A stretch of DNA of 64,000 nucleotides from Isoptericola luteus (GTDB taxonomy: Bacteria > Actinomycetota > Actinomycetes > Actinomycetales > Cellulomonadaceae). Each line of letters opens with the position of its first letter. Within the stretch, counting starts at the first letter, position 1. Below the pieces are notes generated by a model, which was not told the origin of the DNA, made no database searches, and saw only the letters and a list, made by a program, of their open reading frames with translations. The stretch covers positions 321,610-385,609 of the forward strand of contig NZ_JAIXCQ010000001.1 in assembly GCF_020297055.1 (NCBI RefSeq). Direction: 5' to 3'. The position numbers and the translations under genes are program-made. Below are positions 1-64,000 of this stretch, piece by piece.

Positions 1-88
1 GGCGCCGCGGGGCGGCCGTGCGCGCCGGGCCCCCGGGGCCCCCCCCGCGGGGGGGGGGGGGGGGGGGGGGCCCCCCCCCCCCGCCCCT
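1..88. other. Homopolymeric G/C stretch at window start
   Basis: There are 22 consecutive G at 49-70 followed by 12 consecutive C at 71-82, preceded by further C/G-only sequence. Nothing coding is visible. Runs this long are rare even in very GC-rich actinomycetes. This most likely marks a contig end or a sequencing/assembly artefact rather than a biological element. Confidence 0.6.
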
Positions 89-102
89 GTGGTGCTCGGA
101 CG

Positions 103-537
103 TCAGTTGTGGTGGCCGTTCGGCGCGGTGCTCGTGTCGAGGTCGAAGCCGGGATCCTCGTCGACGATGTCGAGGAGCTCGCCGATGCGGGTGACCTCCA
201 GCAGGAAGCGCACGGTCGGCGGTGCGCGGAGCACGCGGACGCGGTGGGAGCTGCGCGACGCGAGCCGGGCGAGGAACGCCACGCCCGAGGAGTCCATGAA
301 CGTCACGTGGTGCGCGTCGATCTCGACAGGCAGGCCGGAGTCCTCGGCGTCGCTGATCGCCTCGCTCAGCTCGGGGCCGATGTCGGCGTCGATCTCCCCC
401 GAGAGCACCACCCGCGCGCGGGAGGTGCCGACGAGGACGTGCACGCTGGCGGGGTCGCCCAGCTCGGGCGGGGCGTCGTCGTCCGGCGTCTCGGTGGGCA
501 GGGGGCCACGCGAGGTCGGTGTCGATCCGTCGTGCAC
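103..537 (-). CDS. STAS-domain anti-sigma factor antagonist
   Basis: A protein of about 144 residues with one STAS domain in the C-terminal two thirds, including the helix/loop motif TFMDSSGVAFLARL around the Ser/Thr that a cognate kinase would phosphorylate. Proteins of this type bind anti-sigma kinases and release alternative sigma factors. The N-terminal ~40 residues are Pro/Asp-rich and probably disordered. I chose the GTG at 537 because AGAGGAG lies just upstream; a second in-frame GTG at 552 is possible. It is divergent from the PAS-GAF-phosphatase gene at 654, which fits a partner-switching pair in which that phosphatase or its kinase domain acts on this protein. No sigma factor gene is visible nearby. 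Confidence 0.85.
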   Translation of the reverse strand: MHDGSTPTSRGPLPTETPDDDAPPELGDPASVHVLVGTSRARVVLSGEIDADIGPELSEAISDAEDSGLPVEIDAHHVTFMDSSGVAFLARLASRSSHRVRVLRAPPTVRFLLEVTRIGELLDIVDEDPGFDLDTSTAPNGHHN

Positions 538-653
538 GATGCTCCTCTCCACGCGCCGGGGCGCTCGCCTCGTATCTCGGCGGACACCAATCTACGGTTG
601 AATGACCAGCAAGAACACCAACCAGGACGGGAAACCACGGTAGCGGAGGCATT

Positions 654-2840
654 ATGACCGAATCATCCGGTCCTGTGCCCCCGGTTTCCGAGGGTCTGCT
701 CGGGGCCGCGCTGCTCGACGCGATACTTCCGGTCTTCGTGACGGGCTCCTGGGACGACGGGATGCCGGTGCTGTGGGTCAACCCCGCGTTCACCGAGTCC
801 ACCGGGATCAGCACCGACGACATGAACCGACGAGGGATCCACCCCCTCCTGACCCTGGTCGAGGACGACCCGGACCGGGAGCCGGGGCAGGCCTCGCTGC
901 GCGCCGGCAAGCCGACCGAGCGGATGATCCGCGGGCAGCGGGCGAACGGCGCGCCCACCTGGTGGCACGTCTCGATGTCGCCGATCCCCGACGGCGACGG
1001 GTCCGTGCGGATGTGGCTCGGGGCGGCCACCGACGTCTCCACCTACGTCCAGCGTCACGCCGCACAGCTTGCGTCCCTGGAGTTCGAGCGGCGGGAGCGC
1101 GCCGACCTCGACCTCGTCGCCCAGACGTCCGAGCTCCTCGGGGACCTCGAGTACCCGTACGCCCTGCGGGACATCGCCGACCTGCTGCGCGCACTGGTCC
1201 CCTGGGCGGGCTTCTACCTCAACGACGACGGCCTGATGTTCGCCGACGGCGTCGACGTCGCGTCGCCGCCGAGCGGACGGGGCAGGCGGCACACCCGTTA
1301 CGTGCCCGAGTCACCCGTGCTCGCCCACCAGGGAGACCAGCTCGGCGACGACGCCGCGGGCGTCCGCGCCAGCGTCGACCAGGTCCAGGACCTTCTCGAC
1401 GGCGTCGTCGACGGCCCGGTCCTGCTGGAGCTCGACGGTCGGTTCCCCGCGCACTCGGCGTCCGGCTGGCTGCGTCGCGACCTGGTGCGCAGGATCGTCG
1501 AGGAGACGGGCGTGATCCCGCGCTCGGTCGTCGTGCACGGCGTCGCGGGCCGGCGCCGGGTGCTGGGTCTGGTGGCGAGCTGGCACGGCGCGGGCACCGC
1601 CGTCGACGGGCTGGTGGGCCCCGACCCCGACGAGATCCCCGCCGAGCCGCAGCACGTGTTCACCGTGATCGAGGTCGTGGCGCGGCGCGCGGGCACCGCC
1701 ATCGACAACGCCCGCCTGTACGCGCGCGAGCACCGGCTCGCGGAGGCGCTGCAGCGGGCGATGCTGCCCGAGCAGGCCGAGGTGCCCGGGCTCGACGTCT
1801 GGACGTACTACGCGCCGAACGCGGAGCACGCCCAGGTGGGCGGGGACTGGTACGACGTGCTGCAGATCACCGAGGGCACGGTCGGCCTCGTCGTGGGCGA
1901 CGTCGTCGGGCACGACGTCGAGGCGGCGGCCGCGATGGGCCAGCTGCGGTCGGTCGTGCGGTCCTACGCGTTCGAGCTCGCGACCCCGGGCGTCGTCGTC
2001 GACCGGGTGGACCAGCTCGTCACCGGCATGCGGATCCCGCGCTCGGCATCCATGGTCTACGCCACCCTGCGCCACGAGCCGGACGGCGACGTGTGGGCCG
2101 TCCAGTACACGCGGGCGGGTCACCTGCCGCCGCTGCTGCTGCGTGACGGCACGGTCACCCAGCTCGCCGACGCCGGCGGGTCACTCATCGGGTTCGGGTC
2201 CAAGCCGCGAGCCACCGCCCGGGCCGAGCTGCGCCGCGGCGACGTCCTGCTGTTCTACACGGACGGGCTCATCGAGCGGCGCGACCGGTCGCTCAAGGTC
2301 GGGCTCGACGCGCTCATCGAGACCTCCGCGCGCATCACCGCACGCGACGCCGCGGGCGTGGGCGAGGAGCTGCTCTCCCGGCTCGCGGACGCCCCCGAGG
2401 ACGACGTCGCGCTCGTCGTCGTCCGCGTCCCCGACCCGGTCGTGGACGCCGAGGTGCAGCCGCTCAGCCCGCGCTCGCGGCGCTGGCTGCTGCCGAGCGA
2501 GCCCGCGTCCATCGGCCGGGCGCGGCACGCCGTGCTGCGCACCTGCCAGGCCTGGGGCCTGCCGGAGTCCGCCTCCGCCGAGCTCGTGGTGTCCGAGCTC
2601 GTCGCGAACGGCGTGCTGCACGGCTGGGGGAACATCGCGCTGCGGCTCTTCGACACCGGCGACGGGCTGCGCATCGAGGTGGAGGACTCCAACCCGGCGC
2701 CGCCCGTCACCACCGACGGCCACCCCAACCGGCTGGGCGGGTTCGGCATGCAGATCGTCGAGCGGCTCGCGGACTGGGGCTGGCGGCCCGCCGGGTCGGG
2801 CAAGCTCGTGTGGGCCAAGCTGCGCCCGACCGGCGCCTGA
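654..2840 (+). CDS. PAS-GAF-PP2C(SpoIIE)-HATPase signalling protein (RsbU-like)
   Basis: A 728-residue multidomain regulator. Residues ~20-135 resemble a PAS sensor and ~160-370 a GAF-like region. Residues ~375-590 form a SpoIIE/PP2C phosphatase with the metal-binding motif VGGDWYDV near 394, VVGDVVGHD and LLFYTDGLIERRD. Residues ~605-728 form a GHKL ATPase of the anti-sigma kinase type, with SELVVSELVANGVLHG near 642 and a GGFGMQIVERLADWG lid. Phosphatase and kinase activities on an STAS partner are therefore fused in one chain, as is common in Streptomyces relatives. The ATG has a good upstream GCGGAGG. It is cytoplasmic with no membrane segment. The divergent STAS gene at 103-537 and the one at 3477 are candidate substrates. 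Confidence 0.9.
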   Translation: MTESSGPVPPVSEGLLGAALLDAILPVFVTGSWDDGMPVLWVNPAFTESTGISTDDMNRRGIHPLLTLVEDDPDREPGQASLRAGKPTERMIRGQRANGAPTWWHVSMSPIPDGDGSVRMWLGAATDVSTYVQRHAAQLASLEFERRERADLDLVAQTSELLGDLEYPYALRDIADLLRALVPWAGFYLNDDGLMFADGVDVASPPSGRGRRHTRYVPESPVLAHQGDQLGDDAAGVRASVDQVQDLLDGVVDGPVLLELDGRFPAHSASGWLRRDLVRRIVEETGVIPRSVVVHGVAGRRRVLGLVASWHGAGTAVDGLVGPDPDEIPAEPQHVFTVIEVVARRAGTAIDNARLYAREHRLAEALQRAMLPEQAEVPGLDVWTYYAPNAEHAQVGGDWYDVLQITEGTVGLVVGDVVGHDVEAAAAMGQLRSVVRSYAFELATPGVVVDRVDQLVTGMRIPRSASMVYATLRHEPDGDVWAVQYTRAGHLPPLLLRDGTVTQLADAGGSLIGFGSKPRATARAELRRGDVLLFYTDGLIERRDRSLKVGLDALIETSARITARDAAGVGEELLSRLADAPEDDVALVVVRVPDPVVDAEVQPLSPRSRRWLLPSEPASIGRARHAVLRTCQAWGLPESASAELVVSELVANGVLHGWGNIALRLFDTGDGLRIEVEDSNPAPPVTTDGHPNRLGGFGMQIVERLADWGWRPAGSGKLVWAKLRPTGA

Positions 2841-2871
2841 GCCGCCGGTCCGCCGGGCACGTCGATCCGCC

Positions 2872-2907
2872 GGTCGGGCCGGCTCAGCCGGTCGGGCCGG
2901 CTCAGCC
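2872..2907 (+). repeat. Tandem 18-bp repeat, two copies
   Basis: GGTCGGGCCGGCTCAGCC occurs twice in direct succession, with further degenerate CCGGTTCGGCTC copies up to 2936. The unit contains the reversed stop codon and last bases of the DUF3151 gene that ends at 2934, so it looks like tandem slippage of that gene end into the convergent intergenic gap. Confidence 0.7.
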
Positions 2908-2933
2908 CGCCGGTTCGGCTCGGCCGGTTCGGC

Positions 2934-3413
2934 TCAGCCGGCGACGAGGGCGCGAACCTCCTCGGGAGACGTGCCGGAGTCGCGCAGGAACTGGGCGCAC
3001 CGCTCAGACTCCTCCTCCTCGCCGATGAGGTGAGCGGCCCGCGACAGGGCGAGCAGCGCGCGCAGGAAGCCCTGGTTGGGCTCGTGGTCGGCGGGGACCG
3101 GCCCTTGGCCGCGCCAGCCGGCACGCCGCAGGGCGTCGAGCCCGCGGTGGTAGCCCGTGCGGGCGTAGGCGTACGCCGTCACGGCGCGGACCGTGCCGGG
3201 ACCCTGTGTGTCGGCCGCTGCGTCGTCGGCGGCCGGGTCGCCGAGCGTCTGCTCGGCGAGCACGGCCCACGCGAGGCACGACGCCGGGTGGTCTGCGGCG
3301 AGCCGCGCCGGGTCCTCGCCGGTCTCGAGGCCCTCGCGCACCTGCGGGTGGTCGTCGGGCAGGAGCGTGGGCGGCGGGCCGGCGAGAAGGTCGCGCTGAG
3401 GGTGAGAGGTCAT
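2934..3413 (-). CDS. DUF3151 domain-containing protein
   Basis: A 159-residue soluble protein starting MTSHPQRDLLAG, with the conserved ALRRAGWRGQGPVP and NQGFLRALLAL segments of the actinobacterial DUF3151 family. The function is unknown. The family is typically found close to purA, and here it lies about 560 bp upstream of purA in the opposite orientation. The helical C-terminus with repeated Glu (GEEEESERCAQFL) suggests a TPR-like helical fold, which is inference. The ATG at 3413 is the start that matches the family length. Confidence 0.85.
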   Translation of the reverse strand: MTSHPQRDLLAGPPPTLLPDDHPQVREGLETGEDPARLAADHPASCLAWAVLAEQTLGDPAADDAAADTQGPGTVRAVTAYAYARTGYHRGLDALRRAGWRGQGPVPADHEPNQGFLRALLALSRAAHLIGEEEESERCAQFLRDSGTSPEEVRALVAG

Positions 3414-3464
3414 GCGCCCATTGTGGCCCGGTCGTTCGAGCCGCCGTTCCGGGCCGGTCGCAGG

Positions 3465-3470
3465 TACTCT
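3465..3470 (+). promoter_or_regulatory. Candidate -10 box (TACTCT) of a leaderless transcript
   Basis: TACTCT ends six bases before the ATG at 3477, with no ribosome binding site between. This spacing puts the transcription start at the A of the start codon, so the STAS gene mRNA is probably leaderless. Confidence 0.5.
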
Positions 3471-3476
3471 CGGCAC

Positions 3477-3848
3477 ATGATCGAGATCGCGACGTCCTCG
3501 ACGACGACGACGCTCGTGATCGCCGGTGACCTCGACCTGGCCGAACGCGACCAGTTCCCGGAGATCGCGGCGCGCGTGGTCGGCCTGCGCCGCCAGCTCC
3601 TCGTCATCGACATGTGCCGGGTGACCTTCATGGACTCGACCGGAGCGGCGTTCCTCATCTCGCTGGCCGACTCGGGGCGCAAGCGCGGCGGGGCCACGGT
3701 GCTGCGCGGCGCTGACGAGCGGGACCTGTTCGTGCTCGAGGTCTGCGGGGCGCTCGACCTGTTCCGCATCGACCGCGACCACCGCTGCGAGTCCTCGACG
3801 CCCGCCGCGGGGTCGGCCCACCGGCCGGTCTCTCACCCGCCCGCCTGA
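3477..3848 (+). CDS. STAS-domain protein, second anti-sigma antagonist
   Basis: A 123-residue protein whose first ~100 residues are a STAS domain ([15 protein letters not shown], then [17 protein letters not shown] with the phosphorylatable Ser/Thr), followed by a short unstructured tail. The role is probably a partner of a GHKL anti-sigma kinase such as the one at 654-2840. It lacks a Shine-Dalgarno sequence. It sits between DUF3151 and purA and is transcribed towards purA, with a 127-bp gap. Confidence 0.85.
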
Positions 3849-3880
3849 GCGTCGCCGCTGGCCGCCAGGTCATGGACGGG

Positions 3881-3886
3881 TAAACT
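3881..3886 (+). promoter_or_regulatory. Candidate purA -10 box (TAAACT)
   Basis: TAAACT lies about 90 bases upstream of the purA start and fits the actinobacterial TANNNT consensus. No convincing -35 is visible. Similar TAGACT boxes lie 112-125 bases ahead of purS and purL. Confidence 0.4.
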
Positions 3887-3975
3887 CGGGCCCGGCCCGA
3901 CCGCCGGCGTGGAGACCAGCTGCCGCCAGGTGTCTCGCCGGGCCGTGTCGACAGTTCGAGGAGAGTGGGAATCCC

Positions 3976-5271
3976 ATGCCAGCCGTGGTGCTCGTCGGTG
4001 CTCAGTGGGGCGATGAGGGCAAGGGGAAGGCGACCGACCTCCTCGGCTCCCGTGTCGACTACGTCGTGAAGTTCAACGGCGGCAACAACGCGGGGCACAC
4101 GGTGGTCATCGGCGACGAGAAGTACGCCCTGCACCTGCTGCCGTCGGGCATCCTCTCGCCGGGCGTGGTCCCGGTGATCGGCAACGGCGTGGTCGTCGAC
4201 ATCGACGTCCTCTTCGAGGAGCTCGACGCGCTGAACTCGCGCGGCGTCGACACGTCCCGGCTGCTGGTCTCGTCGCAGGCGCACGTCATCGCCGGATACC
4301 ACCGCACCCTCGACAAGGTCACGGAGCGGTTCCTCGGCAAGCGCCGCATCGGCACCACCGGCCGCGGCATCGGTCCCGCCTACGCGGACAAGATCAACCG
4401 CGTGGGCCTGCGGATCGCGGACCTCTTCGACCCGAAGATCCTCACCGAGAAGGTCGAGGGCTCCCTCGACCAGAAGAACCACCTGCTGGTGAAGGTCTAC
4501 AACCGCCGCGCCGTCGACGTGAACGAGACGGTGGACGAGCTGCTGGCCCACGCCGAGCGGCTCAAGCCTATGGTGGCCAACACGCCGCTGGTGCTCAACC
4601 AGGCGCTGGACGCGAACAAGACGGTCCTCTTCGAGGCCGGCCAGGCCACGATGCTCGACGTCGACCACGGCACCTACCCGTTCGTCACGTCGTCGAGCGC
4701 GACCGCCGGCGGGGCCGTGACCGGCTCCGGCATCGGCCCCACCCGCGTGGACTCGGTCATCGGCGTCATCAAGGCGTACACGACGCGCGTCGGCGAGGGA
4801 CCGTTCCCCACCGAGCTGTTCGACGCGCAGGGCGAGTACCTGCTCAAGACCGGCGGGGAGTACGGCGTCACCACCGGCCGCGCGCGCCGCTGCGGCTGGT
4901 TCGACTCCGTCATCGCCCGGTACGCGTCGCGCATCAACGGCCTCACCGACCTCGTGGTCACCAAGCTCGACGTGCTGACCGGCATCGAGAAGGTGCCGGT
5001 CTGCGTGGCGTACGACGTCGACGGCACCCGCTACGACGAGATGCCCGACGACCAGACCGCGTACCACCACGCGAAGCCGATCTACGAGGAGATGCCCGGC
5101 TGGTGGGAGGACATCTCCGGCGCGCGCACCATCGAGGACCTGCCCGCGAACGCGCAGGCGTACCTCACGCGGCTCGAGGAGCTGTCGGGCTGCCGGATCT
5201 CGGCCGTGGGCGTCGGCCCCCGCCGCGACGAGATCATCGGGGTGCACGACCTCATCCACGGCCGCGGATGA
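3976..5271 (+). CDS. purA: Adenylosuccinate synthase
   Basis: A 431-residue enzyme that condenses IMP with aspartate using GTP, the first step from IMP to AMP. The N-terminus carries the P-loop-like [14 protein letters not shown], then [11 protein letters not shown], and [13 protein letters not shown] follows near residue 130. The GTP-binding NKVD-type region is seen as TKLDVLTG near 330. Length and order match PurA. A GAGGAGAG ribosome site precedes the ATG. The next gene starts inside its stop codon, so the pair is translationally coupled. Confidence 0.97.
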
Positions 5272-5984
5272 GCGGCCCGACGGCCGCCGTCGTCGCCGCG
5301 CTCGCCCCCACCGGGGTGCTGCGCGCGGTGATCAACCTGGGCAACCCCGTGCTGGCGCAGGGCACCGCCGGCACGCCGTCCGGAGTGACCGTCGACCTGG
5401 CGCACGAGATCGCCCGCCGCCTCGGGGTCGACGCCGCGCTGTCGTGCGTCGACGCCGCGCGGCACTCGTTCGCGGCCGTCGCCGAGGGGCGTGCGGACGT
5501 CGGGTTCCTCGCCGTCGAGCCCGCTCGGGCCGCGCAGGTCGCGTTCACGGAGCCGTACGCGCTCATCGAGGGCGTGTACGCCGTGCCCGCGGGCTCGCCG
5601 GTGCGCGTGGCGGACGACGTCGACCGGCCCGGCGTGCGGGTGGGCGTCAAGGAGGGGTCGGCGTACGACCTGTTCCTCACGCGCACGCTGACCCGCGCGG
5701 AGGTGGTGCGCGGGATCGACGGCACGCAGGTCTTCGAGGCCGAGGGCCTGGACGTCGCGGCCGGGATCCGGCAGCCGCTGACCCGGTACGCGGACGCCCA
5801 CGGGCTGCGCGTCGTCGAGCCGCGGTTCACCGAGATCCGGCAGGCGGTGGCGACGGCCCGCGACCAGGACCCGGCCGCCGTCGCCTGGCTGGCGGCGCTC
5901 GTCGAGGAGCTGCGGGCCGACGGGTTCGTCGCGGCGTCGCTCGGCCGCTCCGGCCAGGACGCCACCGTCCCGACGATCGGCTAG
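5268..5984 (+). CDS. Family 3 solute-binding-like protein without signal peptide
   Basis: A 238-residue protein resembling the amino-acid ABC transporter binding domain (SBP_bac_3): [12 protein letters not shown], then [42 protein letters not shown], and [14 protein letters not shown] at the hinge. There is no signal peptide or lipobox, so it is predicted to be cytoplasmic, unlike normal binding proteins. Its ATG overlaps the purA stop codon (ATGA), indicating coupled expression. No transporter permease is adjacent. It may sense a small molecule inside the cell or be a moonlighting remnant; the function is not known. Confidence 0.75.
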
Positions 5985-5993
5985 GCCCGCTGG

Positions 5994-6365
5994 TCAGGAG
6001 CGGCCCTGCGACGGGGGCTCGGCCACCGCGTCGGCCCACACTTCCACGATCTCGTGGAGCAGGCCGTCCGGTCCTGCCGTGGCGAACGTCGCGACATGGT
6101 AGACGTCGTCGCTCGCTCCCGTCGCGTCGCTCACGCGGGCGCGCAGCGCGCCCCGGGCGCCCCCGTCCACGACGTCCTGCTGCTCGAACCGCCACGCGCC
6201 CGGGTAGTCGCGGTTGAGCGCCACGAAGCCGTCCCGGTCGAACTCCTCGCCGGTGTGCACGTAGCGGGCGCGGAAGTCTGGCGCGAGCAGGGCGGCGAGG
6301 CCGGCCCAGTCCTGCGCGTCGATGCGGTCGGAGAACGTGCGGAGCAGCTGCGCGGCGGTCGTCAT
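5994..6365 (-). CDS. SnoaL/NTF2-like nuclear-transport-factor-fold protein
   Basis: A 123-residue protein with the typical N-terminal helix (TFSDRIDAQDWAGLAALLAPDF), a middle segment like other SnoaL-like polyketide-cyclase/steroid-isomerase folds, and the strand-rich C-terminus VYHVATFATAGPDGLLHEI. The fold is recognisable but gives no specific substrate. It is convergent with the preceding gene and divergent from purD. The start at 6365 has no strong ribosome site. Confidence 0.7.
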   Translation of the reverse strand: MTTAAQLLRTFSDRIDAQDWAGLAALLAPDFRARYVHTGEEFDRDGFVALNRDYPGAWRFEQQDVVDGGARGALRARVSDATGASDDVYHVATFATAGPDGLLHEIVEVWADAVAEPPSQGRS

Positions 6366-6411
6366 GGGGCCAGCATGGTGGTCGCCACCGACGCCCGGCC
6401 CCCGCGCCTCC

Positions 6412-6417
6412 TACACT
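6412..6417 (+). promoter_or_regulatory. Candidate -10 box (TACACT) for leaderless purD
   Basis: TACACT ends eight bases before the purD GTG and no Shine-Dalgarno lies between, so transcription probably begins at or within two bases of the start codon. Confidence 0.5.
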
Positions 6418-6425
6418 GGGCGCCT

Positions 6426-7721
6426 GTGAAGATCCTCGTCGTCGGGAACGGTGCCCGCGAGCACGCCATCGTCCACGCCCTCGGGTCCGAGGAACCGGCC
6501 CACGAGCTGCACGCCGCCCCCGGCAACCCGGGCATGGCGGCGCAGGCGGAGCTGCACCCGGTGGACGCGAACGACGGCCGCGCCGTCGCCGCCCTCGCGC
6601 GCTCGCTCGGGGTCGACCTCGTGGTCGTGGGCCCCGAGGCGCCGCTGGTCGCCGGGGTGGCTGACGCCGTCCGCGAGGCCGGGCTGCCCGTCTTCGGACC
6701 CTCGGCGGAGGCAGCGCGCCTCGAGGGCTCCAAGGCCTTCGCCAAGGACGTCATGGCCGCGGCGAACGTGCCGACCGCGATGGCGCACGTGTGCACGACC
6801 GTCGAGCAGGTCGCCGAGGCGCTGGACGCCTTCGGCGCACCGTACGTCGTCAAGGACGACGGTCTCGCCGCTGGCAAGGGCGTCGTCGTGACGTCGGACC
6901 GCGAGGTGGCGCTCGAGCACGCCCGCGAGGCGTTGGCGGCGCGCGGCGACGAGGGACAGGTCGTGGTCGAGGAATACCTCGACGGGCCTGAGGTGTCGCT
7001 CTTTTGCCTGTGCGACGGGGCGACCGTGGTGCCGATGGTGCCGGCCCAGGACTTCAAGCGCGTGGGCGACGACGACGCCGGCCCGAACACCGGCGGCATG
7101 GGCGCGTACACCCCGCTGGACTGGGCGCCGTCCGGCCTCGTGGCCGAGGTGGTCGACCGCATCGCGCAGCCCACCGTGGACGAGATGGCGCGCCGCGGCA
7201 CCCCGTTCTCCGGCGTGCTGTACGTGGGGCTGGCGCTCACCTCCCGCGGCACCCGCGTGGTCGAGTTCAACGCCCGCTTCGGCGACCCCGAGATCCAGAC
7301 CGTGCTCGCGCGCCTGCGCACCCCGCTGTCGGGCGTGCTGCTCGCCGCCGCCACCGGCCGCCTCGACGCCATCGAGCCGCTGCGCTGGTCCGACGACGCC
7401 GTGGTGAACGTCGTCGTCGCCTCGGCGGGCTACCCCGAGGCGCCTCGCAAGGGCGACGCGATCACGGGGATCGAGGCCGCGCAGGCGCTCGACGGCGTCC
7501 ACGTGCTGCACGCGGGCACGGCGCGGTCCGACGACGGCGGGCTCCGCTCCGCCGGCGGGCGCGTGCTGTCCGTCGTGGCGCGGGGGGCCGACCTCGCGGC
7601 CGCGCGGGCGGCGGCGTACCGGGGCGTCGCGCTGATCGGCCTGGACGGGTCGCACCACCGCAGCGACATCGCGCTGAAGGCCGAGCGCGGCGAGGTCACC
7701 GTTCCCCCTGCAGGTGTGTGA
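6426..7721 (+). CDS. purD: Phosphoribosylamine-glycine ligase (GARS)
   Basis: A 431-residue ATP-grasp enzyme catalysing the second step of IMP synthesis, joining glycine to phosphoribosylamine. It starts KILVVGNGAREHAIV, with GPEAPLVAGVADA, the ATP-grasp loops DGLAAGKGVVV and VVEEYLDGPEVSLF, and NARFGDPEIQ near the metal site. The GTG at 6426 directly precedes the conserved N-terminus; open reading continues upstream but is not PurD-like. It is followed by purC after 164 bp. Confidence 0.96.
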   Translation: MKILVVGNGAREHAIVHALGSEEPAHELHAAPGNPGMAAQAELHPVDANDGRAVAALARSLGVDLVVVGPEAPLVAGVADAVREAGLPVFGPSAEAARLEGSKAFAKDVMAAANVPTAMAHVCTTVEQVAEALDAFGAPYVVKDDGLAAGKGVVVTSDREVALEHAREALAARGDEGQVVVEEYLDGPEVSLFCLCDGATVVPMVPAQDFKRVGDDDAGPNTGGMGAYTPLDWAPSGLVAEVVDRIAQPTVDEMARRGTPFSGVLYVGLALTSRGTRVVEFNARFGDPEIQTVLARLRTPLSGVLLAAATGRLDAIEPLRWSDDAVVNVVVASAGYPEAPRKGDAITGIEAAQALDGVHVLHAGTARSDDGGLRSAGGRVLSVVARGADLAAARAAAYRGVALIGLDGSHHRSDIALKAERGEVTVPPAGV

Positions 7722-7885
7722 AACCGGGCTGAGGGGCGGTGTGGAAACGGGAGTAGCGCGCAGCGCAGGCGTCCTGGTTCCACCAAGGGGAGCTCGCTGC
7801 CTGCTCGGTGAGCGCACCTGGGCGATGCCGATCTCGTCGATCTGGCGGTGAGCAGCGCGGCACGGACGTCTGGAAGGATGTGCCC

Positions 7886-8818
7886 GTGACTGACACCCTC
7901 GAGCTGCCGGGCTGGCGGCACGTCTACTCCGGCAAGGTGCGCGACCTCTACGAGCCGGACCTGCCGGCGCTAGGCGGGGTGCACCCGCTCGGCGACGTCG
8001 TGCTCGTCGTGGCGTCGGACCGCATCTCCGCGCACGACCACGTCCTCGACCCGGGCATCCCGGACAAGGGCGCGGTGCTCACCCAGCTCAGCCTGTGGTG
8101 GTTCGACCAGCTGCGCGACGTCGTGGACAACCACGTCGTGTCCACCGCGGCCAGCGCGGAGCCGGGTGACGGCCTGGTGCCGGACGCCGTCCTGGGCCGC
8201 GCCATGATCTGCCGCCGCCTGCAGATGTTCCCGGTCGAGTGCGTGGCCCGCGGCTACCTCACCGGCTCCGGCCTGGCGGAGTACCGGGAGAACGGCCAGG
8301 TCACCGGCATCCCGCTGCCCGCGGGCCTCGTCGACGGGTCGCGGCTGCCCGAGCCGATCTTCACCCCGGCCACGAAGGCCGAGGTGGGCGAGCACGACGA
8401 GAACGTCCCGTTCGCCGAGGTGGCGCGCCGGATCGGGGACGAGGCCGCGGGGCGGCTGCGCGACCTCACCCTGACGGTCTACGCGCGGGCCGAGCAGATC
8501 GCGCGCGAGCGCGGCATCATCCTCGCGGACACGAAGCTGGAGTTCGGCGTCGACCCGGCCACCGGTGCGATCCTGCTCGGTGACGAGGTCCTCACGCCCG
8601 ACTCGTCGCGCTTCTGGCCGGCCGACCTGTGGTCGCCGGGCCGCTCGCAGCCGAGCTTCGACAAGCAGGACGTCCGCGACTGGCTCACGTCGCCGGCCTC
8701 CGGCTGGGACCGGGCGTCGGACACGCCGCCCCCCGCCCTGCCCGACGCCGTCGTGCAGCGCACGCGGGACCGCTACCTCGAGGCGTACGAACGCCTCACG
8801 GGCACGCCGCTGTACTGA
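7886..8818 (+). CDS. purC: Phosphoribosylaminoimidazole-succinocarboxamide synthase
   Basis: A 310-residue SAICAR synthetase joining CAIR and aspartate with ATP. Motifs are HVYSGKVRDLYE at the N-terminus, VASDRISAHDHVL, RRLQMFPVECVARGYLTGSG and LADTKLEFGVD followed by DEVLTPDSSRFWP, all typical of the family. The GTG start at 7886 has GGAAGG upstream. It lies downstream of purD in the same direction and is convergent with the membrane protein gene ending at 8843. Confidence 0.97.
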   Translation: MTDTLELPGWRHVYSGKVRDLYEPDLPALGGVHPLGDVVLVVASDRISAHDHVLDPGIPDKGAVLTQLSLWWFDQLRDVVDNHVVSTAASAEPGDGLVPDAVLGRAMICRRLQMFPVECVARGYLTGSGLAEYRENGQVTGIPLPAGLVDGSRLPEPIFTPATKAEVGEHDENVPFAEVARRIGDEAAGRLRDLTLTVYARAEQIARERGIILADTKLEFGVDPATGAILLGDEVLTPDSSRFWPADLWSPGRSQPSFDKQDVRDWLTSPASGWDRASDTPPPALPDAVVQRTRDRYLEAYERLTGTPLY

Positions 8819-8842
8819 GGGCGCGGGCCGGCGCTGCGTGAG

Positions 8843-9820
8843 CTACTGGGCGACGCTTCCGGTCAGCGGCGTGCCGTCCATCGTCTGCACCCAGCAGTCG
8901 ATGCTCCGGTCCCCGAGCTGCCACGAGACGGACGTCGGGTACAGGTAGCCGACGTCGAGGTTCGAGGTGTCGACGTCCGGAGAGACGTAGCCCGACGCGA
9001 CGTCGAAGCAGAACTCGTCCGCCGTGGTCAGCACCTCGGTCTCGCCCGGGTACACGTCCGCGGTCAGCTCGCGCGCTCCGACGACCTCGGCCGAGTGCGG
9101 TGAGGCACAGTCGACGTGCACGAGGTTCGTGACGTCCGCGAGGTCGGCGGGAAGCTGGATGCAGCTGCCCACCTCGAGCACGAGGCCGGCGTCCGCCTGC
9201 GCACCTTCCCACCCGGACTGGAACCCCTCCCGGAAGTCGTCCGAGTTCCATGCGGCGACGGCGAGTCCGATCAGCGCGAACCACCCGACGACACCGACGG
9301 ATCCGAGCACGATGCCGGCGATGGCGAGTCCCCTGCCGCCGCGACCCGAGCGGCGGGTGCGCACCAGGCCGGCGATGCCGAGGCCGATGGCGATCACGCC
9401 CATCCACAGGATGCCGGTGACGAGGGCCGCGATCGCGACACCGTCCGTGCCGGCGGGGCGGGGAGCAGGCGGCACGACACCGGCCGGAGGCCCGAACCCC
9501 GCCGGGGGCACCGGAGCGCCGGGGAGGGCGGGGGCTGTCTCCGCTCCCGCCGGTGCCGGGACCTCCGGCGAGGGCTCCTCGTCGGCGGGGGCGTCGCCGG
9601 CCGTTGCAGCCGGGCTGTCCACGCGGGCGTCCTCGGCGGCGGGAACGGGCTCGTCCGCGGGAGCGCCGTCGGCCGTCGCAGCGGGCTCCGCGTCCACCGG
9701 CGGGACGTCGGCGACATCCTGCGGCGTGGCGTCCTGGACGGTCTCGCGGGTGGTGGTGTCCGGGGCAACCTCCGGGGTGGTGTCCGGGGTGGTGTCGGCC
9801 GGCGTCGTGGGCTCGGGCAT
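8843..9820 (-). CDS. DUF4190 / septum-formation domain membrane protein
   Basis: A 325-residue protein. Residues 1-~125 are an acidic Pro/Ala/Thr-rich, probably disordered cytoplasmic region. Two transmembrane helices with a short basic loop follow (VAIAALVTGILWMGVIAIGLG, then LAIAGIVLGSVGVV), the DUF4190 pattern. The extracytoplasmic C-terminal ~130 residues contain four Cys (SCIQLP, VDCASPHSAEVVG, FCFD, IDCWVQT), matching the septum-formation (PF13845-type) domain of actinobacteria. The biochemical role is unknown. The ATG at 9820 has AGAGGA upstream. It is divergent from purS. Confidence 0.8.
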   Translation of the reverse strand: MPEPTTPADTTPDTTPEVAPDTTTRETVQDATPQDVADVPPVDAEPAATADGAPADEPVPAAEDARVDSPAATAGDAPADEEPSPEVPAPAGAETAPALPGAPVPPAGFGPPAGVVPPAPRPAGTDGVAIAALVTGILWMGVIAIGLGIAGLVRTRRSGRGGRGLAIAGIVLGSVGVVGWFALIGLAVAAWNSDDFREGFQSGWEGAQADAGLVLEVGSCIQLPADLADVTNLVHVDCASPHSAEVVGARELTADVYPGETEVLTTADEFCFDVASGYVSPDVDTSNLDVGYLYPTSVSWQLGDRSIDCWVQTMDGTPLTGSVAQ

Positions 9821-9952
9821 CGGGTCCTCTACGTCTGTCGGTGGGGCCGGCGATCGGCCCGTCGCGGCTGAGAGTATCCGTATCCCTCCGCACGTCGGAA
9901 CCGACTTCCGGGTCGGTGACGGACGGCGTCGGGGTGCGACCGGCGTGCCGGG

Positions 9953-9958
9953 TAGACT
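9953..9958 (+). promoter_or_regulatory. Candidate purS-purQ -10 box (TAGACT)
   Basis: TAGACT lies about 119 bases before the purS GTG, in the gap with the divergent DUF4190 gene. The same hexamer precedes purL (50470-50475), which suggests similar promoters for the separated purSQ and purL units. Confidence 0.45.
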
Positions 9959-10076
9959 CGTCGCGGAATCCCGCCGCCGTGCTCCCGCCCGCCACGCCCG
10001 CGCCTCGACGTGGACCGTGTCGGGATCCCGGAGCGGCGGCCGCCCTGACCGCCCGGTCACGATTCAAGGAGCACCC

Positions 10077-10340
10077 GTGGGACGCGTCGTCGTCGAGGTC
10101 ATGCCCAAGCCCGAGATCCTGGACCCCCAGGGCAAGGCCGTCGTCGGGGCGCTGCCCCGCCTCGGCTTCACGCAGTTCACCGGCGTGCGCCAGGGCAAGC
10201 GTTTCGAGCTCGAGGTGGACGGCGACGTCACGCCCGAGGTCCTGGTCGCCGCGCAGCAGGCCGCCGAGATGCTCCTGTCGAACCCGATCATCGAGGACGT
10301 CGTGCGGGTCGCGGACGCCGCCGTCGAGAGCGTGGCCTGA
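10077..10340 (+). CDS. purS: Phosphoribosylformylglycinamidine synthase subunit PurS
   Basis: An 87-residue small subunit that bridges PurQ and PurL in the FGAM synthase complex. Typical features are [17 protein letters not shown] and [16 protein letters not shown]. The GTG start has AAGGAG upstream. Its TGA overlaps the purQ ATG by one base (TGATG). Its third partner purL is not adjacent but 40 kb away at 50588. Confidence 0.95.
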
Positions 10341-11056
10341 TGTCGGCCACCCTGGCGTCGGCTCGGATCGGCGTCCTGACGTTCCCCGGCACGCTCGACG
10401 ACCGCGACGCGGCCCGTGCCGTGCGCCTCGCCGGTGGCGAGGCCGTCTCGCTGTGGCACGCCGACGGCGACCTGCAGGGCGTCGACGCCGTCGTGCTCCC
10501 CGGCGGGTTCTCCTACGGCGACTACCTGCGCGCGGGGGCGATCTCGCGTTTCGCGCCCGCGATGGACGCCGTCGTGGACGCAGCGAACGGCGGGATGCCG
10601 GTGCTCGGCATCTGCAACGGCTTCCAGGTGCTCACCGAGGCCCACCTGCTCTCCGGGTCGATGGTCAAGAACGACCACCTGCACTTCGTCTGCCGCGAGC
10701 AGGTGCTCACGGTCGAGAACGCCGCCACCGCGTGGACCAACCTGTACGCACCCGGCCAGCAGATCACCATCCCGCTGAAGAACCAGGACGGCCAGTTCGT
10801 CGCCGACGAGCGCACGCTCGACGAGCTCGAGGGCTCGGGCCGGGTCGTCTTCCGCTACTCCGGCTGGAACCCGAACGGGTCGCGACGCGACATCGCGGGC
10901 ATCAGCAACGAGCGCGGCAACGTGGTCGGCCTCATGCCCCACCCGGAGCACGCGGTGGAGGCGGGATTCGGGCCGGCGGACGCGACCGGGCCCCGCGGCG
11001 GCACCGACGGGCTGGCGTTCTTCACGTCGGTGCTGGCGTCCCTCGTCCACGCCTGA
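10340..11056 (+). CDS. purQ: Phosphoribosylformylglycinamidine synthase subunit PurQ
   Basis: A 238-residue class I glutamine amidotransferase supplying ammonia for FGAM synthesis. It has [15 protein letters not shown] at the N-terminus, the oxyanion loop [15 protein letters not shown], the nucleophile elbow [10 protein letters not shown] near residue 92, and the catalytic His/Glu in [10 protein letters not shown] near 200. It is coupled to purS. Confidence 0.97.
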
Positions 11057-11066
11057 GGAAGCAGAC

Positions 11067-11603
11067 ATGAGCACGATGGCGAGCGCGCCCGCAGGCCTGG
11101 GCGCCGATCCTGTCCGGCGGGACGTCGAGATCCACGACGTCGACTGGGACCATCCGGACGCCGTGGCCCTGCGCACCGCGCAGGAGGACGAGATGAACTC
11201 GCGGTACGGCGGACCGGACGACGCACCGGCGATCGACCCCGCAGCCGTCGTCGTGGTCCTTGTGGCGCGCGTCGACGGCATTCCCGTGGGCACGGGTGCG
11301 GTGCGGGACGTCTCGGGCCGTGACGACAACCGCGGTCGCGGCACCGCGCACGGCGCCGCGACGGGTGAGGTCAAGCGGCTCTACGTCGCCCCGGGGCACC
11401 GCGGCTCAGGGATCGCCAGGCTGCTCATGGCGGAGCTGGAGCGGTCCGCGCGCCGGGTGGGCTTCCGCCGGTTCGTGCTGGAGACCGGCACCGCGCAGCC
11501 CGAGGCGATCGCCCTGTACGAGGCGATCGGCTACCAGTCGATCGAGAAGTACGGCGACCACGTGCACGAGGAGCAGCAGCGCTGCTACGGCAAGCGCCTC
11601 TGA
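11067..11603 (+). CDS. GNAT family N-acetyltransferase
   Basis: A 178-residue protein with the acetyl-CoA-binding motif VKRLYVAPGHRGSGIARLLM near residues 100-120 and the C-terminal ALYEAIGYQ typical of GNAT enzymes. The substrate is unknown. It follows purQ by 10 bp and is probably co-transcribed. A hairpin at 11613-11644 lies just after its stop. Confidence 0.85.
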   Translation: MSTMASAPAGLGADPVRRDVEIHDVDWDHPDAVALRTAQEDEMNSRYGGPDDAPAIDPAAVVVVLVARVDGIPVGTGAVRDVSGRDDNRGRGTAHGAATGEVKRLYVAPGHRGSGIARLLMAELERSARRVGFRRFVLETGTAQPEAIALYEAIGYQSIEKYGDHVHEEQQRCYGKRL

Positions 11604-11611
11604 CGGGTGCG

Positions 11612-11995
11612 TCAGCTCCCGGCCCCTGACCACGCCGGGAGCTGCTGCAGCGTCCAGGTGTTGCCGTCCGGGTCGTCGAACGTGACGAACCGGCCCCACG
11701 GGAGGTCCTCGACGCCCTGGGCGTCGACGTCGGCGCCGCGCAGGCCCGCCAGGGCCTCGTCCGCGTCCGGGACCACCACCTGGATCGTGTCCTGCTGGCC
11801 GGGCGTGAGGCCGCTGCCCAGGCCCGTGCCGAACGCGATCGAGCACGCCGAGCCCGGTGGGGTCATCTGGACGAACCGCAGCCCGTCGTCGACCCGGCGG
11901 TCGTGATCGGCGTGGAAGCCGATGCGTTCGTAGAACTCCTTGGACCGGTCCACGTCGGTGACGGGCACGAAGATGAGCTCGATCTTCCAGTCCAT
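11612..11995 (-). CDS. VOC (glyoxalase/bleomycin-resistance fold) protein
   Basis: A 127-residue protein with paired beta-alpha-beta-beta-beta modules: IELIFVPVTDVDRSKEFYE at the N-terminus and VTFDDPDGNTWTLQQ at the end, where His/Glu metal ligands often lie. The function cannot be assigned more precisely. I chose MDWKIE at 11995 because the homologous region begins there; an in-frame start 18 bases upstream is possible. It is convergent with the GNAT gene. Confidence 0.8.
   Translation of the reverse strand: MDWKIELIFVPVTDVDRSKEFYERIGFHADHDRRVDDGLRFVQMTPPGSACSIAFGTGLGSGLTPGQQDTIQVVVPDADEALAGLRGADVDAQGVEDLPWGRFVTFDDPDGNTWTLQQLPAWSGAGS
11613..11644. terminator. Hairpin between convergent genes
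   Basis: An 11-bp perfect inverted repeat, CAGCTCCCGGC (11613-11623) and GCCGGGAGCTG (11634-11644), with a 10-base loop. It sits 10 bases after the GNAT stop and inside the last codons of the VOC gene. No T-tract follows, as is usual for actinobacterial terminators. Confidence 0.55.
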
Positions 11996-12053
11996 GCTGA
12001 CGGCCTCCCGCTGCATCGGTAGCCCCGCATCGGTGCGAGGGCCTGCGGTCACG

Positions 12054-12872
12054 CTATATCGAGCCTGTGACACCGCCGCCGGCGCGCGCGAGGTGCTCCA
12101 GCTGGGCCCGGACGCTCTGCCGGGCGGCACCGCGCACCGAGGGATCGACGTCGGCGTAGACGACGTCGGCGACGCGGTCCACGAGGTCGTCGGTGAGCGT
12201 CACCCCGGACGGGAGGTCCAGCGCCACGGTCGCGGCCCGGACCTGCGCCAGCCGCTCCAGGCGGTGGGCGCGGTAGGCCCGGACGAGCACGGCCAGGTCC
12301 TCGATCTCGGGTCCGTGCGCCGGCAGCCCCAGGACGCCGTCGCCTCGTGACTCCAGGAGATCGAGGCTGGCCAGGTAGTCCGTCAGCGAACCGTCGGGCT
12401 CGGCAATGACGGTCGTGCCGCGGCCCAGCACGGTGTCGCCCGTGAGGACGGCCGGAGGCTCACCGGGCGCCGAGACGACGAAGCAGACCGAGTCCGCCGT
12501 GTGGCCGGGGGTGGCCAGCACCTCGACGCGGACGCCCGCCACCTCGATCGTCTCGCCGTCGTGCAGGGGCAGGCCGCCGGCCAGGCAGTGTGCCGGGTCC
12601 AGCGCCCGGACAGGGGCGGCGGTGAGCTCGTGGAGCCGCTGGGAGCCGGCCGTGTGGTCGGCGTGCCGGTGCGTGATCAGCACGAGCGCCACCGCCCCCG
12701 CGGCGGCGAGGGCGCCCAGGTGAGCCTCGTCGTCCGGGCCGGGGTCGACGACGACGGTCTCCCGCGAGCCCGGCGCGCGCAGCACGTACGAGCGCGTGCC
12801 GTCGAGCGTCATCGGGCCGGGGTTGTCGGCGCGGACCATGGTGACGGACGGCGTGAGCTGCACGAGCCTCAT
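12054..12872 (-). CDS. Metallo-beta-lactamase-fold hydrolase (LACTB2-like)
   Basis: A 272-residue protein with the zinc motif ITHRHADHTAG near residue 85, then ATPGHTADS and LTGDTVLGRGT, completing the set of metal ligands, and LPAHGPEIED. The C-terminal ~70 residues (DLVDRVADVVYADVDPSV...) form the winged-helix-like domain of beta-lactamase-like protein 2 relatives. It may act on phosphoesters, RNA or thioesters; the substrate is unknown. It starts with ATG at 12872. Confidence 0.85.
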   Translation of the reverse strand: MRLVQLTPSVTMVRADNPGPMTLDGTRSYVLRAPGSRETVVVDPGPDDEAHLGALAAAGAVALVLITHRHADHTAGSQRLHELTAAPVRALDPAHCLAGGLPLHDGETIEVAGVRVEVLATPGHTADSVCFVVSAPGEPPAVLTGDTVLGRGTTVIAEPDGSLTDYLASLDLLESRGDGVLGLPAHGPEIEDLAVLVRAYRAHRLERLAQVRAATVALDLPSGVTLTDDLVDRVADVVYADVDPSVRGAARQSVRAQLEHLARAGGGVTGSI

Positions 12873-12915
12873 CGTGGCAGATGCTCGCGCCGCCGAGAAC
12901 GACCCGGGGCGGTCA

Positions 12916-12955
12916 CCACCCGCCGGGACCGCCTCGACGTCGTCCCGGCGGGTGG
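12916..12955. terminator. Hairpin downstream of the luciferase-like oxidoreductase gene
   Basis: A 14-bp perfect stem, CCACCCGCCGGGAC (12916-12929) with GTCCCGGCGGGTGG (12942-12955), and a 12-base loop, lying 30 bases after the stop of the minus-strand oxidoreductase gene. No T-tract. Confidence 0.55.
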
Positions 12956-12985
12956 AAGCGGCGGCCCCGCGGTGGGCGGCGGAGC

Positions 12986-14113
12986 TCAGGCGAGGGCGTC
13001 GGCCAGCAGCTCGAGGGTCTGCACGCGGCCCGGCGTGGCGTCGAGGGGCTCCGCGTCGTAGGTGCCGGCGACCGGCACGACCATGACCTCGTCGGCGCCG
13101 TGCCGCGCGGCCAGGTCGCGGATCTGGGCCGCCGCCTGGTGCGGCTCGCCGATGATCCAGCGGGCCCGCATGTCGGCGACGATCTGCTCGCCCATCGCGT
13201 CGAGCGGCTCGGCGGCCGCCGCCTCCACGGTCTCCGCGCGGCCCATCGGCTTGCCCGTGCGCAGCCTCGCCATGGAGCGGAGCTGGGGCAGGGCACGCTC
13301 GTACGCCTCGACGGCGGTGGGCGCGACGACGGCGTTCACGGTGAGGAACGTGCGGGGCTCGGGGTGCGCCTCGCTGGGCCGGTACCCGTCGCGGTAGAGG
13401 GCCAGCACCTGCTCGATCCCCGCGCCCGAGAAGTGGTTCGCGAACACGTAGGGCAGCCCCAGCTCGGCGGCCAGCCGGGCGGAGTAGTCGCTCGACCCGA
13501 GCAGCCAGACGGTGGGTGCGGCGTCCGCGGCCGGGGTGGCGTGCACGTCGTAGACGTTGCCGTCGCCGAGGCGCAGCGCCGCGCCCTCGGGACGCATGAG
13601 GGCGAGGATGTCGCGCACGTGCTGGGGGAACCGCTCGACGTCCGACGTCGGGCCGGAGGCGCGCAGCAGCGCGGTCACCACCGGGTCCGAGCCGGGTGCC
13701 CGCCCGATGCCCAGGTCGATCCGGCCCGGGGCCAGCGCCTCGAGGGCGGCGAACTGCTCGGCGACCACCAGCGGCGCATGGTTGGGCAGCATCACGCCGC
13801 CCGAGCCCACCCGGATGCGCTCGGTGACCGCGGCCGCCGCGGCGATCATCACCGGCGGCGTCGACGCCGCCACCGCGGCCATGTTGTGGTGCTCGGCGAA
13901 CCAGTAGCGCTCGAACCCCAGCTCGTCGGCGCGGCGCGCCAGCGCGAGGGACGATGCCAGCGCCTGCGCGCTCGACTGGCCGGTGCGGACCGGGACCAGG
14001 TCCAGCACCGACAGGCGCGGGGTCGTGGCCCCGGTGGCTCCGGTGGGGATTCCCGTCGTGGCTGCTGGAGCGGTGGGCGAGGTGGGCTGCGAGGCGGATC
14101 CGTCGGTGTTCAT
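12986..14113 (-). CDS. LLM class flavin-dependent oxidoreductase
   Basis: A 375-residue luciferase-like monooxygenase of the single-chain subtype with LSVLDLVPVRTGQSSAQAL, RYWFAEHHNMAAVA, GSGGVMLPNHAPLVVAEQF and IDLGIGRAPGSDP. FMN or F420 would be the cofactor; the substrate is unknown. I prefer the ATG at 14113 with GGGAGGG twelve bases upstream over a TTG at 14125. It lies downstream of a divergent gap with recD (both on the minus strand, 52 bp apart). Confidence 0.85.
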   Translation of the reverse strand: MNTDGSASQPTSPTAPAATTGIPTGATGATTPRLSVLDLVPVRTGQSSAQALASSLALARRADELGFERYWFAEHHNMAAVAASTPPVMIAAAAAVTERIRVGSGGVMLPNHAPLVVAEQFAALEALAPGRIDLGIGRAPGSDPVVTALLRASGPTSDVERFPQHVRDILALMRPEGAALRLGDGNVYDVHATPAADAAPTVWLLGSSDYSARLAAELGLPYVFANHFSGAGIEQVLALYRDGYRPSEAHPEPRTFLTVNAVVAPTAVEAYERALPQLRSMARLRTGKPMGRAETVEAAAAEPLDAMGEQIVADMRARWIIGEPHQAAAQIRDLAARHGADEVMVVPVAGTYDAEPLDATPGRVQTLELLADALA

Positions 14114-14165
14114 CGTGCAGGGCAACCCTCCCGGGCGGTGGGCCTATTCCTCGACCGGCGGGAAG

Positions 14166-16154
14166 TCACTGCGGGAGGGGTTCGCGCAGGCCGCTCGCAC
14201 GCCGGACGGGGTGCGCGACGGCGGCCCGGACGGCGTCCGCGCCGGCCACCACGCGCACGTGCTCCTGGGCGCGGGTCACCGCCGTGTACAGCAGCTCGCG
14301 GGTGAGCAGGGGCGACCGTTCCGGGGGCAGGATCAGCGACACCCGGCGGAACTGGCTGCCCTGCGCACGGTGCACGGTCATGGCGTGCACGGTCTCGACC
14401 GGGGGCAGACGGTGGGTGCGCACCCGCAACGGGGCGCGCGAGTCCCCGAACGCCGCCACCACGCCGTCGCCGTCGGCCACCAGGATGCCGGTGTCGCCGT
14501 TGTACAGGCCCACCTCGGCGTCGTTCGCGGTGACCAGCAGCGGGCGGCCCACCACCCACCCGGTGGCTGCGCCCGGGCTGCCGGGTCTGCCGGTGGCCTC
14601 TTCCACCCAGGCCTCGACCTGGGCGGCCCAGCGGGCCACGCCCACGGGGCCGCGCCGGTGCGCCACCATCACGCGGTGCTGCGACAGCGCCAGGAGCGCC
14701 GCGGCGGCGTCCCCGGCGCGCGCGGCCTCCACCAGGGCGCGACCCGCCTTCGTCGCGTCGGCCCGCAGCGCCTGCACGGACTGCTCGTCGAGGTGCTCGG
14801 TGTCGGCCTCCACGAGCTCGACGCCGCCCCTGCCGGCGCGCAGCACCTCGAGGGCGGCGTCCGCGTCGCCGTCGCGGATGGCGGCGGCGAGCGGCAGGAT
14901 CGCGGAGCTCTCCTCCTGCCGGTGCACGGTCACGAGCCGGACGACGCCGTTGCCCAGGCCGGCGGCCTCGCCGGGCTCCAGCCCGGCCTGCGTCACGTGC
15001 AGGCGCTCGGGGGCGGGCGCGACCGGCGGGCGGGCGACCAGGTCGCCGAGCACGGCCCCGGCCTCGACGGACGCGAGCTGGTCCGGGTCGCCCACCAGCA
15101 CGAGCCGCGCCTCGGGCCGCAGCGCCTCCAGCAACCGTGCCATGAGCGACAGCGGCACCATCGACGTCTCGTCCACCACCACGACGTCGTGCGGCAGGTG
15201 GTGGCCGGCGTCGTGGCGGAACCGCGTGGCGCTGCGGTAGCCGAGCAGCCGGTGCACCGTCGTGGCCGCGGGCAGGCCGGTGCGTGCCCGGTCGTCGGGG
15301 TCCAGGGTGCCCACGACGTCGCGCACCGCCTCCTGCAGGCGGGCGGCGGCCTTGCCGGTCGGTGCGGCGAGCGCCACGCGCAGCCCGTGCCCGTCGTGGC
15401 CGGAACCTTGGCCCGCCACGTCCTGCAGGACGGCGAGCAGCCGTGCCACGGTCGTCGTCTTGCCGGTGCCCGGGCCGCCGGTGAGGACGGTGAGCCGCCG
15501 CCCGGCGGCATGCTCGGCCGCGAGCCGCTGGCGGACGTCCGCGGCCGAGCCGAAGAGGCGCGCGAGGGCGGCGTCCAGGCTCTCCGCGTCGACCTCGAAG
15601 GGTGCGGCGCGCAGGCGCGCGTCGACCAGGCGGCGCACGGTGAGCTCGTCGCGCCAGTAGCGGTCCAGGTACAGGCGCCCGCCGACCCAGCGGGCGGGGC
15701 GGTCCGCGGGCTCGCCCGTGCCGGTCGCGACCAGCGGGCTGGCCTCGATCGCCCGGAACCAGTCCTGCGCCGCCGGCCACGGCGGCGGGCCGGCGGCTGC
15801 TGGGCCGGGCGTGCCCTCGGGCACGTCGGGGAGCTCGACGCGATCGGCGTCCTCCGGGAGCGCCAGCGCGGCGAGCTCGACGGGGTCGTCGAGCCGCACG
15901 CAGACCGAGCCGCCGCGCAGCGCCCGCACGGCGAGGGCCACGGCCAGCAGGACGGTGGCGTCGTCCTCGCCGGTGAGCCTGCCGAGCCGGGTCGCGACGT
16001 GCACGTCGGTCGCGGCGACGACACCCGCCGCGTTGAACTCGCGCAGCAGGCCGAGCGCGCCGGACGCCACGCGCACGTCGCCGTCGTCGCCCCCCGTGCG
16101 GGCGCGGCCGTCGGCGTGCGCCGTCCCGACGGTCGAGGGGGTCGAGGTGGTCAT
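14166..16154 (-). CDS. recD: Exodeoxyribonuclease V subunit alpha (RecD helicase)
   Basis: A 662-residue superfamily 1B 5'-3' DNA helicase. Walker A is GGPGTGKTTTVARL near 225, followed by VVVDETSMVPLSLMARLL near 320, GDPDQLASVEAGAVLGDL near 350, and the C-terminal motif VI region MTVHRAQGSQFRRVS near 595. It is slightly longer than E. coli RecD. Its ATG overlaps the recB stop (ATGA). It acts with RecB and RecC in double-strand-break resection. Confidence 0.95.
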   Translation of the reverse strand: MTTSTPSTVGTAHADGRARTGGDDGDVRVASGALGLLREFNAAGVVAATDVHVATRLGRLTGEDDATVLLAVALAVRALRGGSVCVRLDDPVELAALALPEDADRVELPDVPEGTPGPAAAGPPPWPAAQDWFRAIEASPLVATGTGEPADRPARWVGGRLYLDRYWRDELTVRRLVDARLRAAPFEVDAESLDAALARLFGSAADVRQRLAAEHAAGRRLTVLTGGPGTGKTTTVARLLAVLQDVAGQGSGHDGHGLRVALAAPTGKAAARLQEAVRDVVGTLDPDDRARTGLPAATTVHRLLGYRSATRFRHDAGHHLPHDVVVVDETSMVPLSLMARLLEALRPEARLVLVGDPDQLASVEAGAVLGDLVARPPVAPAPERLHVTQAGLEPGEAAGLGNGVVRLVTVHRQEESSAILPLAAAIRDGDADAALEVLRAGRGGVELVEADTEHLDEQSVQALRADATKAGRALVEAARAGDAAAALLALSQHRVMVAHRRGPVGVARWAAQVEAWVEEATGRPGSPGAATGWVVGRPLLVTANDAEVGLYNGDTGILVADGDGVVAAFGDSRAPLRVRTHRLPPVETVHAMTVHRAQGSQFRRVSLILPPERSPLLTRELLYTAVTRAQEHVRVVAGADAVRAAVAHPVRRASGLREPLPQ

Positions 16155-19100
16155 GGCACGTCCTTCCTGTCCAGCAGGGCGGAGAGCGCCGGCACGAGTC
16201 CCGACGGCGGCGTCCAGGACACGACGCCGAACGGCGCGCCGTCCGGCCCGGTCGGCGTGCCGGGCCCGCACATGCCGCGCACGAACAGGTAGAGCCCGCC
16301 GCCCAGGTGCGTGTCGGGGTCGTACCCGGGCTGCCGCCAGCGCAGGTAGCGGTGCAGCGCCACGAGGTACAGCACGAGCTGCAGCGGGTAGTGCGCGTGG
16401 AGCATCGCGTCCACGGTGGCCTCGGGGCGGTAGTCGTGCGCCGTGAGCGGGGTGTCGGGCACGCCGAGCCGGTTCGTCTTGTAGTCCACGACGAGGTACC
16501 GCGGGGCCGCGTCGTCCGTGCCGGGCACGCGCAGGACGACGTCGATCGACCCGGTCAGGTAGCCGCGCAGCGGGCGCGCGGTGAGGTCCGCCGCGGCCAG
16601 CTCCGCGAGGGCCGCCGGGTAGCCCGCGAACGCGTCGTCGTCGGCCAGGTACCGGCCCAGGAGCTCGGCGACGTCAGCGAGCGTGGCGCCGCCGTCGCCA
16701 CCTGCGGTCACGACCTCGCCGTCACCGCCGGCCAGCGGCAGCTCGAACTCCAGCTCGGCGAGCCGGTCCGCCGGCGTCACGTCGGCGAGGGTGCGGCCCG
16801 CGGCGAGCGGGCCGAGCGGCGTGCGGGCCACGACGCCGAGGGCCGCGGCGAGCTCGGCCGGGTCCGTGCCTGGCACGCGGGTCGTCGCGGCGGCCGCGCA
16901 CCGGGCGAGCAGCTCGGCGTCCAGGTCCGGTGCGGCGGTGTCGACGTACTCGAGGACCTCGTGCACCAGCGTGCCGAAGCCCGTGCCCGCGGGCAGGCCG
17001 GACATCGGCGACGGGAGGTCGGCGCCGGGCGCCCGTTCCGGGGCGCTGCCCCTCGGCGCGACGGGGAGCGGGGCGGCCCCGTCCCCGGCGGGCTCGTCGT
17101 CGAGGTGGGCACCCTCGGGCTCGGACCCGACCCCGCCGGCGCCGGTGGCAGGCGGGGCGGCGGGGGCGAGCGTCGTGCCGCCCCCGTACGGGGTGTGGGC
17201 CGCGGCGGTGAGCGCGGTGTACGACGCGCGCCGCCAGGTCTGGTCGGGAACCCGCGCCTGCCGCGCGACCGCCAGGTCGGGCAGCTCCTGCGCGGCGGGC
17301 CGCCACCGCTCTGCCGGCGGGTCGGCGGGGACCTCCTCGGCGACGATCGTCCCGTCGGAGCGGTCGGCCAGCGCCCCGAGCGCGGCGCGCACGGCGTCGT
17401 CCCGCATGGCCTGCTGCGACGCGTGCGGCGCCGGCTCTCCGCCGAGCGTCCGCTCGCCGAGCAGCACGCGGGTCAGCGCGGCCTTGGCGGTGTTCGCCTT
17501 CGACGGCGCCCAGTGCGCCACCACCTGGTGGCGGGCTCGGGTCATCGCCACGTACAGCAGGCGCAGGTCCTCCCCGCGGTCCTCCGCCCGGTGCCGTTCG
17601 AGCGCGGCGTCGTACCCGAACGACCCCGGCCCGCCGACGTGCAGGATCCGCTGTCCGTCGCCGGCGTGGAACCGCAGCACCTCGGGCTGCCGCTGCTCGA
17701 ACCGGTCCCACGCGAACGGCACGTACACGACGCCGAACTCCAGGCCCTTGCTCGCGTGCACGGTGACCACCTGCACCGCGGCGGCGTCCGTCTCGAGGCG
17801 GCGGCTGCGCTCCTCGTCGTAGTCGTCCCCGGCCTCGCCGATACGGCGGCGGAGCCAGGCGGTGAGGGCCGAGGCGCCCAGGCCTTCCGTCACGGCGACG
17901 AGGTGGAGCACCTCGCCCACGTGCCGCAGGTCGGTGAGACGACGTTCTCCGCTGAGGGTGGGCAGCAGCCGCTCGGCGAGCCCGTCGCGCGTCACGGTCT
18001 CCTGCAGCGCCGCCACGCCGCGGGTGTCCAGCAGGCGTGACCAGCGCCGCACGGTGTCGGCCAGCTCGTCGTGCGCCGCGTCGTCGGTGGTCGCCAGCTT
18101 CTCGGGTCCCCAGCCGACGAACGGTGTCAGCGCGAGGGCCGCGGCACGCCCGTGCGCGCCCGGCTGCTCGAGCGCCGCGAGCAGCGTCAGCCAGTCGCGC
18201 GCGGACTGGGTGCCGAACACGCTCGAGAGGCCGGAGACGACGGCGGGCACCCCACGGTCCACGAGCGCCTGCCGCACCGCTTCTGCCTGGGCGTTGGTCC
18301 GCGTCAGGACGGCGACGTCGCGGGGCTCGACCGGCCGCCAGGCCCCTCCCTCGTCCAGCCGGTCCCGGCCGAGCCGTCCCGCGATGTCGGCGGCCACGTC
18401 CTGCGCGACGAGCTGCCGGGGCGGGCCCACGGGCGGTGTCTCGCCCGGCGAGATACCGAGGGCCCGGCGTCCGACCTGCCGCAGCCGCAGCGGCGGCCCG
18501 CCGTCGAACCGGGAACCCGGGTGCGCCGCCGAGACGGGGCGCACCACGATCCGCTCGTCCCCCAGTGCCGCGCCGCCGAGCACGGTGTCCAGGGCGCGCA
18601 GCAGCGGACCGTCGCTGCGCCAGCTCGTGCCGAGCGTCGCGACGTCGGTCGCGTCGCGCTGGGCGTCGAGGTAGGCGACCACGTCGGCCCCGCGGAAGGC
18701 GTAGATGGCCTGCTTCGGGTCGCCGATGAGCACCAGCGTGCGGTGCGCGTGGAACGCCGTGCGCAGGATCTCCCACTGCACGGGGTCGGTGTCCTGGAAC
18801 TCGTCGACCATGACCACGCGGTAGCGCGAGCGGACCCGTTCGGCCGCCGTCGGGCCGTGCACGCGGTCGACCAGGGCGTCGCGCAGCATGACCAGCAGGT
18901 CGTCGTAGTCCATGAGGTGCTGGGCGCGCTTGCGCCGCAGGGTCTCGTCGCGCGTCTCGGCGGCGACCGCCCGGCGCAGCGTGCCCAGGGTGGCGGGCGG
19001 CTCGCCGTCGCGTGGGGCCGGCTCGATCAGGGCCTGATGGTCGCTGACGGCGGCCCGGCCGAGGTCCGCCGCCATCGTGGGGGTCAGTGCGGGGGAGGCC

Positions 19101-19651
19101 TCGTCGGAGAAGCGCCGCACGTACAGGTCGTCCGAGACCTCGCGGGCCAGGTCGGCGACGTCGGCCACGAACGTCGCGGCCGGGTCGACGTCGGCGGCGA
19201 TGCCGAGCGTGGCGAGCATCTGCTGGCAGAAGCCGTGCGTGGTGGTGATGGTCGCCGCGTCGAGCTGGGAGAGCGCGGCCGAGAGCCGAGCCCGACGGCG
19301 GTCCAGCTCGGCGTCGTCCACGTCCGCGAGCAGCGCCACCACCGGGTCGTCGCTGTCCGCCGGGTCGGGGCCGCGCAGCGCGCGCTCGGCGCTGACGAGA
19401 CGCTCGCGGACCCGGTCGCGCAGCTCGGACGTCGCGGCGCGGCCGAACGTCACGAGCATGAGCTCGCGCAGCTCCGCGACGCCCTCCGCGACGTACCGGG
19501 TGGCCAGTGCGGCGATGGTGAACGTCTTGCCCGTGCCCGCGCTCGCCTCGAGCACGGTGGTGCCGGTGGGCAGCGGGCCGCAGACGTCGAAGACCGGGCG
19601 GTCGGCGTCGGCGGGGGGTCCGGCGGGGGTGCCGGTGGTCGGCGTCGTCAC
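16151..19651 (-). CDS. recB: Exodeoxyribonuclease V subunit beta (RecB helicase-nuclease)
   Basis: A 1166-residue UvrD-type 3'-5' helicase with a C-terminal nuclease. Walker A is EASAGTGKTFTIAAL at ~35-48, Walker B VDEFQDTDPVQW near 285, motif IV-VI region TVHASKGLEFGVVYVPF, and LLYVAMTRARHQ. The RecB nuclease motif YLVVDYKTNRLG lies near 1053. The length is close to E. coli RecB. The GTG start overlaps the recC stop (GTGA). Open frame continues upstream of the GTG but is antisense to recC and not homologous. Confidence 0.95.
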   Translation of the reverse strand: MTTPTTGTPAGPPADADRPVFDVCGPLPTGTTVLEASAGTGKTFTIAALATRYVAEGVAELRELMLVTFGRAATSELRDRVRERLVSAERALRGPDPADSDDPVVALLADVDDAELDRRRARLSAALSQLDAATITTTHGFCQQMLATLGIAADVDPAATFVADVADLAREVSDDLYVRRFSDEASPALTPTMAADLGRAAVSDHQALIEPAPRDGEPPATLGTLRRAVAAETRDETLRRKRAQHLMDYDDLLVMLRDALVDRVHGPTAAERVRSRYRVVMVDEFQDTDPVQWEILRTAFHAHRTLVLIGDPKQAIYAFRGADVVAYLDAQRDATDVATLGTSWRSDGPLLRALDTVLGGAALGDERIVVRPVSAAHPGSRFDGGPPLRLRQVGRRALGISPGETPPVGPPRQLVAQDVAADIAGRLGRDRLDEGGAWRPVEPRDVAVLTRTNAQAEAVRQALVDRGVPAVVSGLSSVFGTQSARDWLTLLAALEQPGAHGRAAALALTPFVGWGPEKLATTDDAAHDELADTVRRWSRLLDTRGVAALQETVTRDGLAERLLPTLSGERRLTDLRHVGEVLHLVAVTEGLGASALTAWLRRRIGEAGDDYDEERSRRLETDAAAVQVVTVHASKGLEFGVVYVPFAWDRFEQRQPEVLRFHAGDGQRILHVGGPGSFGYDAALERHRAEDRGEDLRLLYVAMTRARHQVVAHWAPSKANTAKAALTRVLLGERTLGGEPAPHASQQAMRDDAVRAALGALADRSDGTIVAEEVPADPPAERWRPAAQELPDLAVARQARVPDQTWRRASYTALTAAAHTPYGGGTTLAPAAPPATGAGGVGSEPEGAHLDDEPAGDGAAPLPVAPRGSAPERAPGADLPSPMSGLPAGTGFGTLVHEVLEYVDTAAPDLDAELLARCAAAATTRVPGTDPAELAAALGVVARTPLGPLAAGRTLADVTPADRLAELEFELPLAGGDGEVVTAGGDGGATLADVAELLGRYLADDDAFAGYPAALAELAAADLTARPLRGYLTGSIDVVLRVPGTDDAAPRYLVVDYKTNRLGVPDTPLTAHDYRPEATVDAMLHAHYPLQLVLYLVALHRYLRWRQPGYDPDTHLGGGLYLFVRGMCGPGTPTGPDGAPFGVVSWTPPSGLVPALSALLDRKDVP

Positions 19652-22600
19652 GACGTGCCCTTCTGCTCGTGCGCCAGCAGCGGGTCCCAGACCCGGCGGG
19701 CGAGCGCGCCCAGCCGGGTGGGCTCGTCGCCGAAGGTGCGGCGGTCGTCGTCGTCCGGCGTGCCGGCGATCGTGTCGAGCGCCACGCCCTCGCCCCAGCA
19801 CAGCAGGTGGTACGGGTCGGACTTCTCGAAGCCGCCGTTCCACGTGTACCGGGCCTCGCTCAGTGCCTGTGCGGGGTCGCCGGTGCCGCTCCCGCGGGAG
19901 ACGGCGTACGCGTGCGAGGCCTCGGGCGGCAGGGGCAGCGGGGCCCGCGCGGCGACGGCGCGCAGCGCGACCAGGTCGTCGAGCAGACGGCGCGCGTCGG
20001 CCGGCGACGGCGCGTCGATCTTGCTCCACGCCGCGCGCGGCCCGCGGGCCGGGGCCCGGCCGACGGTGACGGCGTGCCACGCCGGCAGGTCGTCGTCCGC
20101 TCCCGCGCGGCCGCCGGCCGGGTCCTGCTCCGACGCGGCCAGCGCCAGGACCTGCACCCACGCCCGCAGCCGGTGCTTGGGCCCCAGCCTCGAGTACTCG
20201 GCGCGGACCACGCGGCGGCCGTGGACGCCCGGCACGGTCCCGGTGACCAGCACGCCCGACGGCAGGGCGGCCGCGACGTCGACGACGCGGGCCTCGCCCA
20301 CGGAGACCGCCTGCTGCGCCGTCGCGCGCACGGGCTGGACCCGCTGGACGACGTCGCGCAGCGCGGCGAACCCGAGCTTGCGCGGCGGTGCCTGCCCGCG
20401 GCGCCACTCGGCCTGGAACGCGCGGTCGGGGTCCGTGCCGTCGAGCAGCGCGGCGAGGATCCGGTCGCCGGCCCCCCAGGCGGCCAGGGGCGCCATGGTC
20501 AGCGGGAGCCGGTCGGTGACCTCGTCGGACTCGCCGGTCAGGGTGACGCCGAGCGTGGTGCGCACGAACCAGCGCGCGGGGTGCTCGAGCAGCCGCACGA
20601 GCTCGTCGAGGTCCACCTCCGGCGCCCCGGCGGCGTCGCTGCCCTCGCCGCCGCTCCCGTGGCCCGCGGTGCCATGGCCCGTGCCGCCGCCGCCACGGAG
20701 GGAGACGTCGAGCGGTGCGGTGACCAGCAGCCCGGGCGTGGTGCGCTCCGCCCGTCCGGCGAGGGCGCCCCGGTGCGCTGCCGCGTCGAAGCTGAACGGC
20801 CCCGGCGTGCCCAGGCTGCCCGGGACGAAGTTGCGCTCCCCGACCACCTGCAGCGGGTGCCGCACGACGACCTGCTCCCGAGCCGGCCTGCCGTCCGCCG
20901 TGCGGCCGACCCGGTCGACGGCGTCCAGCAGCTCGGCGACCGGGACGGCCGGCGGCCGGACCGCGCCCGTGCGCTCGTCGGCCCCCGAGTGCAGCACGAC
21001 GAGGCGCTCGTGTGCCGCCGTCAGCGCGTCGAGGAAGATCTGCCGGTCCTCGCTGCGGCGGTCGCGCTCGCCCAGGCGGGCGTCGCGGGCCAGGAGGTCG
21101 TCGCCGTCCGGCGTGGCCGAGCGGGGGAACGCGCCGTCCTGCATGCCGAGCAGGCAGACCACCCGGTGCGGCACCGCGCGCATCGGCTCGAGCGAGCACA
21201 CGGTGAGCGCGCCGGTACGGAACCCCGCCCGGGTGGGCCGCCCGGCCAGGCGGTCCGCGAGCAGCGCGCGCACGTCCTCCAGGCGCAGCGACGCACCGGC
21301 CAGGGCGTCGCTCGCCGGCCCGTCGTCATGGACGCCGCCGGAGCCCGCCGCTCGCACGTCGCCCAGGACGCGGCGGGCCTGCACCGTCTGCCAGGCGTCG
21401 TCGGGGGCAGGGTCGGTCAGCCAGGTCACGGCGCGGTCCAGGACGTCGAGCCAGTGCGTCAGGGCGTGTGACCCGTCCAGGTCGGAGAGCAGCCGCGTGA
21501 GCCGCGCGACCAGCTCCGCGAACCGTCCCGCGACCTCGACGTCCGTGGAGCCGACGTCGTCCAGCGGGAGCGCGGGACCCACGTACCGCGAGTCCTCCTC
21601 CGCCATCGCGACGCCGAGCAGCACGCGGTCCAGCGCCGCGTCCCACGTGCCCTGGCGCACCCGCGGGTCGATGCCGAACCGGGCACGTCGCGCGCCGTCC
21701 TCGCCCCACCGCACGCCGACCTCGACCGCCCAGTCGCGCCAGCGGTCCAGGTCGTCGTCGGACAGCCGGAACCGGCGCCGCACGGGCTCGCTCGCGGCGA
21801 GGTCGAGCACCTCCGACGCGGTGACGCGGCCGTCGGCCAGCCGCAGGAGCGTGGCGAGCACGCCGAGCACGGGGTTGACGACGCCGGCCCCCCGGTCGGC
21901 GAGGCTCACGCGCAGGTGCTGGCCGGGGTGCACCGGGACGCCGTCGGGCGCGGCCCCGAAGGTCGCGGTGATCAGCGGCGCGAACGCCTCGACGTCGGGG
22001 CACAGGACGACGACGTCGCGCGGCTGGAGCGTCGGGTCCGCGGCGAACATCCCGGTGAGCACCTCGCGCAGCACCTCGACCTGGCGCGCACGCCCGTGGC
22101 AGGCGTGCACCTGGACGCTGCGGTCGGCGGGCTCGAGGTCGGTCGCGGGCAGGTCCGGGTCGTCCGTGCGCAGCGCCGTCTGCAGCCGCCCGAGCAGCGT
22201 GGCCGGGGGCGCCGGCGCCGCGTGGTGGACGACGACGACGTCGTCGTCCACGAGCCGCAGCTGCAGCTCGACGGCGTCGCGCGCGGTCGAGGCGAGCAGC
22301 GGGTGTCGGGCGAGCACCGGCAGGTCGTCGCGACGCGGGCCCCGCGGGGGCGCACCCGGCCCGGACCAGGCGGCGACCGCGTCCCACAGCGCGGGGGACG
22401 GGTGCGGCAGCCACAGGTGCACGTCGCGGTGGTGGGCGAGGGCGCGCAGCACGTCGAGCTGGTCCTGGGGCAGCCGCGTCGGGCCGAACACCGACAGCCG
22501 GGCGGGCAGGTCGACCGTGCCGGGGTCTCGCGTGATCGTCTCGACGGCGTCGGCGAGCACCTCCGCCGGACCGGGGGCGTCGACCCGCGCGCGGACCAGC

Positions 22601-23175
22601 CGCCACAGGGCGGGCTGCCAGGCGAGGTCGGCGGGCACGGCCGCCTCGGTACCGGGGTCGAGCCACCCGGTGAGGAGGGCCGGGCGCTGCTGCGCGTACG
22701 CGGCGAACAGCTCCGCGACGCGCTGGGCCAGGGCGACCCGGCGGGACCGGCGCACGCCGTCGTCCGCCTCGCCGACGTACCGCGCCAGCGGCGCCGCCCA
22801 CGGCTCGTCGAGCGACGCGTCGATCGTCTCGAGCACCGGCCACACGAGCCGCGAGCGCCGCCACGGGTCGTCGTCGCGATCGACGCCGGTCACCGCCGTC
22901 ACGGCGGCTGCGACCAGCCGCGACGGCGAGCCGAAGTCCACGTTGGCGCACACGCCGTCGCCGGCGCCGGGCTCCGCGGCGGTTCCCAGCCTGTGCGACA
23001 GCCGCTGCGCCAGCCATCGTTCGATCCCGCGCGTGGGCACGGCCACGACGTCCGGGGTGAACGGGTCGTCCGGCGGGTCGGCGAGCACGTCCGCGAGCGG
23101 GGCGACGAGCGCGTCCGCGCGCTCGGACCGGTGGATGTGCAGCACGTCGGCCAGGCTACGGGTCCCCGCCGACAT
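19648..23175 (-). CDS. recC: Exodeoxyribonuclease V subunit gamma (RecC)
   Basis: A 1175-residue protein, the inactive-helicase-like scaffold of RecBCD that splits the duplex and recognises the Chi-type sequence. It starts LADVLHIHRSERADAL, the conserved RecC N-terminus (MFxxHxSNxLExL-like). VPTRGIERWLAQRL and VCLLGMQDGAFPRS are further landmarks. The first gene of the recC-recB-recD chain, in which each gene overlaps the next by four bases. The ATG at 23175 follows GGTGAGGG. Divergent from the ABC transporter gene at 23348. Confidence 0.93.
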   Translation of the reverse strand: MSAGTRSLADVLHIHRSERADALVAPLADVLADPPDDPFTPDVVAVPTRGIERWLAQRLSHRLGTAAEPGAGDGVCANVDFGSPSRLVAAAVTAVTGVDRDDDPWRRSRLVWPVLETIDASLDEPWAAPLARYVGEADDGVRRSRRVALAQRVAELFAAYAQQRPALLTGWLDPGTEAAVPADLAWQPALWRLVRARVDAPGPAEVLADAVETITRDPGTVDLPARLSVFGPTRLPQDQLDVLRALAHHRDVHLWLPHPSPALWDAVAAWSGPGAPPRGPRRDDLPVLARHPLLASTARDAVELQLRLVDDDVVVVHHAAPAPPATLLGRLQTALRTDDPDLPATDLEPADRSVQVHACHGRARQVEVLREVLTGMFAADPTLQPRDVVVLCPDVEAFAPLITATFGAAPDGVPVHPGQHLRVSLADRGAGVVNPVLGVLATLLRLADGRVTASEVLDLAASEPVRRRFRLSDDDLDRWRDWAVEVGVRWGEDGARRARFGIDPRVRQGTWDAALDRVLLGVAMAEEDSRYVGPALPLDDVGSTDVEVAGRFAELVARLTRLLSDLDGSHALTHWLDVLDRAVTWLTDPAPDDAWQTVQARRVLGDVRAAGSGGVHDDGPASDALAGASLRLEDVRALLADRLAGRPTRAGFRTGALTVCSLEPMRAVPHRVVCLLGMQDGAFPRSATPDGDDLLARDARLGERDRRSEDRQIFLDALTAAHERLVVLHSGADERTGAVRPPAVPVAELLDAVDRVGRTADGRPAREQVVVRHPLQVVGERNFVPGSLGTPGPFSFDAAAHRGALAGRAERTTPGLLVTAPLDVSLRGGGGTGHGTAGHGSGGEGSDAAGAPEVDLDELVRLLEHPARWFVRTTLGVTLTGESDEVTDRLPLTMAPLAAWGAGDRILAALLDGTDPDRAFQAEWRRGQAPPRKLGFAALRDVVQRVQPVRATAQQAVSVGEARVVDVAAALPSGVLVTGTVPGVHGRRVVRAEYSRLGPKHRLRAWVQVLALAASEQDPAGGRAGADDDLPAWHAVTVGRAPARGPRAAWSKIDAPSPADARRLLDDLVALRAVAARAPLPLPPEASHAYAVSRGSGTGDPAQALSEARYTWNGGFEKSDPYHLLCWGEGVALDTIAGTPDDDDRRTFGDEPTRLGALARRVWDPLLAHEQKGTS

Positions 23176-23347
23176 CGGGCCCTCACCACAGGGGAACCGC
23201 AGGTTCGGCAGTACCCCGAGGGCGGGCCCGACCTCCGCCGCAGGTCGCAACGCAGGTTCCGTCCTGCGGCCCAAGACCCGCACCGGCTGGGACGGAGAGC
23301 CTGGTGGTGCGGCGCGGACCGGCGCCGCCGGACAGAGGAGGAGACGG

Positions 23348-24061
23348 ATGAGCGTCATCCGGATCGAAGGGCTGAAGAAGTCCTACGGACGTTTCGAGGC
23401 GGTGCACGACGTGACGTTCGCGGCCGGCGCCGGGCGCGTCGTGGGCCTGCTGGGACCGAACGGGGCGGGCAAGAGCACGACGCTGCACGTGCTGCTCGGC
23501 CTGGCGTCCGCGGACGCGGGGACGGCGACGATCGACGGCCGCCGGTACGCGGAGCTCGAGCACCCGTCGCGCGTCGTCGGCGCGATGCTCGACGCCGGCG
23601 GGCTGCACCCCGGCCGCACGGGCCGCGACCACCTGCGCGTCCTGGCCGCCGCGGGCGGGCTGCCGGCGCTGCGGGCCGAGGAGGTGCTGGACCTGGTCGG
23701 CCTGCGACCTGCCGCCCAGCGCCGGGTGCGCACCTACTCCCTGGGCATGAAGCAGCGGCTCGGCATCGCCGCCGCGCTGCTCGGCCGCCCCCAGGTGCTG
23801 GTGCTCGACGAGCCCGCCAACGGCCTCGACCCTGCCGGGATGCGCTGGTTGCGCGAGCTGCTGCGCTCGTTCGCGGCCGACGGCGGCACGGTGCTGCTGG
23901 CCAGTCACGTGCTCGCGGAGGTCACCCAGGTCGCGGACGACCTCGTCGTCGTCGGCCAGGGCCGCGTCGTCGCCGCGGGGACCCTGGACGACCTCGTCAC
24001 CGACCGTTCCCTCGAGGACGTGTACCTCGACCTCACCGCCACCACCGAAGGAGTGCGCTGA
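23348..24061 (+). CDS. ABC transporter ATP-binding protein
   Basis: A 237-residue ATPase of the ABC-2/drug-exporter (NatA/BcrA-like) type. Walker A is LLGPNGAGKSTTLHV near 35-49, signature YSLGMKQRLGIAAAL near 132-146 and Walker B VLVLDEPANGLDP near 151-163. GGAGGAG precedes the ATG. Its stop overlaps the permease ATG. The transported substrate is unknown, but the neighbouring sensor kinase and regulator suggest envelope-stress or antibiotic export. Confidence 0.93.
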   Translation: MSVIRIEGLKKSYGRFEAVHDVTFAAGAGRVVGLLGPNGAGKSTTLHVLLGLASADAGTATIDGRRYAELEHPSRVVGAMLDAGGLHPGRTGRDHLRVLAAAGGLPALRAEEVLDLVGLRPAAQRRVRTYSLGMKQRLGIAAALLGRPQVLVLDEPANGLDPAGMRWLRELLRSFAADGGTVLLASHVLAEVTQVADDLVVVGQGRVVAAGTLDDLVTDRSLEDVYLDLTATTEGVR

Positions 24062-24978
24062 TGTTCCGCGCCGAGCTGCTCAAGCTGCGGTCCACCCGGA
24101 CCCCCTGGATCATCGCGGCGGTCGCCGCCGCCGGCATGGTCCTCACCCAGGTCGTCACCCTCGTGCTGCCGCGCACCCTGGGGACCCTCGGGGGCCTCGG
24201 GGCCCTCGGCTCGGGCGACGGCGCCGGCCTCACCGTCGGCACGCCCATGACCCCCGCGGACACGGCGGAGCTCACCGCCGACCTCGGCGCGCTCACCGAC
24301 CTGGGCTCCGCCGACGCGCAGCGCGGGCTGCTGGACCTCCTGGGCAGCGGGGCGGGCGGCGCCGCGTCCTCCGGGATCACGGCGCTGTGCATGCTGCTGC
24401 TGGGCGTCCTCGCGGTGACGACCGACTTCCGCACCGGCGGGATGGTCCCCACCGCGCTCGTCGTCCCCGACCGGCTGCGGATCCTGGCGGGCAAGGCGGG
24501 TGCGACGGCGGTCGTGGCCGTCGTCACGGGCGGCGTCCTGGCGCTCCTGACCGCCGTGGGCCTGGTGGTCGCGGTCGCGACGACGCCGGACGCGTCCCTG
24601 GTGCTCGGCGCCGGCGAGGTGCTGGGAGTCTGGGGCCGTGGGCTGGCGGTGCTCGTCCTGCTCACCTGGCTCGGCCTGGCGGTCGGCACCCTGGTGCGCG
24701 GCCAGGTGGCGGCGATCGTGGTGGTCGCGTCGCTGGCGCTCGTGGAGCCGCTGGTGCAGACGATGGCGCTCGTCCTGTCCGGCGGGACGGCGTCCCTCAC
24801 GTCGTGGCTGCCGCTCACGCTCGGGTCCCTCGCCTCGACCGGGCAGGCAGGTGCCGCGCAGCTCTTCGGCGGCTCGGCGGCGATGGGCGCCGGGACGGCG
24901 CTCGCGGGCCTGCTGGCCTGGGCGGCCGTCCTGCTCGGGGTCGCGGCGGTCGTGTTCCGCCGCCGCGACCTCGCCTGA
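24061..24978 (+). CDS. ABC-2 type transporter permease
   Basis: A 305-residue membrane protein starting FRAELLKLRSTRTPWI, the cytoplasmic lead-in of ABC-2 permeases, followed by about six hydrophobic helices (for example ITALCMLLLGVLAVTTDF and AAIVVVASLALVEPLVQTMAL) and a C-terminal VFRRRDLA. The extracytoplasmic loop at residues ~40-95 is Gly/Leu-rich. It is coupled to the ATPase gene by a one-base overlap. Confidence 0.9.
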   Translation: MFRAELLKLRSTRTPWIIAAVAAAGMVLTQVVTLVLPRTLGTLGGLGALGSGDGAGLTVGTPMTPADTAELTADLGALTDLGSADAQRGLLDLLGSGAGGAASSGITALCMLLLGVLAVTTDFRTGGMVPTALVVPDRLRILAGKAGATAVVAVVTGGVLALLTAVGLVVAVATTPDASLVLGAGEVLGVWGRGLAVLVLLTWLGLAVGTLVRGQVAAIVVVASLALVEPLVQTMALVLSGGTASLTSWLPLTLGSLASTGQAGAAQLFGGSAAMGAGTALAGLLAWAAVLLGVAAVVFRRRDLA

Positions 24979-25044
24979 CGATGCGCCTGAGGATGCGCCT
25001 GACGATGCGCCTGACGATGCGCCCGGCGATGCTCCCGACGGCGC
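24973..25044 (+). repeat. Six tandem 12-bp units spanning the permease stop codon
   Basis: GCCTGACGATGC is repeated at 24973, 24985 (one change), 24997, 25009, 25021 (two changes) and 25033 (degenerate). The first unit contains the permease TGA, so the gene end itself has been amplified. Each unit also carries an ATG in a second frame. Confidence 0.85.
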
Positions 25045-25085
25045 GGGCCGGACGGTACCGTCGGACGGACCGCGACCAGCCATGA
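24981..25085 (+). CDS. Possible 34-residue leader peptide made by the repeat
   Basis: An open frame begins at an ATG inside the first repeat unit, reads MRLRMRLTMRLTMRP at the start, and ends with a TGA that overlaps the ATG of the sensor kinase gene (ATGA at 25082-25085). If translated it would couple kinase translation to the permease. There is no obvious ribosome site apart from the upstream permease stop, so it may be an accident of the repeat. Confidence 0.25.
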   Translation: MRLRMRLTMRLTMRPAMLPTARAGRYRRTDRDQP

Positions 25086-26470
25086 CGGGGGGACCTGTGC
25101 TCGAGGTGCTGCACCGCCGGCTCGACGCCGCCGGGATCCGGACGACGACGGCGCGCGACGCCCTGCTCGCCGCCGTCGTCGCGGTGGGGAGCCTGCTGCT
25201 CTTCTGGGCCGTCATGCGGGCCGTCCTGACGGACCTCGGCGCCGCGATCGGCGTCGACGTCTCGGCGGACCACATGACCACAGGGCAGTACGTCGGCGCC
25301 GGCGCCGTGATCGTGGCGCAGGCGTCGGCGCTCACCCTGCGGCGTCGGGCGCCGCTGCTGTGCCTCGGGCTCACCCTCGTGGGCCAGCTGGGGCTGGTGC
25401 TCCTGCTGCCGCCGTTCGTCAACTTCCAGGCGCCGGCGGGGGTCGTCGCGGCGTACACGCTCGGGGCGTACGCCCCCCGGCGCACGGCGATCTGGAGCGC
25501 GGGCGGGACGGCGGTGGTCCAGGTGCTGCTCGGCCTGGTCCTCGCCGGCCCGGACACGTCCCTGGGGTTCTCGGTCGGTGCGCAGCTGTCCAGCGGGCTG
25601 GTCTCCGCCCTCCTGACGTACCTGGGGGCGGTGCTCGTCGGGGCGTACGTCGGCACGCGCCGCGAGCTTCTGGCAGGGCTGCGCGAGCAGGTGCTGCAGG
25701 CCGAGCGGGAGCAGGAGGCCCTCGCCGCGCAGGCCGTGCTCGAGGAGCGCGGCCGCATGGCCCGGGAGCTGCACGACGTCGCGGCGCACCACCTCTCGGG
25801 CATCGTCCTGCAGGCGTCGGCCGCCGAGCGGCTCGTCGACCGCGACCCCGACCGGGCCAAGGAGTCGATGCGCTGGATCCGGGCGCAGGGGCGCGAGACG
25901 CTCGACAACCTGCGGCTCGTCGTCGGGATCCTGCGCGACGCCACCGCGCCCGACGACGGAGTCCCCGCCACGCCGCAGCCGACGCTCGACGACGTCCCCG
26001 AGCTGGTCGAGCTGGCCCGCAGCGCGGGGGCGACGGTGCGGGAGACCTCGCGGGGTGAGCCCGTCGACCTGCCGCCGACGGTGCAGCTCACCGTGTACCG
26101 CGTGCTGCAGGAGGCGCTGTCCAACGCCCGACGGCACGCCCCCGGGCGCACCGTCGAGATCGACACCGAGCACGGTGCCCGCGCGCTGGTGGTGACGGTG
26201 CACAACGGCGGTCCGACGACGACGACCGTGCCGTCGGCCGCGGCCGCCCGTCCCGGGCACGGGCTGATCGGGATGCGCGAGCGCGCCGAGTTCGTGGGCG
26301 GCACCCTGGACGCCGGCCCGGCGCCCGGTGGCGGCTGGCGCGTGCGGCTGACGGTGCCCCGCACCGCGTCCGCACCTGCGCCGTCGCGCCCTGCGCCGGC
26401 GCCCGCGCCGTCGCGTTCTGCGTCCGCGTCTGCGCCCGTGCCCGGTGAGGCCGCGGAGGGGGCCCGATGA
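25082..26470 (+). CDS. Sensor histidine kinase, NarL-type (HisKA_3)
   Basis: A 462-residue membrane kinase. About five to six hydrophobic segments occupy residues 20-185, then a coiled-coil stretch (REQVLQAEREQEALAAQA) leads to the phosphoacceptor region MARELHDVAAHHLSG near 226-240 (His of ELHD). The ATPase domain has QEALSNARRHAPG near 343 and GHGLIGMRERAEFVGG near 391. The last ~35 residues are a Pro/Ala/Ser repeat tail encoded by slippage-prone sequence. ATG at 25082 is assumed; GTG at 25097 directly behind GGGGGGA is an alternative. It phosphorylates the regulator encoded next. Confidence 0.9.
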   Translation: MTGGPVLEVLHRRLDAAGIRTTTARDALLAAVVAVGSLLLFWAVMRAVLTDLGAAIGVDVSADHMTTGQYVGAGAVIVAQASALTLRRRAPLLCLGLTLVGQLGLVLLLPPFVNFQAPAGVVAAYTLGAYAPRRTAIWSAGGTAVVQVLLGLVLAGPDTSLGFSVGAQLSSGLVSALLTYLGAVLVGAYVGTRRELLAGLREQVLQAEREQEALAAQAVLEERGRMARELHDVAAHHLSGIVLQASAAERLVDRDPDRAKESMRWIRAQGRETLDNLRLVVGILRDATAPDDGVPATPQPTLDDVPELVELARSAGATVRETSRGEPVDLPPTVQLTVYRVLQEALSNARRHAPGRTVEIDTEHGARALVVTVHNGGPTTTTVPSAAAARPGHGLIGMRERAEFVGGTLDAGPAPGGGWRVRLTVPRTASAPAPSRPAPAPAPSRSASASAPVPGEAAEGAR

Positions 26471-27126
26471 CCCGCGTGGTGCTGGTGGACGACCAGGCGA
26501 TGGTCCGCGCCGGGATCGCCGTCATCCTGGAGAGCGAAGGGCTGCAGGTGGTGGGCGAGGCGTCGAGCGGCACGGACGCGGTGCGCGTCGTGCGGCGCGT
26601 GCGGCCGGACGTCGTCTGCATGGACGTGCGGATGCCCGGCGGCGACGGCATCGCCGCGACGCGGGAGCTCGCCGGGCCTGGGGTGGAGGACCCGGTGCCG
26701 GTCCTCGTGGTGAGCACCTTCGACCTGGACGACGACGTCTTCGGGGCGCTCGAGGCGGGCGCGTCGGGGTTCCTGCTCAAGGACGCGGAGCCGGAGGTGC
26801 TCGTGGACGCCGTGCGCCGTGTGGCGGCGGGCGACGGGCTGGTCGACCAGTCCCTCACCCGGCGGGTCATCGACGAGTTCGCGCGGCGCCGCGGCCCGGT
26901 CGCGCCCGACGCCACGGCGGAGGGGCTGCTCACGGCGCGGGAGCGGGAGATCGTGGCACTCCTGAGCCGTGGATCGTCGAACGCCGAGATCGCCGCGGCG
27001 CTGTTCCTGGAGCCGAGCACGGTGAAGTCGCACCTGAGCCGCATCATGACGAAGACGGGCGCGCGCGACCGGGTGCAGCTCGTCGTGTGGGCCTACGACT
27101 CCGGGCTGGCCGTGCCCGGCGCCTGA
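26467..27126 (+). CDS. LuxR/NarL-family response regulator
   Basis: A 219-residue regulator. The receiver domain has the acidic pocket VLVDDQ near residue 8 and the phosphoacceptor Asp in VVCMDVRMPGGDG near 54, with the conserved Lys in LLKDAE near 105. A LuxR-type helix-turn-helix at ~155-210 reads LTAREREIVALLSRGSSNAEI and STVKSHLSRI. The start overlaps the kinase stop (ATGA). It probably controls the upstream ABC transporter, as in related kinase-regulator-ABC sets. Confidence 0.93.
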   Translation: MTRVVLVDDQAMVRAGIAVILESEGLQVVGEASSGTDAVRVVRRVRPDVVCMDVRMPGGDGIAATRELAGPGVEDPVPVLVVSTFDLDDDVFGALEAGASGFLLKDAEPEVLVDAVRRVAAGDGLVDQSLTRRVIDEFARRRGPVAPDATAEGLLTAREREIVALLSRGSSNAEIAAALFLEPSTVKSHLSRIMTKTGARDRVQLVVWAYDSGLAVPGA

Positions 27127-27156
27127 CCGGTCCGACGGTCCGTGGGGCGCTCGCGG

Positions 27157-28398
27157 TCAGGGCTGGCGGGCCAGCCGTTCGGCCCGTCCTCGCTGCCCGA
27201 CGAGCCGGTTGAGGCGCTCGGACATGAGCAGGCCCAGGGCCACCAGCACGGCGAGGAACAGGGGGAGGACCCACATCCCTGCCCAGGCCGAGACCAGGCC
27301 GAACAACGGTGGCGCGAGGGTGGAGCCGGTGTACGCGGCGGCCATCTGGATGCCGATGACGGCCTGGGAGCTGCGGCGCCCGAAGTTGGCCGGGGTGGAG
27401 TGGATGATCGCGGGATAGACGGGCGCGCACCCGAGCCCCGCGACCACCAGCCCGGCGAGCGCGAGCACGTCTGTCTCCACGGGGAGCGCGAGCATCGCGA
27501 CACCCAGTCCGGCTGTCGTGAAGCCGAGACGGATCAGCTGCTTGTCCCCGACCCGGTCGGCGAGGAAGCCGGCCAGGAACCGCCCGCCGGTGATGCCCAG
27601 GAGGAACAGCGAGGCGAACGCGGCCGCCGTGGCGGCATCGACGCCGCGCTCGGCCACGAGGTATGTCGACGCCCACAGGATCGAGGTGCTCTCCAGCGCG
27701 CAGTACGCGAAGAACGCGGTCAGGATCACCAGGACACCGGGGATCCGCAGTGCCTGCGCGAGCGGGACGTGACCGCCCGCGCCCGGCGGCTCGGTCGCGG
27801 CCCCGTGCGCCTCGTCCGTCTCGTCGGTCTGCCCGGGAGGCGCGACCCGGTTCACCTTCCCCCACATCGGCAGACTGACGATCAGCACGCACGTCAGGAC
27901 GGCCTGGACGATGCCGACGGTGCGGTAGGCGCCGGTCCAGCCCATCCCGGAGGTGACGGCGTAGCTCATGATGAACGGGCTGATCGACGCGCCCAGCCCC
28001 CAGAAGCTGTGCAGCCAGTTCATGTGCCGCGCGGCGTAGTGCAGGGCCACGTAGTTGTTGAGGGCTGCGTCGACCGCACCGGCTCCCAGCCCGTAGGGGA
28101 CGGCGAAGAGGCACAGCATCCAGAACGAGCCGGAGACGGAGAAGCCGACGAGGGCGGCCGCGGTCAGCCCGACGCTGACGGCCGTGACGATGCCGGCGCC
28201 GAACCGGCGCGTGACCCGCTCGGACGCGAGGCTGGACAGGATGGTGCCGCCGGCGATGATCATGGTGATGACGCCGGCGAAGGAGACGGGGACCCCGAGG
28301 TCCTGGTGCATGACCGGCCAGCCGGCTCCGACGAGGGAGTCCGGGAGCCCGAGGCTGACGAAGGCGATGTAGATGATCGCGAGGAGGAGCGAGTACAC
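27157..28398 (-). CDS. MFS transporter
   Basis: A 413-residue protein with twelve predicted helices and a central hydrophilic loop (TDETDEAHGAATEPPGAGG) around residues 185-205. The half-repeat MIIAGGTILSSLASERVTRRFG is a typical MFS loop 2-3. The start is GTG at 28398 (MYSLLLAIIYIAFVSLG). The substrate is unknown. It is third in line behind rhodanese and metZ, only 54 bp after metZ and without a clear terminator, so it may belong to the S-box-controlled unit and move a sulfur compound, amino acid or sugar. Confidence 0.85.
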   Translation of the reverse strand: MYSLLLAIIYIAFVSLGLPDSLVGAGWPVMHQDLGVPVSFAGVITMIIAGGTILSSLASERVTRRFGAGIVTAVSVGLTAAALVGFSVSGSFWMLCLFAVPYGLGAGAVDAALNNYVALHYAARHMNWLHSFWGLGASISPFIMSYAVTSGMGWTGAYRTVGIVQAVLTCVLIVSLPMWGKVNRVAPPGQTDETDEAHGAATEPPGAGGHVPLAQALRIPGVLVILTAFFAYCALESTSILWASTYLVAERGVDAATAAAFASLFLLGITGGRFLAGFLADRVGDKQLIRLGFTTAGLGVAMLALPVETDVLALAGLVVAGLGCAPVYPAIIHSTPANFGRRSSQAVIGIQMAAAYTGSTLAPPLFGLVSAWAGMWVLPLFLAVLVALGLLMSERLNRLVGQRGRAERLARQP

Positions 28399-28452
28399 GG
28401 CGGGGAGTGCTGCCTTTCACGGGCCGGCCAGGTGCCGGGAACGTGGCTGAGG

Positions 28453-29724
28453 TCAGGCGCGCAGCGCCTGCTCGACATCCTCCAGCAGGTCCAGCGGGTC
28501 CTCCAGCCCGACGGACAGGCGCAGGGTGGTCTCCGCGATGCCGACCTCGGCACGGCGCTCGGCGCCGAGCCGGCGGTGCGTCGTCGTCGCGGGGTGCGTG
28601 ATGATCGACTTCGCGTCGCCGAGGTTGTTGGAGATGTCGACGATCTGCAGTGCGTCGACGAACGCGAACGTGCGCTTCTTCGCCTCCGCGGGGTCGGTGC
28701 CCTCGGGCACGTCGAGGCCGAACGTCACGACCGTCCCGCCGCCGGACTGCTGCGCCAGCGCGAGCTCGTGCTGCGGGTGCGACGGCAGGTACGGGTAGCG
28801 CACGCCGGTGATGCCGTCCAGCCGCTCGAGCGCCGTCGCGATCTGCAGTGCCGCGGCGTTCTGCGCCCGGACACGCACGTCGAGCGTCTCCAGCCCCTTG
28901 AGCAGCACCCACGCGTTGAACGCGCTCAGCGACGGCCCGGTGTTGCGGATGAACGTCTGCACAGGTCCCGTGAGGAACTCCCGCGAGCCGAGGATCGCGC
29001 CGCCCAGCACCCGGCCCTGGCCGTCGATGTGCTTGGTGGCGGAGTAGACCACGACGTCGGCCCCGAGCTCGAGGGGCTTCTGCAGCACCGGCGTCGCGAA
29101 CACGTTGTCCACGACGACGACCGCGCCCGCGGCGTGGGCGAGGTCGGCCACCCGGCGCACGTCCACCAGGTCCTGCATGGGGTTGGACGGCGACTCGAAG
29201 AAGACGACGTCGGCGGGGGTGGCCAGCGCCTCCTCCCACTGGGAGGTGACGTGCCCGTCGACGTAGTCGACCTGCACGCCCCACTTCGCGAGGATCTCGG
29301 AGTAGATCACGGTGGTGGAGCCGAACAGCGCCCGCGCGGACACGATGCGCGAACCGCTGGACACGAGCGCGGCGAGCGTCGTGAACACGGCCGACATGCC
29401 CGACGCCGTCGCGTAGCAGGCCTCGGCACCCTCGATCAGCCGCAGCCGCTCCTCGAAGACGTGCACCGTGGGGTTGCCGTAGCGCGAGTAGAGGAACCGG
29501 GACTGCTCGCCGGCGAACGCCGCCTCGGCGTCGGCGGCGGTGTCGTAGGTGTAGCCCTGGGTGAGGAACAGGGCCTCCGACGTCTCCTGGAAGTCCGAGC
29601 GGCGGTGCCCGCCCCGCACGGCGAGCGTCGCGGGGCGCGCGGTCGCCGGCAGCGGGCCGCGGCCGGAGCCGCCGTGCAGGACGTCGTCAGCGGCGGGGCC
29701 GGTGGGGATGTGCAGCGCGCTCAC
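28453..29724 (-). CDS. metZ: O-succinylhomoserine sulfhydrylase
   Basis: A 423-residue PLP enzyme of the Cys/Met metabolism family, making homocysteine from O-succinylhomoserine and sulfide for methionine synthesis. Motifs are LAVRGGHRRSDFQETSEALF, YSRYGNPTVHVFEERL, and the PLP-binding Lys in YSATKHIDGQGRVLGG near 230. The C-terminal LRLSVGLEDPLDLLEDVEQAL is typical. The resemblance to MetZ (ALFLTQGYTYDTA) is stronger than to MetB. The GTG start overlaps the rhodanese stop (GTGA), as in many actinobacterial rhodanese-metZ pairs. Confidence 0.9.
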   Translation of the reverse strand: MSALHIPTGPAADDVLHGGSGRGPLPATARPATLAVRGGHRRSDFQETSEALFLTQGYTYDTAADAEAAFAGEQSRFLYSRYGNPTVHVFEERLRLIEGAEACYATASGMSAVFTTLAALVSSGSRIVSARALFGSTTVIYSEILAKWGVQVDYVDGHVTSQWEEALATPADVVFFESPSNPMQDLVDVRRVADLAHAAGAVVVVDNVFATPVLQKPLELGADVVVYSATKHIDGQGRVLGGAILGSREFLTGPVQTFIRNTGPSLSAFNAWVLLKGLETLDVRVRAQNAAALQIATALERLDGITGVRYPYLPSHPQHELALAQQSGGGTVVTFGLDVPEGTDPAEAKKRTFAFVDALQIVDISNNLGDAKSIITHPATTTHRRLGAERRAEVGIAETTLRLSVGLEDPLDLLEDVEQALRA

Positions 29725-30221
29725 CGGTCGGCGCCCGTCGGCGGCGTGGGCTCGGCGTCCACGAGCTCGCCCCAGGGCAGGCCGCGGACCTTCCAGCCCT
29801 CGTGGTCGCGGGCGCCGTCGAACCCGGCGCCGCCCTCGAAGCCCTCCAGGATGTTGTACGACGGGCCGATGCCCGCGGACGTCGCGAGGCGCGCCGCGCC
29901 GATCGAGCGCTGCCCGGAGCGGCACAGGAACACGACCGGGCGGCCCGCGGTGACGCCGGCGTCCTCGAGGTCGGTGAGGAACGCGGGGTTCGGCCGCCCG
30001 CCGGCCTTGACCCATTCCACGAGGACGGTGTCCTTGTCGAGCGCGCGGGTGTCGGGGACGCCGACCGCCCGCCACTCGCCCTCGGTGCGGACGTCCACCA
30101 GGACGGCGTCGGGGTCGGTGGCGAGCAGGTCCCAGGCCTGCTGGGGGTCCAGGTCGCCGGCGTAGCCCGGGGCGGGCCGGGCTTCGGGGTGTGCTCCGGG
30201 CGTCGGTGCAGGTGCCGTCAT
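29721..30221 (-). CDS. Rhodanese-like sulfurtransferase
   Basis: A 166-residue single-domain rhodanese with DAVLVDVRTEGEWRAVGVPD and the active-site loop VVFLCRSGQRSIGAARL, catalytic Cys near residue 100. It would carry sulfane sulfur, presumably to the sulfhydrylase encoded next. The start at 30221 has an excellent GGGAGGAG. Its ribosome site lies directly behind the S-box-like leader. Confidence 0.9.
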   Translation of the reverse strand: MTAPAPTPGAHPEARPAPGYAGDLDPQQAWDLLATDPDAVLVDVRTEGEWRAVGVPDTRALDKDTVLVEWVKAGGRPNPAFLTDLEDAGVTAGRPVVFLCRSGQRSIGAARLATSAGIGPSYNILEGFEGGAGFDGARDHEGWKVRGLPWGELVDAEPTPPTGADR

Positions 30222-30236
30222 GGCGCTCCTCCCATC

Positions 30237-30351
30237 GGTCGTGGCGGTAGCACCCTCGTCCGGTCCGGGTCGTCGACGGAGACCGGCGACGACCGGCCCG
30301 CGGGTTGCTGCGGCGTCGACGTGCCACGTCACTCGGCCGCTCGGGATGGTC
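30237..30351 (-). promoter_or_regulatory. S-box-like (SAM-I) riboswitch leader
   Basis: Read on the minus strand the leader contains GAGCGGCCGAGTGACGTGGC, then GCCGCAGCAACC and, after a variable hairpin, GGTGCTACCGCCACGACC. These match the S-box order GAG-GG-GAG-GAC-GGC, GCAACC and GGTGCTA. The outer stem could form between CCATC near the 5' end and GATGG directly in front of the GAGGAG ribosome site, which would allow SAM-dependent control of translation. The position ahead of rhodanese-metZ supports the call. I assign the family from memory of the consensus; a covariance-model search was not possible. Confidence 0.7.
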
Positions 30352-30357
30352 AGCGCG

Positions 30358-30363
30358 ATCGTA
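30358..30363 (-). promoter_or_regulatory. Candidate -10 box (TACGAT) of the rhodanese-metZ unit
   Basis: On the minus strand TACGAT lies about seven bases before the first base of the riboswitch-like leader, so transcription would begin almost exactly at the aptamer. Confidence 0.5.
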
Positions 30364-30434
30364 CGACACCGTCCGCCTGGTGGGCACCCCGTCTCGCGAG
30401 GTGAGCCAGGCGGGCCCGCAGGCGCGTGGAGGGC

Positions 30435-31049
30435 TCAGCCGCCGTAGCGGATCTCGACTCGGCGGTTCTGCGCACGGGCCGTGGCCACGGCGTCCTCGTC
30501 ACCGCTCTCGCGCACCTTGGGCCGGGTCTCCCCGAACCCGCGGACGTCGGTCGCGACGTCCTCACGAGCGGCCCGCACGGCGTCGGCGACCGCCTCGGCG
30601 CGCCGTTCGGACAGCTCCTGGTTGACCTCGTCGGTGTCCACGGTGTCGGTGTGACCGTGCACCTTGATCGAGGCGCCGTCCGGGACGTCGGCGACCAGGT
30701 CCGCGACCTTGGCCCGCGCCCCGGCGGAGAGCTCCGCCTCGCTCGGCGCGAAGAGGATGTCGGAGGACAGCGTCACGACGGTCTCCTCGCCCTCGGTCGT
30801 CACCTCCTGCACGGGTACGACGTCCATGCCGCCGTGGTGCACCACGGAGGGCTGGTGCTCGATGACGTCGCCGTGCGAGCCGGGCTCGCCGGTGTCGTCG
30901 TCGCCGAGGTCCGGCGCCGACGGCCAGTCGTAGGAGGGTCCGTCGTCGTCGGCCGGGGCGTCGGAGCCGGAACCGGTGCAACCGGCAAGGACGAGGACGA
31001 CGCCGAGCGCCGCCCACCGGGCGCCGGGACGTGCGGTGCGGGTGCGCAT
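30435..31049 (-). CDS. OmpA-family lipoprotein
   Basis: A 204-residue protein with an N-terminal signal peptide ending in the lipobox LVLAGC (Cys near 25), a short acidic linker, a His-rich middle (HQPSVVHHGGMDV) and a C-terminal OmpA/MotB peptidoglycan-binding domain with IKVHGHTDTVDTDEVNQELS and ARAQNRRVEI. It should be anchored outside the membrane and touch peptidoglycan. Just two bases downstream of the next lipoprotein gene's stop, so the two are co-transcribed. Confidence 0.88.
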   Translation of the reverse strand: MRTRTARPGARWAALGVVLVLAGCTGSGSDAPADDDGPSYDWPSAPDLGDDDTGEPGSHGDVIEHQPSVVHHGGMDVVPVQEVTTEGEETVVTLSSDILFAPSEAELSAGARAKVADLVADVPDGASIKVHGHTDTVDTDEVNQELSERRAEAVADAVRAAREDVATDVRGFGETRPKVRESGDEDAVATARAQNRRVEIRYGG

Positions 31050-31051
31050 GC

Positions 31052-31618
31052 CTAGTCCTCGACGGTCAGGGGGACGTCCTCGAACACCGGCCAGGAGTCG
31101 TGGAGCTTGACGTCGATCGTCGTGATGTCGTCCTCCGGCGCGGCGAAGTACGCCTGGAACCCGACGGACTCGCCCCGGGCGGCCTTGGCGCCGACGTAGT
31201 CGGTGGTGTACCCCGTGCGGTACTCCTTGAGGTTCTCCCGGTCGATGAGGTCGAGCCCGCCGCTCGTCTCCCCGAGCATGCTGAACACGGAGATCGCGTC
31301 CCCGTCGTCGTACTGCGGGGTGAAGACCAGCCGCAGCTCCGTGGTCTCGCCGCGCACGGTGAGCGACTCGATGCCCACCCGCACCTCGTCCTTCGTGCCC
31401 GGCACGGTGAACGTCGCGTCCGCGACGACGTCGTCGGGGTCCGGGAAGTCGACGCCCACGACGCCGCCCGGAGCAGCGTCGCCGGACTCCTGCGCGGCGC
31501 CGGCCGGGGCATCTGCGGCGTCGGCCGCCGCGTCGTCCTGACCGCCGGACGTGCAGCCGGACAGGGCGAGCGCTCCGGCGACGAGGACGGGGACGAGGCG
31601 CAGGGTTCGCTGACTCAC
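31052..31618 (-). CDS. Secreted lipoprotein of unknown function
   Basis: A 188-residue protein with signal peptide and lipobox ALSGC (Cys near 22), an Ala/Asp-rich linker and a beta-rich domain (TVPGTKDEVRVGIESLTVRG, FTPQYDDGDAISVF). No enzyme motif is visible. The start is GTG at 31618 with no ribosome site; a TACGGT box (31625-31630, minus) ends six bases upstream, so the transcript is probably leaderless. It forms a two-gene unit with the OmpA-like lipoprotein and may form a complex with it. Confidence 0.75.
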   Translation of the reverse strand: MSQRTLRLVPVLVAGALALSGCTSGGQDDAAADAADAPAGAAQESGDAAPGGVVGVDFPDPDDVVADATFTVPGTKDEVRVGIESLTVRGETTELRLVFTPQYDDGDAISVFSMLGETSGGLDLIDRENLKEYRTGYTTDYVGAKAARGESVGFQAYFAAPEDDITTIDVKLHDSWPVFEDVPLTVED

Positions 31619-31706
31619 CGGAGCACCGTACCGTCAGGAGGCCGCATCGCGAGACGTTTCGCCCACCTGTTGACATCCGTCGACGGCTCCGGTGATCCTG
31701 GCACCA

Positions 31707-31785
31707 GGTCAAGAGCGCCAGCGTCAAGCCCCGGCTCGCTGGCCGGCAACCCTCCTTCCGCGGCGGGGTGCCCCGGGTGACGACC
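31707..31785 (+). promoter_or_regulatory. SAM-IV riboswitch
   Basis: The 79-base element matches the actinobacterial SAM-IV consensus almost base for base: GAGCGCCAGCGTCAAGCCCC, GGCTCGCTGGCCGGCAACCC, then CGGCGGGGTGCCCCGGGTGA and closing GACGACC, which pairs with the opening GGTC. It senses S-adenosylmethionine. It lies 69 bases before the PLP enzyme gene at 31855, which it should repress when SAM is plentiful. Confidence 0.93.
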
Positions 31786-31815
31786 AGGCCCGCGCCGTCC
31801 GGCGCCGGGCAAGCG

Positions 31816-31833
31816 CGGGGAGAGCTCTCCCCG
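31816..31833 (+). promoter_or_regulatory. Palindromic hairpin in the SAM-IV expression platform
   Basis: CGGGGAGAGCTCTCCCCG is a perfect palindrome between the SAM-IV aptamer and the start codon. Its right arm TCCCC (31828-31832) can instead pair with GGGGA (31844-31848), the ribosome site of the downstream gene. Two exclusive hairpins like this would suit translational control. No T-tract follows, so it is not an obvious terminator. Confidence 0.5.
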
Positions 31834-31854
31834 GCACGACCGAGGGGACCACTC

Positions 31855-33312
31855 ATGACCACGCTCACCGATGCCCGGCCCGCCCGGGCCACGCCGGCGA
31901 CGACCGGGACCACCGCGACCGTCCACGACGTCGCGCCCGTGCTGCCCGTCGTCGGCGCCGACACGCTCGTCCCGCTCGTGGACGGACGCCGGGTGCCGTA
32001 CGCCAACCTCGACGTCGCGGCCTCGGCCCCGGCCCTGCAGGCCGTCGCGGACCGCGTCACCCAGGTGCTGCCGCTGTACGCGAGCGTGCACCGCGGTGCG
32101 GGATACCTGTCGCAGGTCTCGACCGCCCTGTACGAGCAGGCACGGCGCACCATCGGCACGTTCGTCGGCGCCCGCGAGGAGCACCTGACCCTCGTCACGC
32201 GCAACACCACGGACTCGCTCAACCTGCTCGCGGGCTGCGTCCCCGTCGACCAGGCGACCGGGGCGCGAGGACGCGTGCTCGTCCTCGACATCGAGCACCA
32301 CGCCAACCTGCTGCCCTGGCAGCGGGTCACCGACGCCACCGTCGTCACGGGCGGCCACACGGTCGCCGCCACCTGCGAGGAGATCGCCGACGAGCTGGCC
32401 GCAGGCCTGGCCGAGGGGCGCCCGTACGCCCTCGTCGCGCTCACCGGTGCCTCGAACGTGACGGGGGAGTCGCTGCCGGTCGCCGACGTCGTCGCCCTCG
32501 CGCACGACGCCGGCGCGCGCGTCGTGCTCGACGGCGCGCAGCTCGTGCCGCACCGCCGGTTCTCGCTCGCCGCCACGGGCGTCGACTACGTCGCCTTCTC
32601 CGGGCACAAGACGTACGCGCCGTTCGGCGCGGGCGCGCTGGTGGGGCGGCGCGACTGGCTCGACGCCGGCACCCCGTACCTCGCGGGAGGCGGCGCGGTG
32701 CGCCGGGTCCGCGCGACGACGACCGACTGGCACGAGGGCCCGGCCCGGCACGAGGCGGGGTCCCCCAACGTGCTCGGGGCGGTGGCGCTCGCGGCGGCCT
32801 GCGACGAGCTCGCCGCGCTCGACACGACGGTGGCGCGCGAGCACGAGGACGCGCTGCGCCGCCGGCTCGTCGACGGCCTGGGGGCGCTCGACCGCGTCGA
32901 GGTCGTGCACGTCTGGGACGACGCGGTGGACCCGGTGGGCGTCGTGACGTTCACGGTCACGGGCTACGACCCGGGGCTCGTGGCCGCGTACCTGTCCGCC
33001 GAGCACGGCATCGGCGTGCGCGACGGTCGGTTCTGCGCGCACCCGCTGCTGGGGCGCCTCGGCTTCGACGCCGGGGCCGTGCGGGCGTCGGTCGGGCTGG
33101 GGACCGCCGGCGAGGAGGTGGAGCGGCTCGTCGCCGCCGTCGGCGCCCTCGTCTGCGACGGCCCGCAGGCCAGGTACGACGTCGTGGACAACCTGTGGGT
33201 GGTGGTCGACGACCCGCGGCCCGTGCCCGAGGGCTCAGGGCTCGAGGGGCTGCTGGCGACGGCGGCTCTCGGGGCCGACGAGGCGTTCGGCTGCCTGCCC
33301 GGCGACGCGTGA
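31855..33312 (+). CDS. Class V aminotransferase, cysteine-desulfurase-like
   Basis: A 485-residue PLP enzyme. The Lys that binds PLP lies in FSGHKTYAPFGAGALVG near 251; DIEHHANLLPW and GASNVTGESLPV match the SufS/NifS fold. A Cys in GRFCAHPLLGRLGF near 393 aligns with the sulfur-accepting Cys loop of SufS-type desulfurases, so desulfurase or cysteine-lyase activity is plausible. The C-terminal ~50 residues are an extra tail. Ribosome site GAGGGG, ATG at 31855. It is controlled by the SAM-IV riboswitch, which ties it to sulfur or methionine supply. Confidence 0.85.
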   Translation: MTTLTDARPARATPATTGTTATVHDVAPVLPVVGADTLVPLVDGRRVPYANLDVAASAPALQAVADRVTQVLPLYASVHRGAGYLSQVSTALYEQARRTIGTFVGAREEHLTLVTRNTTDSLNLLAGCVPVDQATGARGRVLVLDIEHHANLLPWQRVTDATVVTGGHTVAATCEEIADELAAGLAEGRPYALVALTGASNVTGESLPVADVVALAHDAGARVVLDGAQLVPHRRFSLAATGVDYVAFSGHKTYAPFGAGALVGRRDWLDAGTPYLAGGGAVRRVRATTTDWHEGPARHEAGSPNVLGAVALAAACDELAALDTTVAREHEDALRRRLVDGLGALDRVEVVHVWDDAVDPVGVVTFTVTGYDPGLVAAYLSAEHGIGVRDGRFCAHPLLGRLGFDAGAVRASVGLGTAGEEVERLVAAVGALVCDGPQARYDVVDNLWVVVDDPRPVPEGSGLEGLLATAALGADEAFGCLPGDA

Positions 33313-33329
33313 CGGTCGGGCCCCGCTGG

Positions 33330-33376
33330 ACGTCGAAGGGGGCGCGACCGGCGTCCGGTCGCGCCCCCTTCGACGT
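33330..33376. terminator. Bidirectional terminator, 21-bp perfect stem
   Basis: Positions 33330-33350 and 33356-33376 are perfectly complementary with a 5-base loop (GCGTC). It lies 17 bases after the aminotransferase stop and 6 bases before the csbD stop on the other strand, so it can end both transcripts. The stem includes GAAGGGGGCGCG. Confidence 0.85.
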
Positions 33377-33382
33377 GCAGGC

Positions 33383-33553
33383 CTACTTGAACGCGTCCTT
33401 GACGTCGTCACCGGCCTGCTTGAGGTTGGCCCCGGCCTGCTGGGCCTCGCCCTCGGCCTCCTTCGACTCGTCTCCGGTGAGCTTGCCCGTCGTCTCCTTG
33501 ACCTTGCCCTCTGTCTCTTCCGCGAGATGCTTGGCCTTGTCTCCGAGTGCCAT
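33383..33553 (-). CDS. CsbD family stress protein
   Basis: A 56-residue, highly charged protein beginning MALGDKAKHLAEETEGKVKE and continuing TTGKLTGDESKEAEGEAQ, the two-repeat amphipathic pattern of CsbD/YjbJ proteins. These are abundant general-stress proteins of unknown biochemistry. The reversed GGAAGGAGC lies upstream of the ATG at 33553. Convergent with the aminotransferase, separated by the hairpin. Confidence 0.9.
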   Translation of the reverse strand: MALGDKAKHLAEETEGKVKETTGKLTGDESKEAEGEAQQAGANLKQAGDDVKDAFK

Positions 33554-33667
33554 GGGGCTCCTTCCGTCGAACGTGGACCTCGAACGACGACGCTATGCAC
33601 GTCGCTGCCCGCCCGCATCTCGGGCCCCCGGGTGGCGGGGCGTGGGGGGCCCGCGGCGCCGGCGGGC

Positions 33668-34297
33668 TCAGCCGAGGACGGCGAGGGTCAGACAGATCCC
33701 GCCGACCGTGAGGTCCAGGCCGATGCACCACACGGCGAGCGACTGGTGCACGACGACGTCGCGGCGGTAGTGCACGAGGTCCCACGCGGCGTGGGCGGCC
33801 AGCGCGAGACCGGCCACGACGAGACCGGCGCGCGGGGCCAGGCCGACGCCGGCGAGCGCGACGCCGTAGTACGCGACCATCGCGGCGCCCTGGGCGAGCG
33901 TCGTCGGCCGGCGCCGCACGAGCCCGAGCAGCAGGAGAGCGAGCCCGGCGACGGCGAACGGCAGCCAGCGAGGCACCCCGACGAAGGCGAGGAACGGCAG
34001 GGCGCTGGCGACCGGCACCGCCGCCCAGCCGACCCAGCGGAGTCCGGTCGCGGCGGCAGCGAGGTAGCACAGGGCGGCCACCGCCACGGCGGTCGCGGGG
34101 GCCGAGGCGGTGGTGGCGAGCTCGGTCGCCGCGCCGTCGCCGGGGCTCGTCGAACCGCCGAGGCCGAACACGATGCCGATCCCGGACACGATGCCGACGA
34201 CGGTCCACCCGGCGATCCAGGCGATGCTTCGTGGTGGTGCGTCGCCGCCGGTCGGTGCGGCTGGTCGGGAAACCGCTGAGGTCTCTCGATGGGGCAT
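33668..34297 (-). CDS. Integral membrane protein, unknown function
   Basis: A 209-residue protein with six or seven hydrophobic helices (AWIAGWTVVGIVSGIGIVFG at ~26-46 up to GLDLTVGGICLTLAVLG at the end). AHAAWDLVHYRRDVVVHQSL near 165-185, with two His, is the most conserved-looking loop and could be a metal or quinone site, which is inference. The gene starts just downstream of an unusual cluster of GGGGTA/TACCCC inverted repeats that resembles a metal-sensor operator. Confidence 0.75.
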   Translation of the reverse strand: MPHRETSAVSRPAAPTGGDAPPRSIAWIAGWTVVGIVSGIGIVFGLGGSTSPGDGAATELATTASAPATAVAVAALCYLAAAATGLRWVGWAAVPVASALPFLAFVGVPRWLPFAVAGLALLLLGLVRRRPTTLAQGAAMVAYYGVALAGVGLAPRAGLVVAGLALAAHAAWDLVHYRRDVVVHQSLAVWCIGLDLTVGGICLTLAVLG

Positions 34298-34338
34298 GGC
34301 GATCCACTCCTTCGTGCATCACGGTAGGCGTACCCGGC

Positions 34339-34377
34339 AGGGGTATATACCCCTACCCCCGAGGGGTAACCTACCCC
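34339..34377. promoter_or_regulatory. Cluster of three overlapping inverted repeats, candidate CsoR-type operator
   Basis: AGGGGTATATACCCCT (34339-34354) is a perfect 16-bp palindrome. It overlaps TACCCC-CGA-GGGGTA (34354-34368), which overlaps GGGGTA-ACC-TACCCC (34363-34377). The G/C tracts around TA steps resemble operators of CsoR/RcnR-type copper or sulfide sensors. It lies 42-80 bases upstream of the membrane protein start at 34297. No regulator gene is adjacent. Confidence 0.6.
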
Positions 34378-34438
34378 GATCGGCCCACCCTGTCGAGACC
34401 CTTCTCGTCGTCCGCGGGCCCGGCCCGGTGGAGAGGCG

Positions 34439-35911
34439 TCACCAGGTCGGCGGACGCCGGTCGGCCCAGCGCAGGCGGTCCTCGAGCTGGGCGGCGACCG
34501 CGAGCAGGGTGCGCTCCCCGCCGGGCCTCCCGACGACCTGCACGCCCATGGGCAGGCCCGCGTCGGTCTGGTGCACCGGCACCGCGATCGCCGGCAGCCC
34601 CGCCACGTTGAGCATCGACGTCCAGGGCGTGTACTGGCACTGCTGCTCGAAGTTGCGCTCCGGGTCCTGCGGGTCGAACCAGCCCACGGGTCGCGGCGGC
34701 ATGGCCAGAGCGGGGGTCAGCACGACGTCGAACCGCGCGACCTGCGCCACCAGGTGCCGCTCGAACGCCGTGAGCGTGCGCAGCGCCTCCGCGAGCCGGC
34801 GGGCCGGGACCTCACGGCCGCGGCCGATGAGCCACTGCGTCAGCGGCTCCAGCCTGGCCAGGCGCGCGGGGTCGTCGAGCGGGACCGCGGACGCCCCCGC
34901 CATCCACAGGGTGCGGAACGCCGGCCCGTACTCCTCGAACGGTGCGAGCGAGAGCTCGTCGACGTCGTGCCCCAGCCCGGTGAGCTCGTCGGTGCCGACG
35001 TCGAGCGCGGCCCTGGCCTCGGCCGACGTCGTGATGTCGTAGAAGTCGTCCCAGGCGGAGTCGAGCGTCACCCCGATCCGCAGGCGGCGCCGGGCACGGC
35101 CGTCGTCGCCGGGGGCCTCGCCCCGCTGGGCGGCAGCGAGGTACTCGCCTCGCCGGGCAGACGGCGCGCGCAGCGTCAGCGGGTGCGCGACCCCGCCGTC
35201 GGCGTCCCAGGTGAGCATGCCCTCGAGGAGCAGCGCGACGTCCGCGGTGGTGCGCGCCAGCGGCCCGTTGACGACGAGGCCCCCCAGGGCCTCCTGCCCG
35301 GACCCGGCCGGCATCAGCCCGCGCGACGGCTTGAGGCCCACGACGCCGCACGCCGCGGCGGGGATCCGGACCGACCCGCCGCCGTCGGACCCGGGGGCGA
35401 ACGGCAGCAGCCCCGCGGCGACCGCGACCGCCGCCCCGCCGCTGGAGCCGCCCGCCCCGAGCGCCGGGTCCCACGGGTTGCGCGCGACCGGCCCGGCCAG
35501 CGGCTCCGTGTACGCCGGGAAGCCGAGCTCGGGCGCCGTCGTGCGGCCCAGGCTCACGACCCCCGCGGCGTCGAGCACCTCCACGATCTCGTCGCTCGAC
35601 GGCGGCACGACGGCGTCGTCGCCGGCGAACGCCCGCGACCCGAAGCCGGCCGGGACGCCCGCGCGCGCCCAGAGGTCCTTGTCCCCGCTCGGCAGCCCCC
35701 ACAGGGGCCCGCGGTCGCCGTGGTCCATCGCCTCGAGAGCGGCGGCCCGCTCGCGCGCGGCCCCCGGCGTGACGCTGACGAACGCGCCGAGGCCGGGGCC
35801 GGCCCGCTCGATCCGGGCCAGGAAGTGGTCCGCCACCTCCGTGGGGGTCAGCTCGCCCGCGCCCAGGCGGTCGCGCAGGTCCACGGCGGTCGTCTCGTGC
35901 AGCTCGTCCAT
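34439..35911 (-). CDS. Amidase (amidase signature family)
   Basis: A 490-residue enzyme with the Ser-cisSer-Lys triad: Lys in PSGDKDLWARAG near 80, cis-Ser in GAGGSSGGAAVAVAAG near 150, and the nucleophilic Ser in GSDGGGSVRIPAAACG near 178. It hydrolyses an amide bond; the substrate is unknown (6-aminohexanoate-dimer hydrolase, aryl amides and Glu-tRNA relatives all share the fold). It is not GatA by context, since no gatB/gatC is nearby. It starts at ATG 35911. Confidence 0.9.
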   Translation of the reverse strand: MDELHETTAVDLRDRLGAGELTPTEVADHFLARIERAGPGLGAFVSVTPGAARERAAALEAMDHGDRGPLWGLPSGDKDLWARAGVPAGFGSRAFAGDDAVVPPSSDEIVEVLDAAGVVSLGRTTAPELGFPAYTEPLAGPVARNPWDPALGAGGSSGGAAVAVAAGLLPFAPGSDGGGSVRIPAAACGVVGLKPSRGLMPAGSGQEALGGLVVNGPLARTTADVALLLEGMLTWDADGGVAHPLTLRAPSARRGEYLAAAQRGEAPGDDGRARRRLRIGVTLDSAWDDFYDITTSAEARAALDVGTDELTGLGHDVDELSLAPFEEYGPAFRTLWMAGASAVPLDDPARLARLEPLTQWLIGRGREVPARRLAEALRTLTAFERHLVAQVARFDVVLTPALAMPPRPVGWFDPQDPERNFEQQCQYTPWTSMLNVAGLPAIAVPVHQTDAGLPMGVQVVGRPGGERTLLAVAAQLEDRLRWADRRPPTW

Positions 35912-36007
35912 CCCCCCATCCTGCGCGCCGAACCCGCGGTCGCCGTCGTTCTCGGCCGTGACGCCGGTCCCAGCCCGTGCCCGGCGCCTCGGTCGGGGGG
36001 TGCGGGG

Positions 36008-36928
36008 TCAGAGGAGGAGGGGAGCCACCCGCTCGCCGACGAACGTGGCGAAACCGTCGAGGTCGGGCTCGTCACGGGTGGGCTCGGCGACCACCGAGGT
36101 CGCGCCGAGGTCGACGAACCGTCGCAGACCGTCGGCGACCTGCTCCGCGGAGCCCCAGGAGAAGTGGTCCGCGAGCACCGCGCCGTCCTGCGGGTCGAGC
36201 CCTTCGGTGGCCGCCGCACGGCGGACGCGCTCGACGGCGTCCGGCCCGGCCGCCACCGGTAGGAACGTCACGACCCGGAACGGGTCCTCGCTGCCGGGGC
36301 CGGAATCCCGTACGGGCGGACGCCCGGCCGCGGCCCGGCCCTCGTCGAGGAGCGGGAGCGCCCGGCGCACCGCCGCGAGCCCGGCGCCGCCGTCGAACAC
36401 GACGCCGTCTGCCACCTCGCCCACGAGCCGCAGCGTCCTCGGCCCCTTGGCGGCGCAGAGCACGGGTGGGGCGGACGCGGGCGGCCAGTCGAGCGCCACG
36501 TCGTCCAGCGTGACGTAGCGTCCCGACGTCGTGACCCGCTCGCCGTCGAGCAGCGCACGCAGGGCGCCGACCTGTTCGCGCAGCAGCGTCAGCGGCGAGG
36601 CGGCGCGGACGCCGAGCTGCCCCATCCAGGACTGCACCCCGTGCCCGAGGCCGGGCAGGAACCGCCCGGGGAACATGCCGTCGAGGGTGGCGGTCTCCAT
36701 GGCCGTGAGCGCGACGTGGCGCAGGGGCGCCGGCATGACGCCGATGCCGACGCGCAGGCGTTCGGTGGCCGCGAGCATCGCCGCTGCGGTCGCCGGGCCG
36801 GACTCGAGGAAGCAGTCCTCCCAGAGCCACACCTCGTCGAGGCCCGCGGCCTCGGCGGTCCGCGCGAACGGCGCGAACCGCGACGGGGGGTTGCCGTACG
36901 GCGGCAGGACGCATCCGATCGTCGTCAT
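36008..36928 (-). CDS. LLM class flavin/F420-dependent oxidoreductase
   Basis: A 306-residue luciferase-like protein: VLPPYGNPPSRFAPFARTAEA at the N-terminus, DEVWLWEDCFLESG, RVGIGVMPAPLRHVALTAME and FLPGLGHGVQSWMGQ. The last segment resembles F420-dependent methylene-tetrahydromethanopterin-reductase-like enzymes of actinobacteria. The substrate is unknown. It is a separate subfamily from the 375-residue paralogue at 12986. Confidence 0.85.
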   Translation of the reverse strand: MTTIGCVLPPYGNPPSRFAPFARTAEAAGLDEVWLWEDCFLESGPATAAAMLAATERLRVGIGVMPAPLRHVALTAMETATLDGMFPGRFLPGLGHGVQSWMGQLGVRAASPLTLLREQVGALRALLDGERVTTSGRYVTLDDVALDWPPASAPPVLCAAKGPRTLRLVGEVADGVVFDGGAGLAAVRRALPLLDEGRAAAGRPPVRDSGPGSEDPFRVVTFLPVAAGPDAVERVRRAAATEGLDPQDGAVLADHFSWGSAEQVADGLRRFVDLGATSVVAEPTRDEPDLDGFATFVGERVAPLLL

Positions 36929-37016
36929 GGCACGAGCCTGACCCCGTCGGCGGGTCCTGTCGAGGTCGGGCCTGCGGCCGGCCGCCGACAGGACGGCGAC
37001 CGGCCCGGCCGCCGGG

Positions 37017-38042
37017 TCAGAGCGGGGTGACGCTGCCCTCGAAGTGCTTGATCCGGCGCCCGCCGTTCCAGCCGACGTAGTCGAAGCCGACCCCGTCGGC
37101 CGCCGGGGTCACGGCGACGTCGACCGTCCCGGGCAGCAGCACGGGCTTGGCGAACCGGACCGTCCACCGATAGGCCTCGCCGCGCGCGTGGCCGACGTCG
37201 GCCAGGGCCCGCGCCGCGGTGTACATCCCGTGCGCGATGGCGCGGGGGAAGCCGAACGCCTTGGCCGACAGCGCCGACAGGTGGATCGGGTTGCGGTCCC
37301 CGGAGACGGCCCCGTACGCGCGGCCCGTGCCCGGCCCGAGCGCCCAGCGCCCGGTGGGCAGCGGGGGCGCCCACGTGCCGACCGGCGCCCGGTCCTCGGC
37401 GGCGTCCTCGGGCTCGGTGACGCCGGCCGGCTCGGTCCCGGGCGCCTCGAACCCCTTGGCCAGGTAGGTGGAGACCCCGCGCCACACGGGCACGCCGGCA
37501 GGGTCGTCCGCGCGACGCACCTCGGCGACGAGGTCGACCTGGACCCCCCGCCGGTGCGGCCTCAGGTTCTCCGCCCACGCCCGCACCTCCAGGACGTCGC
37601 CGAGCTGCACGGGACCGCGCAGCTCGACCGCGTTCGCCAGGTGCACCATGCCGAGCAGCGGCAGGGGGAAGTCGGGCCGCACCATCACCGCGGTGGCGAG
37701 GGGGAACGCCAGCACGTGCAGGTACCCGGCAGACAGCACATCCGTCACCGGCTCGTGCAGCAGCCGCTGGTAGTCGTGCAGGTGCGCGGTCATCCCCGCG
37801 GTGGCCACCCCGGTGACCTGGTACGCGACGTCGGGCAGGACGAGCGTGCCGCCCCCGTCGTCGTCACCGTCGCCGGCGCGGCCGTAGCCGATGACCGGCA
37901 GCCCGGGCAGCGCCCGGCCCGCGGCGATACGGCCCGAGGAGGCCGCGCCGCGCGCGTACAGGCCGCCGAGACCCGGCAGGGTCGGCAGGGACTCGACCCG
38001 CAGCGGGTCGCCGGCGCCGGTCGCCGGGGTGGCCGCCGTCAC
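37017..38042 (-). CDS. htdX: MaoC-type (R)-hydroxyacyl dehydratase, HtdX-like
   Basis: A 341-residue protein with a degenerate N-terminal hot-dog fold and a C-terminal MaoC hot-dog domain carrying the hydratase Asp/His motif SGDRNPIHLS near 250 and FPRAIAHGMYTAARAL. It would dehydrate (R)-3-hydroxyacyl thioesters. It follows fabG4 with a GTGA overlap. The order htdX-fabG4-fadA2 equals the Rv0241c-Rv0242c-Rv0243 region of Mycobacterium tuberculosis, which supports the symbol. Confidence 0.85.
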   Translation of the reverse strand: MTAATPATGAGDPLRVESLPTLPGLGGLYARGAASSGRIAAGRALPGLPVIGYGRAGDGDDDGGGTLVLPDVAYQVTGVATAGMTAHLHDYQRLLHEPVTDVLSAGYLHVLAFPLATAVMVRPDFPLPLLGMVHLANAVELRGPVQLGDVLEVRAWAENLRPHRRGVQVDLVAEVRRADDPAGVPVWRGVSTYLAKGFEAPGTEPAGVTEPEDAAEDRAPVGTWAPPLPTGRWALGPGTGRAYGAVSGDRNPIHLSALSAKAFGFPRAIAHGMYTAARALADVGHARGEAYRWTVRFAKPVLLPGTVDVAVTPAADGVGFDYVGWNGGRRIKHFEGSVTPL

Positions 38043-39409
38043 TGGCCCACCATGTGCTGGCCGCACACGCGCAGCACCTGGCCGTTGATCCCCGCGGCGG
38101 CGGGGGAGACGAGGAACGCGACGGCCTCGGCGACGTCGACGGGCTGGCCGCCCTGCTGCAGCGACGGCAGGCGCCGCGCGACCTCGCGGGTGAGGAGCGG
38201 GATGGTGGCTGTCATGTCGGTCTCGATGAAGCCCGGCGCGACGGCGTTCGCGGTGCCCCCGGCGGCGGCGGCGAGCGGTGCGGTGGCCCGCGTGTGCCCG
38301 ATGACGCCCGCCTTGGAGAAGCCGTAGTTCGTCTGGCCCTTGCCGCCCGCGATGCCGGAGGTGGAGGCGAGCGAGACGATGCGCAGGCCCTCCAGCCCGG
38401 CTGCCAGGAGCTGGGCGTTGATGCGCAGCTGCGCGGAGAGGTTCACCGCGACGACGGCGTCCCACTGCGCCGGCGCCATGTTGGCGAGCAGCTTGTCGCG
38501 CACGATGCCGGCGTTGTGCACCACGATGTCGAGCCGGCCGTGCCGGGCGCGGGCGTGCTCGAGGATGCGGGTGCCCGCGTCGTCGGCCGTGACGTCGAGC
38601 TGCAGCGCGGTGCCGCCGACGGCGTTGGTGGTCTTCGCGAGGGCCTCGCCCGCGGCGGGGACGTCCACGCACACGACGGTCGCGCCGTCACGCGCCAGCG
38701 TCTTCGCGATCGCCGCGCCGATGCCGCGCGCGGCACCCGTGACGACGGCGACCTGGCCGGCCAGCGGGCGCTCCGTGGCATGGTCCGGCGTCGTGGCGGT
38801 CTCCGCGGCCCGGGCGGCGTCCGGCGTCGGGCCGACGGGGAGCAGCTGACCGTCCACGTACGCGGACTTCGCGGACAGGAAGAACCGCAGCGTGGCGAGG
38901 GCCGTGGGGTCGTCGGCCGCGGCGTCGTCGGTGAGCACGATGCCGTCGGAGGTGGCGCCGAAGCGCAGCTCCTTGGCGAGCGAGCGCACGAACGCGTCGA
39001 TGCCCTGGCGCACGGCCGCGAGCTCGGGGGAGTCGCCGTCCGTCGTCGCCCGCGACACCGTGACGACGCGGCCGCTCGGCGCGAGGGACCGCAGCACGGA
39101 GCCGGTCGTGAGCACGGCCCCGGAGACGTCGGTGGGCACGGCCGCACCGGTGAGCACGAGGACGACGGCGCCCCAGCGGGCGTCGTCGGTCGGCTCGCGG
39201 CGTACGTCGACGCCCCAGCCCAGGAGCGTCCGGGCGAGCGCGTCCGCGTCGGGCCTCGACGCGGCGTCGGACACCACGAGCACAGGCCCCACGGTGAGCG
39301 GGCTGCCGGCGCGGTGTCGGCGCAGGATCGCGGGCCGGGGCAGGCCGAGCTTCTTCGCGAGGGTCTTGGTGAACCCGGAGTTCACGGCCTTGGTGTAGTT
39401 GTCGGTCAT
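38039..39409 (-). CDS. fabG4: High-molecular-weight 3-oxoacyl-ACP/CoA reductase, FabG4-like
   Basis: A 456-residue two-domain short-chain dehydrogenase. The N-terminal ~200 residues form a degenerate flavodoxin-like domain (ILRRHRAGSPLTVGPVLVV). The C-terminal SDR has VTGAARGIGAAIAKTL near 225, the NAG motif HNAGIVRDKL, and the Ser-Tyr-Lys catalytic set in LASTSGIAGG and QTNYGFSKAG near 360-376. Ordinary FabG is about 245 residues, so the length identifies the FabG4 subtype, which prefers NADH and acyl-CoA. It starts at ATG 39409 with GGGGGAAACCG upstream. Confidence 0.92.
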   Translation of the reverse strand: MTDNYTKAVNSGFTKTLAKKLGLPRPAILRRHRAGSPLTVGPVLVVSDAASRPDADALARTLLGWGVDVRREPTDDARWGAVVLVLTGAAVPTDVSGAVLTTGSVLRSLAPSGRVVTVSRATTDGDSPELAAVRQGIDAFVRSLAKELRFGATSDGIVLTDDAAADDPTALATLRFFLSAKSAYVDGQLLPVGPTPDAARAAETATTPDHATERPLAGQVAVVTGAARGIGAAIAKTLARDGATVVCVDVPAAGEALAKTTNAVGGTALQLDVTADDAGTRILEHARARHGRLDIVVHNAGIVRDKLLANMAPAQWDAVVAVNLSAQLRINAQLLAAGLEGLRIVSLASTSGIAGGKGQTNYGFSKAGVIGHTRATAPLAAAAGGTANAVAPGFIETDMTATIPLLTREVARRLPSLQQGGQPVDVAEAVAFLVSPAAAGINGQVLRVCGQHMVGQ

Positions 39410-39422
39410 CGGTTTCCCCCGC

Positions 39423-40805
39423 TCAGACGGACTCGACGATGGCGGTGGCGCCCAGGCCCCCGGCAGCGCAGACGGAGAGGAGCGCGCGGGCGGGCCTGCC
39501 CGTCTCGGCGGCCTTCGCCGCGACCAGCTTGGCGGCCGTGGCGAGGATCCGCCCGCCGGTGGCCGCGAACGGGTGGCCGGCGGCCAGCGACGAGCCGTTG
39601 ACGTTGAGCCGCGCGCGGTCGACGCTGCCGAGCGCGCCGTCCAGGCCGAGCTCGCTCTTGCAGTAGTCGGCGTCCTCCCAGGCCGCGAGCGTGGTGAGCA
39701 CCGTGGAGGCGAAGGCCTCGTGGATCTCGAAGAAGTCGATGTCGTCCAGCGTGAGGCCGTTGCGGGCGAGCAGGCGCGGCACCGCGTGCACCGGGGCCAT
39801 GAGCAGGCCCTCGTGGCCGTGCACGAAGTCGACGGCGGCGGTCTCGGCGTCGACAAAGCGGGCGAGGACGGGCAGGTCGCGCTCGGCCGCCCACTCGGCG
39901 GACGAGAGCAGGACGGCAGAGGCGCCGTCGGTCAGGGGGGTGGAGTTGCCCGCCGTCATGGTGGGCTCCACGGGGGCCTCGGACGACGTGGCGAGGCTCT
40001 TGCCGAAGACCGGCTTGAGCGACGCGAGCTTCTCCATGGAGGTGTCCGCGCGCAGGTTGTCGTCGCGGGTCAGCCCGCGGAACGGGGTGACGAGGTCGTC
40101 GAAGAACCCCGCGTCCCAGGCGGCGGCCAGGTGCTGGTGGCTGGCGAGCGCGATCTCGTCCTGCGCCTCGCGGCTGATGCCCCAGCGAGCGGCGGTGATC
40201 GCCTGGTGCTCGCCCATGGACAGGCCCGTGCGGGGCTCGTCGGTGGACGGGGTGAGCGGCTTGAGGTCGGCCGGGCGCACCTTGGCGAGCGCCTTGAGGC
40301 GGGCCTGGAGGGTCTTGGCGTGCGAGGCGTCGAGCAGCGCGCGACGCAGGCCCTCGCTCACGGCGACCGGCGCGTCGGAGACGGTGTCGGTGCCGCCGGC
40401 GATGCCGGAGTCGATCTGGCCGAGCTTGATCTTGTTCGACACGTTGATCGCGGCCTCGAGGCCGGTGGCGCAGGCCTGCTGCAGGTCGAACGCGGGGGTC
40501 TGCGCGGAGAGCGAGGACCCGAGCACCGACTCGCGCACGAGGTTGAAGTCGCGCGAGTGCTTGAGGACGGCGCCGCCCACCACCTCGCCGAGCCGCTCGC
40601 CCTGCAGGCCGAAGCGCGCGACGAGGCCCTCCAGCGCGGCGGTGAGCATCTCCTGGTTGGACGCGTCGGAGTACTTCTTGCCGGTGCGGGAGAACGGGAT
40701 CCGGTTCCCTCCGACGATCACGGCGTCGCGGACGCCAGGGGCGCGGTCCGCGGCTGCGCGGGCGGTGGCCCGGCTGGCGGACCCGGTCGGCTTGCGTGTG
40801 GCCAC
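39423..40805 (-). CDS. fadA2: Acetyl-CoA C-acetyltransferase (thiolase), FadA2-like
   Basis: A 460-residue thiolase. The acyl-accepting Cys is in QQACATGLEAA near 108, the His in EIHEAFASTVL near 358, and the C-terminal CAAGGLGATAIVE contributes the second Cys. ADLHDSRDFNLVRESV-like and STDEPRTGLSMGEH segments match the FadA2/FadI group. I chose GTG at 40805 because GAAGGA lies seven bases upstream; a GTG at 40820 abuts its own purine tract. It lies 13 bases before fabG4 and is divergent from tetR. Confidence 0.92.
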   Translation of the reverse strand: MATRKPTGSASRATARAAADRAPGVRDAVIVGGNRIPFSRTGKKYSDASNQEMLTAALEGLVARFGLQGERLGEVVGGAVLKHSRDFNLVRESVLGSSLSAQTPAFDLQQACATGLEAAINVSNKIKLGQIDSGIAGGTDTVSDAPVAVSEGLRRALLDASHAKTLQARLKALAKVRPADLKPLTPSTDEPRTGLSMGEHQAITAARWGISREAQDEIALASHQHLAAAWDAGFFDDLVTPFRGLTRDDNLRADTSMEKLASLKPVFGKSLATSSEAPVEPTMTAGNSTPLTDGASAVLLSSAEWAAERDLPVLARFVDAETAAVDFVHGHEGLLMAPVHAVPRLLARNGLTLDDIDFFEIHEAFASTVLTTLAAWEDADYCKSELGLDGALGSVDRARLNVNGSSLAAGHPFAATGGRILATAAKLVAAKAAETGRPARALLSVCAAGGLGATAIVESV

Positions 40806-40860
40806 AGGTAGTTCCTTCACTCCGTCGGTCAGGTAGGACTCACAGTACCTGATACTCTCA

Positions 40861-40872
40861 GTCTCGTGAGAC
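40861..40872. promoter_or_regulatory. Candidate TetR operator
   Basis: GTCTCGTGAGAC has 5-bp arms around GT and lies 10 bases before the tetR ATG, in the 77-bp gap to the divergent fadA2. GACTC (near 40839) and GAGTC (40873) form an outer repeat. A promoter-like GATACT lies just upstream. Its position suits autoregulation and control of both sides; no binding data are available. Confidence 0.4.
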
Positions 40873-40882
40873 GAGTCACAGG

Positions 40883-41653
40883 ATGCGGCCGATGAGGGCC
40901 GCGGAGCGAGAGCCCGGCGGGCGCGCGACGCTCGACGGTCGTTCCACGAGGTGGGACGACCATCGTGCCGCGCGACGGGCCGAGCTCGTCAATGCTGCCC
41001 GCAGAGCGGTGCACCGGGGCGGGCCCACGGTCTCGATGGACGAGATCGCCACCGCCGCCGGCACCTCGAAGTCGATCGTCTACCGCTACTTCGACGACAA
41101 GGCGGGGCTGCGCCTCGCCGTCGCCGCGCACGTGGTGGCCACGATGCACGACGCCCTGCGGGAGGCGGCCGAGGCGGCCCCCACGCCGCACGCGGCGCTG
41201 CGCGCCATGGTGCGGGTCTACCTGGAGATGATCGAGCAGTCTCCGAACGTCTACTGGTTCGTCACCCGGACCGCGATCGGTGGCAACGAGCCCGCGACCG
41301 ACGGCGGGCCCCCGGGGTCGACGTCGGGACCCGTCGAGGCGCTGGGCGCCTACCTCGACTCCGTGATCGAGCTCGTCGCCGAGCCGTTCGCCCGCGCCGT
41401 CCACGTCCCGGCCACGACGGCGGCCGCCTGGGCGGCCGGCGCCGTGGGCTTCGTCCGCGGCGCGGGCGAGTGGTGGCTGTCGGGCCAGGGCCCCGGCCGC
41501 CTGTCGCGCGAGGAGCTCACCGAGCAGGTGACCCTGTGGCTGTGGACCGGCCCCGTCGGGGTCCTGCACCACGACGCCCCGGGGATCCCGCCCGCCGCGC
41601 ATCCCGCAGACCATGCAGACACCCACACCGCACGCACGCAGGAGCACCGATGA
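40883..41653 (+). CDS. TetR family transcriptional regulator
   Basis: A 256-residue repressor. Residues ~28-75 form the helix-turn-helix domain, VSMDEIATAAGTSKSIVYR followed by YFDDKAGLRLAV. The C-terminal ligand domain is helical with QSPNVYWFVTRTAIGG and AVGFVRGAGEWWLSG, as in regulators of fatty acid genes. The tail after residue ~235 is His/Ala-rich. Its stop overlaps the next gene (ATGA). It probably controls the acyl-CoA oxidation genes on both sides. Confidence 0.88.
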   Translation: MRPMRAAEREPGGRATLDGRSTRWDDHRAARRAELVNAARRAVHRGGPTVSMDEIATAAGTSKSIVYRYFDDKAGLRLAVAAHVVATMHDALREAAEAAPTPHAALRAMVRVYLEMIEQSPNVYWFVTRTAIGGNEPATDGGPPGSTSGPVEALGAYLDSVIELVAEPFARAVHVPATTAAAWAAGAVGFVRGAGEWWLSGQGPGRLSREELTEQVTLWLWTGPVGVLHHDAPGIPPAAHPADHADTHTARTQEHR

Positions 41654-43746
41654 CCATGACGTCCGACCGTCCCGTGTCCCTCCCTGACGACCACCCGCGC
41701 GCCTCCGGCGCGAAGCCGACGCCGCGTGTCGACGTCGCCGGGATGTCCGAGCACCTGCTCGGCCGCTGGCCCGAGTGGCGCCGCGCCGCCCGCGAGCGCG
41801 CGACCGACCCCACCTTCTGGAAGGACGAGTCGCAGTCCATGGCCGAGCACCGCGAGCGCGTGCTCGAGCAGATGAAGCTGCTCGCGTCGGAGGAGACGCA
41901 CCAGGTGTGGCTCGGCTTCCCCGAGCGCCTCGGCGGCAAGGACTCCTCTGGCGCGAACCTCGCCGGGTTCGAGGAGCTCGTGGCGGCCGACCCGTCGCTG
42001 CAGATCAAGGCGGGCGTCCAGTGGGGCCTGTTCGCCTCGGCGATCCTGCACCTGGGTACCCCGGAGCAGCAGGACCGCCTGCTGCCTGCCGCCATGGACC
42101 TGTCGGTGCCGGGCGCGTTCGCGATGACCGAGATCGGGCACGGCTCGGACGTCGCCTCGGTGGCCACCACCGCCACGTACGACCCCGCGACCCAGGAGTT
42201 CGTCGTCCACACGCCGTTCCGGGCGGCGTGGAAGGAGTTCCTCGGCAACGCGGCCGTGCACGCCACCGCGGCGACCGTCTTCGCCCAGCTGATCACGAAC
42301 GGCGTCAACCACGGCGTGCACTGCTTCTACGTGCCCGTGCGCGACCCCGAGACCATGGAGTTCCTGCCGGGCATCAGCGGCTACGACGACGGCCTGAAGG
42401 GCGGCCTGCGGGGCGTGGACAACGGGCGCCTCGCGTTCGACCAGGTGCGCGTGCCGCGCGCCGACCTGCTCGCCCGCTACGGAGCGGTGGCGGCCGACGG
42501 CACCTACTCGTCGATCATCGACAGCCCGGGGCGGCGCTTCTTCACCATGCTCGGCTCGCTCGTGCAGGGCCGGGTGTCGCTCGACGGCGCGGCGGTCACC
42601 GCGTCCAAGCTCGGCCTCGCGATCGCCGTGAAGTACGGCGCCGAGCGCCGCCAGTTCACGTCGTCGTCGCCCGTCGAGGAGACCGTGCTGCTCGACTACG
42701 CCACGCACCGTCGCCGGCTGCTGCCGCGCGTCGCGGAGACGTACGCGTCGCACTTCGCGCACGACCGCCTGCTCGACCTGTTCGACGACGTGTTCTCCGG
42801 CGAGAAGGACACGCCGGAGCAGCGCGAGGACCTGGAGACGATGGCGGCGGCGCTCAAGTCGACGTCCACGACGTTCGTGCTCGAGACCCTGCAGGAGTGC
42901 CGGGTGGCGTGCGGCGGCGCGGGGTTCATGACCGAGAACCGGATCACGAGCCTGCACCACGACCTCGACGTGTACGCCACGTTCGAGGGCGACAACACGG
43001 TGCTGCAGCAGCTCGTGGCCAAGCGCCTCGTCGGCGACTACGCCAAGCACCTCAAGGGCAGCACGAAGACGCCCGCCGGGCTGGCGCGCTTCGTCGTCGA
43101 CCAGGCCGCCGACGCGGCGCTGCACCGGACGGGCCTGCGCCGGTTCGGCCAGGCGATCGCCGACGTCGGCGACCCGCGCCGTGCGGCCGGTCACCTGCGC
43201 GACACCGACACGCAGCGCGAGCTGCTGGCCGACCGCGTCGCGACGATGGTCGAGGACGTCGCCATGGCGATGCGTCCCGCGCAGAAGGCGGACCCGGTCA
43301 CGGCCGCCCGCATCTTCGACGAGAACCAGGTGCAGCTCGTCGAGGCCGCCAAGGCGCACGCGGACCTGCTGCGCTGGTCGGCGTTCACCGAGGCCCTGGC
43401 CGACATCGAGGACCCGGGCACCCGCCGCGTCCTGACGTGGCTGCGCGACGTCTTCGGGCTCACGCTCATCGAGCGCAACCTCGCGTGGTACCTCGTCAAC
43501 GGCCGGCTGTCCGCGCAGCGCGCCCGGACGGTGACGTCGTACGTCGACCGCCTGCTCGACCGCCTGCGTCCGCACGCCGTCGACCTGGTCGACGCGTGGG
43601 GCTACGGCCCCGAGCACCTGCGGGCGCCCATCGCCTCCGGTCTCGAGGCCGAGCGTCAGGAGGAGGCGCGGGCCTACTACGCCGCGCAGCGCGCGAGCGG
43701 CGAGGCGCCGGTGAGCGAGAAGTCGCTCAAGAAGAAGCAGCGCTGA
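41650..43746 (+). CDS. Acyl-CoA oxidase/dehydrogenase
   Basis: A 698-residue FAD enzyme. FAMTEIGHGSDVASV near 158 is the FAD/substrate loop; VNHGVHCFYVPVRD, then VDNGRLAFDQVRVPR, SPGRRFFTMLGSLVQGRVSL, and the catalytic Glu in ATFEGDNTVLQQL near 446 follow. Length and motifs fit the peroxisomal-type acyl-CoA oxidase group better than the 611-residue FadE5 dehydrogenase found at this place in mycobacteria. The basic C-terminal KSLKKKQR is notable. It is co-transcribed with tetR. Confidence 0.88.
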   Translation: MTMTSDRPVSLPDDHPRASGAKPTPRVDVAGMSEHLLGRWPEWRRAARERATDPTFWKDESQSMAEHRERVLEQMKLLASEETHQVWLGFPERLGGKDSSGANLAGFEELVAADPSLQIKAGVQWGLFASAILHLGTPEQQDRLLPAAMDLSVPGAFAMTEIGHGSDVASVATTATYDPATQEFVVHTPFRAAWKEFLGNAAVHATAATVFAQLITNGVNHGVHCFYVPVRDPETMEFLPGISGYDDGLKGGLRGVDNGRLAFDQVRVPRADLLARYGAVAADGTYSSIIDSPGRRFFTMLGSLVQGRVSLDGAAVTASKLGLAIAVKYGAERRQFTSSSPVEETVLLDYATHRRRLLPRVAETYASHFAHDRLLDLFDDVFSGEKDTPEQREDLETMAAALKSTSTTFVLETLQECRVACGGAGFMTENRITSLHHDLDVYATFEGDNTVLQQLVAKRLVGDYAKHLKGSTKTPAGLARFVVDQAADAALHRTGLRRFGQAIADVGDPRRAAGHLRDTDTQRELLADRVATMVEDVAMAMRPAQKADPVTAARIFDENQVQLVEAAKAHADLLRWSAFTEALADIEDPGTRRVLTWLRDVFGLTLIERNLAWYLVNGRLSAQRARTVTSYVDRLLDRLRPHAVDLVDAWGYGPEHLRAPIASGLEAERQEEARAYYAAQRASGEAPVSEKSLKKKQR

Positions 43747-43773
43747 CGAAGGGGCCGAGAGGCCGGCCCTGAC

Positions 43774-43822
43774 ACGACGACGAGCCCGACCCCGCCCACG
43801 GCGGGACCGGGCTCGTCGTCGT
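43774..43822. terminator. Bidirectional terminator hairpin
   Basis: ACGACGACGAGCCCG (43774-43788) pairs perfectly with CGGGCTCGTCGTCGT (43808-43822), and an inner CCCGCC/GGCGGG extends it. It is placed between the convergent acyl-CoA oxidase and small membrane protein genes. Confidence 0.8.
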
Positions 43823-43848
43823 GCGGGTCGGGCTCGTCGCCGTGCGGG

Positions 43849-44151
43849 TCAGGCGGCGGCCGGCGTCGGTTCGGCGCTCGGGCGGAGCGTCTCGATCGGG
43901 ACGGGCGGCAGCTCGGACTCGATCTCAGGCTCGACGGCGTCGGCGTCGCGCACCGGCAGGCCCAGCGTCACCGTGGACGGGCGCGCGGTCTCCCGAGGCG
44001 GGGGCACGGTCAGCGCCAGGGTGACGGCCGCCGCGAGCCCCGCCACGAGCGCGAACCCGGCGAGGACCGTCCAGCCGAGCGCCGCGGCGGCGCCGAGCAA
44101 CGCTCCGTCGATCGTCGCGACCACGACCCCGACCACGAGCACGCGCCTCAT
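43849..44151 (-). CDS. Small two-helix membrane protein
   Basis: A 100-residue protein starting MRRVLVVGVVVATIDGALLG and continuing into a second hydrophobic stretch (TVLAGFALVAGLAAAVTLAL), then a Pro/Glu-rich cytoplasmic or external tail (PPPRETARPSTV ... PSAEPTPAAA). No known family is evident. The reversed GGGAGGTAGGC lies ahead of the ATG at 44151, which supports translation. Confidence 0.6.
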   Translation of the reverse strand: MRRVLVVGVVVATIDGALLGAAAALGWTVLAGFALVAGLAAAVTLALTVPPPRETARPSTVTLGLPVRDADAVEPEIESELPPVPIETLRPSAEPTPAAA

Positions 44152-44249
44152 GCCTACCTCCCACGGTCCGCCTCTTCCGTGCCCTTCCAGGAGACGACAC
44201 CTCGGCGTGCGTTGCATCCGCAGGGGCGGCCGTGCAGGTCACAGGACCG

Positions 44250-44816
44250 TCACGGTTGGCGCGCCCACCACCCGGCGGTGCTGTCGTCGGGCTCCGGCGC
44301 GGGGACGGAGCCCGACGGCGGGGACGTGTGCCCCAGCAGGAGGCCGTCCCCGACGGCGCCGGCCTCGCGGCGCAGGGCGAGGTGCATGTCGCCCGTGAGG
44401 CGCAGCGCGAGCTCGAGCCGGACGGCGGCGACACCCTCGGCGTGGAGCCGGCCGCCGACGGCGGGGTGCGGCGAGAAGGCGAACACCTCGTCGGGCCGCA
44501 GGACGACGCCGCGGGCGTGCGCCTCCCGGAACACGTCCTCCAGGAGCAGGTCGGAGCGCCCGTCGGGGGAGTCGAGCTCGGCGTAGAGGTCGACGGCGGT
44601 GGGCCACCGCAGCTCGAGCGATCCCTCGATCGTGTCGAGGAACCACCAGCCTTCGAGGGACTCCAGGAACACGTCGCCGAAGCCGGTCGTGAAGCGCGGG
44701 GTCTTGCCGTGGACCCCCAGCCAGGACCAGGAGGTCAGGCCGTAGGCGAACGCATCGGGGGAGAAGGCGCGAAGGAGTTCCACGAGCGCATCAAACCATC
44801 TTGTGGTAGAAGGCAA
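44250..44816 (-). CDS. T6SS immunity Tdi1 / DUF1851-like domain protein
   Basis: A protein of about 188 residues. LTSWSWLGVHGKTPRFTTGF, GDVFLESLEGWWFLDTIEG and the C-terminal PDEVFAFSPHPAVGGRL match the GAD-like plus DUF1851 layout of Tdi1 immunity proteins, which neutralise the DNase effector Tde1 in Agrobacterium. No type VI secretion genes or toxin are seen here, and actinobacteria do not carry T6SS, so the function must differ. The start is uncertain: TTG at 44816 gives full length, GTG at 44783 is possible. The last ~30 residues are low-complexity. Confidence 0.65.
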   Translation of the reverse strand: MPSTTRWFDALVELLRAFSPDAFAYGLTSWSWLGVHGKTPRFTTGFGDVFLESLEGWWFLDTIEGSLELRWPTAVDLYAELDSPDGRSDLLLEDVFREAHARGVVLRPDEVFAFSPHPAVGGRLHAEGVAAVRLELALRLTGDMHLALRREAGAVGDGLLLGHTSPPSGSVPAPEPDDSTAGWWARQP

Positions 44817-45056
44817 AAGCCCTGCAGGTGGCGGGCTTGTGTGTGGGACCCGTCACGGACGGATATCACCCCCGTCGGTGGCGGCCGCCCTCACGGCCAA
44901 GAAACCCTGTGCGAACGGGCAAAGGCGGGTCATCTGTGCAGGCCGTGATGGTCGCGGAACCTCGGTGCGCCCTCGTCCGTTGCACCTGTGACGCTGCCGG
45001 GGACCGGGATCGCGCGGTCCGGGCGGCGTCGACCGTGTGACGACCCTGGAGGTGGG

Positions 45057-45662
45057 ATGAGGTACAGCGCCGCACAGCTAACGGCGACGGACCGGCTCGC
45101 GACGGGCGGTGAGACGCCCGGCGGCCCGGACCCCCGAGCCGCCGTGGTCACCGGCCTGACGACGCTCGCCTGGTACGCGGTCCCGGACGTCGTGACACCG
45201 CGCTGGGCGCGGGCGTTGGCCAAGACGGCCGTCGCCGTCGGCGGGAGTCTCGGGATGCTGGTGACCGCCGACGGCCGGGCCCTGCGCGCGGGCCTGCGAG
45301 AGCTTCGCGCAGCGAACGCGGACGGGTCGCGCGACGAGCAGGGTGAGGACGTCGCCGCCGGTGCGCCGTCGGACGACCGCGCCGTCGACGACGAGAACGG
45401 TCCCGTGCTGGGGGCGGACGACGCGGAACCGGAGCCCGGCGTCAACCCCGTGCTGGCCGGTGCGGCAGTCGTCGGTGTCACGGCGGCGGCGGTGCTGGTC
45501 GCCGTCGGCGGGGAGAAGTGGGCGTACCGCCGCGGCGAGCGGTGGCGTGAGAGCGGGCTCGCCTGGCCGCACACGCGCGTCGGGCTGGTGCTGGGCGTGC
45601 TGGCCGCCGGGGTCACGCTGCTGGAGCCGCCGCGGGCCGTCCCTCTCGACCAGCGCCCCTGA
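45057..45662 (+). CDS. Membrane protein of unknown function
   Basis: A 201-residue protein with three or four hydrophobic segments (TGLTTLAWYAVPDVV, AKTAVAVGGSLGMLVTA, LAGAAVVGVTAAAVLVAVGG, VGLVLGVLAAGVTLL) and an acidic loop of ~45 residues in the middle. The ATG at 45057 follows GGAGGTGG, which decides against an upstream GTG/ATG. No family is recognised. It is convergent with the carotenoid operon. Confidence 0.65.
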   Translation: MRYSAAQLTATDRLATGGETPGGPDPRAAVVTGLTTLAWYAVPDVVTPRWARALAKTAVAVGGSLGMLVTADGRALRAGLRELRAANADGSRDEQGEDVAAGAPSDDRAVDDENGPVLGADDAEPEPGVNPVLAGAAVVGVTAAAVLVAVGGEKWAYRRGERWRESGLAWPHTRVGLVLGVLAAGVTLLEPPRAVPLDQRP

Positions 45663-45676
45663 GCGTCCGAGCGGGC

Positions 45677-46576
45677 TCAGCGGGTGAGGGAGATCCAGAT
45701 GAAGAGCTGGGTCACGAGGAACCCGGTGACGGGGTTGAGCACGAGGAACCGGCGCCAGCCGTCGTGCGCGCGCTCGCACTCCGCGTCGGGCAGGTTCCGG
45801 TACCCGGCGATGCTGACCACGTAGGGGACGACGAGCGCGGCGGCGAGGGCGCCGGGCCACCCGGTGAGCAGCACGACGACGCCCGCCGCCACGTAGGCCG
45901 CCATGGCGGCGCGGACGGTGCGCGCGGCGCCCCACGACGTCGCGATCGAGCTGATGCCCGCCGCCCGGTCCGCCTCGACGTCCTGCACGGCGCCGAACGC
46001 CTGTGACGCCATGCCCCACAGGAAGAACGCGACGAGGGCGGCCCCCACGGCGACGTCGACGCTGCCGCCGGCGAGGACGAGCCCCATCACGGCAGGGCTG
46101 ACGAAGTGCGTGCTCGACGTCACGGAGTCGAGCACCGGGCGCTCCTTGAAGCGCAGGCCGGGCGCGGAGTACGCGACGACGGCGAAGACGCTGACGGCGA
46201 GCACGGCGGTCGACGCCGCGGTCCCCACTGAGACGAGGTACGCGAGGAACGGGACGTTGCTCAGCACCGCCGACCACACGGTGAGCCGGTGCCAGCGCCG
46301 GGACAGCACCACGCCCTCGACGCCGCCCTTACGAGGGTTGCGCAGGTCGGACTCGTAGTCCCAGACGTCGTTGAGGCCGTACATGAGCAGGTTGTACGGG
46401 ATCAGGAAGTACAGGGTGCCGACGACGACCTCGGTGACGCCGACGCGCCCCAGCCCGCCCGCGAGCAGGTAGGACGCCGCGAACGGGTAGGCGGTGTTGA
46501 TCCAGCTCACCGGGCGGGAGGCCCCGACGAGCTGGCGCACCGCCGCGCCGACGCGCCGCTCCGCCACGGCCGTCAC
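45677..46576 (-). CDS. crtEb: UbiA-type prenyltransferase, lycopene elongase CrtEb
   Basis: A 299-residue integral membrane prenyltransferase with the Asp-rich Mg-diphosphate motif YGLNDVWDYESDLRNP near 68-83 and the second motif VQDVEADRAAGISS near 205. It starts with a basic, Arg-rich N-terminus and has about eight helices. It adds dimethylallyl units to lycopene ends, giving C45/C50 carotenoids. It is the last gene of the crt operon, overlapping the cyclase gene by GTGA. Confidence 0.9.
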   Translation of the reverse strand: MTAVAERRVGAAVRQLVGASRPVSWINTAYPFAASYLLAGGLGRVGVTEVVVGTLYFLIPYNLLMYGLNDVWDYESDLRNPRKGGVEGVVLSRRWHRLTVWSAVLSNVPFLAYLVSVGTAASTAVLAVSVFAVVAYSAPGLRFKERPVLDSVTSSTHFVSPAVMGLVLAGGSVDVAVGAALVAFFLWGMASQAFGAVQDVEADRAAGISSIATSWGAARTVRAAMAAYVAAGVVVLLTGWPGALAAALVVPYVVSIAGYRNLPDAECERAHDGWRRFLVLNPVTGFLVTQLFIWISLTR

Positions 46577-46899
46577 GCCCGCTCCCCGCCCGCGGCGCCG
46601 GCGCGCGGGGTGACCAGCTCCAGCAGGGCGGGCAGCGCGAGGGCGGCGACGACGGGCCAGGCGAGGTCCTCCACGGGTGTGAGCCACACCCGCGGTCCCA
46701 GGAGGGCGCCGTCGCCGTACCGGAACAGGTCGGCGCTGATCATGAGGCTGTCGAAGACGACGGTGAGGGCGACCAGGACCGTCGCCGTGAGCGCGGTCGC
46801 GGCCCACCACCGGCCGCCCGGGCGGCGCACGACGGCGGTGACCATGGCGACCGCGAGGGCGACCAGGAGGGCCAGCAGGGCCAGGCCGGCATACGTCAT
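46573..46899 (-). CDS. crtYf: Heterodimeric C50 carotenoid cyclase subunit (CrtYf/CrtYh type)
   Basis: A 108-residue protein with three transmembrane helices and the conserved end LTPVEDLAWPVVAALALPAL, typical of lycopene cyclase domain subunits. With the partner encoded upstream it cyclises the C50 ends made by CrtEb, giving decaprenoxanthin- or sarcinaxanthin-like pigment. Which ring type results cannot be told from sequence alone. The start overlaps the stop of the upstream subunit gene (ATGA). Confidence 0.85.
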   Translation of the reverse strand: MTYAGLALLALLVALAVAMVTAVVRRPGGRWWAATALTATVLVALTVVFDSLMISADLFRYGDGALLGPRVWLTPVEDLAWPVVAALALPALLELVTPRAGAAGGERA

Positions 46900-47300
46900 G
46901 CGTCCTCCCGCGTCGAGGGGTCGGGGGACCGCCGGTGGGGGGCTTCCCCGCCGGGATCCGGGTGGCCCGCAGCGATCCGGTCGAGCGCCCGGCGGGCGAG
47001 CCCGTGCAGCAGGAGCGTGACGTAGCAGAGGAAGACGACGAAGATGAGCTCCTCCAGCGGCAGGTGCGGTGCGAGCTCGATCCCGGTCATCGCGGCGCCG
47101 CCGCGGGAGTAGAACCCCGCGGCGATCGCGACGACGTCCCACACGAGGAACCCGGCGGTGCCCACGCCGAGCACCAGCGCGCCCCGGCCCGGGTGCGCGG
47201 ACCAGAGCAGCAGCCGGAAGCGGCGGTCGACGGCGGCCATGCAGCCGATGCAGCCCAGGAGCAGGCCGAGATACACGAGGTGCGTCACGCCGTCGATCAT
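46896..47300 (-). CDS. crtYe: Heterodimeric C50 carotenoid cyclase subunit (CrtYe/CrtYg type)
   Basis: A 134-residue membrane protein with three helices: VTHLVYLGLLLGCIGCMAAV, LGVGTAGFLVWDVVAI, and LPLEELIFVVFLCYVTLLL, the last carrying the Glu-Glu pair conserved in lycopene cyclase domains. The C-terminal ~25 residues are a hydrophilic tail. It pairs with the 108-residue subunit. It overlaps both neighbours by four bases. Confidence 0.87.
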   Translation of the reverse strand: MIDGVTHLVYLGLLLGCIGCMAAVDRRFRLLLWSAHPGRGALVLGVGTAGFLVWDVVAIAAGFYSRGGAAMTGIELAPHLPLEELIFVVFLCYVTLLLHGLARRALDRIAAGHPDPGGEAPHRRSPDPSTREDA

Positions 47301-48964
47301 GACGCCTCGGCGGCGATCGCGGGGCGCGCCCCTGCCGGGGCGAGCGGGACGGTCAGGGGACGGGTCCCGGTGTCGCCGCGCAGGCGCTTGAGCACCAGCT
47401 CCGCGCTGATGAGGCACATGGGCAGCCCGACACCGGGGATGGTCGACCCGCCCGCGTACAGCAGCCCGCCGACGCGCCGGGACTGGTTCCCCGCGCGGAA
47501 CATGGCGCTCTGTCCCAGCGTGTGCGCGGGGCCGAGGAGGCCACCGCGCCACGACTCGAGGTCGGCGGCGAAGTCGCCGGGCCCGACGGTGCGCCGCACG
47601 ACGATCCGCTCGCGCAGGTCCGGGACGCCGGCCCACGCGGCGACCCGGTCGAGGGCGTCGTCGGCCACCCGTTCGACGGCCCGGTCCCCCGAGCCGTCCT
47701 CGCCCCCGCGCCCGAGGGTCGCGTCGGCGGGGACGGGGACGAGCAGGAAGAGGTTCTCGTCGCCCTCGGGCGCGGTACCGGGGTCGGTGCGCGACGGCGT
47801 GCACACGTACACGGACGCGGGGTCGGGCACCCGGCCCGCCCTGATCGCGCCGAAGTTCGCGCGCCAGTCAGACGTGAAGAACAGCGAGTGGTGGGCGAGC
47901 TCGGGCACGCGGCCGCGGACGCCGAGCATGACCAGCACCCCGCCCGGGCCGGGGTCGCGCCGGTCCCACCACCGCTGCGGGTAGGACTGGAGGCGCTCGG
48001 GGAGCATCGTCGTCTCGACGTGGTGCAGGTCCGCCGCCCCGACGACGACGTCGGCCGGGCTGTGGCGATCCGTCCCGGCCGCGTCGCGCCAGCGGACGCC
48101 CGTCACGCGCGCTCGGGGGCGTCGGGGGCCGGCGAGGGCGGGCCCGTGGCGGCCTCGGCTGTTTCGACGGCCTCGACGGCCGTGGGGGCCGGGAGCGTCG
48201 GCGGTCGTGGTGATCTCCACCGCGCGGGCGCAGGTGCGGAGCGTCGCGCCCGCCCCCGCCGCGAGCCCCGCGACGCGGTCGATCACGTGCGCGAACCCGC
48301 CGCGCGGGTACTGCACGCCGCCGTCGAGGTCGAGCGCGCTCATCAGGTGGTAGAGGCTCGGGGTCCGGTCCGGCGACGAGGCCAGGAAGACCGCGGGGTA
48401 GCCCAGGACCTGGCGCAGCCGGTTGTCGGTGAACGACGCGGCGGCCCGGGCCTCGAGGGAGCGCGTCAGGAGCGGCACGAGCCGGTGCAGCCGGGCGAGG
48501 ACCTCCTTCGAGGCGAGCGCACGCGGGGAGGCGAACGTCGTGTAGAGGAAGTGCCGGAGCGCGAGGTCGTATGTCTCGTGCGCCGAGTCGAGGTAGTGCT
48601 CCAGGCGCTCGCCGGCGCCGCCCTCGACCGCCTCGAACGCGGCGACGTTCGCGCCGCGGTCCCGGGCGACGTCGAGCGGGGCGGCGTGGTCCTCGAAGAA
48701 CACCCGGGACGCCGGGTCGAGCGGGACGAGGTCGAGCTCCCGGTCGGCCGAGCTGCCCATGAGCCGGAACCAGTGGTCGAAGACCTCGGGCATGAGGTAC
48801 CAGGAGGGCCCGGTGTCGAAGCGGAAGCCGTCGCGGGCCCAGGACCCGGCGCGACCGCCCAGGGTGTCCTGCTGCTCCAGCAGCTCCACCTCGTGGCCGT
48901 CCCGCGCGAGGAGGCCGGCGGTGGCGAGCCCGGCGATGCCGCCACCGATCACGACGACCTTCAC
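47297..48964 (-). CDS. crtI: Phytoene desaturase
   Basis: A 555-residue FAD enzyme that converts phytoene to lycopene. The N-terminal dinucleotide fold is VVVIGGGIAGLATAGLLARD; GGRAGSWARDGFRFDTGPSW and the C-terminal YAGGSTIPGVGLPMCLISAE are CrtI hallmarks. GTG at 48964 overlaps the crtB stop. Residues ~261-286 are an Arg/Gly-rich insert rich in the rare codon CGA. In another frame the same DNA reads as a normal high-GC3 Ala/Glu linker, suggesting two compensating indels (see findings). Confidence 0.93.
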   Translation of the reverse strand: MKVVVIGGGIAGLATAGLLARDGHEVELLEQQDTLGGRAGSWARDGFRFDTGPSWYLMPEVFDHWFRLMGSSADRELDLVPLDPASRVFFEDHAAPLDVARDRGANVAAFEAVEGGAGERLEHYLDSAHETYDLALRHFLYTTFASPRALASKEVLARLHRLVPLLTRSLEARAAASFTDNRLRQVLGYPAVFLASSPDRTPSLYHLMSALDLDGGVQYPRGGFAHVIDRVAGLAAGAGATLRTCARAVEITTTADAPGPHGRRGRRNSRGRHGPALAGPRRPRARVTGVRWRDAAGTDRHSPADVVVGAADLHHVETTMLPERLQSYPQRWWDRRDPGPGGVLVMLGVRGRVPELAHHSLFFTSDWRANFGAIRAGRVPDPASVYVCTPSRTDPGTAPEGDENLFLLVPVPADATLGRGGEDGSGDRAVERVADDALDRVAAWAGVPDLRERIVVRRTVGPGDFAADLESWRGGLLGPAHTLGQSAMFRAGNQSRRVGGLLYAGGSTIPGVGLPMCLISAELVLKRLRGDTGTRPLTVPLAPAGARPAIAAEAS

Positions 48965-49842
48965 CGCAGCGCCTCCCGCGCCAGCGCGGTGCTGACCAGC
49001 CGGGCCTTGACCGCGTCGGGCACGCGGACGCGGCTGCGGCGCAGCTCGGCGGCCGGGGTGGCACGCAGGCGTCGCGACAGTGCCGCGAAGAGGTCGTGGG
49101 CCACCTGGACGCCCACGCGGCTGCTCCGGGGGAGGGCGAGGATCGCTGCGCTCGCGGCCTCCAGGTCGGCGTCGACGTCGTCGAGCAGCGCGTCGCGCGC
49201 GGCGTCGTCGAACGTCGCGATGTCGAGCCCGGGGAAGTAGCTGCGCCCGAGGCCGTCGTGGTCGTCCCCGAGGTCGCGCAGGAAGTTGACCTTCTGGAAC
49301 GCGGCGCCCAGCCGGGACGCGCCCTCCGCGAGGCGCGCGTAGGCGGCGTCGTCGCCGCCCACGAAGACGCGCAGGCACATGAGCCCGACCACCTCCGCCG
49401 AGCCGTGCACGTACCGGGCGAAGCTGTCGGCGTCGTGCCGCGTCACGGAGAGGTCTGTCCGCATGGAGGCGAAGAACGGGTCCAGCAGCTCCGGCCCGAT
49501 GCCGAACCTCCGCGCCGTGCGCGCGAAGGCGTGGACCACGAGGTTGGTGCTGCGGCCGCACCGCGTGGCGTCTGCCACCTGCTGCTCCAGCCCCGTGAGC
49601 AGCACCTCTCGCTCCGCGGTGGTGAGGCCCGCGTCGATGTCGTCGACGATCTCGTCCGCCACCCGCACCAGGGCGTAGACGGCCCGGACGTCGTCCCGGA
49701 CGGATCGGCCCAGCAGCCGGCACGCCCAGCCGAACGACGTCGAGTAGGACGCGACGACCACCTCGGCGCTGCGCGAGGCCACGGCGTCGTACCTGGTCAC
49801 GGCGGCGGACGCCGGGCGCAAGGTGCTGGCGCGATGGTCCAC
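48961..49842 (-). CDS. crtB: Phytoene synthase
   Basis: A 293-residue squalene/phytoene synthase that joins two geranylgeranyl diphosphates. The first Asp-rich motif is RVADEIVDDID near 62-70, the second FLRDLGDDHDGLGRSYFPG near 188-206. YSTSFGWACRLLGRSVRDDV near 33 is also typical. It is the first gene of the operon crtB-crtI-crtYe-crtYf-crtEb; the geranylgeranyl diphosphate synthase gene crtE that often precedes it is not in this window. Confidence 0.94.
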   Translation of the reverse strand: MDHRASTLRPASAAVTRYDAVASRSAEVVVASYSTSFGWACRLLGRSVRDDVRAVYALVRVADEIVDDIDAGLTTAEREVLLTGLEQQVADATRCGRSTNLVVHAFARTARRFGIGPELLDPFFASMRTDLSVTRHDADSFARYVHGSAEVVGLMCLRVFVGGDDAAYARLAEGASRLGAAFQKVNFLRDLGDDHDGLGRSYFPGLDIATFDDAARDALLDDVDADLEAASAAILALPRSSRVGVQVAHDLFAALSRRLRATPAAELRRSRVRVPDAVKARLVSTALAREALR

Positions 49843-49921
49843 GTGCCCCTCCCTTCGGTCGCGGCCGTCGGGGCTTCCCGAACAAACTGCCTAGCCTGGC
49901 AAGATAATTGCTGGGGAAACA

Positions 49922-49927
49922 TATAGC
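49922..49927 (+). promoter_or_regulatory. Candidate -10 box (TATAGC) for the MarR gene
   Basis: TATAGC ends eight bases before the GTG at 49936 and no ribosome site lies between, so the regulator mRNA appears leaderless. The 93-bp divergent gap with crtB is AT-richer than its surroundings and holds TTGCC/GGCAA half-sites (49886-49902) that could be an operator. Confidence 0.5.
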
Positions 49928-49935
49928 ATCTTCGG

Positions 49936-50472
49936 GTGAGCTACGCACCCGAGGGCTCGTCGTACTGGTACGGCGGGAGCGACCCGGAGCCGCGCGCCCT
50001 CCTCCAGGCGCTGCGCGCGTTCCGCCGGGCCGACGACGCCATGCGGGTGCGGGCCAGCCGCGACATGGACATGAACCTCACGGACCTGCGCGCGCTGCAG
50101 CACGTCATGGCCCGCGAGCAGAGCGACGACCCGGTCACGCCGAGGTCCCTCGCCTCCGCGCTGGGGATCTCCACGGCCTCGACCACCAAGCTGCTGGACC
50201 GCCTCTGCGCCTCCGGCCACCTCGAGCGCCTCCCGCACCCCAGCGACCGCCGCTCCGTCGTCGTCGTGGCGTCCCCGCACGCGCACGTCGAGGTCCAGGA
50301 GCGGCTCGGCCGCATGCACGACCGCATGCTCGCCATCGCCGAGGCCGTGCCGCCGTCCGGCCGCGCCGCCGTCCACGATTTCCTCGTCGCGATGACTGCC
50401 GAGGTGGGACGCGAGCACGACGACGAGGCCGCGCGGTCGGTGGCCGTCCGGGGGCCGGCCGCGCGCCGGTAG
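49936..50472 (+). CDS. MarR family transcriptional regulator of the carotenoid operon
   Basis: A 178-residue winged-helix regulator: [32 protein letters not shown] as recognition helices, and [15 protein letters not shown] as the wing. It is divergent from crtB with a 93-bp shared promoter region, as with CrtR/CarR of Corynebacterium, so it probably represses the crt operon. GTG start with a leaderless promoter. Confidence 0.88.
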
Positions 50473-50475
50473 ACT
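50470..50475 (+). promoter_or_regulatory. Candidate purL -10 box (TAGACT)
   Basis: TAGACT overlaps the stop codon of the MarR gene and lies about 113 bases ahead of the purL ATG, leaving a leader of roughly 106 bases. The same hexamer stands in front of purS. Confidence 0.45.
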
Positions 50476-50526
50476 GGGGCCGCGCCGCGTGGGCGCTCCC
50501 CCGCCCGGACCGACGCCGGATGCCGG

Positions 50527-50546
50527 CACCGCACCGCGGTGCGGTG
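50527..50546. promoter_or_regulatory. 20-bp perfect palindrome in the purL leader
   Basis: CACCGCACCGCGGTGCGGTG reads the same on both strands. It is placed between the predicted transcription start and the purL ribosome site, so it may be an operator or an RNA hairpin. No such palindrome is seen in the purS leader. Confidence 0.45.
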
Positions 50547-50587
50547 ATCACCCGGTCCGAGCAACTCGTGCGACCCGAGGGAAGTTG

Positions 50588-52927
50588 ATGACCACCGCTG
50601 CCGACACCCCGCAGATCGACCAGCACCTGGACACCGTCGAGCGCGCCGCGGCGACGCCCGACGAGGCCCAGCCGTTCGCCGAGCTGGGGCTCAAGCCCGA
50701 CGAGTACCAGCGCATCCGCGACATCCTCGGCCGCCGCCCCACGGCCGCCGAGCTCGCGATGTACTCGGTGATGTGGTCCGAGCACTGCTCGTACAAGTCC
50801 TCCAAGGTTCATCTGAAGAAGTTCGGCGACCGCGTCACCGAGGAGATGACGAAGCACCTGCTCGTGGGCATCGGCGAGAACGCGGGCGTCGTCGACGTCG
50901 GCGACGGCTGGGCCGTCACGTTCAAGGTCGAGTCGCACAACCACCCGTCGTTCGTCGAGCCCTACCAGGGCGCCGCGACGGGCGTGGGCGGCATCGTCCG
51001 CGACATCATCTCGATGGGCGCACGCCCCGTGGCGGTCATGGACCAGCTGCGCTTCGGCGACGTCGCGCACCCGGACACGGCGCGTGTCGTGCACGGTGTC
51101 GTCAGCGGCGTCGGCGGGTACGGCAACTCCCTGGGCCTGCCGAACATCGGCGGCGAGCTCGTCTTCGACGCCTCGTACCAGGGCAACCCGCTCGTCAACG
51201 CCCTGTGCGTGGGGGTGCTGCGGCACGAGGACATCCACCTGGCCAACGCGTCCGGCGTCGGCAACAAGGTGGTGCTGTTCGGCGCCCGCACGGGCGGCGA
51301 CGGGATCGGCGGCGCCTCCATCCTCGCGTCCGAGACGTTCACCGGCGGCGTCCCCGCCAAGCGCCCGAGCGTGCAGGTCGGGGACCCTTTCATGGAGAAG
51401 GTGCTCATCGAGTGCTGCCTCGAGCTCTACGCGGCCGGGGTCGTGGAGGGCATCCAGGACCTGGGCGCGGCCGGCATCTCCTGCGCCACCTCCGAGCTCG
51501 CCTCCAACGGTGACGGCGGCATGCACGTGTGGCTCGACGACGTGCTGCTGCGCGACCCGTCGCTCAACGCGGGCGAGATCCTCATGAGCGAGTCCCAGGA
51601 GCGGATGATGGCGGTGGTCACGCCCGAGAAGCTCGACGAGTTCCTCGCGATCACCGGCAGGTGGGACGTCGAGACCGCCGTCGTCGGCGAGGTCAACGAC
51701 TCCGGCCGCCTCACGATCGACCACCACGGCCAGCGCATCGTGGACGTCGACCCGCGCACGGTCGCCCACGAGGGCCCCGTCTACGACCGCCCGTACGCCC
51801 GTCCGGCCTGGCAGGACGGCCTGCAGGCCGACACCACCGTGGCCGCCGGGCTGGCGCGCCCGGCGGCAGCCGCCGAGCTGCGCGACACGGCGCTGCGCCT
51901 GCTCGCGTCGCCGAACCTCGCCTCCAAGGCGTGGGTGACGAACCAGTACGACCGCTTCGTGCAGGGCAACACGGCGCTCGCGCAGCCCGACGACGGAGGG
52001 GTCGTCCGCGTGGACGAGGCCACGGGCCGTGGCGTCGCGCTCGCCACCGACGCCAACGGCCGCTACGGCAAGCTCGACCCCCGCACCGGCGCCCAGCTCG
52101 CGCTCGCGGAGGCGTACCGCAACGTCGCCACGGCGGGGGCCACGCCGCTCGCCGTCACCGACTGCCTCAACTTCGGCTCCCCGGAGCACCCGGACTCGAT
52201 GTGGCAGCTCGTCGAGGCGATCGAGGGCCTCGCCGACGCCTGCCAGGAGCTGGGCGTGCCCGTCACGGGCGGCAACGTCTCCCTCTACAACGGCACGGGC
52301 GAGCCCGGGCAGATCGACTCGGCCATCCACCCGACGCCCGTCGTCGGCGTCCTCGGCGTGCTCGAGGACGTCCGCACCGCGGTGCCCTCGGGCTGGCAGC
52401 GTGACGGCCTGTCGGTGCTGCTGCTCGGCGCCACCGCGGACGAGCTCGACGGCTCCGCGTGGGCCGACGTCGTGCACCGCCACCTGGGCGGCCTCCCGCC
52501 CCGCGTGGACCTGGCCGCCGAGCGCGCCCTGGCGTCAGCGCTGGTCTCCGCGCGCGAGCAGGGCCTCGTGGCCGCGGCGCACGACCTGTCGGAGGGCGGG
52601 CTCGTGCAGGGGCTGCTGGAGGCGTCGCTGCGCTTCGGCGTCGGCGCGTCCGTCGCGGTCGACGGCGTGACGGGTCGGGACGGCGTCACGCCCTTCGCGG
52701 CCCTGTTCAGCGAGTCGACGGCCCGCGCCCTGGTCGCGGTCGACCCCGAGCAGGAGAGCGCGCTGGTCGAGGTCGTGCAGGCGGCGGGCGTGCCGGTGCT
52801 GCGGCTGGGCGTCACCGGCGGCGACGCGCTCGTGGTCGCGGGCGGGTTCGACGGCGGCACGTTCGAGATCCCGCTGGCCGAGGCGCGCGAGGAGCACGAG
52901 GGGACGCTGCCGCGCATCTTCGGCTGA
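50588..52927 (+). CDS. purL: Phosphoribosylformylglycinamidine synthase subunit PurL
   Basis: A 779-residue small-type PurL, the ATP-dependent amidating subunit. [20 protein letters not shown] near residues 58-77, [20 protein letters not shown] near 115 and [12 protein letters not shown] near 138 are diagnostic; the second AIR-synthase repeat has [14 protein letters not shown]. The ATG is preceded by GAGGGAAG. It needs PurS and PurQ, encoded 39.5 kb upstream in the same direction. Confidence 0.97.
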
Positions 52928-52938
52928 CCCCTGCCGGT

Positions 52939-53000
52939 GTTGTGAGCGGGCGTTTGGCCCACTTTTCCTCCCGGAACCGGGCCAAACGCCCGCTCACAAC
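52939..53000. repeat. Inverted repeat with 22-bp perfect stem
   Basis: Arms 52939-52960 and 52979-53000 are perfectly complementary with an 18-base loop (52961-52978) that starts ACTTTTCC. The stem contains GTGAGCGGGCGTTTGGCCC. It begins 11 bases after the purL stop, so it may act as a terminator, but no T-tract follows and the stem is longer than needed. It could be a copy of a repeated intergenic element. Confidence 0.85.
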
Positions 53001-53109
53001 GTGGTCGCCGCGGCGGTCGGGCGCCGCACCACAAGAGTCTCGGGACCTGAGACGAGGTCTCGCTGCACGATGAGACTGCGATAGTTGTCGGATGCCCCCG
53101 TGCCCGTGA

Positions 53110-54498
<1,389 letters not shown>

Positions 54499-54519
54499 TC
54501 CCCGGGCCATGGCCGGGCC

Positions 54520-54525
54520 TACGAT
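54520..54525 (+). promoter_or_regulatory. Candidate -10 box (TACGAT) of a leaderless gene
   Basis: TACGAT ends six bases before the ATG at 54532, with no ribosome site in between, 21 bases after the gdhA stop. Confidence 0.45.
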
Positions 54526-54531
54526 GCACGG

Positions 54532-54972
54532 ATGGAGTGGATCGGGTTCCTGGTGCTCGTGCTCGTGGTGGTGCTCCTGACCGAGCGCCTGGCCACCGGG
54601 TCGATGCGCCACCGGTCCCCGGACGGCGGTGAAACGGCAGGCTCGGGTGCGTTCGGCGAGCTCGTGGAGATCTTCCAGCCGTCGCGCACCCACGTGACCG
54701 CGGAGCGCGAACGGCAGCGCCTCGACATCGTCCAGCGCCCGGCCGAGGGCCACCCGTTCGGGGTCGACCTCGACGGGGGCGTCGCCTACCTGGGCGCGCT
54801 GCCGCCGTCGTCGGCGCCATCGCTCGTGGCCCCGCCCGTGTCCTCGCCGCCGACCTCGCCCGTGACCGCGTCGAGCACGGCGGTGGAGAACCCGTCCCCG
54901 AGCGCGGGGGAGTGGATCCCGCCGTCGATCGTCCACAGCTCCACGCGGACGTCGCCGGCGCAGCCGGAATAG
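54532..54972 (+). CDS. DUF6191 domain protein with an overlapping tail
   Basis: A 146-residue protein: an N-terminal membrane helix (IGFLVLVLVVVLLTERL), then the DUF6191 core SGAFGELVEIFQPSRTHV, QRLDIVQRPAEG and FGVDLDGGVAYLG. The last ~55 residues are Ser/Pro-rich and lie opposite the end of the convergent esterase gene (187-base overlap), so the tail composition is dictated by the other strand. The function is unknown. The start is leaderless-type. Confidence 0.7.
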   Translation: MEWIGFLVLVLVVVLLTERLATGSMRHRSPDGGETAGSGAFGELVEIFQPSRTHVTAERERQRLDIVQRPAEGHPFGVDLDGGVAYLGALPPSSAPSLVAPPVSSPPTSPVTASSTAVENPSPSAGEWIPPSIVHSSTRTSPAQPE

Positions 54973-55850
54973 GCCGCGACCGACGTCTCGGCACCGGGCA
55001 GCCCGACGTCGAGGTCGAGCGTGCCCGCTGCGACGGGCTCGTCGTCGCAGCGGTCCAGCCGGGCCCAGGCGGCGACCGAGTCCGCCGCGGAGGGGTAGGC
55101 GGCGCCTTCGGGGAGACCCACGTCCGCAAGGTTGCCGCCGTCGAACGAGACCACCGGGTCTGCCGTGCCGTGCGCCTGCACGACGCTCACCGGCCGCTCC
55201 GGTGCACAGGCAGCGTCGTCCGCGGCCATCGCGCCCGCGACGGAGACCACCAGCCGGACCAGGTCGGCGTGGTCGCACGCCGCGCGGTAGGCCATGAACC
55301 CGCCGTTGGAGTGGCCCACCAGCGCCACCCGGTCGGGGTCGACGGCGTGTGTCTCGGCGACGGTGCGGACGACGGCGGCCAGGTAGGCCGAGTCGTCGAC
55401 GCCGGGACCGGCCCCGGCCCAGGCGCAGCAGGCGTCCGTGGCGTCCCAGAACCTGCGTCCCGTGGAGTCCTGCGTGCCCTCGGGCAGCGCGTACAGCACG
55501 CCACGGCGTGCGGCGTCGTCGCGCAGGCCGAAGCGGGCGTCGACGCCCGCCGGGTCGTCGCCGTAGCCGTGCAGCACGACGAGCAGCGGCGCGGGCTCCG
55601 ACCCGTCGTGACCGGCGGGGACCACCAGCTCGAACGGCCGCCCGCCCGCCTCGAGGGTGACCGAGCCCGGTGCCCCGTCCGGTGACGTCGTGGCATCAGG
55701 CGTGGCCGGGGCGGTGCTGGCGGCCGACGGGGGGCCGATGCTCGTGGCGCCGTCGTCGTCCGGACCGCCGTCGGCGGGAGAGCAGGCGCCGAGCAGGAGC
55801 GTGACGACCCCGACGACGAGCGTGGGGACGACGGTGCGGCAAAGCGGCAT
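54786..55850 (-). CDS. Lipoprotein esterase of the PHB depolymerase/LpqC group
   Basis: A 354-residue exported protein: signal peptide with lipobox LLGAC (Cys near 23), Pro/Ser/Thr-rich linker, and an alpha/beta-hydrolase with PLLVVLHGYGDD, the nucleophile elbow VGHSNGGFMAYRAACDHAD near 192, QAHGTADPVV, and the C-terminal His in DGGIHSPALG. Related enzymes hydrolyse polyhydroxybutyrate, feruloyl or acetyl esters. A paralogue lies at 56686, on the other side of dps. It starts at ATG 55850. Confidence 0.85.
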   Translation of the reverse strand: MPLCRTVVPTLVVGVVTLLLGACSPADGGPDDDGATSIGPPSAASTAPATPDATTSPDGAPGSVTLEAGGRPFELVVPAGHDGSEPAPLLVVLHGYGDDPAGVDARFGLRDDAARRGVLYALPEGTQDSTGRRFWDATDACCAWAGAGPGVDDSAYLAAVVRTVAETHAVDPDRVALVGHSNGGFMAYRAACDHADLVRLVVSVAGAMAADDAACAPERPVSVVQAHGTADPVVSFDGGNLADVGLPEGAAYPSAADSVAAWARLDRCDDEPVAAGTLDLDVGLPGAETSVAAYSGCAGDVRVELWTIDGGIHSPALGDGFSTAVLDAVTGEVGGEDTGGATSDGADDGGSAPR

Positions 55851-55932
55851 CGTCCGATTGTCGTGCGCCGCGCCGCCGCCCGCAGAAAGGCCGCCCGCAC
55901 GGACGTCTGCGGTGCGGCTGCCGGCCGGACGC

Positions 55933-55966
55933 CGACGGCGCGGCCCCGCGTGGGGCCGCGCCGTCG
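55933..55966. terminator. dps terminator hairpin
   Basis: Positions 55933-55947 and 55952-55966 form a 15-bp perfect stem (CGACGGCGCGGCCCC with its complement) and a GCGT loop, 53 bases beyond the dps stop on the minus strand. No T-tract. Confidence 0.75.
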
Positions 55967-56018
55967 GGTCGTGGTGGTCGGGCGGGTCAGATGGTCGGGC
56001 CGGCCGACCGGTCGTGGA

Positions 56019-56504
56019 TCAGACCTCGTGGTTCTCCGAGGTGATCATCCACGCCTCCTTCTCGAGCGCGGCGATGATCTCGTGCAGCAGGTCAGCGGTG
56101 GTCGGGTCCTCGGCGTCGACGTCGTCGTGCACCTCGCGCGCGACCTCGACGGTCTGGGCGATGCGCTCGACGATCGCGTCGACCGTGTCCCCGACGGACA
56201 CCAGCCCGGCCGGGTACGGCGAGAGGTCGGTGGTGGTCGCGACGGTCTCCGTGCGGCCGTCCGGCACCGCCTGCAGGGCCCGCAGGCGCTCCGCCACGAC
56301 GTCGCTCTGCTCGCGCGCCACGTCCACGAGCTCGTCGAGCTGGAGGTGCAGGTCCCGGAAGCCGCGACCGGTCACGTTCCAGTGGGCCTGCTTGCCCTGG
56401 ACGTGCAGGTCGACCAGGGCGACGAGGACGCGCTGCAGGTGGGTGCGCAGCTTCTCGGACGCCTCGGCGCGCGACGTGCTGCGGTTGATCGTGGATGCAG
56501 TCAT
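56019..56504 (-). CDS. dps: Dps-family DNA-binding ferritin
   Basis: A 161-residue protein with the four-helix Dps fold. The ferroxidase ligands lie in KQAHWNVTGRGFRDLHLQLD near 45-64 (His, His, Asp) and in DVAREQSDVVAERL. It oxidises Fe(II) with peroxide and protects DNA in stress. GAGGAGCTCC lies ahead of the ATG at 56504. It lies between two related lipoprotein esterases and carries its own terminator. Confidence 0.93.
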   Translation of the reverse strand: MTASTINRSTSRAEASEKLRTHLQRVLVALVDLHVQGKQAHWNVTGRGFRDLHLQLDELVDVAREQSDVVAERLRALQAVPDGRTETVATTTDLSPYPAGLVSVGDTVDAIVERIAQTVEVAREVHDDVDAEDPTTADLLHEIIAALEKEAWMITSENHEV

Positions 56505-56685
56505 GGAGCTCCTCGCTTTCTGGGGGCCTCCGTGCGGAGACCACCCGCATGCTCGTCGGGTCGTCCCGCGAGACGGCCTGCTCTCTTGAACGATTCCAGA
56601 TTAGGCGGGTCCGTGGCGGTCCGCCAGCAAGGAGAGGCAGGCCTTCGTCCGCCGTCCGTCGGCGTCAGCGCGCGGTCGCGACGTC

Positions 56686-57663
56686 CTACGCGACGTCCGA
56701 CGCGATGTCCGGCGCGACGTCGGGTGAGGTGTCGAGCACCGCGTCGAGCACGGCGTCCGCGAAGGCCGCGGTCGGCTCCGGCGCATGGCCGGCACCGGCG
56801 ATCGACCACAGCTCGACACGGGTGCCGGCCGTGCAGCCGGCCCAGGCCAGGACGGTCGTCTCGGGCCCGGGCACGGTCGCCCACAGGTCGCGGGGGGAGG
56901 AGCCGGTGACGGGCTCCGCGGCGCAGCCGTCCAGGCGCGCCCAGGCGGTCACGGACCGCAGGGCGGAGGGGTACGCGTGCCCTTCGCGTCGTCCGCCGCC
57001 GGGGTCGATGACGCGGTCGTCGGTGCCGTGGGCCTGGACGACGCGCACGGGCGCGGTCGGGGCGCAGGCGGCGTCGTCGGCCGGCATCGCACCCGCGAGC
57101 GACACCACGACGGAGACGAGGTCGGCGTGGTCGCACGCCGTGCGGTAGGCCATGAAGTCGCCGTTGGAGTACCCGACCACGGCGACGTGGTCGGGGTCGA
57201 CGGTGTACGTGGCGAGCAGGGTGCGCAGCACCAGCTCAAGGTAGGCGGAGTCGTCGACGGCGCCCCGGTCCCGGCCGCAGCAGGCGTCGGTGGCGTTCCA
57301 GAACCGGCGGCCGTCCGGGCCCAAGCTGCCCTCGGGCACGGCGTAGAGCACGCCGCGTTCGGCGGCGACGGCGCGGAGCGCGAGCTGTGCGTCGACGCGT
57401 GCCGCGTCGGAACCGAACCCGTGCAGCAGCACCAGCAGGGGCACCTGGTCCGCGGCGTCATAGCCCGGCGGCACCTGGACGTCGACCGGCCGCCCCCCGA
57501 TCTCCACCGTGCCCGACCCCGCGGTCACGGGCACCGCCGCATCGGCGGGAGCCGCGAGGGTCACCGGCCCCGCCGGCCGGGTGGGGGCCCAGACGCCGCA
57601 TCCGGCCATGAGCGCCGCCACCAGCGCGCTCAGGAAAAGCGTCCGGCAGCGGGGCAGTGACAT
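56686..57663 (-). CDS. Lipoprotein esterase, paralogue of the 54786 gene
   Basis: A 325-residue exported hydrolase with lipobox LMAGC (Cys near 22), VPLLVLLHGFGSDAARVD, nucleophile elbow VGYSNGDFMAYRTACDHADL near 168, QAHGTDDRV, and the likely catalytic His in GAGHAPEPTA. It shares RFWNATDACC and AYPSA with its paralogue but has GYSNGD where that one has GHSNGG. The last residues are an Asp/Val/Ala/Ser repeat (PDVAPDIASDVA). Probably a duplicated gene on either side of dps. Confidence 0.85.
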   Translation of the reverse strand: MSLPRCRTLFLSALVAALMAGCGVWAPTRPAGPVTLAAPADAAVPVTAGSGTVEIGGRPVDVQVPPGYDAADQVPLLVLLHGFGSDAARVDAQLALRAVAAERGVLYAVPEGSLGPDGRRFWNATDACCGRDRGAVDDSAYLELVLRTLLATYTVDPDHVAVVGYSNGDFMAYRTACDHADLVSVVVSLAGAMPADDAACAPTAPVRVVQAHGTDDRVIDPGGGRREGHAYPSALRSVTAWARLDGCAAEPVTGSSPRDLWATVPGPETTVLAWAGCTAGTRVELWSIAGAGHAPEPTAAFADAVLDAVLDTSPDVAPDIASDVA

Positions 57664-57731
57664 GGGGCTGATCGTCGCGGATGCGGCGGTGTGGGCATAG
57701 GCTGAAAAACGGGATCGGTGGTGATGCTCCG

Positions 57732-58130
57732 ATGACGTGGCAGGTGGCGCTCCTCCTGGTGGCGGCCGTGGTGGGGACCGCGGTCGCGGTGCGGTCGTGG
57801 GCCGAATCGGACGCCCACCGCGAGACGGTGGCCCGGCGTGACCTACGACGCCGTGCGGCGATGGCCGACCCGCTCGTCACCCTCGCGGTCCAGGTGCGGC
57901 TCGGGCAGCTGGCGGGCGAGCTGCGGCGGCTGGACGACGATCCCGACGTCTTCGCGCGGGCGCACCACTGGCGGGCGGTGCAGTGCGCCTACGACGCCCT
58001 GCTGCGGGAGGCCTGCCGCCTGTCCGGGCTCGCCGTCGAGGACCCGCCGCTGCGGGCCGACCAGCGGACCGAGGCCGCCGAGCGGCTCCGCGAGGAGCTG
58101 GAGCTCAGCTCCCGCGGCTGGAACTGGTAG
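57732..58130 (+). CDS. Small membrane-anchored protein, unknown
   Basis: A 132-residue protein with an N-terminal transmembrane helix (TWQVALLLVAAVVGTAVAV) and a soluble, helical, charged remainder (LAGELRRLDDDPDVFARAHHW, QCAYDALLREACRLSG). No family is recognised. It is likely real because it has an ATG with an upstream GGTGGTGATG, uses high-GC3 codons throughout, and its stop codon directly abuts the large palindrome. It is convergent with isocitrate dehydrogenase. Confidence 0.7.
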   Translation: MTWQVALLLVAAVVGTAVAVRSWAESDAHRETVARRDLRRRAAMADPLVTLAVQVRLGQLAGELRRLDDDPDVFARAHHWRAVQCAYDALLREACRLSGLAVEDPPLRADQRTEAAERLREELELSSRGWNW

Positions 58131-58244
58131 CGCCGAGATAGAGAAGGCGGACCCGCGAGATAGAGAAGCTCGGACACGAACCCAGCCGGCTGGGTTCGCG
58201 TCCGAGCTTCTCTATCTCGCGGGTCCGCCTTCTCTATCTCGGCG
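58131..58244. repeat. 114-base near-perfect palindrome with repeated GAGATAGAGAAG units
   Basis: Left arm 58131-58187 and right arm 58188-58244 are complementary over 57 bp with one A/C mismatch (A at 58176). CGAGATAGAGAAG occurs twice in the left arm (from 58134 and from 58156) and in inverted form twice in the right arm. A further GCTCTCTATCTCGGCG stands outside at 58251-58266. The whole gap between the convergent genes (stops at 58130 and 58267) is occupied. It could end transcription from both sides but is far longer than needed. Confidence 0.9.
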
Positions 58245-58266
58245 CCCCGGGCTCTCTATCTCGGCG

Positions 58267-62612
<4,346 letters not shown>

Positions 62613-64000
62613 ATGAACCGACGTACGACGCGAGGGCGCTGGCTGATGGCCGCCGCCGCGCTGACGAGCGTGACCCTCCTCGCCGCCGGGTGCTCCGGCG
62701 GGGACGACAACGGCGACACCGGGACCGGCGAGACCGGCGCCCCGGCCGCCGAGGGTGCCGCGACCGACCGTGAGCTCGTCATCTGGGCCGGGTCCCAGAC
62801 GCCGATCACGGCCAACTTCAACCCCTACGCCGTCGGGGTGCTGCACCTGGCCAACGGCGGCATCTACGAGACCCTGTTCAACTACAACAAGGTCAAGGAC
62901 GTCGACCCGACGCCCATGCTCGCCGAGTCGTCCGAGTGGAACGCGGACGGCACCGAGCTCACCGTGAAGCTGCGCGCGGGCGTCACGTGGAACGACGGCG
63001 AGGCGTTCACCGCCGACGACGTCGTCTACTCCTTCACCAACGAGACCGCGAAGCCGAGCTACCTCGCGGACGCGAAGGCGGCGGACGACACGACCGTCGT
63101 CTTCTCCTTCGACGAGCCGGCCTTCGCCAACGAGTTCGCCATCCTCGGCAGCACGTACATCGTGCCGCAGCACGTGTTCTCCACCCACGAGGAGGACACG
63201 GGCGAGTCCGCCGAGGGCGGCGAGATCAAGGGCCTCATCGCCTGGGCGAACGCGGAGTCGCCGGTCGGCACGGGGCCGTACCTGCTCGACACCACCTCGA
63301 ACGCCGCGTACACGGCCAAGGCGAACCCGGACTACTGGGGCGGCGCGCCCAAGGTGGCCTCCCTGCGCTACGTCGGCATCGACGCGAACCAGTCCGCCGA
63401 GGACCTGCTCACCACGGGGCAGATCGACTGGACCACGATGTTCGTGCCCGACCCGGAGCGCATCACGGCGTCCGGCGCCTACGGCTACGTGAACACCCCG
63501 GTGGACCCGACCGTGCTGTACACCTGCGCCAACGCGGACCTCGGGTGCGAGGGCGCCCAGACCGACGTCGCCGTCCGGCAGGCGCTCAACCTGGCGATCG
63601 ACCGCGGCACCATCAACGAGAAGGCCTTCGTGGGCCTCGCCAAGGAGATCTCGCCCACGTTCGCCCTGCTCGGGCGTGACGACAAGTGGATCGCGGACGG
63701 CATGCCGGCCGAGTCCCCGCAGACGGCGGACGCCGCCGCGGCGGCGAAGGTGCTCGAGGACGCCGGCTACACCAAGGACGCCGACGGCTTCTACGGCAAG
63801 GACGGCAAGCCGGTCGAGCTGACCCTGACCTCGGTCGACGGCTGGTCCGACTACAACAACGCCGCCAAGCTCATCGAGGAGCAGGCACGGGCCGCGGGCC
63901 TCAAGGTCACGGCCTCGACGATCTCCTGGAACGAGTTCGCGGACGCCCGCGTCTCCGGCGACTTCGAGCTCATCATGGGCGGCGTCGTCGGCACCTCCAT
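62613..64000 (+). CDS. ABC transporter substrate-binding lipoprotein, family 5 (partial)
   Basis: The first 462 residues are visible; the gene continues beyond the window. Signal peptide with lipobox LLAAGC (Cys near 27), a Gly/Asp/Thr linker, then SBP_bac_5: NFNPYAVGVLHLANGGIYE, LTVKLRAGVTWNDGEAFTAD, DVVYSFTNE, GTGPYLLDTTS and VRQALNLAIDRGTINEKAF. Such proteins bind oligopeptides or, in cellulolytic actinomycetes and Thermotoga, oligosaccharides. ATG at 62613 follows GGAAGGACC. Permease genes presumably follow outside the window. Confidence 0.92.
   Translation, partial: MNRRTTRGRWLMAAAALTSVTLLAAGCSGGDDNGDTGTGETGAPAAEGAATDRELVIWAGSQTPITANFNPYAVGVLHLANGGIYETLFNYNKVKDVDPTPMLAESSEWNADGTELTVKLRAGVTWNDGEAFTADDVVYSFTNETAKPSYLADAKAADDTTVVFSFDEPAFANEFAILGSTYIVPQHVFSTHEEDTGESAEGGEIKGLIAWANAESPVGTGPYLLDTTSNAAYTAKANPDYWGGAPKVASLRYVGIDANQSAEDLLTTGQIDWTTMFVPDPERITASGAYGYVNTPVDPTVLYTCANADLGCEGAQTDVAVRQALNLAIDRGTINEKAFVGLAKEISPTFALLGRDDKWIADGMPAESPQTADAAAAAKVLEDAGYTKDADGFYGKDGKPVELTLTSVDGWSDYNNAAKLIEEQARAAGLKVTASTISWNEFADARVSGDFELIMGGVVGTS

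Follow-up and report, generated by a model that had tools for sequence, protein, structure and literature searches.

Dispersed bacterial repeats that bracket an enzyme gene have been described for the REP and TIR families, and in the accounts available all of these go with Y1 tyrosine transposases (PMC8266576, PMC3733652). In the REP/TnpA-REP (RAYT) case enzyme and repeat belong together, the enzyme being a Y1 HuH transposase and the repeats hairpins of 20-50 nt headed by GTAG, while REPtrons are characterized there by many extragenic repeats and a mostly single-copy enzyme gene that lies beside its repeats, is bordered by palindromes and has not been seen to spread itself (PMC8266576, PMC3733652).

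A similar picture emerges around a palindrome in the window, by which we mean the whole 64,000-nt stretch of Isoptericola luteus DNA that was analysed: many extragenic copies of a short repeat, and a nuclease-like gene with such repeats on either side. None of the 28 genomes searched (G020 and G044 were not among them) matched the Y1_Tnp family (PF01797), which was matched in 5 of 14 control genomes, and this absence (28/28) rules out RAYT/REP membership. We lean towards explaining the arrangement as a two-part system of nuclease and arrays, REPtron-like and built from unrelated parts, in which the nuclease would cut and the arrays would be copied.

Palindrome and arrays in the host genome

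The palindrome occupies the gap between the end of a small forward-strand gene and the stop end of a reverse-strand isocitrate dehydrogenase (IDH) gene (Table 1). It is 116 bp long, with 98% complementary arms that abut without a gap. A preliminary description had rightly called the arms near-perfect with one mismatch, and had counted 57 nt where there are 58. Each arm holds CGAGATAGAGAAG twice, on the forward strand at 58134 and 58156 and, as CTTCTCTATCTCG, at 58207 and 58229. The five GAGATAGAGA copies (two on the forward strand, three on the reverse) stand 22 bp from their same-strand neighbours, and what had been read as an outlying half copy is a full 10-bp core, TCTCTATCTC, that keeps the 22-bp phase; only the two bases after the core differ. 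Allowing up to two mismatches, the 12-mer matches six times in the window, five times in the palindrome, against 0.73 in shuffles, and these repeats are not chance. The 132-aa product of the left gene matches no Pfam family, and its C-terminal end is seen at the same place in relatives. Orthologous 3' ends of the IDH gene in relatives carry arrays with other cores. Elsewhere in the window, as judged from translations only, 54786-55850 and 56686-57663 (both reverse strand) encode similar secreted-esterase-like proteins, with a Dps-like protein between them (56019-56504, reverse strand).

Table 1. Features of the palindrome and its two flanking genes
Feature	Position	Strand	Remarks
Small uncharacterised gene, 132 aa	57732..58130	+	Gene call; stop TAG 58128-58130 precedes the forward array
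Near-perfect palindrome	58130..58245		Arms 58130-58187 / 58188-58245; two facing arrays and a central hairpin
Core copy 1, GAGATAGAGA	58135..58144	+	Sense to the left gene, 4 nt past its stop
Core copy 2	58157..58166	+	22 bp beyond copy 1
Central hairpin, terminator-like stem without U-tract	58169..58206		Between both arrays
Core copy 3	58209..58218	-	Sense to the isocitrate dehydrogenase gene
Core copy 4	58231..58240	-	22 bp from copy 3
Core copy 5, TCTCTATCTC	58253..58262	-	22 bp from copy 4; 4 nt from the stop codon
Monomeric isocitrate dehydrogenase gene	58267..60498	-	Pfam PF03971 (IDH); stop end at 58267

Folded as RNA, the palindrome reaches -132.9 kcal/mol (z -16). Despite this strong fold, a scan of 57900-58500 for intrinsic terminators, that is, a G+C-rich stem followed by a U-tract, found none; the scan does not cover terminators that lack the U-tract. 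The earlier suggestion that the element also ends transcription is made plausible by its location and folding, and the U-tract form of terminator is what it lacks. An Rfam search of the same interval gave 12 matches to E 1, none at its gathering score, and the microRNA matches, all below gathering scores, were set aside as artefacts of long hairpins.

Across the genome of the window (G000; 3.97 Mb, 26 contigs), the unit is a directional 22-bp repeat with the core CGAGATAGAGA. The word GAGATAGAGA occurs 137 times, its reversed control word never, and there are 81 pairs of cores 21-22 bp apart. With 137 cores, a unique terminator is ruled out, and the palindrome belongs to a repeated element, as the preliminary description had supposed. 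We read stretches around the cores that cover 135 of the 137 copies, with genes called by a codon-usage script trained on the window and no annotation of the compared genomes used. There are 35 distinct array clusters; counts over 37 clusters include two duplicates (L157, L158), which the stop-codon and spacer counts exclude. Over the 37 clusters, neighbouring cores on one strand are always 21 bp (20 cases) or 22 bp (61) apart, in 81 of 81 spacings. Of the 31 clusters for which genes were called on both sides, 25 sit between convergent genes, and 50 of 53 arms follow the nearest gene with GAGATAGAGA reading in its coding sense. The core itself supplies the gene's TAG stop in 17 of 48 sense arms; another 30 start 4-42 nt past the stop, and the last is 866 nt distant. 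Called genes contain none of the 130 distinct cores. Single-strand arrays also occur, including between tandem genes (L168, L175). Because arms lie in sense behind genes and arrays can occupy one strand, the unit is a directional phased array behind one gene and not, as first described, the palindrome; the 'giant palindrome' consists of a facing pair of these arrays behind convergent genes. The site does look like an array of recognition sites, one of the two natures proposed for it. For the other, a mobile element, we see no mobility, and many sites are common to related species.

A host 3'-end system would likewise place arrays in strict sense orientation near stop codons. In such a system the nuclease-like protein described below would bind the cores, as RNA or DNA, behind stop codons and set mRNA 3' ends or block convergent read-through, and the arrays would be kept by selection instead of being spread by that protein. 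One-strand arrays keep their polarity in tandem gene order (L168, L175) and a strong hairpin forms where arrays face, both of which suit this alternative, while the lack of a U-tract does not.

The spacers between cores point to local copying. Within a site, spacers are identical in 8 of 32 pairs on the same arm and in 9 of 34 on opposite arms (25-26%), compared with 11 of 1650 pairs between sites (0.7%), which argues that whole units are copied locally. Since arms copy each other in this way, arm complementarity alone is no proof of selection for a hairpin. The 11 between-site pairs stand against 0.41 expected in column shuffles (maximum 7 of 200) and mostly involve one C-rich spacer; they lend weak support to copying between sites.

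Arrays also coincide with irregularities of the assembly. Two stretches compared between G000:C1:35200-52581 and G000:C3 (L152/L157 and L153/L158) are 100% identical, over 4001/4001 bp and 2065 bp, and the L153/L158 identity ends within 4 nt of an array's last core, so that the duplication or assembly join seems to stop at the array. Contig edges lie at arrays at the end of C6 and the starts of C7, C8, C9, C15 and C26; the assembly thus breaks at repeats, and the actual number of sites may not equal the count.

The nuclease-like gene and its bracketing arrays

Two inward-facing arrays enclose a gene of ~323 aa in G000, G005 and G020; the gene sits outside the window. The N-terminal half of its product is AbiEi-like and the C-terminal half resembles PD-(D/E)XK nucleases of the DUF559/MTES_1575 type. 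Pfam matches across the family are weak and repeated (MTES_1575, DUF559, AbiEi_1 and AbiEi_4): at E 0.01, MTES_1575 is matched in 11 and DUF559 in 6 of 17 members, many below curated cut-offs. Residues D242, E253, D255 and K259 of the PD-(D/E)XK-like motif do not vary among 17 aligned members and would correspond to the conserved acidic residues and lysine of an active site of this type. A PDB sequence search returned no credible relative, its two matches at E 0.88 being ABC transporters, and a single-sequence structure model of the G010 nuclease (mean pLDDT 40, pTM 0.29) was too poor to use.

Genomes contain several paralogous nuclease lineages, every one with a locus to itself. Locus I is shared by 12 genomes, with the same two neighbour gene families in 11 and no called upstream gene in the twelfth; locus II is found in five genomes and as a broken copy in G004, of which one side is seen, and locus III in two genomes. 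G005 carries three bracketed nuclease lineages (L186, L256, L258) and three cores, GAGATAGAGA, GAGGTAGTA and GAGGTCGA. Because the flanking genes are the same between genomes, a jumping nuclease with the arrays as its transposon ends is rejected for these lineages. The repeats might instead be a MITE or REP family mobilised by a transposase, classical or Y1, encoded elsewhere in the genome, and their dispersed, intergenic and patchy distribution would suit this. A MITE or insertion sequence has fixed ends with target-site duplication and a moving autonomous copy, whereas here array length, spacers and copy number vary with no fixed element, and the nuclease between the arrays stays at its locus. 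Together with the absence of Y1_Tnp noted above, this makes such an origin very improbable.

PADLOC AbiEi models match the N-terminal half more clearly than Pfam does (7.5e-14 in L195, a member of clade A, defined below), and with arrays adjoining the gene one could suppose a toxin-antitoxin-like or defence module, in which an AbiEi-nuclease fusion would be toxic or anti-phage and the arrays would act as operators or decoy sites restraining it. We think this improbable. Most arrays lie behind unrelated genes genome-wide and not at promoters, and the gene is stable at its locus. A search of viral contigs with the clade-A alignment gave no nuclease relative (25 pattern matches, none confirmed), and one clade-A query found nothing in a plasmid collection.

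We examined 75 homologous loci for bracketing, comprising 73 of the 87 nuclease places found and two of G044; G011:C3:223315 (L330), one of the 14 places outside the 73, was read later. In the phased test, which asks for a single phased 9-mer in at least 5 copies and present on both sides, 29 of the 75 loci are bracketed (23 of 51 in the genus). Among 258 control genes, drawn from four array-bearing genomes in 20 arbitrarily chosen stretches of 20 kb, 1 is bracketed, and among the 43 genes of the window none. The longest word common to both 400-nt flanks reaches at least 15 nt at 47 of 73 nuclease loci versus 6 of 270 control genes. Many phased-test failures (31 of 45) are therefore bracketed as well, for example L194, L209, L210 and the clade-A locus L189, whose flanks share a 30-nt word. 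One locus (L277) has too little flank for the shared-word test, and a broken copy (L241) is among the 75 loci and left out of the protein trees. Within the genus, 14 of 18 genomes have an AbiEi-like/DUF559-like nuclease of clade A at a fixed locus bracketed by arrays. Bracketing extends to other genera and one other family, where L209 (G025), L210 (G023) and L214 (G081) share 30-nt flank words and a 9-mer occurs 6 times around L212 (G034), with copies on either side. A gene between arrays by itself means little, as a case in G010:C10 turned out to be an unrelated GFO/IDH/MocA oxidoreductase.

Correspondence between cores and nuclease lineages

A tree of 74 nucleases contains a clade A (support 0.93) with 19 of 20 members bracketed, and an IQ-TREE analysis of 37 nucleases separates A from B at 95/96; L280, whose N-terminal third is unaligned, is in the first tree and not in the second. 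In 100-kb samples of G001, G009, G012 and G017, clade-B palindromes reach at most 2-3 copies of their specific word, and we therefore claim dispersal for clade A only. The seven clade-A core types, with labels assigned by the author, fit the nuclease tree with 6 changes, the fewest that seven types allow. As the loci are fixed and the bracketing cores differ, the same locus holds nucleases with different cores across lineages, and dispersed arrays agree with them.

Of 98 related genomes, 6 have paired GAGATAGAGA cores: 81 in G000, 62 in G010, 54 in G020, 48 each in G005 and G044, and 1 in G004. At the IDH gene end, read in 16 genus members, GAGATAGAGA arrays are found in G000, G005 and G010 (in G010 with one altered copy), and other genomes have other cores: CGAGGTAGTYC in G004, CGAGGTAGCGC in G001, CGAGGTAGAA in G014, CGAGGTAGGCA in G016 and G017, and CGAGTCAGCGC in G009 and G012. 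Arrays or palindromes with the further cores CGAGGYAGGCC and CGGGTCGGCAC follow the stop in L216 (G003) and L220 (G013), two genomes in which no clade-A nuclease was found at E 1e-20 although each has its own core at this site. G011 retains a scrap only, the read is cut off in G002, and G007 and G008 have no array. A second orthologous site gives the same picture in 12 of 18 genomes, with remnants only in some (G004), no array in G002, G003, G007, G008 and G011, and an ambiguous stretch in G013. Sharing of sites among related species shows in 18 of 20 orthologous genes found in array loci, out of 50 genes asked, a share biased upward by the choice of loci for their arrays. Matches outside the family, mostly metagenome bins among the matches listed, were regarded as purine repeats arising by chance.

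Over the two orthologous sites, the core at the site is that of the genome's nuclease in 21 of 22 genome-site cases, against a permutation mean of 4.1 and maximum of 18 in 100,000, not corrected for kinship. Labels were given by eye from the 5-6 bases after CGAG, and G005, with two such nucleases, was allowed either. The sole mismatch is G014 at the IDH site; this genome matches at the second site and has a second dispersed core, GAGGTAGAA, for which no matching nuclease was found. In G002 (L260), CGAGTCAG arrays have G after the core word and in G009 (L201) and G012 (L255) C, all within one nuclease subclade.

The number of arrays tends to follow the presence of an intact matching nuclease. 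In the genus, the nine genomes whose locus I holds a GAGGTAG-type nuclease contain 99-293 pairs of CGAGGTAG cores, and of the nine without an intact one, seven have 0 and the others 15 and 47 (exact p 2e-5, uncorrected for kinship). Spacing in CGAGGTAG families is mostly 19-20 bp, so that counting at 21-22 bp is too low for them, as it is for CGAGTCAG. Three of the seven zero-count genomes carry a GAGTCAG-type nuclease instead. In G011 (47 pairs) the nuclease at the same place is broken, with the stretch bearing the motif residues missing, while its close relative G007 has 226 pairs. The letters after GAGGTAGT vary in the intact G007 too, where the core is loosely defined; we therefore dropped the idea that the G011 arrays are degenerate, and claim only the lower count. 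G004 has a broken GAGATAGAGA-type copy and 1 pair, compared with 48-81 in the five genomes with an unbroken copy. The GAGGTAG-type copy of G004 (L280) does not align over its N-terminal third and is thus of uncertain state, yet the genome holds 143 pairs, which either counts against strict maintenance or signals that the copy was damaged recently or misread in sequencing.

By these comparisons, a partnership between nuclease lineage and array core is well supported. They also largely contradict the view that the arrays are plain bidirectional terminators or hairpins that drifted to species-specific sequences, with the nuclease link a positional coincidence. Location between convergent genes and hairpin energy fit that view, but bracketing, core match and presence/absence (kinship uncorrected) do not, and one-strand arrays cannot fold on themselves as facing arrays do; we find it barely credible. 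Host 3'-end function is the main rival. To the polarity and stop-codon fit that suit it can be added sites often common to several species and one member that weakly matches RAP, a domain linked to RNA (E 0.011, short of the domain's cut-off). Against it, arrays are missing from one of the studied sites, or from both, in several members of the genus, and the nuclease gene is itself bracketed by arrays, which a plain regulator would not need. We judge it possible but unlikely, and nuclease-gene bracketing and coordinated core change suit the REPtron-like reading.

A proposed partnership compared with known systems

In the REPtron-like system that we propose, the first part would be the nuclease-like protein encoded at a fixed chromosomal locus, and the second the short directional core arrays with a period of ~20-22 bp, right behind stop codons, whose core is specific to the nuclease lineage. 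The AbiEi-like part would read the core in DNA and the nuclease would nick or cut at arrays, so that repair would duplicate entire units locally, into the opposite arm and now and then behind other genes. Such copying would keep many arrays matched to the present specificity of the nuclease. The host would tolerate arrays behind stop codons, and facing pairs would form strong hairpins that may end transcription. Several observations count against this explanation: the nucleases do not jump from their fixed loci and many sites are shared between species, copying between sites is weakly supported, and the second core of G014 and the IDH-site cores of G003 and G013 have no matching nuclease found. 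The unaligned third of L280 beside 143 pairs, the failure of L189 in the phased test, the loosely defined core of G007 and the weak Pfam matches weigh on the same side.

On balance we think it rather probable that these are a separate repeat-nuclease class, independent of RAYTs, with lock-and-key co-evolution, concerted core change and fading after nuclease loss, present in several Micrococcales genera in many paralogous versions, and ranging from one palindrome pair to hundreds of arrays. If true, the same enzyme-repeat arrangement would exist with a second, unrelated enzyme class, and the partnership would have evolved more than once. Direct experiments on DUF559/AbiEi-type proteins would become possible. 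Nature offers a range of cores (GAGATAGAGA, GAGGTAGCGC, GAGGTAGGCA, GAGTCAGCGC among them) at shared orthologous positions, along with matched nucleases and cases of nuclease loss, so that the upkeep and rewriting of uniform dispersed repeats could be tested directly as well.

Likenesses to other systems are partial. In the DNA-uptake-sequence dialects of the Neisseriaceae, a species-specific word stands at gene ends, often in facing pairs that serve as terminators, and changes in concert between species. The present arrays resemble these dialects in their gene-end, species-specific and concertedly changing words; to our knowledge, uptake sequences have no tandem phasing and no bracketed nuclease gene. 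Proteins with AbiEi and DUF559 domains (PF09407, PF13338, PF04480, PF18741) share the domains of the nuclease, to the extent of weak, repeated matches, and we found no paper in the open-access literature that links AbiEi/DUF559-type nucleases to repeats. An AbiE toxin-antitoxin pairs an AbiEi antitoxin with an adjacent AbiEii nucleotidyltransferase toxin; one half of the nuclease matches AbiEi, and its neighbours at locus I belong to two constant gene families in 11 of 12 genomes.

Among dispersed repeats, CGTC-tagged REPs are likewise palindromic and are said to lack a dedicated transposase; they differ in sequence and form, and the available description names no nuclease partner (PMC3733652). 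The TAACTGA repeats of Beggiatoaceae are also short intergenic sets of direct repeats, 169 in one genome, with a patchy distribution, but they lie mostly just upstream of start codons, use the same word across distant taxa and have no bracketed cognate gene in the description available (PMC4679880). From REPtrons the present system differs in its enzyme, a PD-(D/E)XK-like nuclease and not a Y1 HuH transposase, and in its repeats, which are directional cores every 20-22 bp with variable spacers and not 20-50-nt hairpins headed by GTAG; the letters GTAG lie inside some cores (CGAGGTAG), and not in GAGATAGAGA or GAGTCAG cores. We found no known system with which it has a component in common, and it is the logic of the arrangement that resembles REP/RAYT.
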